The translations under genes were made by a program, and so were the position numbers. Source: Methyloversatilis sp. (GTDB lineage Bacteria; Pseudomonadota; Gammaproteobacteria; Burkholderiales; Rhodocyclaceae). From it: a stretch of DNA of 42,686 nt. Each line of letters starts with the position of its first letter. The stretch's first letter is position 1. The stretch lies in the NCBI GenBank assembly GCA_017984755.1, contig JAGNYW010000026.1, positions 1 to 42,686 of the forward strand, read 5' to 3'. The notes under the pieces are model-generated. The model searched no databases. It saw only the letters and a program-made list of their open reading frames with translations, and was not told the origin of the DNA. Below, in pieces: positions 1 through 42,686 of the stretch.

Positions 1-38
1 GAAAATCTGCGCCGAGCCGATACCGCAAGCAGAAAACA

Positions 39-65
39 CATAGCCCACTTTGCGAGTGGGCTATG
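39..65 (-). terminator. Rho-independent terminator of tRNA-Asn
   Basis: A perfect 11-bp stem (39-49 with 55-65) has a five-base loop TTGCG. Read on the minus strand it is followed by TGTGTTTTC, a short U-rich tract at 31-38. It lies directly 3' of the minus-strand tRNA, so it most likely ends that transcript. Confidence 0.75.
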
Positions 66-78
66 AGCTTGATTCTTG

Positions 79-154
79 TGGCTCCCCGACCTGGGCTCGA
101 ACCAGGGACCTACGGATTAACAGTCCGGCGCTCTACCGACTGAGCTATCGGGGA
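79..154 (-). tRNA. tRNA-Asn (anticodon GTT)
   Basis: The minus strand folds as a 76-nt tRNA including an encoded CCA end. The acceptor stem is TCCCCGA paired with TCGGGGA. The D-arm reads AGCTCAGTCGGTAGAGC, the anticodon loop CTGTTAA carries GTT at positions 34-36, and the T-arm contains GGTTCGAGCC. The sequence closely resembles bacterial tRNA-Asn. No second tRNA is next to it, so it appears to be a single-gene transcript ending at the hairpin at 39-65. Confidence 0.96.
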
Positions 155-352
155 ACAAAGAGGGCGCGATAATAGGCGGTGATCCGGCGGGCGTCAAGTG
201 ATAGATGCGTGACTTTCGCGGCTCTGACTATCTGCCACGTAATGACGCTATCGATTTATGATCAGGTCAACAGGAAGGTGACAACGGCCTTCGTCGAACC
301 ACATTTCGTCTGCCGCCGGTGCGGTGCCGGGCGAGCGGGCCAGTGCTGATCC

Positions 353-2155
353 ATGAACGAAGACGCGGTTTACGTAAAGACTGAAGCAGGCGAGGACGCG
401 GTGTCGAAGCGCACCATCGTCCAGCGCAATCTGCGTTCGGTGCTGATCATGATCGATGGCCGCACGCCCGTTGGAAACCTTGCGCAGCAGTTCGGTGATC
501 CGCTGATCATCGAGGGTCTGGTGGGGGAACTGGAGCATCGCGGCCTGATTCGCCGGGTGGATGGCGCAAGGGTCGATTCGGACGCAGACCGCTCGGCGCT
601 GTCGTCGATCATGGTCGACATCGAAGACCTGATCAGTCAACCGATCACGCCCGTGGCCGACGACATCCGGCGCGCGCACGACAGATCTTCGACTGCGGCG
701 TCGCCCCTGCTCGACGAATTTGCCGTCGTGCTGCCCGAACTTGCCGCTCCGACGCCGGTTGAACCCACGCTTCAGGCGCAGCCCGAGGCAGCGAACGAGG
801 ACGTGCGCAGTGCCATTCGGCGCGCCATGATTTCGGCCGAGAACGCACCGTCGACCATCGGGGAGGACGCGCGAGGCGGGCCGTTCAAGCGCTTGCGGGA
901 TATCTTCGCGGGTCGTGTGAGCACCGCCGATCGTTCCGGGCCGCCGGGTTCCATGGCAGGCCGCCTGGTCGTGGGCGGAGGAGTTGTCGTGCTGCTGCTG
1001 GTCGCGGTATTTTTTCTGTATCCCTACAGTCGTCATCTGCCGCAGATGGAGCTGACGGCGACCGAACTGCTCGGCCAACCAGTGCGCATTGCCGCCGTTT
1101 CCCCCAGCCTTTTTCCCGAACCGTCGATCGCGCTCGAAGGCGTCACTGTCGGGGAGGAAGGGAAATTCGAGATCGGTGTGGTCAAGCTCATCCCGCGCGT
1201 ATCGACGCTGTTTGCCGAGCGCACCGTAATGCGGGAGATCCGCATCGAGCGCGCAGGGCTGAACATTGCCTTTCTTCCCGATCTGTCCAGGCCGCAAGGC
1301 ATCAACTGGTCATCCCGCTGGCTTGAAGTCGAGCACGTGAGCGTCATCGACTCGAGCCTGCTTCTGCTGGATGGTGCGTTGAGCCGCCTGCAGGGGACGT
1401 TGACACTGAACGAGGACGGAGCGCTCACACAGCTTTCGCTGACGACCGTAGACGGCGCAATGAAGGTCGATGCAGCCATCGAGTCGGGCATCTGGAAACT
1501 GGCGATCAAGGCGCTGGGGTGGCGGACGCCGGGTAGCCCATCCCTGCTTTTCGATGTACTGGAGGCCAGCGGTACGCTGACCCGCCAGCGGCTGCAGTTG
1601 GACAAGGTCGACATCAAACTCTACGACGGTTACGCCGTCGGCAGCCTGGTGCTCGACTGGGGCGAGATAACCCGCGTCGAAGGCGAAATCACCACGTCCC
1701 GCCTGAACATCGAGGGTCTGACCAAGGTTTTTGCGCCGACCCTTCTGGTCGTCGGCGATCTGTCTGCCAAGGTCTCGATAAGCGGAGAGGGCGCCACGCT
1801 GGCAGATGTTCAGCGCAGCCTGAACGCCTCGGGCAAGCTGGGTGTCCAGCGCGGCAAGATCGAACGGGTCGATCTGGTGCAGGCGGTGCGAATTCCGCGA
1901 CCCGATGGGGTACGCGGCGGCAATACGCGTTTCGATGAACTCGATGCGGAGGTCGTTGCCGACGCCGGCGGACTCAGCCTGACCGGCGCGGTGATGCAGT
2001 CGGGGCTGGTCGGTGCGGCCGGTTCCGTCAGACTGGCTGAGGGGCGCATCGACGGACGGCTCGAGGTGTCGCTGCAGAGTTCGGCGGCATCGGTACGCGC
2101 GCCGGTCAGCATCAGCGGCAGCTATGCCGATCCGGTGGTACGCCTGTTGCGCTGA
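353..2155 (+). CDS. AsmA-like membrane protein with N-terminal winged-helix-like domain
   Basis: 600 residues. Residues ~15-75 look like a small helical, winged-helix-type domain of the kind often annotated in bacterial regulatory or DUF4388-like proteins. A low-complexity cytoplasmic linker follows to ~200. A single transmembrane helix lies at ~205-225 (VVLLLVAVFFLYPYS). After it comes a long periplasmic part rich in beta strands, with AsmA-family features such as 'LGQPVRIAAVSPSLFPEPSIALEGV' split around residues 240-265 and repeated 'dv.l.dG.v.g.l' patterns to the C-terminus. AsmA-family proteins are envelope proteins linked to outer-membrane lipid transport and assembly. Here the single helix is internal rather than N-terminal, which is unusual. 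The ATG at 353 has no strong ribosome-binding site. The family call rests on pattern recognition; the substrate is unknown. Confidence 0.7.
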   Translation: MNEDAVYVKTEAGEDAVSKRTIVQRNLRSVLIMIDGRTPVGNLAQQFGDPLIIEGLVGELEHRGLIRRVDGARVDSDADRSALSSIMVDIEDLISQPITPVADDIRRAHDRSSTAASPLLDEFAVVLPELAAPTPVEPTLQAQPEAANEDVRSAIRRAMISAENAPSTIGEDARGGPFKRLRDIFAGRVSTADRSGPPGSMAGRLVVGGGVVVLLLVAVFFLYPYSRHLPQMELTATELLGQPVRIAAVSPSLFPEPSIALEGVTVGEEGKFEIGVVKLIPRVSTLFAERTVMREIRIERAGLNIAFLPDLSRPQGINWSSRWLEVEHVSVIDSSLLLLDGALSRLQGTLTLNEDGALTQLSLTTVDGAMKVDAAIESGIWKLAIKALGWRTPGSPSLLFDVLEASGTLTRQRLQLDKVDIKLYDGYAVGSLVLDWGEITRVEGEITTSRLNIEGLTKVFAPTLLVVGDLSAKVSISGEGATLADVQRSLNASGKLGVQRGKIERVDLVQAVRIPRPDGVRGGNTRFDELDAEVVADAGGLSLTGAVMQSGLVGAAGSVRLAEGRIDGRLEVSLQSSAASVRAPVSISGSYADPVVRLLR

Positions 2156-2304
2156 CCGGAGATCCGGGGCGGGTGCAGCAGGCTGCCGGGTGATGCGGTG
2201 ACGTGTTGCGGCAAAAGCACAGTCCATCCGTGCATGCTTCACTGCGAACGGTCATGTGCAGCGGATAAACTGGCTGGCTCCGAAAACGTAGATCTTCGCT
2301 CATC

Positions 2305-3378
2305 ATGACCCTTCTCGTCACCGGCGGTGCCGGCTTCATCGGCAGCAATTTCGTACTGGACTGGCTGGCGCAGAGTGATGAGCCCGTCGTCAATCTCGAC
2401 GCCCTGACCTACGCCGGCAATCGCGAGAACCTGGCTTCGATCGAAGGCGACGCGCGCCACATCTTCGTGCATGGCGACATCTGCGATCGCGCGCTGATCG
2501 ACCGCCTGCTGGCGGAGCATCGTCCGCGCGCCCTCGTGCATTTCGCCGCCGAATCGCATGTGGATCGCTCGATTCACGGCCCGGGCGAGTTCATGAACAC
2601 CAATGTCACCGGCACCTTTACGCTGCTGGAAGCTGCGCGTGGCCACTGGAACATGCTCGACGGCGACGCGAAGGCGGCTTTCCGCTTTCACCACGTGAGC
2701 ACCGACGAAGTGTACGGATCGCTCGGACCGAACGATCCGCCGTTCGCCGAAACCAACGCCTACGAGCCGAACAGCCCGTACTCGGCCAGCAAGGCCGCGA
2801 GCGACCATCTGGTACGCGCCTGGCATCACACCTACGGGCTGCCGGTGGTCACCACCAACTGCTCGAACAACTACGGTCCGTTCCACTTCCCGGAAAAGCT
2901 CATTCCGCTGCTCATCGTCAATGCGCTGGCGGGCAAGCCGCTGCCGGTCTATGGCGACGGTCGGCAGATCCGCGACTGGCTGTACGTGAAGGACCACTGT
3001 TCGGCGATCCGCGAAGTGCTGGCGCGCGGGCGTCTGGGCGAGACCTACAACGTGGGCGGCTGGAACGAGCAGCCCAATATCGACATCGTGCACAAGGTGT
3101 GCGCGCTGCTCGACGAAATGAAGCCGGATCCGGTCGGTCCCTACAGCCGACTGATCACCTATGTGAAGGACCGTCCGGGTCATGACCGGCGCTATGCGAT
3201 CGATGCTCGCAAGATCGAACGCGAACTCGGCTGGCGGCCGGCGGAAACCTTCGAAACCGGCATCCGCAAGACGGTTCGCTGGTATCTGGACAATCAGCCT
3301 TGGGTGCATAACGTGCTCAGCGGCGGTTATCGCGACTGGGTCAGCAAGCAATACGGCAACCCGGGTGGTGCCGCATGA
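2305..3378 (+). CDS. rmlB: dTDP-glucose 4,6-dehydratase
   Basis: 357 residues, the normal length for RmlB. It converts dTDP-glucose to dTDP-4-keto-6-deoxyglucose, the second step of dTDP-L-rhamnose synthesis in the cytoplasm. It is an extended short-chain dehydrogenase: the NAD-binding GGAGFIG motif is at residues ~7-13, the HVSTDEVYG segment is present, and the catalytic YSASK (Tyr-x3-Lys) is in the middle. It is the first gene of rmlBDAC. Its stop overlaps the next start as ATGA at 3375-3378, which indicates translational coupling. Confidence 0.97.
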
Positions 3379-4268
3379 AGATACTGCTGCTGGGCAAGGG
3401 CGGTCAGGTGGGCTGGGAACTGCAGCGCTCGCTCGCGCCGCTGGGTGAGCTGATCGCGCTCGACTTCGACAGCACCGGTGAGCTGAGCGGCGATTTCACT
3501 CAGCCGGACGCGGTCGCCGCCACCGTGCGTCGGGTCGCTCCGGATCTCATCGTCAATGCCGCCGCGCATACCGCCGTCGATCGTGCGGAAAGCGAACCGG
3601 ATGTGGCGCGCCTGATCAACGCCACGACGCCGGCCCGCATCGCGCTCGAAGCGGCGGCGCTCGGTGCGCACCTCATCCATTACTCGACCGATTACGTGTT
3701 CGACGGCAGCGGCGACCGGCCCCGTGATGAAACGGCGACCACGCATCCGCTCAGCGTGTATGGCCGCACCAAGCTCGAGGCGGAGCAGGCGATCGCTGCT
3801 TCGGGGGCCGTTCACCTCATCCTGCGCACCAGCTGGGTGTATGCAGCAAGAGGCGGCAACTTCGCGCGCACCATGCTCAAGCTGGCGAAGGAGCGCGATC
3901 GCCTCACCGTGATCGCCGACCAGATCGGTGCGCCGACCGGGGCCGAACTGCTGGCGGACATCACGGCTCATGTGGCGCGCACGCTGCGCGCACGTCCCGA
4001 GCTGTCGGGGCTGTACCACTGCGTGGCCGGTGGCGAAACGTCCTGGCATGGCTACGCATGCCATGTCGTGATGCGGGCACGCGAGGCGGGGCAGGATATC
4101 CGTGTCGCCGATGATGCGATCGTGCCGATCCCGACCACCGACTATCCGACGCCGGCTGCACGTCCGCTCAATTCGCGGCTCGACACGCGCAGGCTGCGCG
4201 AGGCCTTCGATCTCGAGTTGCCGCACTGGCAGCAGGGCGTCGATCGCATGCTGGCCGAAATTCTCTGA
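3375..4268 (+). CDS. rmlD: dTDP-4-dehydrorhamnose reductase
   Basis: 297 residues. It performs the last step of dTDP-L-rhamnose synthesis, reducing dTDP-4-keto-L-rhamnose with NAD(P)H. The N-terminus has the Rossmann glycine motif [10 protein letters not shown], and the central YGRTKLEAE segment carries the catalytic Tyr/Lys. 'STDYVFDG' is typical of RmlD. The start overlaps the rmlB stop by four bases. Having rmlD before rmlA is a common order in betaproteobacteria. Confidence 0.96.
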
Positions 4269-4302
4269 CATCTCCCTGCCGAACCGAATCAGGAGCACAA
4301 CC

Positions 4303-5184
4303 ATGACACGCAAGGGCATCGTTCTGGCCGGAGGTTCGGGCACACGCCTGCACCCGGTCACCATCGCGGTATCGAAACAGCTGATGCCGGTGTACGACAA
4401 GCCGATGATCTACTATCCGCTGAGCACCCTGATGCTGGCGGGCATCCGCGACGTGCTGATCATTTCCACGCCGCAGGACACGCCGCGCTTCGAACAACTG
4501 CTGGGCGACGGCAGCGCATGGGGCATGAACATCGAATACGCCGTTCAACCCAGTCCCGACGGGCTGGCACAGGCCTTTCTCATCGGCGAGACGTTCATCG
4601 GCGACGCGCCGTCGGCACTCGTGCTGGGCGACAACCTTTTCTACGGTCACGAATTTGCCGACGATCTGAAGGCGGCGAATGCGCGCAATCAGGGCGCGAC
4701 CGTATTTGCGTATCCGGTGACCGATCCCGAGCGCTATGGTGTGGTGGAGTTCGACGCACAGGGCCGCGCCATCAGTCTCGAGGAGAAGCCGGCGAAGCCG
4801 CGCAGCCGCTACGCGGTGACCGGGCTGTATTTCTACGACCAGCAGGTGGTCGAGATCGCCCGGGCGCTCAAGCCTTCGCCGCGCGGCGAGCTTGAAATCA
4901 CCGACCTGAATCGCGTGTACCTGGAGCGCGGCGCGCTCGACGTGCAGGTGATGGGCCGCGGTCACGCCTGGCTCGATACCGGCACGCACGACTCGCTGAT
5001 CGAAGCCGCGCAGTTCATCCAGACGCTGGAAAAGCGTCAGGGCCTGAAGATTTCCTGCCCGGAAGAAATCGCATGGCGCCAGGGCTGGATCGACTCCGCC
5101 CAGCTCACGCGCATCGCCACGCCGCTGGCCAAGAGCGGTTACGGCCAGTACCTGCTGCGCATCATCGACGAACACGTGTTCTGA
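4303..5184 (+). CDS. rmlA: glucose-1-phosphate thymidylyltransferase
   Basis: 293 residues from the ATG at 4303, the usual RmlA length. A longer in-frame reading from 4102 would overlap rmlD by 167 bases, and AGGAG lies just upstream of 4303, so the shorter start is chosen. The enzyme joins dTTP and glucose-1-phosphate, the committed step of dTDP-rhamnose synthesis and its feedback-control point. The nucleotide-binding signature [11 protein letters not shown] is near residue 10, followed by [19 protein letters not shown] and [20 protein letters not shown] further match the family. Confidence 0.97.
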
Positions 5185-5194
5185 GGGCGCCCGG

Positions 5195-5743
5195 ATGAAA
5201 GTGATCGAAACCGGCATCGCCGGCCTGCTCGTGCTCGAACCGAAGGTGTTCGGAGACGCCCGCGGCTTCTTCATGGAAAGCTTCAACGCGCGTGCCTTCC
5301 GTGACGCCACGGGTCTGGACCTGCCTTTCGTGCAGGACAACCATTCGCGCAGTGGTCGCGGCGTGCTGCGCGGCCTGCACTACCAGGTGAAGCAGCCGCA
5401 GGGCAAGCTGGTACGGGTGGCGCAGGGGCGGGTGTTCGACGTCGCAGTCGACATGCGGCGCAATTCGCCGACGTTCGGCAAGTGGCACGGCGTGGAACTG
5501 AGCGGCGAAAACCACCGCCAGTTCTGGGTGCCGGCCGGCTTCGCACACGGCTTCTACGTGATGAGCGACAGCGCGGACTTCCTTTACAAGACCACCGATT
5601 ACTACGCGCCGGAGTTCGAGCGCAGTCTCGCGTGGAACGACCCGACCGTCGGCGTTCAGTGGCCGCTGGAAGGCGATCCGCTGCTGTCGCCCAAGGATCT
5701 GGCAGGCAGGCCGCTGGCCGAGTGCGACGTGTTCGAGTTCTGA
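5195..5743 (+). CDS. rmlC: dTDP-4-dehydrorhamnose 3,5-epimerase
   Basis: 182 residues, a cupin-fold epimerase acting between RmlB and RmlD. The segment GVLRGLHYQ contains the catalytic His, and FDVAVDMRRNSPTFGKW plus 'FWVPAGFAHGFYVMSD' are family hallmarks. It begins 10 bases after rmlA and closes the rmlBDAC operon. The rhamnose donor is probably used for LPS or exopolysaccharide; no glycosyltransferase is present in this window. Confidence 0.96.
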   Translation: MKVIETGIAGLLVLEPKVFGDARGFFMESFNARAFRDATGLDLPFVQDNHSRSGRGVLRGLHYQVKQPQGKLVRVAQGRVFDVAVDMRRNSPTFGKWHGVELSGENHRQFWVPAGFAHGFYVMSDSADFLYKTTDYYAPEFERSLAWNDPTVGVQWPLEGDPLLSPKDLAGRPLAECDVFEF

Positions 5744-6033
5744 ACGCAGCCGGGGGGTACGACTCGGGAGCGATCCATTGATCGCGAATCGGTACGTCGA
5801 TTGAGCGCATCCGTCCGTATATCCAGAGATCGCGCACGAAGAACAGCATCGTGCTTTTGAGGACATGCCAGGGGCGGTGTCGTACGGTGCAGCGGCCCGA
5901 TCATGATGCCCTCCATCCCCGCGCGTTCGATGCTTGCATACCGGCAGATTGGGTGGTCTTTTCCGGATCGTCTGCGCGGGATCAAGTCGCGCATGCTGAA
6001 ACTTGAGGCATCTGCTGCTATCGTGACGACGTG

Positions 6034-6414
6034 ATGTCCGCCGCTTCCCGATTCGTACTGACGATGCTGCTCGCGCTCTTGCTGCCCCTGCAGGGTTTTG
6101 CGGCAGCGGGCATGATGGCATGCGTGCCCGCCGGGTACCCCGCAATGTCAGGTGACCTGCAGGCTGCGGCGCCGGCGTCGGACTCAGCCATGTACGAGGA
6201 TCACTGCGCTCCGTCCAGTGGCGATTCCGCTGCAACCACTTCCCACTCGTGCAGCGCCTGCGCGGCATGCTGTGTTGCCGGTGCGCTGACGTCGTCCGCT
6301 CCACCCGTATTTCCGGACGGCTGCATTTACGAACGACCGCCCGGTGTTCGTGCGCCTCCGCAGACCTTCATCACCGAAGGTACTGATCGTCCGCCCCGTC
6401 TGATCCGCGCCTGA
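6034..6414 (+). CDS. Small secreted Cys-rich protein, probable metal handling
   Basis: 126 residues from the ATG at 6034; a GTG codon directly before it at 6031 could also serve. A signal peptide (FVLTMLLALLLPLQGFAAA) is followed by a short mature region with a Cys cluster HSCSACAACC at ~75-85 and a few further Cys, Met and His residues. I do not recognise a named family. Similar short Cys-rich exported proteins sit beside copper and cobalt-zinc-cadmium resistance genes. Its place before a His-rich protein, an outer-membrane efflux lipoprotein and a multicopper oxidase points to periplasmic copper binding or sensing (inference). Confidence 0.7.
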   Translation: MSAASRFVLTMLLALLLPLQGFAAAGMMACVPAGYPAMSGDLQAAAPASDSAMYEDHCAPSSGDSAATTSHSCSACAACCVAGALTSSAPPVFPDGCIYERPPGVRAPPQTFITEGTDRPPRLIRA

Positions 6415-6479
6415 AGCACGCCCTCCGCCTGCCGTTGTCCTGAAGGCGGCTGCTGACTCATTCGTTTCGCGGGGAAATC

Positions 6480-6938
6480 ATGTTTCGCATTCATTCAACG
6501 ACGCTGCTCGTCTGCTCTGCGCTGTTGCCTGCCTTCGCGGCAGCGGCAGATCCGGGTGATCCGTCGTCTGACGTGCCGGCGGTCGCATACCGTTCGACGC
6601 TCGACAGCTACCGCCGCCATTCGCCTGAGCCGGTGCGCTCCTGGCGCGCGGCCAACGACACCGTGGGCCGACAGGACGCCCTGCACGACCACAGTGCCCA
6701 TGACCTCGATTCGCAGGGGGCGGCGGATCTGCATGCCGGACACAGTGTGCCGGCCGATCCGCACGCGGGGCACCCCGGCCACGGCGCACCTGACGGGAAG
6801 CCGGCCGCCGGTGCGGACCCGGGGCACCACCACCACCATCACCCAAAGTCCGATGCGTCGGTGCAGAGGGCCGATACACCGCATGCGTGCCCGCACTGTT
6901 CAATGAAGGAAGGAGGGAGTGACCATGCCCATCAATGA
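6480..6938 (+). CDS. Secreted His-rich protein, probable copper binding
   Basis: 152 residues with a clear signal peptide ending in AFAAAA. The mature protein is dominated by His, Asp, Gly and Pro: repeated HAGH/HxxHD units, a run of six His near residue 120, and a closing C-x2-C with Met (HACPHCSMKEGGSDHAH). Such composition suits buffering of Cu or another soft or borderline metal in the periplasm. Its last 14 bases overlap the start of the TolC-like gene in another frame, so the two are translationally linked. No named family is recognised; low complexity makes homology calls unreliable. Confidence 0.72.
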   Translation: MFRIHSTTLLVCSALLPAFAAAADPGDPSSDVPAVAYRSTLDSYRRHSPEPVRSWRAANDTVGRQDALHDHSAHDLDSQGAADLHAGHSVPADPHAGHPGHGAPDGKPAAGADPGHHHHHHPKSDASVQRADTPHACPHCSMKEGGSDHAHQ

Positions 6939-8355
6939 TCTTTCGCGGCGGCGGGCGTTGCTGCTCGTGCTGGCGCCGCTGCTGCTTGCCGGGTGCGCCG
7001 GTTTCAGTCCGGATGGCGGTTTCGGAGCGGTCGAGCAGACCGCTCGCGAACGCCTCGGCAAGGAGGTGAAGTGGGCACGCAGCGAGGCCGACCGCGAGGC
7101 GGTCGCCAACCGCGTCGGCGAATTGCTGGCGGCACCGCTGTCCGCCGACGATGCGGTGCAGATCGCATTGCTGAACAATCGCGGACTGCAGGCGGCGTTC
7201 TTCGATCTGGGCATCAGCGAAGCCGAACTGGTGCGTGCCGGCCGGCTGCCGAACCCGCATTTTTCGATGTTCCACGCAAGCAAGCGGGAAGGCGGCACGC
7301 GCGACTACAAGATCGAACAGGCGCTCACCTTCAACCTGTTTTCGCTGCTGACTCTTCCGCAGGCGGTCGAGGCCAGCAAGCGTCAGTTCGAACATACGCA
7401 ACGCGCGGTTTCGCTGCAGGTGCTGCGCCTGGGGGCCGATGTGCGTCGGGCGTGGACGCAGACGGTTGCCGCGGGCGAAACGCTGCGCTACATGGAACAG
7501 GTGATGGAGGCGGCCGAAGCGGGTGCCGAACTGGCGCGCCGCATGCAGACCGCCGGCAACTTCAGCGCATTGGCCCGGGCTCGTGAGCAGGGTTTCTACG
7601 CCGACGCCGCGCTCAACCTCGCGCGCGCTCGGCCGGCTCACACCGCTGCGCGCGAGCGGCTGACCCGTCTGCTCGGTCTGTGGGGCGAGCAGACGGCCTT
7701 CAAGCTGCCCGAACGTCTGCCCGACCTGCCTGCCGCACCGCTGGACGCACCGGACATCGAGCGTCAGGCGATGACGTCGCGCATCGACCTTCAGATCGCG
7801 AAGCTCGACGCCGAAGCAACCGCGCGCAACCTCGGTCTGACGAAAACGACGCGCTTCATCGATGTGCTCGAGATCGGACCGGCGCGCGTGCTCGAAGGTC
7901 GGCGCGGCGAATCCTACAAGAAGGGCTATGAAATCAGCTTCGAGCTCCCGCTGTTCGACTGGGGCAGTTCGCGCGTGGTGAGAGCCGAGCATGTCTATAT
8001 GCAGGCGGTGGAGCGCGCAGCCGAAGCGGCGGTCAACGCCCGGTCCGAAGTGCGCGAGGCCTATTCGGGTTATCGCACCGCCTTCGACATTGCGCGCCAC
8101 TATCGCGACGAAGTCGTTCCGGTGCGCAAGCGCATCTCGGACGAAAATCTTCTGCGCTACAACGGCATGCTGATCGGCGTGTTCGAGTTGCTGGCCGACG
8201 CCCGTTCGCAGGCCGCCAGCGTCAATGGCTACATCGAATCGCTGCGCGATTTCTGGCTGGCCCAGGCCGACCTCGATATGGCCCTGATCGGCAAACCCGA
8301 TCTTGCGGCGCCTGCCGTGGCGAAAGATGCCGTGACGGACGGAGCCGGACATTGA
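6925..8355 (+). CDS. TolC-family outer-membrane efflux lipoprotein
   Basis: 476 residues from the ATG at 6925, preceded by a strong AAGGAAGGAGGG site; a GTG two codons earlier (6919) is less well spaced. The N-terminus is a lipoprotein signal with lipobox LLAGC and the lipidated Cys at 24. The rest is alpha-helical with duplicated outer-membrane-efflux-protein repeats, for example LSADDAVQIALLNNRGLQAAFFDLGISEAELVRAGRLPNPHF split near residues 70-110 and FELPLFDWG in the second half. The family forms trimeric export channels. No RND pump or periplasmic adaptor gene is adjacent, so its inner-membrane partner must be elsewhere, or it works with the secreted copper proteins here. Confidence 0.88.
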   Translation: MPINDLSRRRALLLVLAPLLLAGCAGFSPDGGFGAVEQTARERLGKEVKWARSEADREAVANRVGELLAAPLSADDAVQIALLNNRGLQAAFFDLGISEAELVRAGRLPNPHFSMFHASKREGGTRDYKIEQALTFNLFSLLTLPQAVEASKRQFEHTQRAVSLQVLRLGADVRRAWTQTVAAGETLRYMEQVMEAAEAGAELARRMQTAGNFSALARAREQGFYADAALNLARARPAHTAARERLTRLLGLWGEQTAFKLPERLPDLPAAPLDAPDIERQAMTSRIDLQIAKLDAEATARNLGLTKTTRFIDVLEIGPARVLEGRRGESYKKGYEISFELPLFDWGSSRVVRAEHVYMQAVERAAEAAVNARSEVREAYSGYRTAFDIARHYRDEVVPVRKRISDENLLRYNGMLIGVFELLADARSQAASVNGYIESLRDFWLAQADLDMALIGKPDLAAPAVAKDAVTDGAGH

Positions 8356-8431
8356 AACCCGGGGTGAGCCGTACGTCGACGCTGCCGCGGGCAATTCGCC
8401 CCGAATCGCAATCGAATTCGAAGGACACGAT

Positions 8432-9877
8432 ATGACTTCCCGCAGAGACTTCTTCCGCAATGCCGGCATTGCCGGCGCTGCCGTGGCGACAGCGTCGGTC
8501 AGCCGGGCATCGCTTGCCGCGCTGCCCGAGCCGGTGATCGAAACCTCGCCCGATACGCGCGGGCCGCTGATGCCGCCGAATGGCCGCCCCTACAACCCGG
8601 TGGTGACGCTCAACGGTTGGACGCTGCCCTGGCTCATGAACGCCGGCGTCAAGGAATTCCACCTGGTGGCCGAGCCGGTCGTGCGCGAGATGGCGCCCGG
8701 TTTCAAGGCGCATCTGTGGGGCTACAACGGTCAGTCGCCGGGGCCGACCATCGAAGTGGTCGAAGGCGACCGCGTGCGCATCTTCGTCACCAATCGCCTG
8801 CCTGAGCGCACCAGCGTGCATTGGCACGGTCAGCGTCTGCCCAACGGCATGGACGGCGTCAGCGGCCTCACGCAGCCGGCGATTCCGCCGGGCAAGACTT
8901 TCGTCTACGAATTCACCGCGCGCCGGCCGGGCACGTTCATGTACCACCCGCACGCCGACGAGATGACGCAGATGGCGATGGGCATGATGGGCTTCTGGGT
9001 GACCCATCCGAAAGGGCGGCATCCCCACATCGCCGCGGTCGATCGCGACTATGTGTTCCTGCTCAACGCCTACGATGTGGATCCGGGCAGCTACACGCCG
9101 AAAACCATGACCATGCTGGATTTCAACCTGTGGTCGTGGAACAGCCGCATCTTCCCGGGCATCGCGCCGCTGGTCGCGCGGAAGAATGACCGCGTGCGCA
9201 TCCGCATCGGCAACCTGACGATGACCAATCATCCGATCCACATCCACGGTCACGAATTCGAGGTGACCGGCACGGACGGTGGTCCGGTGCCGAAGAGTGC
9301 GCGCTGGCCCGAGGTCACGACCGATGTGGCCGTCGGCCAGATGCGGCAGATCGAATTCATCGCCGACGAGGAGGGCGACTGGGCCTTTCACTGCCACAAG
9401 AGCCATCACACGATGAACGCCATGGGGCACGACATCCCCAACCTGATCGGCGTGGATCATCAGGGGCTGGCCGAACGCATCACGAAACTGGTGCCCGGCT
9501 ACATGCCCATGGGCGAACGCGGCATGGCCGACATGGCGGACATGAAGATGCCGCTGCCCGAGAACACCGCACCGATGATGACCGGCGACGGCCCGTTCGG
9601 ATCGGTCGAGATGGGCGGCATGTTCTCGGTGTTCAAGGTCAGGCGGGATCAGAAAGCGGGCGATTACGCCGATCCGGGCTGGTTCGGCCACCCGCCGGGT
9701 ACGGTGGCACAAGAAGTTGCCGACGGACGGATGACGCCATCGTCACCCCCTTCGCCGCCGAAGCCGGCCGGTGAGCACGATCACGGGAGTTCGTCGATGC
9801 CGCGTGCGCGGCAGCCGGCGCAGGACATCGAAGTGCAGGTGCGCAAGCCCGCGGGCGGTGCTCATGACCATCATTGA
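8432..9877 (+). CDS. Multicopper oxidase, Tat-exported, short core with Met/His-rich tail
   Basis: 481 residues. A twin-arginine signal (TSRRDFFRNAGIAGAA) directs folded export. All four copper-ligand motifs are present: HWH at 130-132, HPH at 172-174, HPIHIHGH at 267-274 and HCHKSHH with Met at 320-331. The spacing from the first to the last motif is only ~190 residues. That matches two-domain multicopper oxidases rather than three-domain CueO/CopA enzymes, where it is roughly twice as long. About 150 residues follow the type-1 site and are rich in Met (around 355-395) and later Pro and His. The likely role is oxidation of Cu(I) or another metal or phenolic substrate in the periplasm for copper tolerance. 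The context of His/Cys-rich proteins, TolC and DUF411 supports copper. Confidence 0.9.
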   Translation: MTSRRDFFRNAGIAGAAVATASVSRASLAALPEPVIETSPDTRGPLMPPNGRPYNPVVTLNGWTLPWLMNAGVKEFHLVAEPVVREMAPGFKAHLWGYNGQSPGPTIEVVEGDRVRIFVTNRLPERTSVHWHGQRLPNGMDGVSGLTQPAIPPGKTFVYEFTARRPGTFMYHPHADEMTQMAMGMMGFWVTHPKGRHPHIAAVDRDYVFLLNAYDVDPGSYTPKTMTMLDFNLWSWNSRIFPGIAPLVARKNDRVRIRIGNLTMTNHPIHIHGHEFEVTGTDGGPVPKSARWPEVTTDVAVGQMRQIEFIADEEGDWAFHCHKSHHTMNAMGHDIPNLIGVDHQGLAERITKLVPGYMPMGERGMADMADMKMPLPENTAPMMTGDGPFGSVEMGGMFSVFKVRRDQKAGDYADPGWFGHPPGTVAQEVADGRMTPSSPPSPPKPAGEHDHGSSSMPRARQPAQDIEVQVRKPAGGAHDHH

Positions 9878-9898
9878 GACACTTGAGGAGGCCGGAAC

Positions 9899-10363
9899 AT
9901 GAATGCGATACGACGCGCGCTGCTGGGCGCATTGACCGGAGCCGCGCTGCTGCCGCCCGCTGTGCGGGCAGCCCCCGCTGCGAAGCCGCTGGTCGAAGTG
10001 TGGAAAAGCCCGACCTGCGGTTGCTGCAAGGACTGGATCGCCCACATGGAAGCAAACGGTTTCGCGGTCAGGACCCACGAGACCGGAAACCATGACATCC
10101 GCGCCCGGCTGGGCGTGCCCGTGAAATACGGCTCCTGCCACACGGCGCGGGTCGGCTCCTATGCGCTGGAAGGTCATGTGCCGGCGAGCGAGGTGTTGCG
10201 CCTGCTGAAGGAGAAGCCGGACGCAATCGGACTGGCCGTTCCCGCAATGCCGGTCGGATCGCCCGGCATGGACGGTTCGGAGTACAAGGGACGACGCGAC
10301 CCCTATGACGTGCTGCTGGTCAAACGTGACGGCAATGCGGCTGTCTATCGGAGCTATCGTTGA
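9899..10363 (+). CDS. DUF411 periplasmic metal-binding protein
   Basis: 154 residues with an N-terminal signal (ALTGAALLPPAVRAAPA). A thioredoxin-like DUF411 domain starts with VWKSPTCGCCKDW; the metal-binding Cys are 40, 42 and 43. GSCHTARVGSYALEGHVPA and AVPAMPVGSPGMDG are conserved in the family. DUF411 proteins are regularly found in copper and silver resistance clusters and are thought to bind Cu(I) in the periplasm. AGGAGG precedes the ATG, and the gene is 21 bases after the oxidase, so it is the last gene of the copper operon. Confidence 0.88.
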   Translation: MNAIRRALLGALTGAALLPPAVRAAPAAKPLVEVWKSPTCGCCKDWIAHMEANGFAVRTHETGNHDIRARLGVPVKYGSCHTARVGSYALEGHVPASEVLRLLKEKPDAIGLAVPAMPVGSPGMDGSEYKGRRDPYDVLLVKRDGNAAVYRSYR

Positions 10364-10367
10364 GACA

Positions 10368-10559
10368 TCAGGCCGGGGGGTAGTCCGCGTCGGCCAGCGC
10401 TTCGCGGAACAGCGCTTCGTCCTGCGACGAGGTGATGCGGACGAGGTGTCGGGCCAGATCGATGTCGACATTTGCCTTGTTGTCGACGTCGGAGACTGCC
10501 GCGCGGATGCGGCCGGCACATTGGCCGCAGGTCATGTCAGGAACCGTAAATTCGATCAT
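10368..10559 (-). CDS. CopZ-like copper chaperone (HMA domain)
   Basis: 63 residues, a single heavy-metal-associated domain with the MTCGQC metal-binding loop at 9-14. It is expected to carry Cu(I) in the cytoplasm and hand it to the CopA ATPase, whose gene starts 169 bases away on the other strand. AGGAG lies just upstream of the ATG on the minus strand. It converges with the DUF411 gene, with only four bases between them. Confidence 0.9.
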   Translation of the reverse strand: MIEFTVPDMTCGQCAGRIRAAVSDVDNKANVDIDLARHLVRITSSQDEALFREALADADYPPA

Positions 10560-10728
10560 CGAAAACTCCTGAGGCGATTAGGAAACCTTGCATGATGGAC
10601 CTATATGCGCGTGCTCTGTCAAGCATCGGTGAAATACCTTGTTCACTTGACTTTGCGGTGATCGACCGGAGCGTGCGGCATCACTCGATCTACAGCCGGA
10701 CGCAGGTCGCCGGCGAGGGAGAAACAGC

Positions 10729-13131
10729 TTGAAAGGATCGGACAAGAGCCGGATCGATGGCGCCGGACAGTGGGTGTTCGACATCGAAGGCATGACCTGT
10801 GCATCGTGCGTCGCGCGTGTCGAGAAGGCGCTCGCAGGCGTGTCGGGTGTGACGTCGGCCAGCGTGAATCTGGCGACCGAGAGGGCATCGGTGAGCGGTG
10901 ATGCATCGGTCCGCCCGGACGCGCTGCATGCCGCGGTCGAGCATGCAGGGTATGCCGTCCGGCGCGATTCCGTGCGCCTGCAGATCGCCGGCATGACCTG
11001 TGCGTCGTGTGTGGCGCATGTCGAAAAGGCGTTGGCGCGTGTGCCGGGTGTCGTGTCGGCGTCGGTCAATCTGGCCACGGAATCCGCCGATGTCGTGTCC
11101 ACCGGGGTCGATGTCGCGCTGCTGCAGGCCGCGGTGGCGCGTGCCGGCTACAGCGCGACGCCGCTGCTGCACGACGCTGCCCCGGTGTCGAGCCGTCTGC
11201 CCGACAGCTGGCCGGTCATGCTGGCCGTGGCGCTGTCGCTGCCGCTTGCGCTGCCCATGGTCGGCATGCTGTGGGGCGCGCACTGGATGCCCGACGGCTG
11301 GATTCAGCTTGCGCTTGCCACACCCGTTCAGTTCTGGCTCGGCGCGCGCTTCTACATCGCCGGCTGGAAGGCGCTGCGCGCCGGTACCGGCAACATGGAC
11401 CTGCTGGTCGCGCTCGGTACGTCGGCCGCCTGGGGGCTCAGTCTTTACCTGCTGCTGTCGGCCGCGCCGGGTGTCATGCCGCATCTGTATTTCGAGGCGT
11501 CTGCGGTGGTCATCACGCTGGTGCTGCTCGGCAAATGGCTGGAAGTGCGTGCCCGGCGGCAGACCGGTGAAGCGATTCGCGCGCTCAATGCGCTGCGCCC
11601 CGACACCGCGCGCGTGCGGCGCGACGGCGTCGAGATCGAAGTGCCGATGGCGCAGGTGAAGGTGGGTGACGAGGTGGTCATCCGACCGGGCGAGCGGGTG
11701 CCGGTCGATGGTGAGGTGATCGAAGGTGCGAGTCAGCTGGACGAGGCGCTGATCACCGGTGAAAGCCTGCCGGTCGCGCGACATGCGGGCGAGCGCGTGA
11801 CTGGCGGATCTGTCAATGGCGAGGGATTGCTGGTGGTGCGCACGGTCGCCATCGGCGCCGAAACCGTGCTGGCGCGCATCGTCCGCCTGGTCGAAAGCGC
11901 GCAGGCGAAGAAGGCACCGATACAGCGTCTGGTCGATCGCGTGAGCGAGGTATTCGTGCCGGTGGTCATCGCGCTGGCACTGCTCACGCTGGCCGGCGGC
12001 TGGCTGATCATGGGGGACTGGCATGCTGCGCTGCTCAATGCAGTGGCCGTGCTGGTGATCGCCTGTCCCTGTGCGCTCGGTCTGGCCACACCCACCGCCA
12101 TCATGGTGGGCACCGGTGTCGCTGCGCGTCACGGCATCCTGATCAAGGACGCCGAAGCGCTGGAAATCGCGCACCGGGTCAGCGTGGTCGCCTTCGACAA
12201 GACCGGTACCTTGACCGAAGGTCGTCCGGTGCTGGTCGCAGCGGAAGCGGTCGATGGGGACCGCCGTGCATTGCTGGCCGCAGCGGCCGCGATTCAGGCG
12301 GGCAGCGAACACCCGCTGGCCCGTGCGGTGCTCGAATGCGCGGCGCGCGAAAGCGTACCGGCACCTGCTGCCACGGATACCAGCGCAGTCGCGGGGCGCG
12401 GCATGGCGGCGCGGGTCGATGGCCGTGCGCTTCGACTTGGCAGCACGCGCTACATGGATGAACTGCAGATCGATGTCTCATCGCTCGCAGCACAGGCGAC
12501 GCGGTTGCAGGCGGACGGCCGTACCGTTTCGTGGCTCGCCGACGTGACGGATCAGCCGCGGCTGATCGGTCTGCTTGCCTTCGGTGACGCGATCAAGCCG
12601 GGAGCTGCGTCGGCGGTGAGCCGGCTGCATGCGCAGGGCGTGCGCACAGTCCTGGTCAGCGGCGACAATCGCGGCGCGGCCGAAGCGGTGGCCCGGGCGC
12701 TGGGCATCGGCGATGTGCGAGCCGAAGTGCTGCCCGAACACAAGGCCGAAGTCGTGGCCGAACTGAAACGCGACGGCGTCGTGGTGGCCATGGTGGGCGA
12801 TGGCCTGAACGATGCGCCCGCACTCGCGGCGGCCGATGTCGGCATCGCGATGTCCACCGGCACCGATGTGGCCATGGCGGCGGCCGGCATCACGCTGATG
12901 CATGGCGACCCGGCCCGCGTGGCCGATGCGATCGACGTGTCGCGGCGCACCTGGTCGAAGATCCGGCAGAATCTGTTCTGGGCCTTCGCCTACAACGTGA
13001 TCGGCATTCCACTGGCCGCGCTCGGTCTGCTCAACCCGGTCATCGCAGGCGCGGCGATGGCGTTCAGCAGTTTCAGCGTGGTGAGCAACGCGTTGCTGCT
13101 GCGGCGCTGGAAGGCAGGCGGCGGGACGTGA
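10729..13131 (+). CDS. copA: Cu(I)-exporting P1B-type ATPase
   Basis: 800 residues from a TTG start preceded by GAGGGAG; no in-frame ATG is available before the first domain. It has two N-terminal HMA domains with MTCASC at 22-27 and 89-94, then eight predicted membrane helices. Functional motifs are TGES (343-346, actuator), CPC (446-448, transmembrane Cu site), DKTGT with phosphorylated Asp490, SEHPL in the nucleotide domain and GDGLNDAP (690-697). CPC plus the two HMA domains fix the substrate as Cu(I) (or Ag). It pumps copper from the cytoplasm to the periplasm, where the oxidase and binding proteins upstream would deal with it. Confidence 0.96.
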
Positions 13132-13275
13132 TCGTCCGGTACCGGCCGCGCTGAAGCGGACGCGCACTGCCGTTGTGTCATTCGCCGCGACATGCGTGGC
13201 GTCAAGCGGTATGGCGCGGGTCGCGGCATACTGCGCGGCGTTCCCCGCCCCTCATTTTGCAGAGGTAATTGCGTC

Positions 13276-14067
13276 ATGCGCGAAACTCACGCACTCATCG
13301 AATCCCGCAGCTTCTTTTCGCGTTCTGCGTCGCTGGTCAGTCCGATCAACTGGCTCATCTCCGGCTGGCGTGACTTCATGCGCTGTCCGTTGCCCGGACT
13401 GCTGCATGGTGCGGCTGTCGCCGTGTTCGGTGCCGCGCTGTGGTGGTGGATTCCGGACCGCTTCTGGCTGCTGGGCGGCGCGTTCACCGGTTTCCTGCTG
13501 GTCGCGCCGGTGGTCACGACCGGGTTGTACGCGATCAGCCGGGCGCTGGAGCGCCGCGAAGCGGCCGGACTGGGCACCGCATTGGCCGCCTGGGTGCCGG
13601 GCGACGGCCGCATGGTGATATTCGGCCTGCTGCTTGCGCTGGCCGGTACCGGCTGGGTCATGACGTCGTCGGCGCTGATCTGGGCGTTCGCGGCGGCGCC
13701 GGTGATCACGCCCCAGGATTTCCTGCGGGTTGTCGTGCTGGCCGACGAGGGCTGGCTGTTCGAAGGCTGGCTGGCGCTGGGTGGCCTGCTCGCCGCGCCG
13801 GTGTTCGCCTCCAGCGTGGTGGCCATACCGATGCTGCTGGACCGAAAGGTGAGCGTCATGGCGGCGGTATTCACCAGCTGGCGCGTGGTCATGGCCAATC
13901 CCGTGCCGCTGGCGCTGTGGGGCGCCGCCATCTCGGGTTTCACGCTGTTCGGCATGGCGACCGGGCTGTTGGCCATGCCGGTCGTCGTGCCCCTGCTGGG
14001 TCATGCGAGCTGGCATGCCTACCGCGAACTGGTCGGCACGGTGGCGCAGGCCGGGCGCCGCGACTGA
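13276..14067 (+). CDS. DUF2189 integral membrane protein
   Basis: 263 residues from the ATG at 13276, which follows AGAGGT; an upstream extension from 13192 lacks a ribosome-binding site and looks like intergenic sequence. Six or so membrane helices fill the protein. The segment 'INWLISGWRDF' followed by helices and 'LVAPVVTTGLYAISRALERRE' is characteristic of the DUF2189 (COG5473) family. The function is unknown. It begins 144 bases after copA and runs into the next two genes with short gaps. Confidence 0.82.
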   Translation: MRETHALIESRSFFSRSASLVSPINWLISGWRDFMRCPLPGLLHGAAVAVFGAALWWWIPDRFWLLGGAFTGFLLVAPVVTTGLYAISRALERREAAGLGTALAAWVPGDGRMVIFGLLLALAGTGWVMTSSALIWAFAAAPVITPQDFLRVVVLADEGWLFEGWLALGGLLAAPVFASSVVAIPMLLDRKVSVMAAVFTSWRVVMANPVPLALWGAAISGFTLFGMATGLLAMPVVVPLLGHASWHAYRELVGTVAQAGRRD

Positions 14068-14077
14068 GGGCGCCGAC

Positions 14078-14287
14078 ATGGGAAATGTGACCGAGGAGCA
14101 ATTTGCGCAGTTCGGGCTGACGTTCGGCATCACCGCCTTCATGCTCTACATGCTGTTCATCCTGCTGCAGCTGGCGCGGGAATCGAAGGCAGGGCGCTTC
14201 GGCACCTTCGTCATCCTGCTGGGCCTCGGCCTGGGCATGATGGGTTTCGTTGCCAAGTTCATCATCAAGTGGTTTCTCGACAAGTGA
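14078..14287 (+). CDS. DUF2788 small membrane protein
   Basis: 69 residues, two membrane helices (FGITAFMLYMLFILLQLA and GTFVILLGLGLGMMGFVAKFII). Length and sequence match the DUF2788 family of small proteobacterial proteins of unknown role. The ATG at 14078 is chosen because it gives the family's usual length and starts 10 bases after the preceding stop. It lies between a DUF2189 protein and a P-type ATPase, probably in one transcript. Confidence 0.82.
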   Translation: MGNVTEEQFAQFGLTFGITAFMLYMLFILLQLARESKAGRFGTFVILLGLGLGMMGFVAKFIIKWFLDK

Positions 14288-14305
14288 TGCCGGGCGGCTG
14301 ACGCG

Positions 14306-16828
14306 ATGAATCCGTCGCCCAACCACACCGGGCTGACTACCCCGCAGGTGGACGCCGCGCGTGCCAGGGACGGCTGGAACGAACTGGCCTCCGACCGCTC
14401 GCACGGCGTTGTGGACACCCTGCTCGGGGTGGTGCGCGAACCGATGTTCCTGCTGCTGCTGGGCGCCGGCGCGATCTATCTGTTGATGGGCGATCCGCAC
14501 GAGGCGCTCGTGCTGATCGGTTTCGTGCTTGTCATCATCGGCGTCACGGTATTGCAGGAGCGGCGCACCGAGCGCGCGCTGGCGGCGCTGCGCGACCTGT
14601 CCAGCCCGCGTGCGCTGGTGCTGCGCGACGGCGAAGTGAAGCGGGTGGCGGGCCGCGAGGTGGTGCGTGGCGACATCCTGCTGCTCACCGAAGGTGACCG
14701 GGTACCGGCCGACGGTACCGTGCTGTCGGCGCACGAACTGGCGATCGACGAATCGATGCTGACCGGCGAGTCGGTTGCGGTGAGCAAGTTGATCGACGAC
14801 GGCGCGCCGGCCTTGCAGGTGTTTGCCGGCACGCTGGTGGTACGCGGGCAGGGCACGGTCGAAGTCAGTGCCACGGGTAGCGCCACCGAGCTCGGTCGCA
14901 TCGGCACATCGCTGCGCGACATCAGCACCGGGGCGTCGCCGCTGCAGACCGAACTGGCCCGGCTGGCGCAGCGACTGGCGCTGATCGGCGGCGTGCTGTG
15001 CGTGCTGCTGGCGCTGCTGCACGCACAGCTTCGTGGCGGCTGGCTCGAGGGCCTGCTGGCCGGCATCACGCTGGCGATGGGCATCCTGCCGCAGGAGTTT
15101 CCGGTCATCCTCATCGTGTTCCTCGCCTTCGGTGCGCGACGCATCGCTGCGCACGGCGTGCTGACGCGCCGCCTGACGGCGATCGAAACGCTCGGGCAGA
15201 CCACCGTGCTGTGCGTAGACAAGACAGGTACCCTGACGCGCAACCGCATGGCGGTGGCGGCGCTGGTCGTGGGCGATGAACGGCTGTACCTCGACGACGG
15301 GGTTCAGCTGACCGAACTGCCGGAAACCTTCCATCGGCTGCTCGAATATGCCGTACTGGCGAGCGAGACCGATCCGCACGATCCGATGGAAAAGGCCTTC
15401 CTGAGTCTCGCGGGCGCGTATCTGGCCAATACCGAACACCTGCATCCGGACTGGCAGCTGGCGCGCGAGTACGAACTGTCACCGGACATGCTCGCCATGT
15501 CGCATCTGTGGCGGCTGCCGTCCGGTGCGCGCAACGAGGTCGCGTCGAAGGGCGCGCCCGAGGCGATCGCCGACTTGTGTCATTTGTCGCCGGAAGCCTG
15601 CACGCGGGTTGCGCGCGAAGCGGGTGAGCTGGCCGATCGCGGGCTGCGCGTTCTCGCCGTGGCGCACGCCGTTCATCCGGGTGTCGACTGGCCGGCGCTG
15701 CAGCATGACTTCGCGTTCCGCTTCATCGGCCTGATCGGCCTGGCCGATCCGCTGCGGGCGGGCGTTCCGGGGGCCGTTGCCGAATGCCGTGCTGCAGGCG
15801 TGCGCGTGGTGATGATCACCGGCGACCACCCGCGTACCGCCCGCGCCATCGCGGCGCAGGCCGGCATCGACGATGCGCGTGTGCTGACCGGGCCGGAGCT
15901 GGCTGCGATGGACGCCGCGACCTTCGCCCGCGAAGTGACCGCTTGCGCTGTGTTCGCGCGCGTCAGTCCGCAGCAGAAGCTGGACATCGTCGAGGCGCTG
16001 AGGGCGCGCGGCGACATCGTCGCGATGACCGGTGACGGCGTGAACGACGCGCCGGCGCTCAAGGCGTCGCACATCGGCATCGCGATGGGCAGACGCGGCA
16101 CCGACGTGGCGCGCGAAGCGGCGGATCTGGTGCTGGTCGAAGATGAATTCACGTCACTGGTCGAGGCGATCCGACTCGGACGACGCATTTTCCGCAACCT
16201 GCGGCATGCCATGACCTACACGCTGGCGGTGCATGTGCCCATCATCGCGCTGGCCGCCGCGCCGGTGCTGTTCGGCTGGCCGCTTGTACTGGCGCCGCTG
16301 CACATCGCCTTTCTCGAACTGGTGATCGATCCGTCGTGCTCGGTCGTGTTCGAAGCGGATGAAGCCGACGCCGGCCTGATGCGCGAAAAGCCGCGCCGTC
16401 GCGGCGGTGCGTTGCTGCCGCCACGTCGCATTGCACTGAGTCTGCTGTGCGGCATGATCGCTGCAGTCGTCGTACTGGCCGTCTACGCGGTCGCGCTGGC
16501 CGGTGGCATCGATGCAACGGCCGCGCGCACGATGGTTTTCATCACGCTGGTCTGCAGTGGCCTCGCACTCATCTTCAGCGCCCGGTCGGCAGGGCAGAAC
16601 TCAATGAGTGCGCTGCGAGGCATCGCGCCGGTGGTGCGCTGGATCATCGGCGGCACGCTGGCAGCGCTGCTGCTGGTCACTACGGTGCCCTGGCTGGCGC
16701 GGCAGTTCGATTTCGCGCCGCTGTCGGCTGGACAGTGGGTGGCAGCGTGCGCAGCAGGTCTGCTCTGCTTCGTCCCGCTGCAGGGCGCAGTGTGGTGGGC
16801 GAACCGGCGCGCCAACGTGAATGCATGA
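14306..16828 (+). CDS. P2-like cation-transporting P-type ATPase
   Basis: 840 residues. Motifs: N-terminal cation-ATPase segment (GLTTPQVDAARARDGWNEL), TGES at 153-156, phosphorylation loop DKTGTLTRN with Asp305, TGDGVNDAP at 575-583 and a C-terminal set of helices. The transmembrane ion site in helix 4 reads PQEFP (262-266) where Ca2+ pumps usually have PEGLP and a group of uncharacterised bacterial pumps has PEEFP. No HMA domain and no CPC are present, so it is not a copper pump. It may move Ca2+, Mg2+ or Mn2+; the substrate cannot be told from sequence. It starts 18 bases after the DUF2788 gene. Confidence 0.88.
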   Translation: MNPSPNHTGLTTPQVDAARARDGWNELASDRSHGVVDTLLGVVREPMFLLLLGAGAIYLLMGDPHEALVLIGFVLVIIGVTVLQERRTERALAALRDLSSPRALVLRDGEVKRVAGREVVRGDILLLTEGDRVPADGTVLSAHELAIDESMLTGESVAVSKLIDDGAPALQVFAGTLVVRGQGTVEVSATGSATELGRIGTSLRDISTGASPLQTELARLAQRLALIGGVLCVLLALLHAQLRGGWLEGLLAGITLAMGILPQEFPVILIVFLAFGARRIAAHGVLTRRLTAIETLGQTTVLCVDKTGTLTRNRMAVAALVVGDERLYLDDGVQLTELPETFHRLLEYAVLASETDPHDPMEKAFLSLAGAYLANTEHLHPDWQLAREYELSPDMLAMSHLWRLPSGARNEVASKGAPEAIADLCHLSPEACTRVAREAGELADRGLRVLAVAHAVHPGVDWPALQHDFAFRFIGLIGLADPLRAGVPGAVAECRAAGVRVVMITGDHPRTARAIAAQAGIDDARVLTGPELAAMDAATFAREVTACAVFARVSPQQKLDIVEALRARGDIVAMTGDGVNDAPALKASHIGIAMGRRGTDVAREAADLVLVEDEFTSLVEAIRLGRRIFRNLRHAMTYTLAVHVPIIALAAAPVLFGWPLVLAPLHIAFLELVIDPSCSVVFEADEADAGLMREKPRRRGGALLPPRRIALSLLCGMIAAVVVLAVYAVALAGGIDATAARTMVFITLVCSGLALIFSARSAGQNSMSALRGIAPVVRWIIGGTLAALLLVTTVPWLARQFDFAPLSAGQWVAACAAGLLCFVPLQGAVWWANRRANVNA

Positions 16829-16858
16829 AAAAAAAGCCCGGTCCTGCGACCGGGCTTC
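16827..16858 (-). terminator. Rho-independent terminator of PEP-CTERM gene
   Basis: A 10-bp perfect stem (16834-16843 with 16848-16857) has a CTGC loop. Read on the minus strand it is followed by a run of eight T. It lies 40 bases beyond the stop of the minus-strand PEP-CTERM gene and may also stop the converging ATPase transcript less efficiently. Confidence 0.85.
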
Positions 16859-16896
16859 GAACTTCATGACAAGGTCAGGCGGTCATGCAAAAGTAA

Positions 16897-17532
16897 TTAC
16901 ATGCGGCGGCGGGCGATCATGCCGATCAGTCCCAGACCGGCCAGCAGCATGGCGTAGGTTCCGGGTTCCGGCACGACGGAGACGTTGTCGACGACGACAG
17001 AGAAGCCCTTGAACGAAATCGACTTGATATCGGCGCTGTCACGTGTGATGGCGGCGAAGGTACCCATGTTCAGGCTGTCGGAAGGCGTCGAGATCATGAA
17101 CTTGTGGGTTTCGATGATCTGATTGTTTTCTCCGTAGGCCGACATGGTGATGTACTCAAGTTCGGGCGGCGGATTGAAAGGGTAAAAGTTGACCAGCGCG
17201 CCGGCTGACTGGGTCAGCGTGGCGAACGTGAAGCGCAGTTCGCCGTAGCTGCCGGCAGCGAAGAAATTGCCTGCACCCCAGATTCCATTCGGGCCCAGCT
17301 CGGCGATGTTGGCACCCAGTATCGAGCCGTTGTCACCGGTGAAGGTGACGCCCGGAGCAATCGCTTCGGGGCCGGTCGTTTCCAGTCCGTCGAAGTTTTC
17401 GAAGTCGGCCACGATGCTGTAGCCAGCAAAGGCGGAAGGCGTGTAGATGTCAGCGCCGGTGACGGTAGTAAGCGCAGCGTGGGCCGGCAGTGTGGCGGCC
17501 AGCGCGAACGCAGCTACAAAAGTCTTTTTCAT
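16897..17532 (-). CDS. PEP-CTERM sorting-domain protein
   Basis: 211 residues from the ATG at 17532, with AGGA upstream and a clean signal peptide (KKTFVAAFALAATLPAHA). A longer reading from 17613 has no such start signals. The C-terminus is a classic PEP-CTERM signal: VPEPGTYAMLLAGLGLIGMIARRR, split here around the Pro-Glu-Pro, the hydrophobic helix and the Arg tail. Such proteins are cleaved and anchored or released by an exosortase, typically in exopolysaccharide-producing bacteria. The mature domain resembles secreted carbohydrate- or surface-binding beta proteins but is not assigned. It follows a PhoX-family gene on the same strand by ~100 bases. Confidence 0.88.
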   Translation of the reverse strand: MKKTFVAAFALAATLPAHAALTTVTGADIYTPSAFAGYSIVADFENFDGLETTGPEAIAPGVTFTGDNGSILGANIAELGPNGIWGAGNFFAAGSYGELRFTFATLTQSAGALVNFYPFNPPPELEYITMSAYGENNQIIETHKFMISTPSDSLNMGTFAAITRDSADIKSISFKGFSVVVDNVSVVPEPGTYAMLLAGLGLIGMIARRRM

Positions 17533-17554
17533 GTCTGATCCTATGAGGTTGAAT

Positions 17555-17591
17555 ACGTCATTCCAGTCATGCTGCCGGACCGGAATGACGT
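17555..17591 (-). repeat. Perfect inverted repeat between PhoX and PEP-CTERM genes
   Basis: ACGTCATTCC at 17555-17564 and its exact complement GGAATGACGT at 17582-17591 enclose a 17-base loop. It sits between the stop of the PhoX gene and the start of the next gene on the same strand. There is no T-run, so it is not a standard terminator. It could be an RNA-processing or stabilising hairpin, or an operator for the downstream gene. Confidence 0.6.
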
Positions 17592-17634
17592 CTTGATTAC
17601 CGGAATTTTCCAAAGGGGACCGATCCGGGCTGGA

Positions 17635-19689
17635 TCAGGTCCCGATCACACCGCCGTCGTTCTTGGTGATCATGACGACTGCCGAGCGCGGCTTGACTGC
17701 ACCGTTCGCGCTTTGCGTCGTCGGGCCGTTGAAGGCGCTGTCCGGCCAGGTGCTGTTCGACGTGTAGCTGACCGACCAGTCTTCGCCCGGGTGCTGGATG
17801 TTGACGAACATGGTCTTGCCATCCGGCGTCGTGACCACACCGGTCACTTCGCAGTTGCGCGGGCTGGTCAGGAAGCGCGTGATCTGGCGCGTCGCCGGAT
17901 CGGCGCAGAACATCGCGTTGCCGCCGATGTTGGCCCAGTCGCCGGTGGCGTTGCCGACCTGGTCGGTCTGGATCCAGAGGCGGCCATCCTTGTCGAACCA
18001 CAGGCCGTCCGGGGCGCCGAGGTCGTCGCCGATGATGTTGCCCTGCAGGTTCGCCGCCGCGCTCAGGCTGTCGCCGCACTCGACGAAGATGTCCCACTGG
18101 AAGCTGGTCGCGGCGACATCGCCGTTGGCTTCGTTCCAGCGGATGATGTGGCCGTAGCGGTTGTCGCCGCGCGGGTTGGCAGCGTCGACCGGCGGGCGGG
18201 CGGAGCCGGCTGTGGTCGAGCCATCAACGGCGTTCGACGAGGTGCCGCCACGACGGTTGTTGTTGGTCAGCGTGAGATAGACCTCGCGCGTGGTGGGGTG
18301 CACCGCAACCCATTCCGGGCGGTCCATCATGGTGGCGCCGACGCGGTCAGCCGCCTGACGGGCCTTGATGACGACCTCGGCCTGATCCGCGAAACCGTTT
18401 TGCAGTGTCAGGCCGTTCTGGCCATGCACCAGCGGCAGCCACTGACCCGTACCGTCGGCGTTGAATTTGGCGACATACAGCGTGCCGCTGTCCAGCATGT
18501 CACGGTTGGCTGCGCGGTTCGTCGTGTTCAGCTTTTTCGCGCAGACGAACTTGTACATGTAGTCGTTGCGCTCGTCGTCGCCTGTGTAGAACGCCACGGC
18601 GTTGTCCGCGCCGACCGAAGCGATGACCGACTCGTGCTTGAAGCGGCCCAGCGCCGTGCGCTTGACCGGCTTCGAATTCGGGTTCCACGGATCGATTTCA
18701 ACGATCCAGCCGAAGCGGTTCGGTTCATTCGGGTTGTCGCGGAAGTCGAAGCGCGGATCGCCTTCGTGCCAGCGATAGCCGAATCCTCCGGCAGCCATGC
18801 CATAGCGCTTTTCGAGATTGTTCAGCGGCTGGGCAGCCAGCTTGGCGGCTGTGGTACCGAAATAACCGTTGAAGTTCTCTTCGCAGGTGAGGTAGGTACC
18901 CCACGGCGTGTAGCCATGTGCACAATTGTTCAGCGTACCGAGAACGTCCTTGCCTGAACTATCTGCAGCGGTCTTGAGTAGTGCATTGCCGGCAGCCGGT
19001 CCGCTGACCGTACAGGGCGTGGCACCGGTGATGCGACGGGCAAAGGGCGACGGGCGCTGCACCTTCATTTCGCCGTTGGTCTTGCGCACTTCAATGACGC
19101 TGACGCCGTGACCGGCGACCTGCGCATCGACCATCGGCTTGGTGATTGCATCGGTGCCGTAGGTGGTCGTATTGTGGAACAGGCCCGGATCGACGTACTC
19201 ATGATTCGACACGAGCAGGCCGCGGTCACTGCTGATGCCGCCGGCACCGGCCACCGGGAACGGGAACAGGTGCATGCCATCGTTGTGCGAGCCCCAGGTC
19301 GTCAGCTGACGCGCCGTGGTCATCGGTGACGAAGCGTCCCAGTGGGTATTGGCATCGGGACCGATCTTGCCGATCGCATCGCCCCACGCGATGAAGGTCT
19401 TGGCGGTGTAGCCGCTCGGTACGGTGATGCCGTCGGTCATCGGAAAGATGTTTGCCGGCACGCCGGTGAAGCCGATGCCGCCTGCCGGCGAGGGGCTGCC
19501 GGTATAGCCGGGGAATCCGCCTGCAAGTGATTCCATGCTGAAGCCACCGAGCGTGGCGAAGGTGGCAGTGGCGAGCGAGCCCTTCATGAAGTTGCGGCGG
19601 CCGGTGAAGCGGTCCATCACGTCGCGGATGGATTCATTGCCGGACGGGTTGATGGTCAGATCGTTATCGGGATGTTGCTGGGAAGACAT
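17635..19689 (-). CDS. PhoX-family alkaline phosphatase, Tat-exported
   Basis: 684 residues. A Tat motif (GRRNFMKGSLATATFATLGG, around residues 30-50) sits after an N-terminal extension, as is usual for PhoX. The DUF839/PhoX fold is seen in blocks such as LLVSNHEYVDP, the 'NCAHGYTPWGTYLTCEENF' core whose Glu residues bind the Fe/Ca cofactor in characterised PhoX, RFGWIVEIDPWNP, GRFKHESV and PDGLWFDKDGRLWIQTD. PhoX enzymes hydrolyse phosphate esters in the periplasm using Ca2+ and Fe3+. It is paired with a PEP-CTERM gene downstream. A second, shorter PhoX-family gene lies at 22938-24599. Confidence 0.92.
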   Translation of the reverse strand: MSSQQHPDNDLTINPSGNESIRDVMDRFTGRRNFMKGSLATATFATLGGFSMESLAGGFPGYTGSPSPAGGIGFTGVPANIFPMTDGITVPSGYTAKTFIAWGDAIGKIGPDANTHWDASSPMTTARQLTTWGSHNDGMHLFPFPVAGAGGISSDRGLLVSNHEYVDPGLFHNTTTYGTDAITKPMVDAQVAGHGVSVIEVRKTNGEMKVQRPSPFARRITGATPCTVSGPAAGNALLKTAADSSGKDVLGTLNNCAHGYTPWGTYLTCEENFNGYFGTTAAKLAAQPLNNLEKRYGMAAGGFGYRWHEGDPRFDFRDNPNEPNRFGWIVEIDPWNPNSKPVKRTALGRFKHESVIASVGADNAVAFYTGDDERNDYMYKFVCAKKLNTTNRAANRDMLDSGTLYVAKFNADGTGQWLPLVHGQNGLTLQNGFADQAEVVIKARQAADRVGATMMDRPEWVAVHPTTREVYLTLTNNNRRGGTSSNAVDGSTTAGSARPPVDAANPRGDNRYGHIIRWNEANGDVAATSFQWDIFVECGDSLSAAANLQGNIIGDDLGAPDGLWFDKDGRLWIQTDQVGNATGDWANIGGNAMFCADPATRQITRFLTSPRNCEVTGVVTTPDGKTMFVNIQHPGEDWSVSYTSNSTWPDSAFNGPTTQSANGAVKPRSAVVMITKNDGGVIGT

Positions 19690-19967
19690 GGTTTCTCCTG
19701 GCGTTGGACATGAACGTGAAAGAGGCGCAGGCGACAGACAGCACTAGCCCGAACCCATGAGTTGAGTCTGCAGGGGCTGTTTGACAGGGTTAAGTCGTTC
19801 CGGGCAGTTGTGCGTAGTTCCTTCGGACTATCGCGGAGAGGGTGGGCAGGCGCGCGTCGCAACGCGTCGCTGCGAACGACCGGGCAGGACGTGGCGGCGA
19901 GCCTTTCACGATGGGTAGCAGCGCATGCCACACTGGATGCCCATGAATTGAAAACTCCCCCCGCATC

Positions 19968-20591
19968 GTGCTCATCTTCGAACTGGTCGTCGTCGTCGTC
20001 GCACTGCTTGCCAGTCTGGCCATGCGCCCGTGGCGCATGCTCACCGGCTCGCTCGGGCCACCGTGGGCGGCGTCGCTGGTGTTGCTGTCGCTGCTCTGGG
20101 TGCTGCCGCAGATGCTGCCGTCGGGCATTTCGATACAGCTGTCCGGTGCCTGCCTGCTGGTGCTCATGTTCGGCTGGCCGCTGGCGGTGATCGAACTCGT
20201 GCTGATTGCCCTGGTGGTGCGTCTGCTCGGGGGACTGGGCTGGGCCGACGTGATGTCCCAGCTGGTGTGGATCGGCCTCGTGCCCGCGACCATCGCGCTG
20301 GTGCTGGGCGAGGCGCTGCGCAGGGCGCTGCCGCCGCACCCCTTCATCTACATCCTCGGCCGCGGCTTCATCGGCACGGCGGTCTGCATATTCCTTGCGG
20401 GCGCGGTGTATGAATGGGCTTATCACCTGCTCGGCGGCGTCGCGGTCGAACATGCGCTGGTCGCCCGTTGGCTGATGGCCTGGGGCGACGCCTTCATCAC
20501 CGGCATGCTGGTGTCGGTTTTCGTGGCGTTCGTGCCCGAGTGGCTGGCGACCTGGTCCGATCGGCGCTATCTCGAGCCGCCGCCAAAGTGA
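19968..20591 (+). CDS. COG3235-type integral membrane protein
   Basis: 207 residues, about six membrane helices. The GTG at 19968 is the only reasonable start because the frame closes at 19944. The pattern resembles COG3235 membrane proteins, sometimes annotated as energy-coupling-factor permease-like; 'HPFIYILGRGFIGTAV' and 'WLMAWGDAFITGMLVSVFVAF' fit that group. No ECF ATPase or cobalt or nickel genes are nearby, so transport of a metal or vitamin is only a possibility. It is transcribed against its neighbours and ends at a shared hairpin. Confidence 0.72.
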   Translation: MLIFELVVVVVALLASLAMRPWRMLTGSLGPPWAASLVLLSLLWVLPQMLPSGISIQLSGACLLVLMFGWPLAVIELVLIALVVRLLGGLGWADVMSQLVWIGLVPATIALVLGEALRRALPPHPFIYILGRGFIGTAVCIFLAGAVYEWAYHLLGGVAVEHALVARWLMAWGDAFITGMLVSVFVAFVPEWLATWSDRRYLEPPPK

Positions 20592-20626
20592 AAAAGCCCC
20601 CGCGCCGCTGGCGGCGAGGGGGCTTC
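20591..20626 (-). terminator. Terminator between convergent genes
   Basis: A long GC stem (AAGCCCCCGCGCCGC against GCGGCGAGGGGGCTT, one bulge) has a short TG loop. On the minus strand a five-T run follows it, so it ends the minus-strand esterase/phytase-like gene. It begins at the stop of the plus-strand membrane-protein gene and may act in both directions. Confidence 0.8.
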
Positions 20627-20651
20627 GACTGGCGATGCCTGCGACGGGGTC

Positions 20652-22211
20652 TCAGCAGATGAAGCGCCGAGCGCGGCGCCGCGCCGCTGCGCCGACCGCA
20701 AACAGGCCGGCCAGCATCAGGGCGTAGCTTTCCGGTTCCGGCACGGCTGCGATGGTCACGCGGTAGGCGAGGAACATGGTGTCGATGTCCTTGCCGTCGT
20801 TGTAGGCCGATCCCACCTGGAAGCCATCGGTGGTGGCGAAGTCGTTGTCGTTGGCGACGAACAGGAAGTAATCGTTCGGCCGGGTCGGGTCCAGCGTCGG
20901 CAGCAACACCAGCCCTTCCCATTTTTCCGACAGGTTGTCGAGGCCCGGCACCACGCCGTTCACCATGCCGAAGCGTGCCAGCTGCGCGTTGTCGTTGATG
21001 TCGAGGAAAGGCACGTACTGCGCCGGTGTGATGGCCGGGTTCAGCACGCCGCCCGGAGCGATGACCGACTCGAAGCTTTCGCCGAGGAGGTTGGTCGCGT
21101 CGCTGATGTCGATCACGTCGACCCGGCGCAGCTTCGATTCCTGCGTGCCCACTTCGAAACCGTTGCTGTCGCGCGGCAGGATCAGCACCTGGGTGTCGGA
21201 CACCGCAAGTATTTCGCTCTGCGCGGCGACCAGCGTGCTCGCGCCCTGCTGGAACTTCGGCAGCTGCACGGCGTATTCGCCGGTCAGCGCGATCTGGTCC
21301 AGGTTGCTGACGTCGTAGGTGAAAAGCCGCGTGTTGTTGCGCGTGGCAGCGTTGGCGAGGTCCTGGCGTGCGGCACTCTGCAGCGCAACGAACAGGGTCT
21401 TGCCGTCAGGCGACAGCGACAGGCCTTCGAAGCCCTGGTTGTTCGCACGACCGAAGCTCGGGTTGGCCGGGCTCGGCGCCGGCTGGCCGGCAGTGGCATT
21501 GTTCGAGCTGTAGTCGGTCACGCCGTTGCGCACGGGTCGCACCGAAGCAGCCACCGGCAGCGCACCCATGAATTCGCCGGCGGCCGAAAAGCGGTAGATC
21601 GACGGGCCGTATTCGTCGCTGATCAGGCGTGAGCCATCCGACAGCAGCACGATGCCTTCGGCGTCCAGACTGAGCTTGCCGTTGTAGGCCTGCGGCAATT
21701 CCGGCAGCAGGGACGTGGCCGCACGCGCGCCGCCGGTGGTCACGCCACCCGGCACCGGGTCGAGCCCGCTGAATGGTCGCGTACCGCCGCCGGACAGGGT
21801 TTCGTAGAGCAAGGTGGACTGCGTCAGCGTGAGGCCGATCTGGTTCTGGCCCAGGCTGCTGGCTCCTGCGGCGGCGGGCGTGAACTCGACCGCGATGCGG
21901 TTGATGCGCGCTGTGTAGTCGATGGTGCCGGCAACGTTGTAGCCGCGGTCGGGCGACGCGAAGAACGTACCGCTGTAGCTGTTGCCGTTGCGCACCCAGG
22001 ATGTCCGATCGGCCACCAGGCCGGAAATCGAGCCGAAGGTTTCACCGTGTTCGTCGCGCAGGTTGGCGGCCAGCCGGCCGACACCCACCAGTTCGTGCAG
22101 CGTGAAGGACGTGCCATTCACGACGGTCTGCGCAAACGAAACCTGCGCGCCGCCGAGCAGCAATGCGCCCGCGAACGTCAGGCGGGACAGGTGCATCAGG
22201 GAATTTTTCAT
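20652..22211 (-). CDS. Esterase/phytase-like protein with PEP-CTERM anchor
   Basis: 519 residues from the ATG at 22211, which follows GGAGGT; a longer reading from 22232 is less likely. A signal peptide (LTFAGALLLGGAQVSFAQ) precedes a domain of the 'esterase-like activity of phytase' family (PF13449 type). Its marks are FGSISGLVADR, FASPDRGYN, LDAEGIVLLSDGSRLISDEYGPSIYRF and NQGFEGLSLSPDGKTLFVALQSA. The C-terminus is a PEP-CTERM signal (VPEPESYALMLAGLFAVGAAARRR). The family is associated with phosphoester hydrolysis. Its setting between PhoX-family genes supports extracellular organic-phosphate scavenging, here probably surface-anchored. Confidence 0.88.
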   Translation of the reverse strand: MKNSLMHLSRLTFAGALLLGGAQVSFAQTVVNGTSFTLHELVGVGRLAANLRDEHGETFGSISGLVADRTSWVRNGNSYSGTFFASPDRGYNVAGTIDYTARINRIAVEFTPAAAGASSLGQNQIGLTLTQSTLLYETLSGGGTRPFSGLDPVPGGVTTGGARAATSLLPELPQAYNGKLSLDAEGIVLLSDGSRLISDEYGPSIYRFSAAGEFMGALPVAASVRPVRNGVTDYSSNNATAGQPAPSPANPSFGRANNQGFEGLSLSPDGKTLFVALQSAARQDLANAATRNNTRLFTYDVSNLDQIALTGEYAVQLPKFQQGASTLVAAQSEILAVSDTQVLILPRDSNGFEVGTQESKLRRVDVIDISDATNLLGESFESVIAPGGVLNPAITPAQYVPFLDINDNAQLARFGMVNGVVPGLDNLSEKWEGLVLLPTLDPTRPNDYFLFVANDNDFATTDGFQVGSAYNDGKDIDTMFLAYRVTIAAVPEPESYALMLAGLFAVGAAARRRARRFIC

Positions 22212-22299
22212 GTGACCTCCGGCGGGCTGCACCGTTTTAGTTGTTGATGAGCAGCCGAGTGTGCGTACACCGCATTACAGAACAGTGACGTCGGGATGA

Positions 22300-22333
22300 C
22301 ACCGGGCAGACTCCTCTCGGTGTCTGCCCGGTG
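22300..22333 (-). terminator. Strong hairpin after PEP-CTERM gene, terminator-like
   Basis: A 12-bp perfect stem (22300-22311 with 22322-22333) has a ten-base loop, seven bases beyond the stop of the minus-strand gene. No T-run follows, so termination may be partial; it could also set relative expression of the downstream esterase-like gene. Confidence 0.5.
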
Positions 22334-22339
22334 CCACGT

Positions 22340-22909
22340 TCAGCCGCGACGACGTGCAGCAGATCCGACCAGCGCGAGACCGGCCAGAAGCATGGCGTAC
22401 TCGGCTGGCTCCGGCACCGACGCGGTGATCGTCAGCGACACCGGTCCGGTGGCGCCCGCGAGATCGATGGCGAAATCGCTGCCGGTACCGTCGAGAAACC
22501 AGTCACCGATGTAGGCCTCGACATACTCGGGGCCGGCAAAGCTCACCGATGCCAGTGCGCTGTTGCCGGACACGGTGGCGATCGTGCCGAAGGTACCGGC
22601 TGCGCTGCCCAGCGTGGTGAAGGTCGCGCCCTGCAGGGCGAAGGTGATGCGCTCGAAGCCTTCGCCGATCAGGTTCTTCAGCGCGGCATTGAAGGCCAGG
22701 CTCGCCGGGTCACCTGCATCGGCAGTGATGCCGAGCGTGACCGGCAGCGTGTTCTTCAGACCGAAATCGACCGACAGCATGCCCGGCAGGCTGAAACTGC
22801 TGTCTACATCGTTGCCGTTGGCGTCGACGACATCGACGGTGAAGGCGTGTGCCGGCAGCGAGACGAAAGCTGCCAGCAGGGCGGCAGCTGAGAAGGTGTG
22901 CAGTTTCAT
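22340..22909 (-). CDS. PEP-CTERM sorting-domain protein
   Basis: 189 residues. The signal peptide is KLHTFSAAALLAAFVSLPAHA. The C-terminal sorting signal is VPEPAEYAMLLAGLALVGSAARRRG. The mature domain is beta-rich and Gly/Ala/Thr-rich, with no catalytic motif I recognise. It starts 28 bases after the stop of a PhoX-family gene on the same strand. This is the same PhoX then PEP-CTERM order as at 19689-16897, although the two PEP-CTERM proteins are not obviously similar outside the sorting signal. Confidence 0.86.
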   Translation of the reverse strand: MKLHTFSAAALLAAFVSLPAHAFTVDVVDANGNDVDSSFSLPGMLSVDFGLKNTLPVTLGITADAGDPASLAFNAALKNLIGEGFERITFALQGATFTTLGSAAGTFGTIATVSGNSALASVSFAGPEYVEAYIGDWFLDGTGSDFAIDLAGATGPVSLTITASVPEPAEYAMLLAGLALVGSAARRRG

Positions 22910-22937
22910 GGCGAGGTGTCCTGTGTGAAGCCGGCGA

Positions 22938-24599
22938 TCAGAGGTTGCCGCGCGCCCACGGGCCGGTGATGGCGACCGTGATGCCGGGGCGATAGATGTT
23001 CACGAACAGCACGCGGCCGGTCGGATCGAAGCAGGCGCCGGCGAATTCGGTGCCGCGGTAGTCGCCGGCGGCGACTTGCTTGCCGGCCGCACCGATCTGC
23101 GCGGCATCCAGCACGGTATTGTGCTTGCCGAAGATGAAGGCCTCGCCCGCCGCGTTGAGTCCGAGCAGGCGGGCGCCGGTACCGAAGGCATCGGTCGAGC
23201 CGCCGCCGTCCTCGCACAGCACGATGCCGCCACGCGGGCTGACGGTGATGTTGTCCGGGTTGTTGCCGACCGTCTGATCGCCGCTGACGAAAATGGCGCG
23301 CAGGCGCATCGTCGACAGCGTCAGTTCCCATACGCAACCTTCGCCCTGACCCGGGCGACCGCGGCTATCCACACCAGCGGCCGTGTCGATCATGAACATC
23401 TTGCCGCCGGCGTACCAGATGCCCTCGCCGCGACTCATGCGGGCACAGCCCTGGCTGCGTGCCTGGAACGTCGGCCCTGCCATGAAGGCAAGGCTGACGC
23501 CGCCCGGCTGACCGACCACGACGACGGGCGACGCATCGGGGTCGGCGATGTCCACCCATTCCAGTTCGTATTCGTCGCCGATGTCGGGATTGAGCAGGCC
23601 GACATCGTTGACTTGTTCCAGCGTGGCCGCTGCGGCCTTGCGCACAATGGTCTTCACGCGCGCCGCCTGCAGCGTTCCGCCGTTGTGCAGGCTGCCCGGT
23701 TCGCCGCTGGTGTCGACCGGCACGTAGCGGAAGAAGCTCGCCACATTGCGGTTGTCTTCGGTTTCATAGACATAGCCGGTGGTCGGGTCGACCGCCACCG
23801 CTTCATGCACGAAGCGGCCCATGCCGACGATGGGGTCGGCGATCGAGTCCGCCGGATCGGCGCCGACTTCGAATACATAACCGTGCTTCTTGCCGCCGAT
23901 CAGCGAAAAGTCGAACACAGTCTCTTCGCAGGTAAGCCATGTGCCCCACGGGGTCGCCCCGCCGGCACAGTTGCCCAGGGTACCGCCGAGCGACGACTCG
24001 GCTCCGGCCCACTTGTTGTCGCGGAACAGCAGGTTGGTCGTACCGCCCGCGGCAAAGCCGTCAAACGGCAGTGGCGCAGGCCCGGCCGGGTTGGTCTGCA
24101 CGGCGAATCCGCCTGCGCCGTTGCTGCCGATGCGGATGGGCACGCTGCCGTAGTAGGTGGTGATGATGCCGTTCACGCGGGTCGTGGAGTAGTTCTGCGG
24201 CGCATTGATCGCGCCATCCAGCGTGGTGGCGACGCCGAGTTCGTGATTGCGTACCAGCACCAGTTCGGTGCTGCGGCCGACGCGTCGCGATGTCACCACA
24301 CCCATGCCGTCCGGCAGATCCGGTGTGGCACGGCCGTCGTCCATCGCATCACCTGTCCAGCCGAACGAACGGTAGGTGAAGCCACGCGGCAACTGCAGCA
24401 GGGGCAGGCCGGTGGTCAGATCGTTGACCGGGGCAATCAGGCCGTAGGGCGACAGCGCCGAAACGGTCTGCTTGCCGGTGGCGGCCAGCGCGTTGCTGGC
24501 GTACAGCGCACTCATCACGCCGGTGAAGCTGCTGGCAGCCGCCGCACCGGAACCCTTGAGCATCAGGCGACGGGCTGGAGAGAATGGAGAGGACGACAT
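22938..24599 (-). CDS. PhoX-family phosphatase
   Basis: 553 residues from the ATG at 24599, preceded by AAGGAACTCC. The N-terminus carries a Tat-like signal (ARRLMLKGSGAAAASSFTG). PhoX/DUF839 blocks include LVLVRNHELG, the core NCAGGATPWGTWLTCEET, HGYVFEVGADP, GMGRFVHEAVAVDP and 'DNITVSPRGGIVLCEDGGG'. It is shorter than the other PhoX paralogue in this window (684 residues) and diverged from it, so it may have another phosphoester substrate. It leads a three-gene run with two PEP-CTERM proteins. Confidence 0.9.
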   Translation of the reverse strand: MSSSPFSPARRLMLKGSGAAAASSFTGVMSALYASNALAATGKQTVSALSPYGLIAPVNDLTTGLPLLQLPRGFTYRSFGWTGDAMDDGRATPDLPDGMGVVTSRRVGRSTELVLVRNHELGVATTLDGAINAPQNYSTTRVNGIITTYYGSVPIRIGSNGAGGFAVQTNPAGPAPLPFDGFAAGGTTNLLFRDNKWAGAESSLGGTLGNCAGGATPWGTWLTCEETVFDFSLIGGKKHGYVFEVGADPADSIADPIVGMGRFVHEAVAVDPTTGYVYETEDNRNVASFFRYVPVDTSGEPGSLHNGGTLQAARVKTIVRKAAAATLEQVNDVGLLNPDIGDEYELEWVDIADPDASPVVVVGQPGGVSLAFMAGPTFQARSQGCARMSRGEGIWYAGGKMFMIDTAAGVDSRGRPGQGEGCVWELTLSTMRLRAIFVSGDQTVGNNPDNITVSPRGGIVLCEDGGGSTDAFGTGARLLGLNAAGEAFIFGKHNTVLDAAQIGAAGKQVAAGDYRGTEFAGACFDPTGRVLFVNIYRPGITVAITGPWARGNL

Positions 24600-24809
24600 C
24601 TGGAGTTCCTTTTTTCCGGATATGCCGCGCGGACGATCCGGGCGCATATTTCATCGAATCGTGCGCGCGCGCTGTTTCAGATGTCTTAAGGAGAGGAAGG
24701 GCGTCGATGAGCCGATCGGATCATGCGGAATGCGTGCTGGAAGGGTGTCTGGCCAGAGATCGACCGGCGCCCGTGCTTGCGTCGAGTGTTCGAGCGATGG
24801 GGGCGGGGT

Positions 24810-24856
24810 GGGTGCGCGGAGTCGCGCACCCGATGAGGCGGGACGAGCGTCCCGCC
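24810..24856. repeat. Two adjacent hairpins
   Basis: GGGTGCGCG...CGCGCACCC (9-bp stem, 24810-24831) is followed six bases later by GGCGGGAC...GTCCCGCC (8-bp stem, 24837-24856). They lie 3' of the small minus-strand gene at 24870, where they could end its transcript, and upstream of the PhoX-family gene at 24599. There is no T-run on either strand. Confidence 0.5.
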
Positions 24857-24869
24857 CGGAATCCCGGAT

Positions 24870-25121
24870 TTACTGCTGGTAGGCGATCTCGATGTCGGTG
24901 TCGAGTTCGGTCACGCAATCCAGCACCCGGGTGGTCAGTGCCTGGTCATCGTCGCTCCACAGCGCTTCGGGGTCGTCCTCGCGCGTCGACAGCGGGGTGA
25001 TGTCGAAGTCGACGAACTGGTCGCCGACCTTGAGTACCGTGACGCCCGATGCATGGTCGACGAGTGTCCATTCATCCGGCACCTGCAGTTCGACGGTGAG
25101 GTGTACGGTAAGTGTTTTCAT
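24870..25121 (-). CDS. Hypothetical protein, 83 residues
   Basis: I do not recognise a family. The start at 25121 follows GGAGAG; an extension to 25160 is possible but lacks a site. The protein is acidic, with alternating hydrophobic residues in the first half (KTLTVHLTVELQVPDEW) suggesting beta strands, and an acidic second half. There is no signal peptide and no membrane segment, so it is likely cytoplasmic. Codon use matches its neighbours, which supports it as a real gene. Confidence 0.65.
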   Translation of the reverse strand: MKTLTVHLTVELQVPDEWTLVDHASGVTVLKVGDQFVDFDITPLSTREDDPEALWSDDDQALTTRVLDCVTELDTDIEIAYQQ

Positions 25122-25280
25122 TGCGCTCTCCAGTTGATGTGGCCGAACTGTAGCGCGCATGAGGGGTGGCGGGGCGATCTGCGGGCAGAGAACCCTTCCC
25201 GGCCACGATGCGGCATCGACAAGCCGGGCGCCGATGGCGCAATATCCGGCGCCTTCTGCATCTTCTTCGGGGTCTCATGC

Positions 25281-25940
25281 ATGTCCGTCAATCTGATCGA
25301 GCTCGAGTCGGGCGAAGCGCCCGCCGCCACCGTCATCGTGCTGCATGGTCTGGGCGCCGATGGCAACGACTTCGTGCCGGTCTGCCGTGCGCTCGATCTG
25401 GACGCCGTCGGTCCGGTGCGCTTCCTGCTGCCCGATGCGCCCGAGCGTCCGGTGACGCGCAACGGCGGCTATGTGATGCGGGCGTGGTTCGACGTGTTCG
25501 CGCCGGGCTCCGGCATCGACGACGAAGCCGGCATCCGCGCGTCACGGAACATCGTCGAAGCCCTCATCGCGCGTGAGGTGACGCGCGGAGTACCGGCTTC
25601 GCGCATCGTATTGATGGGCTTTTCGCAGGGTTGTGCGCTGGCACTGGTGTCGGGCCTGCGTCACGCCGAACGTCTGGCCGGCATCGCCGGCCTGTCCGGC
25701 TATCTGCCGCTGGCAGCCCGCACGGCCGCCGAGCGCAGCCCGGCCAACCGCGATGTGCCGGTCTTTCTGGCGCACGGCATGCAGGATGGCGTGGTCGACA
25801 TCGAACGTGCGCTGGCGGCACGCAGCGTGCTGGATGACCTGTCGATATCGTACGACTGGCACACCTACGACATGGACCACGAAGTCTGTCCGGACGAGAT
25901 CGCGGATCTCAATCGCTGGCTGCTGCGGGTGCTGGCCTGA
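25281..25940 (+). CDS. Carboxylesterase/phospholipase-type alpha/beta hydrolase
   Basis: 219 residues from the ATG at 25281, the normal size for the EstB/YpfH-like group; a longer frame from 25053 crosses noncoding sequence. Catalytic triad: Ser115 in GFSQG, Asp169 in HGMQDG and His200 in DMDHEV. The oxyanion segment is LHGLGADGNDF. The enzyme hydrolyses short-chain esters or lysophospholipids in the cytoplasm; its natural substrate is not clear. Confidence 0.92.
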   Translation: MSVNLIELESGEAPAATVIVLHGLGADGNDFVPVCRALDLDAVGPVRFLLPDAPERPVTRNGGYVMRAWFDVFAPGSGIDDEAGIRASRNIVEALIAREVTRGVPASRIVLMGFSQGCALALVSGLRHAERLAGIAGLSGYLPLAARTAAERSPANRDVPVFLAHGMQDGVVDIERALAARSVLDDLSISYDWHTYDMDHEVCPDEIADLNRWLLRVLA

Positions 25941-25977
25941 CGACGAGGAACCTCCGCGCAACGCGACGATGACGCGA

Positions 25978-26586
25978 TCAATCCGGGCTCTGCTTGCGAG
26001 TCGCCAGCAATTGCGCGAGTTCGACCGCCGAGCGCACGCCCATCTTGTCGAAGATGCGTGCGCGATGCACTTCCACGGTACGCATGGTGACGCCGAGGTC
26101 CATGGCGATCACCTTGTTCATCTGGCCGGCAAGCACACGTTCCATGACTTCCAGTTCGCGGCCCGTGAGCTGGGCGATGCGCTCGTCCACCTGCCGGTGT
26201 GCGGCCGTCACCGCGGTCTGCCGCTGATGGATGGCGAGTGCCGCCAGCGCCCGGTCCACCAGTTCGTTGTCGTTGAAGGGCTTTTCGACGAAGTCGAAGG
26301 CGCCCTGCTTGAGCGCGGCCACGGCCATCGGTACATCACCGTGACCGGTCAGGAAGATGGCCGGCTGGTCGTGGCCGCGCTCGCGCAGCCAGCCGAACAG
26401 CTCAAGCCCGCTCATGCCTGCCATGCGGATGTCCAGCACCAGACAGCCGCAGCGGCTGATCTCGTCACTCGCGATCAGCGCCTCGGCGGACGCCCACAGG
26501 CGCACCGCATGGCCGCGTGAACGGAACAGCCAGCCCAGGGCATCGCGGATTGCGTCGTCGTCATCGACGATGAATATCTGGCTCAT
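25978..26586 (-). CDS. FixJ/NarL-type response regulator
   Basis: 202 residues from the ATG at 26586. The receiver domain has acidic residues DDDD at 8-11, phosphoacceptor Asp52 (LVLDIRM), the TGHGD switch region and the KPF Lys. A LuxR-type helix-turn-helix at ~135-195 (LTGRELEVMERVLAGQMNKVIAMDLGVTMRTVEVHRARIFDKMG, in short segments) makes it a FixJ/TtrR/DctR-like activator. It starts one base after the stop of the histidine kinase gene, so the pair is cotranscribed. The divergent TRAP transporter is the probable target. Confidence 0.94.
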   Translation of the reverse strand: MSQIFIVDDDDAIRDALGWLFRSRGHAVRLWASAEALIASDEISRCGCLVLDIRMAGMSGLELFGWLRERGHDQPAIFLTGHGDVPMAVAALKQGAFDFVEKPFNDNELVDRALAALAIHQRQTAVTAAHRQVDERIAQLTGRELEVMERVLAGQMNKVIAMDLGVTMRTVEVHRARIFDKMGVRSAVELAQLLATRKQSPD

Positions 26587-26587
26587 G

Positions 26588-28528
26588 TCATTGTCCTCCC
26601 GCCGGCAGCCGGAGTATGAACACGGTGCCACCGCCCTCCGCGGCCTCGAACCACAGCCGGCCCTGATGCTGTTCGACGATGGAGCGGCAGATGTTCAGGC
26701 CCATTCCCATGCCGTCGGGTTTTGTGGTGAAAAAGGGGGCGAACAGCTTTTCCGCGATTTCCGGTGCGATGCCCTGACCGTTGTCGAGCACGGTGACCTG
26801 TACATCGTCGCCATCGACGCCGGTCCGGATCAGCAGCAGGCGCTTTTCCGCCGAACTGCCGGCCATCGCGTCCATGCCGTTGCGGATCAGGTTCAGCAGC
26901 ACCTGTTCGATCATCACGCGGTCTGCCTGGATATCGGGCAGGGCGCCGGCCAGCGCGGTGCTGATGTGTATGTTGCGTTTGCGTGCATCCGCCTCGATCA
27001 GCGCGACGGCATCCTCGACGATGCCGTTCAGCGAGCAGGTGACGCGTTGCGGCTCGGAGCGACGCACGAACTCATGCACGCGGCGGATGATGGTGCCGGC
27101 ACGGCGCGCCTGCATGTTCAACTTCGACAGCGGTTCCTTCAGGTCGCACAGCGTGCCCTGACCGCCTTCCACCATGTTCAGGCAGGCCGTGCTGTAGCTC
27201 GAAATGGCAGACAGTGGCTGATTCAGTTCGTGTGCCAGGGTCGAAGCCATTTCGCCCATGGTGATCAGCCGGCCGGTGAACTGCAGCTGTTCCTGCTGCT
27301 GCCGGTAAAGTTCTTCCGCCTGCTTGCGCTCGGTGATGTCGAGCACCGAGCTCATCCAGCCCACGTGACGGCCGTCGGCATCGATCAGCGGTGCCTCGGA
27401 TATGAGTACGTCGAAGCGCTCGCCGCTGCGCCGCACGAACTTCAGTTCGAGACCGCCGTGCGCTGTCGCGCTGCCGGCGAGTATGCCGTCGTGCAGTGCG
27501 CGGATGTGCTCGGCCTCTTCCGGCGCCCAATAGGGCATGGGCGGGCGCATGTCCATAAGTTCTTCCGCCGTCCAGCCGACCATGCGGCAGAACGCCGGAT
27601 TGACGTGCGTGATGCGGCCACTGAGGTCGCGCGCGCGCAGACCGATGATGAGCGAGTTCTCCATCGCGCTGCGGAATGTGTGCTCCTCGCGCAGTGCCTG
27701 CTCGGCCGCCAGACGTCGCGCCAGGTGACGCCGCAGTGCCCACAGGCTCCACAGCATCATGAGCGCGAGCCCCACGATGGTGCCCCCCAGCAGTGCCGGC
27801 AGCAGGCGCGTTTCACCGCGATAGGCGTTGACCCGCAGGTGGAGGCCGTTGCCGGGCGGGTCCAGCGCCAGCGAATAGTTGAGGTCTTCGTTGTGGGCGG
27901 CGATCGTGGATTTGCTTGCCAGCACCTTTTCCGTATGGTCGATCACGTCCAGCTTGTAGCGCTCGGCGAACCACCAGGGCACAGACTGCGCCAGCATCTG
28001 GCTGATCGAATAGGTGCCGCGCATCCATCCGGCGTTGTCGCCGAGCGGAACGAGCACGTCGAACAGGACATCCTGCCCGTCGACGCTGTAGGGCGTCAGA
28101 TACACGGCCCGCCCCAGTTGTCGGGCCAGCCGTGCGCGGGCCGACAGCTCGCCGTCGGACGGATCGAGTGCCGGCAGCGCATCGATGCGCAGCAGGCCAT
28201 GACCGTTGCTGATCAGCGAGCGCTTGCGCAACTCGATATCCTGCTGCGTGAGCCGCCGGTCCGTCGCCTCCTGCCCGATGCGGGCGATCTGTTCGGCATT
28301 GCGGTCGAGGTGAAAGCGCAGATCCTGCTCCATCCACAGCACGTCGCTGATCATCGTGGCGCGCTGTTCCTCCAGATCGTTGCGGTGCAACCACCAGACG
28401 AAAGCCGCGATGGTGGCCAGGAAGAGCACGACGGCGACGCGCGGCAGCATCCAGTACCAGCCCGCACCGGCAGGGACCGCGGGCAAGCTGGCCGCAGGTG
28501 ACGGCAAGGTTCGACTTTCCATGTTCAT
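26588..28528 (-). CDS. PAS-containing sensor histidine kinase (DctS-like)
   Basis: 646 residues. Two membrane helices (~26-48 and ~252-275) flank a periplasmic sensor region of ~200 residues of the DctB/DctS kind. A PAS domain follows at ~285-410 (SLIIGLRARDLSGRITHVNPAFCRMVGW). His433 in LAHELNQPLSAI is the phosphorylated residue, and the ATP-binding domain has LLNLIRNGMDAM, DNGQGI and GMGLNICRSIV. It is divergent from dctP with ~180 bases between, the usual arrangement for a kinase that senses the TRAP substrate, probably a C4-dicarboxylate or related organic acid (inference). Confidence 0.93.
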   Translation of the reverse strand: MNMESRTLPSPAASLPAVPAGAGWYWMLPRVAVVLFLATIAAFVWWLHRNDLEEQRATMISDVLWMEQDLRFHLDRNAEQIARIGQEATDRRLTQQDIELRKRSLISNGHGLLRIDALPALDPSDGELSARARLARQLGRAVYLTPYSVDGQDVLFDVLVPLGDNAGWMRGTYSISQMLAQSVPWWFAERYKLDVIDHTEKVLASKSTIAAHNEDLNYSLALDPPGNGLHLRVNAYRGETRLLPALLGGTIVGLALMMLWSLWALRRHLARRLAAEQALREEHTFRSAMENSLIIGLRARDLSGRITHVNPAFCRMVGWTAEELMDMRPPMPYWAPEEAEHIRALHDGILAGSATAHGGLELKFVRRSGERFDVLISEAPLIDADGRHVGWMSSVLDITERKQAEELYRQQQEQLQFTGRLITMGEMASTLAHELNQPLSAISSYSTACLNMVEGGQGTLCDLKEPLSKLNMQARRAGTIIRRVHEFVRRSEPQRVTCSLNGIVEDAVALIEADARKRNIHISTALAGALPDIQADRVMIEQVLLNLIRNGMDAMAGSSAEKRLLLIRTGVDGDDVQVTVLDNGQGIAPEIAEKLFAPFFTTKPDGMGMGLNICRSIVEQHQGRLWFEAAEGGGTVFILRLPAGGQ

Positions 28529-28585
28529 GGTCGCCAGGCAGGTTCCGGACGTCGATCATAAGATGCTGCGGGGCGGCCCGGACTT

Positions 28586-28624
28586 CGGATATCCACAGCC
28601 GTCTGCCGGTTGCGGATATCCACA
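28586..28624. promoter_or_regulatory. Tandem 12-bp repeats with GGATATCC palindromes
   Basis: CGGATATCCACA occurs at 28586-28597 and again, identically, at 28613-28624, 27 bases apart. Each contains the perfect palindrome GGATATCC. They lie in the middle of the divergent interval between the kinase gene and dctP. This is where a response-regulator dimer pair would be expected to bind to activate the transporter. The binding protein is inferred. Confidence 0.6.
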
Positions 28625-28709
28625 ATGGCGACAGCGACCCGGCATGACCAGAATCCATTCATCACACATGCCGTTCGAGCCGTGTGTCCATACCCGGAGG
28701 AGAAAAACC

Positions 28710-29714
28710 ATGAAGCTGCATTCGATGCTGTTCGGCCTGATCGCATTGGGCCTGACGCAGGGCGCGCTGGCCCAGCAACCGATCGTGATCAAGTTCAGCC
28801 ACGTCGTGGCGACCGAAACACCGAAGGGCAAGGCGGCGGAGTTCTTCAGGAAGCGCGCCGAGGAACTGACCGCCGGCAAGGTCAAGGTGGAGGTCTATCC
28901 GAACAGCCAGCTGTACAAGGACAAGGAAGAGATGGAGGCGCTGCAGCTCGGCGCCGTGCAGATGCTGGCGCCGTCGCTGGCCAAGTTCGGTCCGCTGGGC
29001 GTCAAGGAATTCGAGGTGTTCGACCTGCCCTTCATCTTCGACGGCTACGCCGACCTGCACAAGGTGACGCAAGGCCCGATCGGTGCCGGCATCCTGAAGA
29101 AGCTGGAACCCAAGGGCATCATCGGCCTCGGTTTCTGGGACAACGGCTTCAAGTCCTTCTCGGCCAACACGCCGATCAGGACGCCGGCCGACCTGAAGGC
29201 GAAGAAACTGCGCATCCAGTCGTCCAAGGTGCTCGAGGAGCAGATGCGCACGATCGGCGCGCTGCCGCAGGTGATGGCGTTCTCCGAGGCCTATCAGGCG
29301 CTGCAGACCGGTGTGGTCGATGGCACCGAGAACCCGCACTCCAATATGTATACGCAGAAGATGCACGAGGTGCAGAAGCACATGGCGGTGACCGACCACG
29401 GCTATCTCGGCTATGCGGTGATCGTGAACAGGAAGTTCTGGGAAGGTCTGCCGGCCGATGTGCGCGAACAGTTGAATGTCGCGATGAAGGAATCGACCGC
29501 CTACGCCAACAAGATCGCCAAGGAAGAAAACGACAGTGCGCTCGAAGGTGTGCGCAAGAGCGGCAAGACGCAGGTGTATGTGCCGACGCCGGAAGAGCGC
29601 CTGGCGTTCAAGCGCGCACTGGTGCCGGTGCACAAGAAGATGGAAGGCCGCATCGGCGGCGAGCTGATCAATTCGATCTACCGGGAAACGGCGTTCGATC
29701 CGGCCAAGCTGTAA
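28710..29714 (+). CDS. dctP: TRAP transporter substrate-binding protein DctP
   Basis: 334 residues from the ATG at 28710 preceded by GGAGGAG. The signal peptide is KLHSMLFGLIALGLTQGALAQ. The mature protein has the DctP pattern: KFSHVVATETPKGKAAEFF, VEVYPNSQLYKDKEEMEALQ, and KKLRIQSS, whose Arg normally holds the substrate carboxylate. It is the periplasmic receptor delivering C4-dicarboxylates or similar organic acids to DctQM. First gene of dctPQM. Confidence 0.96.
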   Translation: MKLHSMLFGLIALGLTQGALAQQPIVIKFSHVVATETPKGKAAEFFRKRAEELTAGKVKVEVYPNSQLYKDKEEMEALQLGAVQMLAPSLAKFGPLGVKEFEVFDLPFIFDGYADLHKVTQGPIGAGILKKLEPKGIIGLGFWDNGFKSFSANTPIRTPADLKAKKLRIQSSKVLEEQMRTIGALPQVMAFSEAYQALQTGVVDGTENPHSNMYTQKMHEVQKHMAVTDHGYLGYAVIVNRKFWEGLPADVREQLNVAMKESTAYANKIAKEENDSALEGVRKSGKTQVYVPTPEERLAFKRALVPVHKKMEGRIGGELINSIYRETAFDPAKL

Positions 29715-29810
29715 TCCTTCGTCGTGCGCACGGTCCTTCGGGGCGGTGCGCACGACGTCCCGAGGCGCATCTTCGCGCCGCCCGTACCCATCCTTTCTCG
29801 GGAGACTGCC

Positions 29811-30473
29811 GTGCTCCGCTTGCTCGACCATATCGAGGAGTGGCTCATCACGCTGTTGATCGGCGTTGCCACGCTCGTCATTTTCGTCGCCGTCATGCAT
29901 CGCTACGCCACCGGGTACAGCATCCCGGGCTTGCAGGACTGGCTGCTGTCGCTCAACTTCAGCTGGGCGCAGGAGCTGTGCATCATTCTTTTCGTGTGGA
30001 TGGCCAAGTTCGGTGCTGCCTACGGCGTGCGCACCGGCATCCATGTCGGTGTCGATGTGCTGATCAATCAGCTGCAGCCGGCCCTGAGAAACAAGTTCGT
30101 GGTGTTCGGACTCGCGGCGGGCGCACTGTTCACCGGCATCGTCTGTGCGCTGGGCAGTCACTTCGTGTGGGAAAACGGTGCGGCCTACGCGGTGCTCAGC
30201 ACGCTGGGGCTGGATATCGGCGACCTGTACGAGGGGCCGACAACACCCGATCTCGAGTGGCCGACCTGGATGGTCTACATGGCGATCCCGCTGGGCTCGG
30301 GCCTCATGTGCTTCCGCTTCCTGCAGGTGATGACCGGTTTCATCCGTACCGGAGAACTGCCGCACCATGACCATGCCCACGTCGAGGGCATGGACGAGGT
30401 GAAGCCCATTCTGCTGGGCGAGGCGATTGAGAACGCCGAAGAAGCCGAGCATGCGAAGGGAGGCCGCAAATGA
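29811..30473 (+). CDS. dctQ: TRAP transporter small permease DctQ
   Basis: 220 residues from the GTG at 29811, which has GGGAGA upstream; a frame extension to 29724 adds residues unlike the family. Four membrane helices; LNFSWAQELCIILFVWMAKFGAAYGVRTGIHVGVDVLI (in short blocks) is the conserved DctQ core. A His/Glu-rich cytoplasmic tail (HHDHAHVEG and onward) is longer than usual. Its stop overlaps the dctM start by four bases. Confidence 0.93.
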   Translation: MLRLLDHIEEWLITLLIGVATLVIFVAVMHRYATGYSIPGLQDWLLSLNFSWAQELCIILFVWMAKFGAAYGVRTGIHVGVDVLINQLQPALRNKFVVFGLAAGALFTGIVCALGSHFVWENGAAYAVLSTLGLDIGDLYEGPTTPDLEWPTWMVYMAIPLGSGLMCFRFLQVMTGFIRTGELPHHDHAHVEGMDEVKPILLGEAIENAEEAEHAKGGRK

Positions 30474-31756
30474 GCGCCGCCATCATCTTCGTCATGCTGC
30501 TGGTGCTGATGCTGACCGGCATGCCGGTGTCGATCTCGCTCGGTCTTACCGTACTGACCTTTCTTTTCACGATGACCGACGTACCGGTCGAGTCGGTGGC
30601 GCTGAAGTTGTTCACCGGCATCGAGAAGTTCGAAATCATGGCGATTCCGTTCTTCATCCTGGCCGGCAACTTCCTGACCCATGGCGGCGTGGCGAAACGC
30701 ATGATCAATTTCGCCACCTCGCTGGTCGGCCACTTCCACGGCGGCCTGGGCATGGGGGGCGTGGTGGCGTGCGGCCTGTTCGCCGCGGTGTCGGGCTCCA
30801 GCCCGGCGACCGTGGCCGCCATCGGCGCCATCCTGCTGCCGGCAATGGTGAAGCAGGGCTTTCCGATGAAGTTCGGCGCCGGCATCGTCGCCAGTTCGGG
30901 CGCACTGGGCATCCTGATCCCGCCGTCCATCGTCATGGTCATGTACGCGGTATCGACCAATTCGTCGATCGGCGCGCTGTTCATGGCGGGCGTGATTCCG
31001 GGTGCGGTGCTGCTGTTCATGCTGGGCTTCACGACCTGGTGGTACGCGAAGAAGAACAACTATCCGCGCATGGAAAAGGCGCCGGTGGCCCACCGCATCA
31101 AGGCCTTCCGCGAGTCGTTCTGGGGCCTGATGCTGATCGTTGTCGTAATGGGCGGCATCTACACCGGCATCTTCACGCCGACCGAGGCGGCGGCAATGAG
31201 TGCGGTGTACGCCTTCATCGTGGCGGTGTTCGTGTATCGCGACCTGCCGCTCAGGCGCATCCCCAAGGTGCTGCTCGACTCGGCCAACATGAGTGCGATG
31301 CTGCTGTACATCATCACCAACGCCATCCTGTTCAGCTTCCTGCTGACATCGGAGCAGATTCCGCAGGCGGTGGCGGCCTGGCTGGTCGACAGCGGCCTGG
31401 GCGCGCTCGGCTTCCTGCTGGTGGTGAACATCCTGCTGCTGCTGGCCGGCAACATCATGGAGCCGTCGTCCATCATCCTGATCACGGCGCCCATCCTGTT
31501 CCCGGTGGCGATGGCGCTGGGCATCGACCCGGTGCACTTCGGCATCATCATCACCGTAAACATGGAAATCGGCATGATCACGCCGCCGGTCGGCCTCAAC
31601 CTGTATGTCGGCAGCGGCATCGCGAAACTGGGCATGACCGACATGACGAAGGCCGTGACACCGTGGCTGATCACCATGATCGTCTTCCTGATGATCGTCA
31701 CCTACTGGCCGTCCCTGTCGCTGTGGCTGCCACGTACGCTCGGCATGATGAGCTGA
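30470..31756 (+). CDS. dctM: TRAP transporter large permease DctM
   Basis: 428 residues with about 12 membrane helices, the normal size. It catalyses Na+-coupled substrate entry together with DctQ. Family marks include GMPVSISLGL, FFILAGNFLTHGG, GCGLFAAVSGSSPATVAAIG-type and LGILIPPSIVMVMYA segments and GMITPPVGLNLYV. It ends the dctPQM operon, followed by a good terminator at 31788. Confidence 0.96.
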   Translation: MSAAIIFVMLLVLMLTGMPVSISLGLTVLTFLFTMTDVPVESVALKLFTGIEKFEIMAIPFFILAGNFLTHGGVAKRMINFATSLVGHFHGGLGMGGVVACGLFAAVSGSSPATVAAIGAILLPAMVKQGFPMKFGAGIVASSGALGILIPPSIVMVMYAVSTNSSIGALFMAGVIPGAVLLFMLGFTTWWYAKKNNYPRMEKAPVAHRIKAFRESFWGLMLIVVVMGGIYTGIFTPTEAAAMSAVYAFIVAVFVYRDLPLRRIPKVLLDSANMSAMLLYIITNAILFSFLLTSEQIPQAVAAWLVDSGLGALGFLLVVNILLLLAGNIMEPSSIILITAPILFPVAMALGIDPVHFGIIITVNMEIGMITPPVGLNLYVGSGIAKLGMTDMTKAVTPWLITMIVFLMIVTYWPSLSLWLPRTLGMMS

Positions 31757-31787
31757 CGCACCGGGTTGCAGCAGTTCCGGTTCGGAA

Positions 31788-31823
31788 AGGGCCGTGCGGG
31801 AAACCGTACGGCTCTATTTTTTT
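31788..31823 (+). terminator. Rho-independent terminator of dctPQM
   Basis: A 12-bp stem (31788-31799 with 31804-31815, two G-T pairs) has a GAAA loop followed by A then seven T at 31817-31823. It is 31 bases after the dctM stop. Confidence 0.9.
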
Positions 31824-31966
31824 CTCATTTCATTCAAGGCGCAGCGCTGCACTGTCGTAACTGTTTGGTACTACAAATCGGCAGCGAACCGTCGCGCATC
31901 AAAGAATCGGTAGCCAGCCGTGCCCCTGAATATTCCCGAAGGGCTTGACTTAACGAGGAGAAGCAC

Positions 31967-33133
31967 ATGAGGAACGCACTGAGTGTGAAAAAGGCTTTTC
32001 TTTTTCACTCGTTGTTTGCATCGGTTCTCTGCATGGTTGCATTCAATCTGCAGGAGGTCATCTACCCGGGCGTCACCGGGGTCATCGTCGCCGGTGTGAT
32101 CTGCTGCATCATGATCACGACGGTGGGGATGTTGATCGGCAACAATTTCGGCAATCGTGCCGAACTGGTGGTCAATGCGCTGCACAGCCTTGCCGAAGGC
32201 AAGCTCAACCACAAGCTGAGCCTGTCGGGAAAGGATGATTTCGCGTGGCTGGGTTACGAGTACAACCAGGCCTGCAAGTCGTTCCGCAAGCTTATCGAGA
32301 AGATGACGGCAGTGTCTTCCACGTTGACTCACTCGGCAGAAGAGTTGTCGCGTCTGACGGTTTCGGCAAACGCGACCGGCATCGAGCAGGCGGACCGCAT
32401 TCGCACGGTGGCAGAAGCGATGGAGGAAATGACGGCATCTGCGCGTCAGGTCGCCGCACTGTCAACGGACATGGACAGCATCGTTCGCTCGACCGGTGAC
32501 AGCACTCGACACGGCAAGAGCGATCTCGAAGTTTCCATGGAAGGCGTGAGCCGCATCGCCCGGGAAATGGAAGAGTCGCTGACGGTGATCGAACGGCTGG
32601 TGAAGGATTCCGAAGAGATCGCCAAGATCAACGACGTGGTGAAGGAAATTTCGGACCAGACCAATCTTCTGGCGCTGAATGCGGCGATCGAGGCCGCGCG
32701 GGCGGGCGAGCAGGGGCGTGGCTTTGCTGTCGTGGCCGATGAGGTTCGCAAACTCGCCCAGCGCACGCAGGGCTCCACGGCCGACATCGAGCACATCGTT
32801 GCCAAGATCCGCCACGATGCACGGGAAACCGTCGAGCGCGTGGGTCAGGCCAGCGAGCGCGTGGGCGCGGCCGTGAAGACATCGAGCGGCGCGGTCGATA
32901 CCTTCAACAGCATCCTGGGCCGCATGGACGAACTGGTGAGCAAGTCGGGCGAAGTGGCTCTCAGCATGCAGGAGCAGGACGCCACGGCACATGCCATCCT
33001 GCGCAACGCGGGTGAGTTGTCCGCGTTGTCCGAAGACAACGCGCGCGGCGTGGCGCAGACCGCATCGCAAGGTGAAGCGCTGGCGGAATCCGCTCGCGAA
33101 CTCGGGAACAGCCTGCGGGCATTCCGGATCTGA
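31967..33133 (+). CDS. Methyl-accepting chemotaxis protein without periplasmic sensor domain
   Basis: 388 residues. Two membrane helices lie close together (~10-28 and ~34-58), leaving almost no periplasmic loop. HAMP-like sequence (~60-110) leads to a full signalling domain with the CheA/CheW hairpin [41 protein letters not shown] (in pieces around residues 225-268). AGGAG precedes the ATG. It must sense an intracellular or membrane signal, or a partner protein such as a binding protein or the energy state. It lies after the TRAP operon but beyond a terminator, so it is a separate transcript. Confidence 0.92.
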
Positions 33134-33162
33134 TCGCCGGCCGGAGTCAAACAGTACCGGGA

Positions 33163-33194
33163 AAGCCGGCTGGCAGTTGCCAGCCGGCTTTTTT
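33163..33194 (+). terminator. Rho-independent terminator of chemoreceptor gene
   Basis: A 13-bp perfect stem (33163-33175 with 33178-33190) has a minimal GT centre followed by a run of six T (33189-33194). It lies 29 bases after the stop. Confidence 0.92.
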
Positions 33195-33568
33195 CTTTGC
33201 TGAAGCCGTTGATTATTGGTCGAACCCATCGGGATCCTGATTGCCCTGCGGTTGCCTCGCCGAAAGTCCCATTCCATGCGCGGATGTGTCCCACCCGAAG
33301 CATGATTTTTCCTGTTGGCACGGTCATCACGAAACAGCGGCCGACCCCGGCGACGCAGCGCCGCACAAGCATTTCAAAGGACTGCCGCGGAAAGAATCGC
33401 GCTGAGTCAGGACCATCTCCCCATTTTCCGAAGGTATTGCAAGGATGAAAACCGGGTTGTCACGGCCCGAAGCAAGCGCGCCGGCGCGAGGCTTCCACCT
33501 GTTCGTCCGATGGTTCGCCCAGTGACAGCATCGGGTAGAGTCCGAGTGGCGTCGGTGCGGTCCGGCTG
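33195..33568. other. Long noncoding interval upstream of the SoxYZ-like gene
   Basis: About 370 bases between the chemoreceptor terminator and the sigma-54 promoter at 33569. I see no convincing gene: the open frames here lack ribosome-binding sites and family features. The length suits an upstream activating region for a sigma-54 enhancer-binding protein. A spaced inverted repeat CTGTT (33312-33316) and AACAG (33333-33337) and a single ACCTGTT (33497-33503 region) are the only hints of binding sites; the latter matches half of the palindrome at 35364-35378. Confidence 0.4.
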
Positions 33569-33584
33569 TGGCCCCGCAATTGCT
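33569..33584 (+). promoter_or_regulatory. Sigma-54 promoter of SoxYZ-like/metallohydrolase operon
   Basis: TGGCCCCGCAATTGCT matches the -24/-12 consensus TGGCACG-N4-TTGCW at 10 of 12 fixed positions, with GG and GC exactly 10 bases apart (33570-33571 and 33582-33583). The start codon of the first gene lies ~72 bases downstream of the -12 element. Match found by eye. Confidence 0.65.
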
Positions 33585-33655
33585 TACTCCCTTGTTCGGG
33601 CGTTCCGGAACGGCCGAACGTTTGAACCGATAATTCCATGCAGGAGATTCACCGC

Positions 33656-34411
33656 ATGAAAAGACTGATTGTTGCTGCCGGACTGATGTTCGGTTCGGCT
33701 CTGGCGGCGTTCGCAGCAGACGCCGATCCACTCGGCTCGTCACGCTGGCCGGACCTGCAGCGCGACTACGTTGATGACGCGCCGGTCGCGTTCGATCCGC
33801 GCATCGAGGTGCTGGCACCCAAGGTGGCGGAAGATTCGATGAACGTGCCGGTCACCGTGAAGTTCAAGGGTTTGCCCGATGTCAGGCGAGTGCTGGTCGT
33901 GGCCGACTTCAATCCCATCGTCAAGGTGCTCGACTATCAGCCCCTGCTGGCGCAGCCCGGACTTTCCTTCCGGATCAAGCTGCAGCAGGCGAGCCCGATC
34001 CGGGCGCTGGTACAGACCGGCGATGGCAAGTGGCATGCCGGTGGTGCCTGGGTCGATGCGGCCGGCGGTGGGTGTACCGCGCCGAGTCTCGGGCGCAGCG
34101 CACCCGACTGGACCCGCACGCTCAATCAGGTGCAGGCACGGGTGTGGCATGACGGACAGAACCAGCGCGTGCGCCTGCGCATCATGCATCCGATGGATAC
34201 TGGGCTCGCCCCCGGCATTCCCGCCTTCTACATCGAGCATCTCGCGGTCGAGGATGCCCGTGGCGAGGTCATGCTGCGGCTCGAAACTTTCGAGCCGCTG
34301 AGCGAGAATCCGGTGTTCTCGTTCGACCTGCCCGATACCGGACAGGCGGCGTTGCGCGTGGTAGGCCGCGACAACAACGGCAACCGCATCGATGCGATGG
34401 TGCAGCCATGA
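33656..34411 (+). CDS. Quinoprotein dehydrogenase-associated SoxYZ-like carrier
   Basis: 251 residues from the ATG at 33656, which follows AGGAG; an in-frame ATG at 33638 is too close to that site. Signal peptide: KRLIVAAGLMFGSALAAFAA. The first half is SoxY-like and ends in GGGC (137-140), equivalent to the flexible carrier arm whose Cys holds the cargo in SoxY. The second half is SoxZ-like (RVRLRIMHPMDTGL, EVMLRLETFEPLSENPVFSFDL). Such fusions occur next to PQQ alcohol dehydrogenases as part of a proposed periplasmic 'quinoprotein relay'. The true cargo is unknown. The stop overlaps the next start. Confidence 0.9.
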   Translation: MKRLIVAAGLMFGSALAAFAADADPLGSSRWPDLQRDYVDDAPVAFDPRIEVLAPKVAEDSMNVPVTVKFKGLPDVRRVLVVADFNPIVKVLDYQPLLAQPGLSFRIKLQQASPIRALVQTGDGKWHAGGAWVDAAGGGCTAPSLGRSAPDWTRTLNQVQARVWHDGQNQRVRLRIMHPMDTGLAPGIPAFYIEHLAVEDARGEVMLRLETFEPLSENPVFSFDLPDTGQAALRVVGRDNNGNRIDAMVQP

Positions 34412-35364
34412 TCGCGCGCCTTGCAGTGTTTCTGATGCTGGCCTGTGCCGCGCTGTTCGCGCAGGCGGCGGAGCGCTTCGACTACGGACTGACGCCGCAG
34501 AAGATCGCTGAAAACACCTGGGTGCTGATCGGCAAGACGGAAGACATCACCCGAGCCAACGGCGGCAACATCGTCAACACGGCCTTCGTGGTCACGCGCG
34601 ATGGCGTGGTGGTGATCGACAGCGGCCCATCGCGCCGTTACGGCGAGCAGATGCGGCGCGCCATCGCCGGCGTCACGGATCGCTCGGTGATCCGTGTCTT
34701 CAATACGCACCACCATCCGGATCACTTTCTCGGCAATCAGGCCTTCGACGGCGTACCGATGTCGGCGCTGGACGCCACCCGGGCGGGCATGCGCGAGCAG
34801 GGCGGTGCCTTCGCCGACAACATGTACCGCATGGCGGGTGACTGGCTTTCGGGTACCGAGGCGCTGGCCGCGTCGGAAACCGCAGTCCCCGGGGGGCTGG
34901 CCATCGGCGGTCACGAATTCCAGGTCATTGCGCTGGAAGGGCATACCGAGGGCGATCTCGTGATTCTCGATCGCACGACGGGCGTGCTCTACGCAGGCGA
35001 CCTGATCTTCCTCGACCGCGCGCCGACCACGCCGCATGCATCCATCGAACGCTGGCAGGCATCACTCGATGCGCTGGCAGCCCTGCCGGCGAAGCGGGTG
35101 GTGCCCGGACACGGTCCGGTGCATGACGACCAGCGGGGTATCGTGCAGACGCGTGACTGGTTGCGCTGGCTCGACGAGACACTGGAGGCGTCCGCGATCC
35201 GCGGCATGGACATGGCGGAAGTGATGCGACTCCCCCTGCCGGAACGGTTCGAGGCCATGCCGCTCGCGCGCAGCGAATTCGAACGCTCGGTCTCGCACCT
35301 CTACGGCCGCTACGAGCAGCGTCTTCTGAACACTGCAACACCGGTCGGACTGAAACAAAAATGA
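34408..35364 (+). CDS. Quinoprotein relay system metallo-beta-lactamase-fold hydrolase
   Basis: 318 residues with a signal peptide (LAVFLMLACAALFAQAA). Zinc-site motif HHHPDH at 101-106 (His101, His103, Asp105, His106), then His179, Asp198 (YAGDLIF) and His235 (VVPGHGPV) complete a binuclear site. It belongs to the SoxH-like group that accompanies SoxYZ-like carriers and PQQ dehydrogenases. It probably releases or processes a thioester or other cargo on the carrier Cys, possibly linked to cofactor maturation (inference). It is translationally coupled to the carrier by ATGA and lies 149 bases before the dehydrogenase gene. Confidence 0.88.
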   Translation: MIARLAVFLMLACAALFAQAAERFDYGLTPQKIAENTWVLIGKTEDITRANGGNIVNTAFVVTRDGVVVIDSGPSRRYGEQMRRAIAGVTDRSVIRVFNTHHHPDHFLGNQAFDGVPMSALDATRAGMREQGGAFADNMYRMAGDWLSGTEALAASETAVPGGLAIGGHEFQVIALEGHTEGDLVILDRTTGVLYAGDLIFLDRAPTTPHASIERWQASLDALAALPAKRVVPGHGPVHDDQRGIVQTRDWLRWLDETLEASAIRGMDMAEVMRLPLPERFEAMPLARSEFERSVSHLYGRYEQRLLNTATPVGLKQK

Positions 35365-35378
35365 ACAGGTGACCTGTT
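35364..35378. promoter_or_regulatory. Perfect 15-bp palindrome, candidate activator site
   Basis: AACAGGTGACCTGTT has 7-bp arms around a central G. It begins on the last base of the hydrolase stop codon and lies ~50 bases upstream of the -24 element of the alcohol dehydrogenase promoter, the distance expected of an enhancer-binding-protein site. Confidence 0.55.
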
Positions 35379-35427
35379 TCGCACCGCCCTCCGGGGTCGT
35401 GCAGCCGTATTTCCCTCTCGTTTCGGG

Positions 35428-35444
35428 TTGGCCCGGTTTTTGCG
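35428..35444 (+). promoter_or_regulatory. Sigma-54 promoter of PQQ alcohol dehydrogenase
   Basis: TTGGCCCGGTTTTTGCG matches TGGCACG-N4-TTGCW at nearly all fixed positions; GG (35430-35431) and GC (35442-35443) are 10 bases apart. The start codon is ~70 bases downstream. Confidence 0.75.
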
Positions 35445-35513
35445 AACGCATGTGGGCCGATCAAGGGAATGTTGCCCTTCGAGCAAAAGACAAACTCACC
35501 CCGAGGAGGAAGT

Positions 35514-37268
35514 ATGAAAGGTTTGCGCATAACGACGTTGTCCAGCGTGCTGCTGTCGGCGTTTGCCGCACTGGCGGCTCCCCAGGTCATGGCCGGTGTG
35601 ACCGACAGCGACATCGAAAACGACGCCAAGACCACGAACAGCGTGCTGTCGTGGGGCATGGGCACGGAAGGTCAGCGCTACAGCCCGCTCGACAAGGTCA
35701 ATGTCGGCAACGTCAAGAATCTGGTGCCCGCGTGGTCGTTTTCGTTCGGCGGCGAAAAGCAGCGCGGTCAGGAATCGCAGCCGCTGATCGTAAATGGCAA
35801 GATGTTCGTGACGGGTTCCTACTCCCGCCTCTACGCGCTCGATGCCAAGACCGGCGCCAAGCTGTGGCAGTACGAGCATCGCCTGCCGGACGGCATCATG
35901 CCGTGCTGCGACGTGGTGAACCGCGGCGCGGCGGTGTACGACAACCTGGTCATCTTCAGCACGCTCGATGCGCAGCTGGTCGCGCTCGACCAGAACACCG
36001 GCAAGGTCGTGTGGAAGGAAAAGATCGACGACTATCAGGGTGGGTACTCGAACACCGCTGCGCCGATCATCGCCAAGGGACTGCTGCTGACCGGTGTGTC
36101 GGGCGGCGAATTCGGCGTGATCGGCCGCGTGGAGGCGCGTGATCCGAAGACCGGCAAGATGGTGTGGTCGCGCCCGACGGTCGAAGGCCACATGGGCTAC
36201 AAGTTCGACGCAGCCGGCAAGAAGATGGAGAACGGCATCAGCGGAACGACCAATGCAACCTGGTCGGGCGACCTGTGGAAGACGGGCGGCGCCGCCACCT
36301 GGCTGGGCGGCAGCTACGACTCGAAGACGGGTCTGGCCTACTTCGGCACTGGTAATCCGGCGCCGTGGAACAGCCACCTGCGCCCCGGCGACAACCTGTA
36401 CTCGTGCTCGACGGTGGCGATCGATGTGGCCACCGGCCAGATCAAGTGGCACTTCCAGGGTACGCCGAACGACGGCTGGGATTACGACGGTGTGAACGAA
36501 TTCGTCACCTTCGATCTCAACGGCAAGCGCATGGGCGGCAAGGCCGACCGCAACGGCTTCTTCTACGTGCTGGATGCCAACACCGGCAAGTTCGAGCGCG
36601 GCTTCCCCTTCGTCAACAAGATCACATGGGCCAAGGGCCTGGACGCCAGCGGCAAGCCGATCTTCGATCCGGCCAACCGCCCGGGCGACCCGACCAAGGG
36701 CGCCGACGGCAAGAAGGGTGAGTCCGTTTTCTCGGCGCCGTCCTTCCTCGGTGGCAAGAATCAGATGCCGATGGCCTACAGCCCGGATACCGGCCTGTTC
36801 TACGTGCCGGCCAACGAGTGGGGCATGGAAATCTGGAATGAGCCGATCACCTACAAGAAGGGTGCGGCCTACCTGGGTGCCGGTTTCACGATCAAGACGA
36901 TCGAGGACAAGTACATCGGCGCACTGCGCGCAGTCGACCCGAAGACCGGCAAGATCGTCTGGGAAGTCACCAACAACGCCCCGCTGTGGGGTGGTGTGAT
37001 GACGACCAAGGGCGGCCTGGTTTTCTGGGGTACGCCTGAAGGTTTCCTGAAGGCAGCCGACGCCAAGACGGGCAAGGAAGTGTGGTCGTTCCAGACCGGT
37101 ACCGGCATCGTCGCGCCCCCGATCACGTGGGAACAGGATGGCGAGCAGTTCATCGCTGTCGCGACCGGCTGGGGCGGCGCAGTACCGCTCTGGGGTGGGG
37201 ATGTGGCGAAGAAGGTGAACTACCTGAACCAGGGCGGTTCGATGTGGGTGTTCAAGCTGCACAAGTGA
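35514..37268 (+). CDS. PQQ-dependent alcohol dehydrogenase, predicted lanthanide-dependent
   Basis: 584 residues from the ATG at 35514 after GAGGAGG. Signal peptide: [19 protein letters not shown]. The eight-bladed propeller has tryptophan-docking repeats such as [16 protein letters not shown] and GKIVWEV. Cys131-Cys132 ([11 protein letters not shown]) form the vicinal disulfide over PQQ. The catalytic Asp323 is followed at +2 by Asp325 (GWDYDGVNE). The second Asp is present in XoxF/ExaF/PedH lanthanide enzymes; Ca2+ enzymes have Ala or Ser there. [11 protein letters not shown] suggests the ethanol-type (ExaA/PedH) branch rather than XoxF. It oxidises primary alcohols in the periplasm, passing electrons to a cytochrome c, probably PedF encoded nearby. 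Sigma-54 promoter at 35428. Confidence 0.95.
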
Positions 37269-37277
37269 TGCAAGGGC

Positions 37278-37303
37278 CGGGCGGTTCATTTTCACCGCCC
37301 GGA
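37278..37303 (+). repeat. Hairpin just after the alcohol dehydrogenase
   Basis: CCGGGCGGT (37278-37286) pairs perfectly with ACCGCCCGG (37295-37303) around an eight-base loop, nine bases after the stop. It has no T-run and may protect the 3' end of the message. Confidence 0.55.
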
Positions 37304-37415
37304 TTCGAGCATGCGTCAGGGTTTGACTGATCGTCAGGTCGCGGCGCAACGGACGCGGAAGCGTTCCGTGCCGTGTCGATGACCGCGAGCCCGCAAGCTC
37401 CGGTTGCGCGACCGA

Positions 37416-37436
37416 ATCACGTGCCTGCCACGTGAT
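37416..37436. repeat. Inverted repeat ATCACGTG/CACGTGAT
   Basis: Perfect 8-bp arms (37416-37423 and 37429-37436) around CCTGC. It lies between the stop-proximal hairpin and the terminator. It may be part of the 3' UTR structure or a protein site. Confidence 0.45.
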
Positions 37437-37462
37437 GCCTCATGCTCCGAACATGGCTCTTT

Positions 37463-37491
37463 AGCCGGCTTTCACAAGCCGGCTTTTTTTT
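37463..37491 (+). terminator. Rho-independent terminator of alcohol dehydrogenase
   Basis: A 9-bp stem (37463-37471 with 37476-37484) has a TCAC loop followed by eight T. It is ~195 bases beyond the stop, giving an unusually long 3' UTR. Confidence 0.88.
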
Positions 37492-37542
37492 GTCTCGCGA
37501 ATCATCACCTGCCGCACCCGGACCGCGACTGCATCGTCGTGT

Positions 37543-39504
37543 TCAGCCTTCCTTGAGTTTCCGGTAAAGCGTCGTGCGGCTGATGCCGAGTTCGCGTGCG
37601 GTGGCGGCGACGTTGCCGTCGTTGCGGGACAGCGATTCACGGATCGCCCGCAACGTGAGGCTGTCGAGGTCGCACGGGTTCTGACCGGCGAGTGACGTGG
37701 TGTCCCGTCGGGCAGTGTCGGCAGTCGATGCCCCGCACAGTTCGTCGATGAAGTCGTCCGGCAGGTGTGAGCGGTCGATCACGCCGTCGTCGGCTGCCAT
37801 GACGCCCGCGGTACGAAGCAGATTCGCCAGCTGGCGCATGTTGCCCGGCCACGGATGCGATTCGAACAGGGCAATGACGTCGTCGTCGATGCGCAAGTCA
37901 CGCGGGATGGACGGTTCGCTGTCGAGGATGCGCTTCACCAGCGCACGCAGGTCGCTGCGCTCGCGCAGCGGCGGGAGCATCACCGTGAGGCCGTTCAGAC
38001 GATAGTAGAGGTCGGCGCGGAACATCCCCTCTGCAACGAGGTCCCGCAGCTTGCGGTGCGTGGCGCAGATGATGGAAAGGTCAACGGGCGAGGCGCGGCC
38101 GCTTCCAAGCGGCACCACGGTGCGTTCCTGCAGAACGCGCAGCAGGCGGGCCTGGAGCGCCAGCGGCATGTCGCCGATCTCGTCCAGAAACAGCGTGCCG
38201 CCATCCGCCTGCATGATGCGGCCGGCGTAACCCTTGCGACGCGCGCCGGTGAACGCACCATCTTCGTAACCGAACAGTTCGGACTCGATGAGGCCGTCGG
38301 GGATTGCCGCGCAATTGACTGCTACGAACGCCTGTTCGCTGCGCGGCCCCTCGTCGTGGATGGCGCGCGCCAGCAATTCCTTGCCGGTGCCGGTTTCTCC
38401 CTGGATGAGAACCGGAATGTCGCGCCCGAGAACGCGTCGCACCTTGGTCACCACCGCATCCATTTGAACATCGCCGGTACTCAGTCGTGCCAGTCCGCGG
38501 TCTCTGGCCAGAGGCGTGCGGCCGAACGCAACGGTGCTGTCATCGGGGCGACGGCTGTCCATGCTGAAAACGCGCGACGGCACGCGCGCGGTGTTTCCGG
38601 CACGCGGACGGCCGAAAAGCGTACGGCCGCCGAACAACTGCAATTCGATCATGTCATTGCCGCGGAGCAGCGGGTCATACATCGCACCCAGCGGCTTGTC
38701 GAACATGGACGAGAAGGTGTGGTGAAGCAGTTCGGCATGGCTGCGGCCGATCAGGCGACAGGCGCTGCGGTTTGCGGAGAGCACGCGCCCGTCGTGGTCA
38801 AACGCCAGCAGCGCCTCGAAAACGGTGCCGATGAGTTCCGGCTGCACATGGCAATGAAGCAGGAATCCATCTGGATAGGCGTGCGCGAACAGCTGATTCT
38901 CTATCGTCTGGACAGTCAGATTGATGAGGGCAAGGCTGTGCCGCGATGGGTTGCGCGAATCGCCCGTCACGTCGAGCACGCCGAGCATGCGGCTGCACGG
39001 ATCGAAAATCGGCGATGCCGAGCAGGTCAGGAAATGGTTGGCGGAGAAGAAGTGCTGGGAGCCGTGGACAGACACGGGGGCCTGTTCCACCAGTGCCGTT
39101 CCGATGGCGTTGGTGCCCTTGCTTTCTTCCGACCATTCGACGCCCGGCGACAAGGCGACTTTCGACGCGCGGTCGAGAAAGCTCTGGTCCCCGACGGAAT
39201 GGAGGATCAGTCCCGACGCGTTGGTCAGCACGATCATGCTGCCGGAACGTGCGATTTGCGAATATAGTCCGTTCATCACCGGAGCGGCATGCCTGAGCAG
39301 CGATTCGCTGCGCTCGCGCTCGGTCTGCAACACGTCACGGCGCACACGCTCGACCTCTCGCGCGGACGTGTCGGCATCCAGACCGCGGCTGATGCAGCGG
39401 CTCCAGGATGTTTCGATGAGAGCTGGCAGGGTGGCTCCGTCTTCGCCGGGAGAACCGTCGAACGGGATGGCACCCTGGTCCGTGTTGCGTGTCTTCAAGT
39501 CCAT
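37543..39504 (-). CDS. AcoR-type sigma-54-dependent transcriptional activator
   Basis: 653 residues from the ATG at 39504, which follows GAGGAG. The N-terminal part (~75-220) is a GAF-like sensor region of the AcoR kind (SKGTNAIGTALVEQAPVSVHGSQHF), followed by a PAS-like segment (~225-330). The central AAA+ domain has Walker A GETGTGKE (369-376), the sigma-54 contact loop GAFTGA (416-421) and GGTLFLDEIGDMP. A Fis-type helix-turn-helix ends the protein (NVAATARELGISRTTLYRKL). Its family activates sigma-54 promoters in response to small ligands such as acetoin, alcohols or aldehydes. It lies between the alcohol dehydrogenase and pedF, each with a -24/-12 element, so it is the likely regulator of both. 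Confidence 0.95.
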   Translation of the reverse strand: MDLKTRNTDQGAIPFDGSPGEDGATLPALIETSWSRCISRGLDADTSAREVERVRRDVLQTERERSESLLRHAAPVMNGLYSQIARSGSMIVLTNASGLILHSVGDQSFLDRASKVALSPGVEWSEESKGTNAIGTALVEQAPVSVHGSQHFFSANHFLTCSASPIFDPCSRMLGVLDVTGDSRNPSRHSLALINLTVQTIENQLFAHAYPDGFLLHCHVQPELIGTVFEALLAFDHDGRVLSANRSACRLIGRSHAELLHHTFSSMFDKPLGAMYDPLLRGNDMIELQLFGGRTLFGRPRAGNTARVPSRVFSMDSRRPDDSTVAFGRTPLARDRGLARLSTGDVQMDAVVTKVRRVLGRDIPVLIQGETGTGKELLARAIHDEGPRSEQAFVAVNCAAIPDGLIESELFGYEDGAFTGARRKGYAGRIMQADGGTLFLDEIGDMPLALQARLLRVLQERTVVPLGSGRASPVDLSIICATHRKLRDLVAEGMFRADLYYRLNGLTVMLPPLRERSDLRALVKRILDSEPSIPRDLRIDDDVIALFESHPWPGNMRQLANLLRTAGVMAADDGVIDRSHLPDDFIDELCGASTADTARRDTTSLAGQNPCDLDSLTLRAIRESLSRNDGNVAATARELGISRTTLYRKLKEG

Positions 39505-39682
39505 CGTCTCCTCGGTGCCCGTGGTCGGGGTGCGATGGCCGGTCGTGCCGGCTCTGATCTCTGACGCAGTGGGCGACGAATGGTGCCCATGCTCCGGTTG
39601 TAGCAAGATACTACGGTGCGGTGGGTCGGATGCCTACCGGGATGTTCATACTTCGCACGTATTGCCCCGGGGCGCGCTGCTG

Positions 39683-39698
39683 TGGTATGTATTGTGCT
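39683..39698 (+). promoter_or_regulatory. Candidate sigma-54 promoter of pedF
   Basis: TGGTATGTATTGTGCT keeps the invariant GG (39684-39685) and GC (39696-39697) with a 10-base spacing and matches 9 of 12 fixed positions. It is weaker than the two other sigma-54 matches here. The pedF start is ~54 bases downstream. An inverted repeat GTAG-N7-CTAC lies ~70 bases upstream. Confidence 0.55.
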
Positions 39699-39751
39699 AT
39701 TCAGAAAACGGCAATGTCTTTGCGGCACCCCAATTTCCACGGAGGAGTTTC

Positions 39752-40192
39752 ATGAAAGCTACAACACGATTTTTCAAGACCACGACCACCCTTGCAGTGC
39801 TGATTGCACTGGGCGCCGCAACGACCGTGCGTGTGGAAGCGCACGGCGACGTCGTGCCGCAGTCGGTGGATGTGAGCACGCTCAAGCCGCTCGGCGCCGA
39901 ATGGTTGAAGGAGAATCCGTATCGCGGCGACAAGGAAGCGGTCCGCATCGGTACGTCTGCCTACAACCAGAACTGTGCGCGCTGCCACGGACTGGAAGCG
40001 ATCAGTGGCGGCATTGCTCCCGATCTGCGCATGTTGCCGCTGGACGCTGAAACCGATGACTACTTCGTCAACACGGTTCGCCGTGGCCGCGTCCGTAACG
40101 GCGCAGTCTACATGCCGCCGTTCGAAGGCGTGATGGCGCAGGAAGCGATGTGGGCAATCCGCAGCTACCTGGATACGCGTCACGAGGAATGA
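39752..40192 (+). CDS. pedF: Cytochrome c-550 PedF
   Basis: 146 residues from the ATG at 39752 after GGAGGAG. Signal peptide: FFKTTTTLAVLIALGAATTVRVEA. One heme c site, CARCH at 75-79; Met121 (AVYMPPFEG) is the probable sixth ligand. The segments GTSAYNQNCARCHGLEAISGG and 'MPPFEGVMAQEAMWAIRSYLDTR' (split) match the PedF family, which takes electrons from PQQ alcohol dehydrogenases in the periplasm. Its physical link to the dehydrogenase regulator supports that role here. Confidence 0.92.
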   Translation: MKATTRFFKTTTTLAVLIALGAATTVRVEAHGDVVPQSVDVSTLKPLGAEWLKENPYRGDKEAVRIGTSAYNQNCARCHGLEAISGGIAPDLRMLPLDAETDDYFVNTVRRGRVRNGAVYMPPFEGVMAQEAMWAIRSYLDTRHEE

Positions 40193-40267
40193 ACTGATGC
40201 TGCAGCGTTGCTGCACGGGAGCGCCCCGGTGACGGGCGCTGCCGGCGGTGCGCTGCAAGTGATCAGA

Positions 40268-40284
40268 TGTCCAGAATCTGGACA
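40268..40284. promoter_or_regulatory. Perfect 17-bp palindrome upstream of ferredoxin/AOR genes
   Basis: TGTCCAGAATCTGGACA has 8-bp perfect arms around A. It is ~165 bases before the ferredoxin start, a likely operator or activator site. I find no well-spaced -24/-12 element downstream of it, so a different factor or read-through from pedF are both possible. Confidence 0.6.
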
Positions 40285-40320
40285 CACACCTTCGTCGGCA
40301 TTGAATTAAGCGCAGCAACC

Positions 40321-40380
40321 GTCCGGAAAACCCCGCAAGGGTGAAACCCCGGCGCTAAAATATGAAGCGTTTTTCATAGA
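40321..40380 (+). other. Possible structured leader of ferredoxin/AOR operon
   Basis: The strand can form CCGG (40323-40326) with CCGG (40349-40352) enclosing ACCC/GGGT, and next to it TATGAA (40361-40366) with TTCATA (40373-40378). TAAAAT at ~40356 could be a -10 element instead. I cannot match it to a known riboswitch class by eye. Confidence 0.3.
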
Positions 40381-40450
40381 TGGTGCTGCACCCGTCGGGT
40401 GCCGGCGCACGACGAATTGACATGCCCAGAACGTGGAGGAGCGACTGAAC

Positions 40451-40921
40451 ATGCAGAAATCCCTACATATCGACCCATTGAAGTGCACCAGTTGCCTGCA
40501 GTGCGAAATGGCCTGTTCGTTCGAGAACTACGGCGTATTCAATAACTCGCTGTCGCGCATCAAGGTGTTCGAGTTCCACCACACGGGTGCCAAGGTTCCC
40601 TACACCTGTACCCAGTGTGACGAGGCGTGGTGCATGCACGCGTGTCCGGTCGAAGCGATCAAGCTCGACAAGGACACTGGCGCCAAGGTCGTTCTGGAAG
40701 ACGTGTGCGTGGGTTGCAAGGTTTGCACCATCGCCTGTCCGTTCGGAACGGTGAATTACGTAGCTGAAACCGGCAAGGTCCAGAAGTGCGACCTGTGTGG
40801 CGGCGATCCCGCCTGTGCGGAAGCCTGCCCGACAGGTGCCATTACCTATGTGGACGCCAACTGGACCGGCCTCGAGCGCATGCGCCAGTGGGCCGACAAA
40901 CTCGGCAACCAGCCCGCTTGA
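40451..40921 (+). CDS. Polyferredoxin subunit of aldehyde oxidoreductase (four 4Fe-4S)
   Basis: 156 residues from the ATG at 40451, after TGGAGGAG. Sixteen Cys form four [4Fe-4S] motifs: 12/15/18/22, 53/56/61/65, 86/89/92/96 and 113/116/122/126, an arrangement seen in DmsB/HycB-like electron-transfer subunits. There is no signal peptide, so it is cytoplasmic. It lies 21 bases before the AOR gene. In the related multi-subunit AOR of Aromatoleum, a similar small Fe-S protein passes electrons from the tungsten subunit to a FAD subunit; that FAD gene would be expected downstream of this window. Confidence 0.93.
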   Translation: MQKSLHIDPLKCTSCLQCEMACSFENYGVFNNSLSRIKVFEFHHTGAKVPYTCTQCDEAWCMHACPVEAIKLDKDTGAKVVLEDVCVGCKVCTIACPFGTVNYVAETGKVQKCDLCGGDPACAEACPTGAITYVDANWTGLERMRQWADKLGNQPA

Positions 40922-40942
40922 TCGACCGAAAGGGATACTGAC

Positions 40943-42686
40943 ATGGCATGGACACGTAAAATCCTGCGCGTAAATCTGACCGAGCGCACCTGCAGGAGCG
41001 AGCCGCTCAACATGGAATGGGCGAGTGAATACCTGGGTCAGCGCGGCTTGGCGACCAAGTATCTGGTGTCGGAAATCGATCCGAAGGTCGACCCGCTCTC
41101 ACCGGAAAACAAGATCATCTGGGCGACCGGTCCGCTGACCGGCACGATGGCTTCCACCGGCGGCCGTTATTCGGTCATCACCAAGGGCCCGCTGACGGGC
41201 GCGATCGCCTGTTCGAATTCGGGCGGCTATTTCGGCGCCGAACTCAAATTCGCCGGCTGGGATATGGTCATCATCGAAGGCCGCGCATCGAGCCCGGTCT
41301 ATCTGTCGATCGAGAATGACAAGGTGGAGCTGCGCGATGCGTCCCACCTGTGGGGCAAGACAGTCTGGGAAACGGAAGGTCAGATCAAGTCCGAACATCA
41401 GGACCCGCAACTGCGCGTTTCCTGCATCGGCCGGACCGGCGAGAACGGCGTGCTCTACGCGGCGATCGTCAATGATCTGCATCGTGCAGCGGGACGTTCC
41501 GGCGTCGGAGCCGTCGCCGGCTCCAAGAATCTGAAGGCGATCGCTGTGCGCGGCACACTCGGCGTGGGCAACATCGCCAACCCGAAGGAATTCATGAAGG
41601 TCACCTTCGAGAAGAAGAAGATCCTCAAGGAGAACGCGGTCACCGGTCAGGGCCTCCCGACTTACGGTACCCAGGTGTTGATGAACGTGATCAACGAGAT
41701 CGGTGCCATGCCGACGCGCAACCACAAGGATGTGCAGTTCGAAGGCGCACGCAAGATTTCAGCCGAAGCCATGCACGAGCCACGCGAGACCGACGGCAAG
41801 GCGCAGCTGATCAACAACCAGGCTTGCTTCGGCTGCACGATCGCCTGCGGCCGCATCTCGAAGATCGACGCTACCCACTACACCGTGGTCAACAGCCCGA
41901 AGTACTGGGGTGCATCGGGTGGTCTGGAATACGAAGCAGCATGGGCGCTCGGCTGTGCCAACGGTGTCGATGATCTTGACGCGCTGCAGTACGCGACCAT
42001 GCTGTGCAACGAAGACGGTTTCGACCCGATCTCGTTCGGTGCCACGATCGGCGCAGTGATGGAGCTGTACGAGATGGGCGTGCTGACCAAGGACGAGGTC
42101 GGCATCGAAGCGCCTTTCGGTTCCGCCAGGGCACTGACCTACCTCACCGAAATCACCGCGCGCGGTGAAGGTTTCGGCAAGATCATCGGGCTGGGCTCCA
42201 AGCGCCTGTGCGAAAAGTACGGACACCCGGAGCTGTCGATGTCGGTCAAGGGGCAGGAATTCCCCGCCTACGATGCACGCGGCATCCAGGGCATGGGCCT
42301 TACGTACGCGACGTCGAATCGCGGTGCCTGCCATCTTCGTTCCTACACTGTGTCGTCCGAAGTGCTCGGCATTCCGGTCAAGACCGATCCGCTGACGACG
42401 GAAGGCAAGCCCGCGCTGGTCAAGGCGTTCCAGGACGCAACGGCAGTGGTCGATTCGACCGGTCTGTGCGTTTTCACGACCTTCGCGTGGGCACTGTCGG
42501 ACATCCAGCCGCAGGTGCAGGCTGCCTGTGAAGGTGACTGGTCGATGGAAAAGCTCGACCTGATGGGCGAGCGCATCTGGAACATGGAGCGTCAGTTCAA
42601 CAACGCCGCCGGTTTCACCCGCAAGGACGACGATCTGCCGATGCGTCTCAAGACCGAAGCAGCGAAGGTCGGGCCGGCCAAGGGGC
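40943..42686 (+). CDS. aor: Aldehyde:ferredoxin oxidoreductase, tungsten-type catalytic subunit (partial)
   Basis: 581 codons are present with no stop; the gene runs off the window, probably lacking only a few tens of residues compared with ~600-620 for the family. N-terminal AOR blocks: KILRVNLTERTCRSEPL, YLGQRGLATKYL, TGPLTGT and GRYSVITKGPLTGA-like segments, CSNSGGYFGAELKFAGWD. The single 4Fe-4S cluster has Cys295, Cys298, Cys302 (ACFGCTIACGR) and Cys509 (STGLCVFTTF). The enzyme oxidises aldehydes to acids using a bis-pterin tungsten cofactor; Mo use is possible but rarer. It is cytoplasmic. With the upstream alcohol dehydrogenase it would complete oxidation of alcohols to acids. Archaea and anaerobes are the usual hosts. 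Confidence 0.94.
   Translation, partial: MAWTRKILRVNLTERTCRSEPLNMEWASEYLGQRGLATKYLVSEIDPKVDPLSPENKIIWATGPLTGTMASTGGRYSVITKGPLTGAIACSNSGGYFGAELKFAGWDMVIIEGRASSPVYLSIENDKVELRDASHLWGKTVWETEGQIKSEHQDPQLRVSCIGRTGENGVLYAAIVNDLHRAAGRSGVGAVAGSKNLKAIAVRGTLGVGNIANPKEFMKVTFEKKKILKENAVTGQGLPTYGTQVLMNVINEIGAMPTRNHKDVQFEGARKISAEAMHEPRETDGKAQLINNQACFGCTIACGRISKIDATHYTVVNSPKYWGASGGLEYEAAWALGCANGVDDLDALQYATMLCNEDGFDPISFGATIGAVMELYEMGVLTKDEVGIEAPFGSARALTYLTEITARGEGFGKIIGLGSKRLCEKYGHPELSMSVKGQEFPAYDARGIQGMGLTYATSNRGACHLRSYTVSSEVLGIPVKTDPLTTEGKPALVKAFQDATAVVDSTGLCVFTTFAWALSDIQPQVQAACEGDWSMEKLDLMGERIWNMERQFNNAAGFTRKDDDLPMRLKTEAAKVGPAKG

Follow-up and report, generated by a model that had tools for sequence, protein, structure and literature searches.

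The window encodes a ped-type periplasmic alcohol oxidation module beside the operon of an aldehyde oxidoreductase (AOR). In our favoured reading, to which we give a probability of about 0.6, the AOR operon is separately controlled, probably in response to tungstate, and consumes the aldehydes that the alcohol module forms. Gene content, recurrence and promoter-like elements were observed directly.

Gene content of the locus

The window, i.e., the whole stretch of DNA that was analysed, is the entire contig C46 (42686 bases) of a Methyloversatilis-like draft genome (3.27 Mb, 93.8% complete). From position 33656 the gene order is soxYZ-like, metallohydrolase, PQQ dehydrogenase, sigma-54 activator (divergent), pedF, aorA and aorB. 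Family profile matches recovered all genes named in a first-pass annotation, in the order that it gave. Because the contig stops inside aorB, the 3' end of this gene is missing and aorC lies outside the window. The features are as follows.

33569..33584, + strand: candidate sigma-54 (-24/-12) site before the soxYZ-like gene, score 10
33656..34411, + strand: SoxYZ-like carrier, quinoprotein-associated (P0001); TIGR04557, 229.9 bits, cut-off 140
34408..35364, + strand: quinoprotein relay zinc metallohydrolase 1 (P0002); TIGR04558, 437.9 bits, cut-off 300
35429..35444, + strand: candidate sigma-54 site before the PQQ dehydrogenase gene, score 10
35514..37268, + strand: PedH/ExaF-type PQQ alcohol dehydrogenase (P0003); TIGR03075, 752.9 bits, cut-off 480
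37543..39504, - strand: sigma-54-dependent activator (P0004), GAF-PAS-AAA-HTH_8 (Fis-type HTH) by domain matches; start at 39504 picked by eye
39683..39698, + strand: weak candidate sigma-54 site before pedF, under the scan threshold in the window and aligned with scoring sites of relatives
39752..40192, + strand: cytochrome c550 PedF (P0005); TIGR04494, 210.6 bits, cut-off 122
40268..40284, unstranded: perfect palindrome TGTCCAG-N3-CTGGACA before aorA, exact in the window and L083-L086
40361..40378, unstranded: TATGAA-N6-TTCATA box before aorA, by motif scan
40451..40921, + strand: aorA, 4Fe-4S ferredoxin subunit (P0006); several 4Fe-4S Pfam domains, orthologue adjoining aorB in relatives
40943..42686, + strand: aorB, AOR large subunit (P0007), 3' part lost at the contig end; AFOR_N and AFOR_C above cut-offs

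Upstream of these genes, the window encodes a TRAP transporter, dctPQM (28743-31756). Relatives of DctP, DctQ and DctM (69-76%) are also found in the island of genome G003 (L063), and one of DctP (88%) in L086. On the - strand, two PhoX-type alkaline phosphatases (17635-19686 and 22938-24644) have a phytase-like PEP-CTERM protein between them.

The lanthanide Asp motif named in the first-pass annotation is present as D325 of P0003, in the sequence GWDYDG (D323 and D325, Asp at +2); the protein also has two adjacent Cys residues. Among relatives, Asp is found at +2 in PedH-like proteins with a readable motif, and Ser in the neighbouring PedE-like proteins. The best solved structures for P0003 are 6zcv and 6zcw (about 840 bits), which we take to be PedH of Pseudomonas putida, versus 656 bits for 1flg and 369 bits for the XoxF structure 6dam. 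By bit score, P0003 thus resembles PedH more than XoxF or ExaA. In L083-L085 the soxYZ-like gene has a PedE-like neighbour with Ser at +2, which the window lacks. The window's own genome holds two pqqE genes and three more distant PQQ dehydrogenases, with Asp at +2 in both of the two checked. No PedE/Mdh2-like Ser-type PQQ dehydrogenase, such as L083-L085 have, was found among the four matches in this draft (G000), of which all but the one on contig C5 were read for the motif.

The ped cluster of P. putida consists of pedF, PP_2677 (SoxYZ-like), PP_2678 (SoxH-like), pedH and pedI, as given in the excerpt of PMC12997753 that we used. The cluster and the window have in common a PedH-like dehydrogenase and the partners PedF, SoxYZ-like and SoxH-like, all of which are present in the window. 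However, the window has no pedI and has an AOR operon alongside, and it encodes a sigma-54 activator whereas Pseudomonas has two-component regulators.

The nearest structure to AorB is 8c0z (1034 bits), presumably the AOR of Aromatoleum aromaticum. AorB of the four nearest named relatives is 94-97% identical, and the window's own genome encodes one AOR. Scanning named genomes with AorB yielded 562 relatives, the best 80 of which were used as loci, so this sample leans to close relatives. The FAD AorC-type gene that had been expected beyond the window lies directly 3' of aorB in L083-L086; aorC, aorD (for a MoaD-like protein) and aorE follow aorB in all four of these closest relatives, and aorC is found in 76 of the best 80 loci. 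Tungstate uptake genes, which had likewise been expected, were found in the window's own genome, where TupA-like, TupB-like and ABC ATPase genes lie together on contig C68. Their profile scores are below cut-off (TupA-like, NF041772, 239 bits against 400; TupB-like, NF041773, 155 bits against 320). A ModE/PBP_like regulator gene is divergent from tupB on this contig. The AorABCDE genes of A. aromaticum EbN1 (PMC6365974) are matched in order by aorAB of the window and, in the window's relatives, by aorCDE too; the window joins an alcohol module to aor, whereas no such neighbour is mentioned in that excerpt.

Recurrence of the pairing and the aldehyde step

The genome-neighbourhood survey proposed in the first-pass annotation showed that the pairing recurs. 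Seven of the best 80 loci have a PedH-like gene (at least 60% identity) no more than 10 kb from aor, and two gene orders are seen among them. The full gene set is found in Methyloversatilis, in L089 and, with other orientations, in two Thauera MAGs (L132, L149). In the same 80 loci, pedF is near aor in 20 and a sigma-54 gene in 21, both being divergent in 19. The 39 loci with 10 kb on both sides include 4 with a PedH-like gene and 14 with pedF, and the divergent or sigma-54 count there is 13.

In a sample of 399 genomes from the order, with the dehydrogenase counted at E up to 1e-150, AOR was found in 36 and a PedH-like dehydrogenase in 26. Both were found in 11 genomes versus 2.3 expected (Fisher 2e-6, kinship ignored), or in 12 when G030 with a partial gene is included. 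In five of these 12, under three family labels, the PedH-like gene lies within 50 kb of aor (G000 3.7 kb, G003 13.2, G049 35.8, G264 37.7 and G388 43.7); the chance of a gap that small is 0.2-2% per genome, again with kinship ignored. The genes are more than 50 kb apart in four (G111, G363, G092, G234), and contig ends leave the distance undecided in three (G336, G170, G030). AOR was found in 48 of 369 genomes of a class sample, 46 of them new. Nine of these 46 have a PedH-like gene (at least 62%, one in two fragments). Only G649 was shown to be linked (10.9 kb); in G490 the gene is 134 kb from aor on the same contig, and the rest are on other contigs. Separately, a distant (39%) Asp-motif PQQ dehydrogenase lies about 15-18 kb from aor on contig C5 of both G048 and G092, which belong to one genus.

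That the two halves are chance neighbours united in one genus seems very unlikely. The arrangement is inherited once among the nearest relatives (L083-L086), which suits this explanation, but the Thauera loci have another order, G003 and G649 are linked at 13 and 11 kb, and 19 divergent sigma-54/pedF pairs lie near aor in the best 80 loci. The first-pass annotation had taken a rare association of the halves as grounds for giving up its proposal, and here the outcome is mixed: the linkage in 5 of 12 genomes holding both speaks for the pairing, whereas 24 of the 36 AOR genomes have no PedH-like gene. Conversely, 15 of the 26 PedH-like genomes have no AOR.

These unpaired AOR genomes agree with another explanation, that AOR serves general aldehyde detoxification tied to tungsten supply and the alcohol module just often lies near it within a shared alcohol/aldehyde island. 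A tungstate-uptake-like gene is found in 31 of the best 80 loci (21 with tupB 3' of aorB and 10 with it 5'), compared with 7 for the dehydrogenase. The excerpt of PMC6365974 reports a wide aldehyde range for the Aromatoleum AOR and its isolation from phenylalanine-grown cells, which also suits a general role. Against this, pedF stands beside aor in a quarter of the best 80 loci, or 14/39 with full flanks, in rearranged orders. We regard detoxification as possible though somewhat unlikely.

The identity of the second-step enzyme in ped-bearing genomes also bears on the pairing. When queried with the protein of G003 (NF050026 above cut-off), the ExaC-type aldehyde dehydrogenase was found in 24 of 27 PedH-like genomes versus 1 of the 24 AOR genomes that lack a PedH-like gene. 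Of the 12 order genomes that hold both enzymes, 10 also have ExaC, as do the four closest relatives (75-76%). Given the presence of this tungsten-free enzyme, AOR need not be the partner of the alcohol module. In G003, G264, G388 and G049, exaC lies between or beside the two halves, with pqq genes too in G003 and G049. L134 (Macromonas) has tupC, tupA, exaC, DUF779, aorA, aorB and a pedF/sigma-54 pair inside 13 kb. The window has no PedI/ExaC aldehyde dehydrogenase, and its own genome has no ExaC-like gene above 36% identity, the level of the best match. This would agree with AOR replacing the PedI/ExaC enzyme of the ped cluster; however, the genome is 93.8% complete, and the presence of ExaC in the closest relatives led us to reject such a substitution for the genus. 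As a general account we hold it to be most unlikely.

Promoters and boxes before aorA

Sigma-54 sites were scored with a simple -24/-12 scheme over 250 nt upstream, in which 1.2% of random 250-nt stretches reach 10; unmatched gene starts were dropped. Among relatives, scores of at least 10 were found upstream of the dehydrogenase gene (6/6), pedF (8/9), the soxYZ-like gene (5/6) and sigma-54 genes (3/7), and rarely or never upstream of aorA (8/76), aorB (0/78) and the metallohydrolase gene (0/10). The aligned GG-N10-GC of the dehydrogenase site is retained in 5/5 Methyloversatilis-type sequences. The -24/-12 scan found no site at aorA of the window and L083-L086. Thus, features of a sigma-54 regulon, the activator and predicted -24/-12 sites, are present in the window and do not extend to aorA in this genus. 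The first-pass annotation had implied a single system under the central activator. Since aorA has no such site and has conserved boxes of its own, one unit under this activator is not borne out, and each half seems to respond to a signal of its own. The missing aorA site would also suit general detoxification, but aorA sites are commoner near an activator or PedF gene (8/22 versus 3/53, Fisher 0.0017), which argues against it.

The palindrome before aorA is the sole exact copy in its genome. Allowing up to two mismatches, it was found before no aorA (75 tested) beyond the window and L083-L086. The idea that the sigma-54 activator binds there was rejected because the remaining units of the window and of L083-L086 are preceded by no copy, again with up to two mismatches allowed. 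The second box is more widespread: TATGMA-N6-TKCATA (up to one mismatch) occurs in 28 of 76 aorA upstream regions versus 0.75% of random stretches, a count that is partly circular since the degenerate form was chosen after viewing aorA sites. A weight matrix trained on aorA sites alone found the box (score at least 14) at 8/35 tupB, 2/9 exaC and 1/5 ModE/PBP_like genes, the last sharing its site with tupB. All eight tupB matches are from loci with tup 5' of aor. None of 183 controls (aorB, dehydrogenase, pedF, tupC, soxYZ-like, MBL (metallohydrolase), DUF779, pedG and pqqB) had a box at this score, nor had sigma-54 and tupA genes, which stand outside that total; at low thresholds the box scored at 1/15 and 2/13 of these, respectively. 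At L063:5925-5942, TATGCA-N6-TGCATA is flanked by exaC and a ModE/PBP_like regulator gene, close to the PQQ dehydrogenase gene, and a second exaC (L144) also carries the box.

The place of the box before tupB and beside the ModE/PBP_like regulator gene in other genera suggests a link with tungstate. It is conceivable, although we find it doubtful, that a ModE-like regulator senses tungstate by its PBP_like domain, which is of the tungstate-binding type, and acts through TATGMA-N6-TKCATA on tupBCA and the tungsten AOR, and in some species also on the tungsten-free ExaC. Metal supply would then choose the second-step enzyme, as it does in the first step with PedE/PedH. No box was found at tupB in the window's own genome, in L176 or in L177 (best 3, 3 and 4 mismatches, respectively), which, despite the divergent regulator gene, counts against this switch in the genus of the window.

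Published expression data and the proposed pathway

The pairing had been thought not to be a described system. This is too strong, since the excerpt of Good et al. 2015 on M. universalis FAM5 (PMC5023235) gives neighbouring locus tags to both halves, a tungsten aldehyde ferredoxin oxidoreductase and XoxF3/XoxG3/XoxJ3 (Ald 590040, XoxJ3 590042, XoxG3 590043, XoxF3 590046, Mdh2 590049). Both were higher on methanol than on methylamine (RPKM: Ald 408 to 156, XoxJ3 4400 to 1404, XoxG3 3156 to 1090, XoxF3 1214 to 659), with weak q-values from two replicates (0.17, 0.05, 0.30 and 0.62, respectively). A tungsten-dependent enzyme was predicted there to convert formaldehyde to formate, and lanthanides are not mentioned in that excerpt (PMC5023235). 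By locus-tag numbering this is the same neighbourhood as in the window, from which we infer gene identity; unlike FAM5 as excerpted, the window lacks a solute-binding gene between pedF and aorA, and its soxYZ-like gene has no Mdh2-like neighbour (PMC5023235). The promoters favour separately controlled halves, and the linkage and the FAM5 data suggest that the alcohol and aldehyde steps are functionally tied.

We infer metals, substrates, electron flow, aldehyde handover and regulation as follows. The Asp+2 PQQ dehydrogenase, of the lanthanide type by motif, would oxidise alcohols in the periplasm, yielding aldehydes, and pass electrons to PedF, and the SoxYZ-like and metallohydrolase proteins would serve this dehydrogenase. 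Aldehydes entering the cytoplasm would be converted to acids by a three-subunit, Aromatoleum-type AorABC with NAD. The sigma-54 activator would drive the soxYZ-like, dehydrogenase and pedF units, and in this genus aor would be a separate unit whose own regulator or regulators probably include a tungstate-responsive one. PedH itself may oxidise aldehydes, which counts against this pathway.

If the pathway is true, the bacterial tungsten AOR would gain a physiological partner. Two scarce metals would also be tied to consecutive steps of one pathway, and a regulatory box for the tungsten-dependent metabolism of facultatively aerobic bacteria would become available for testing.
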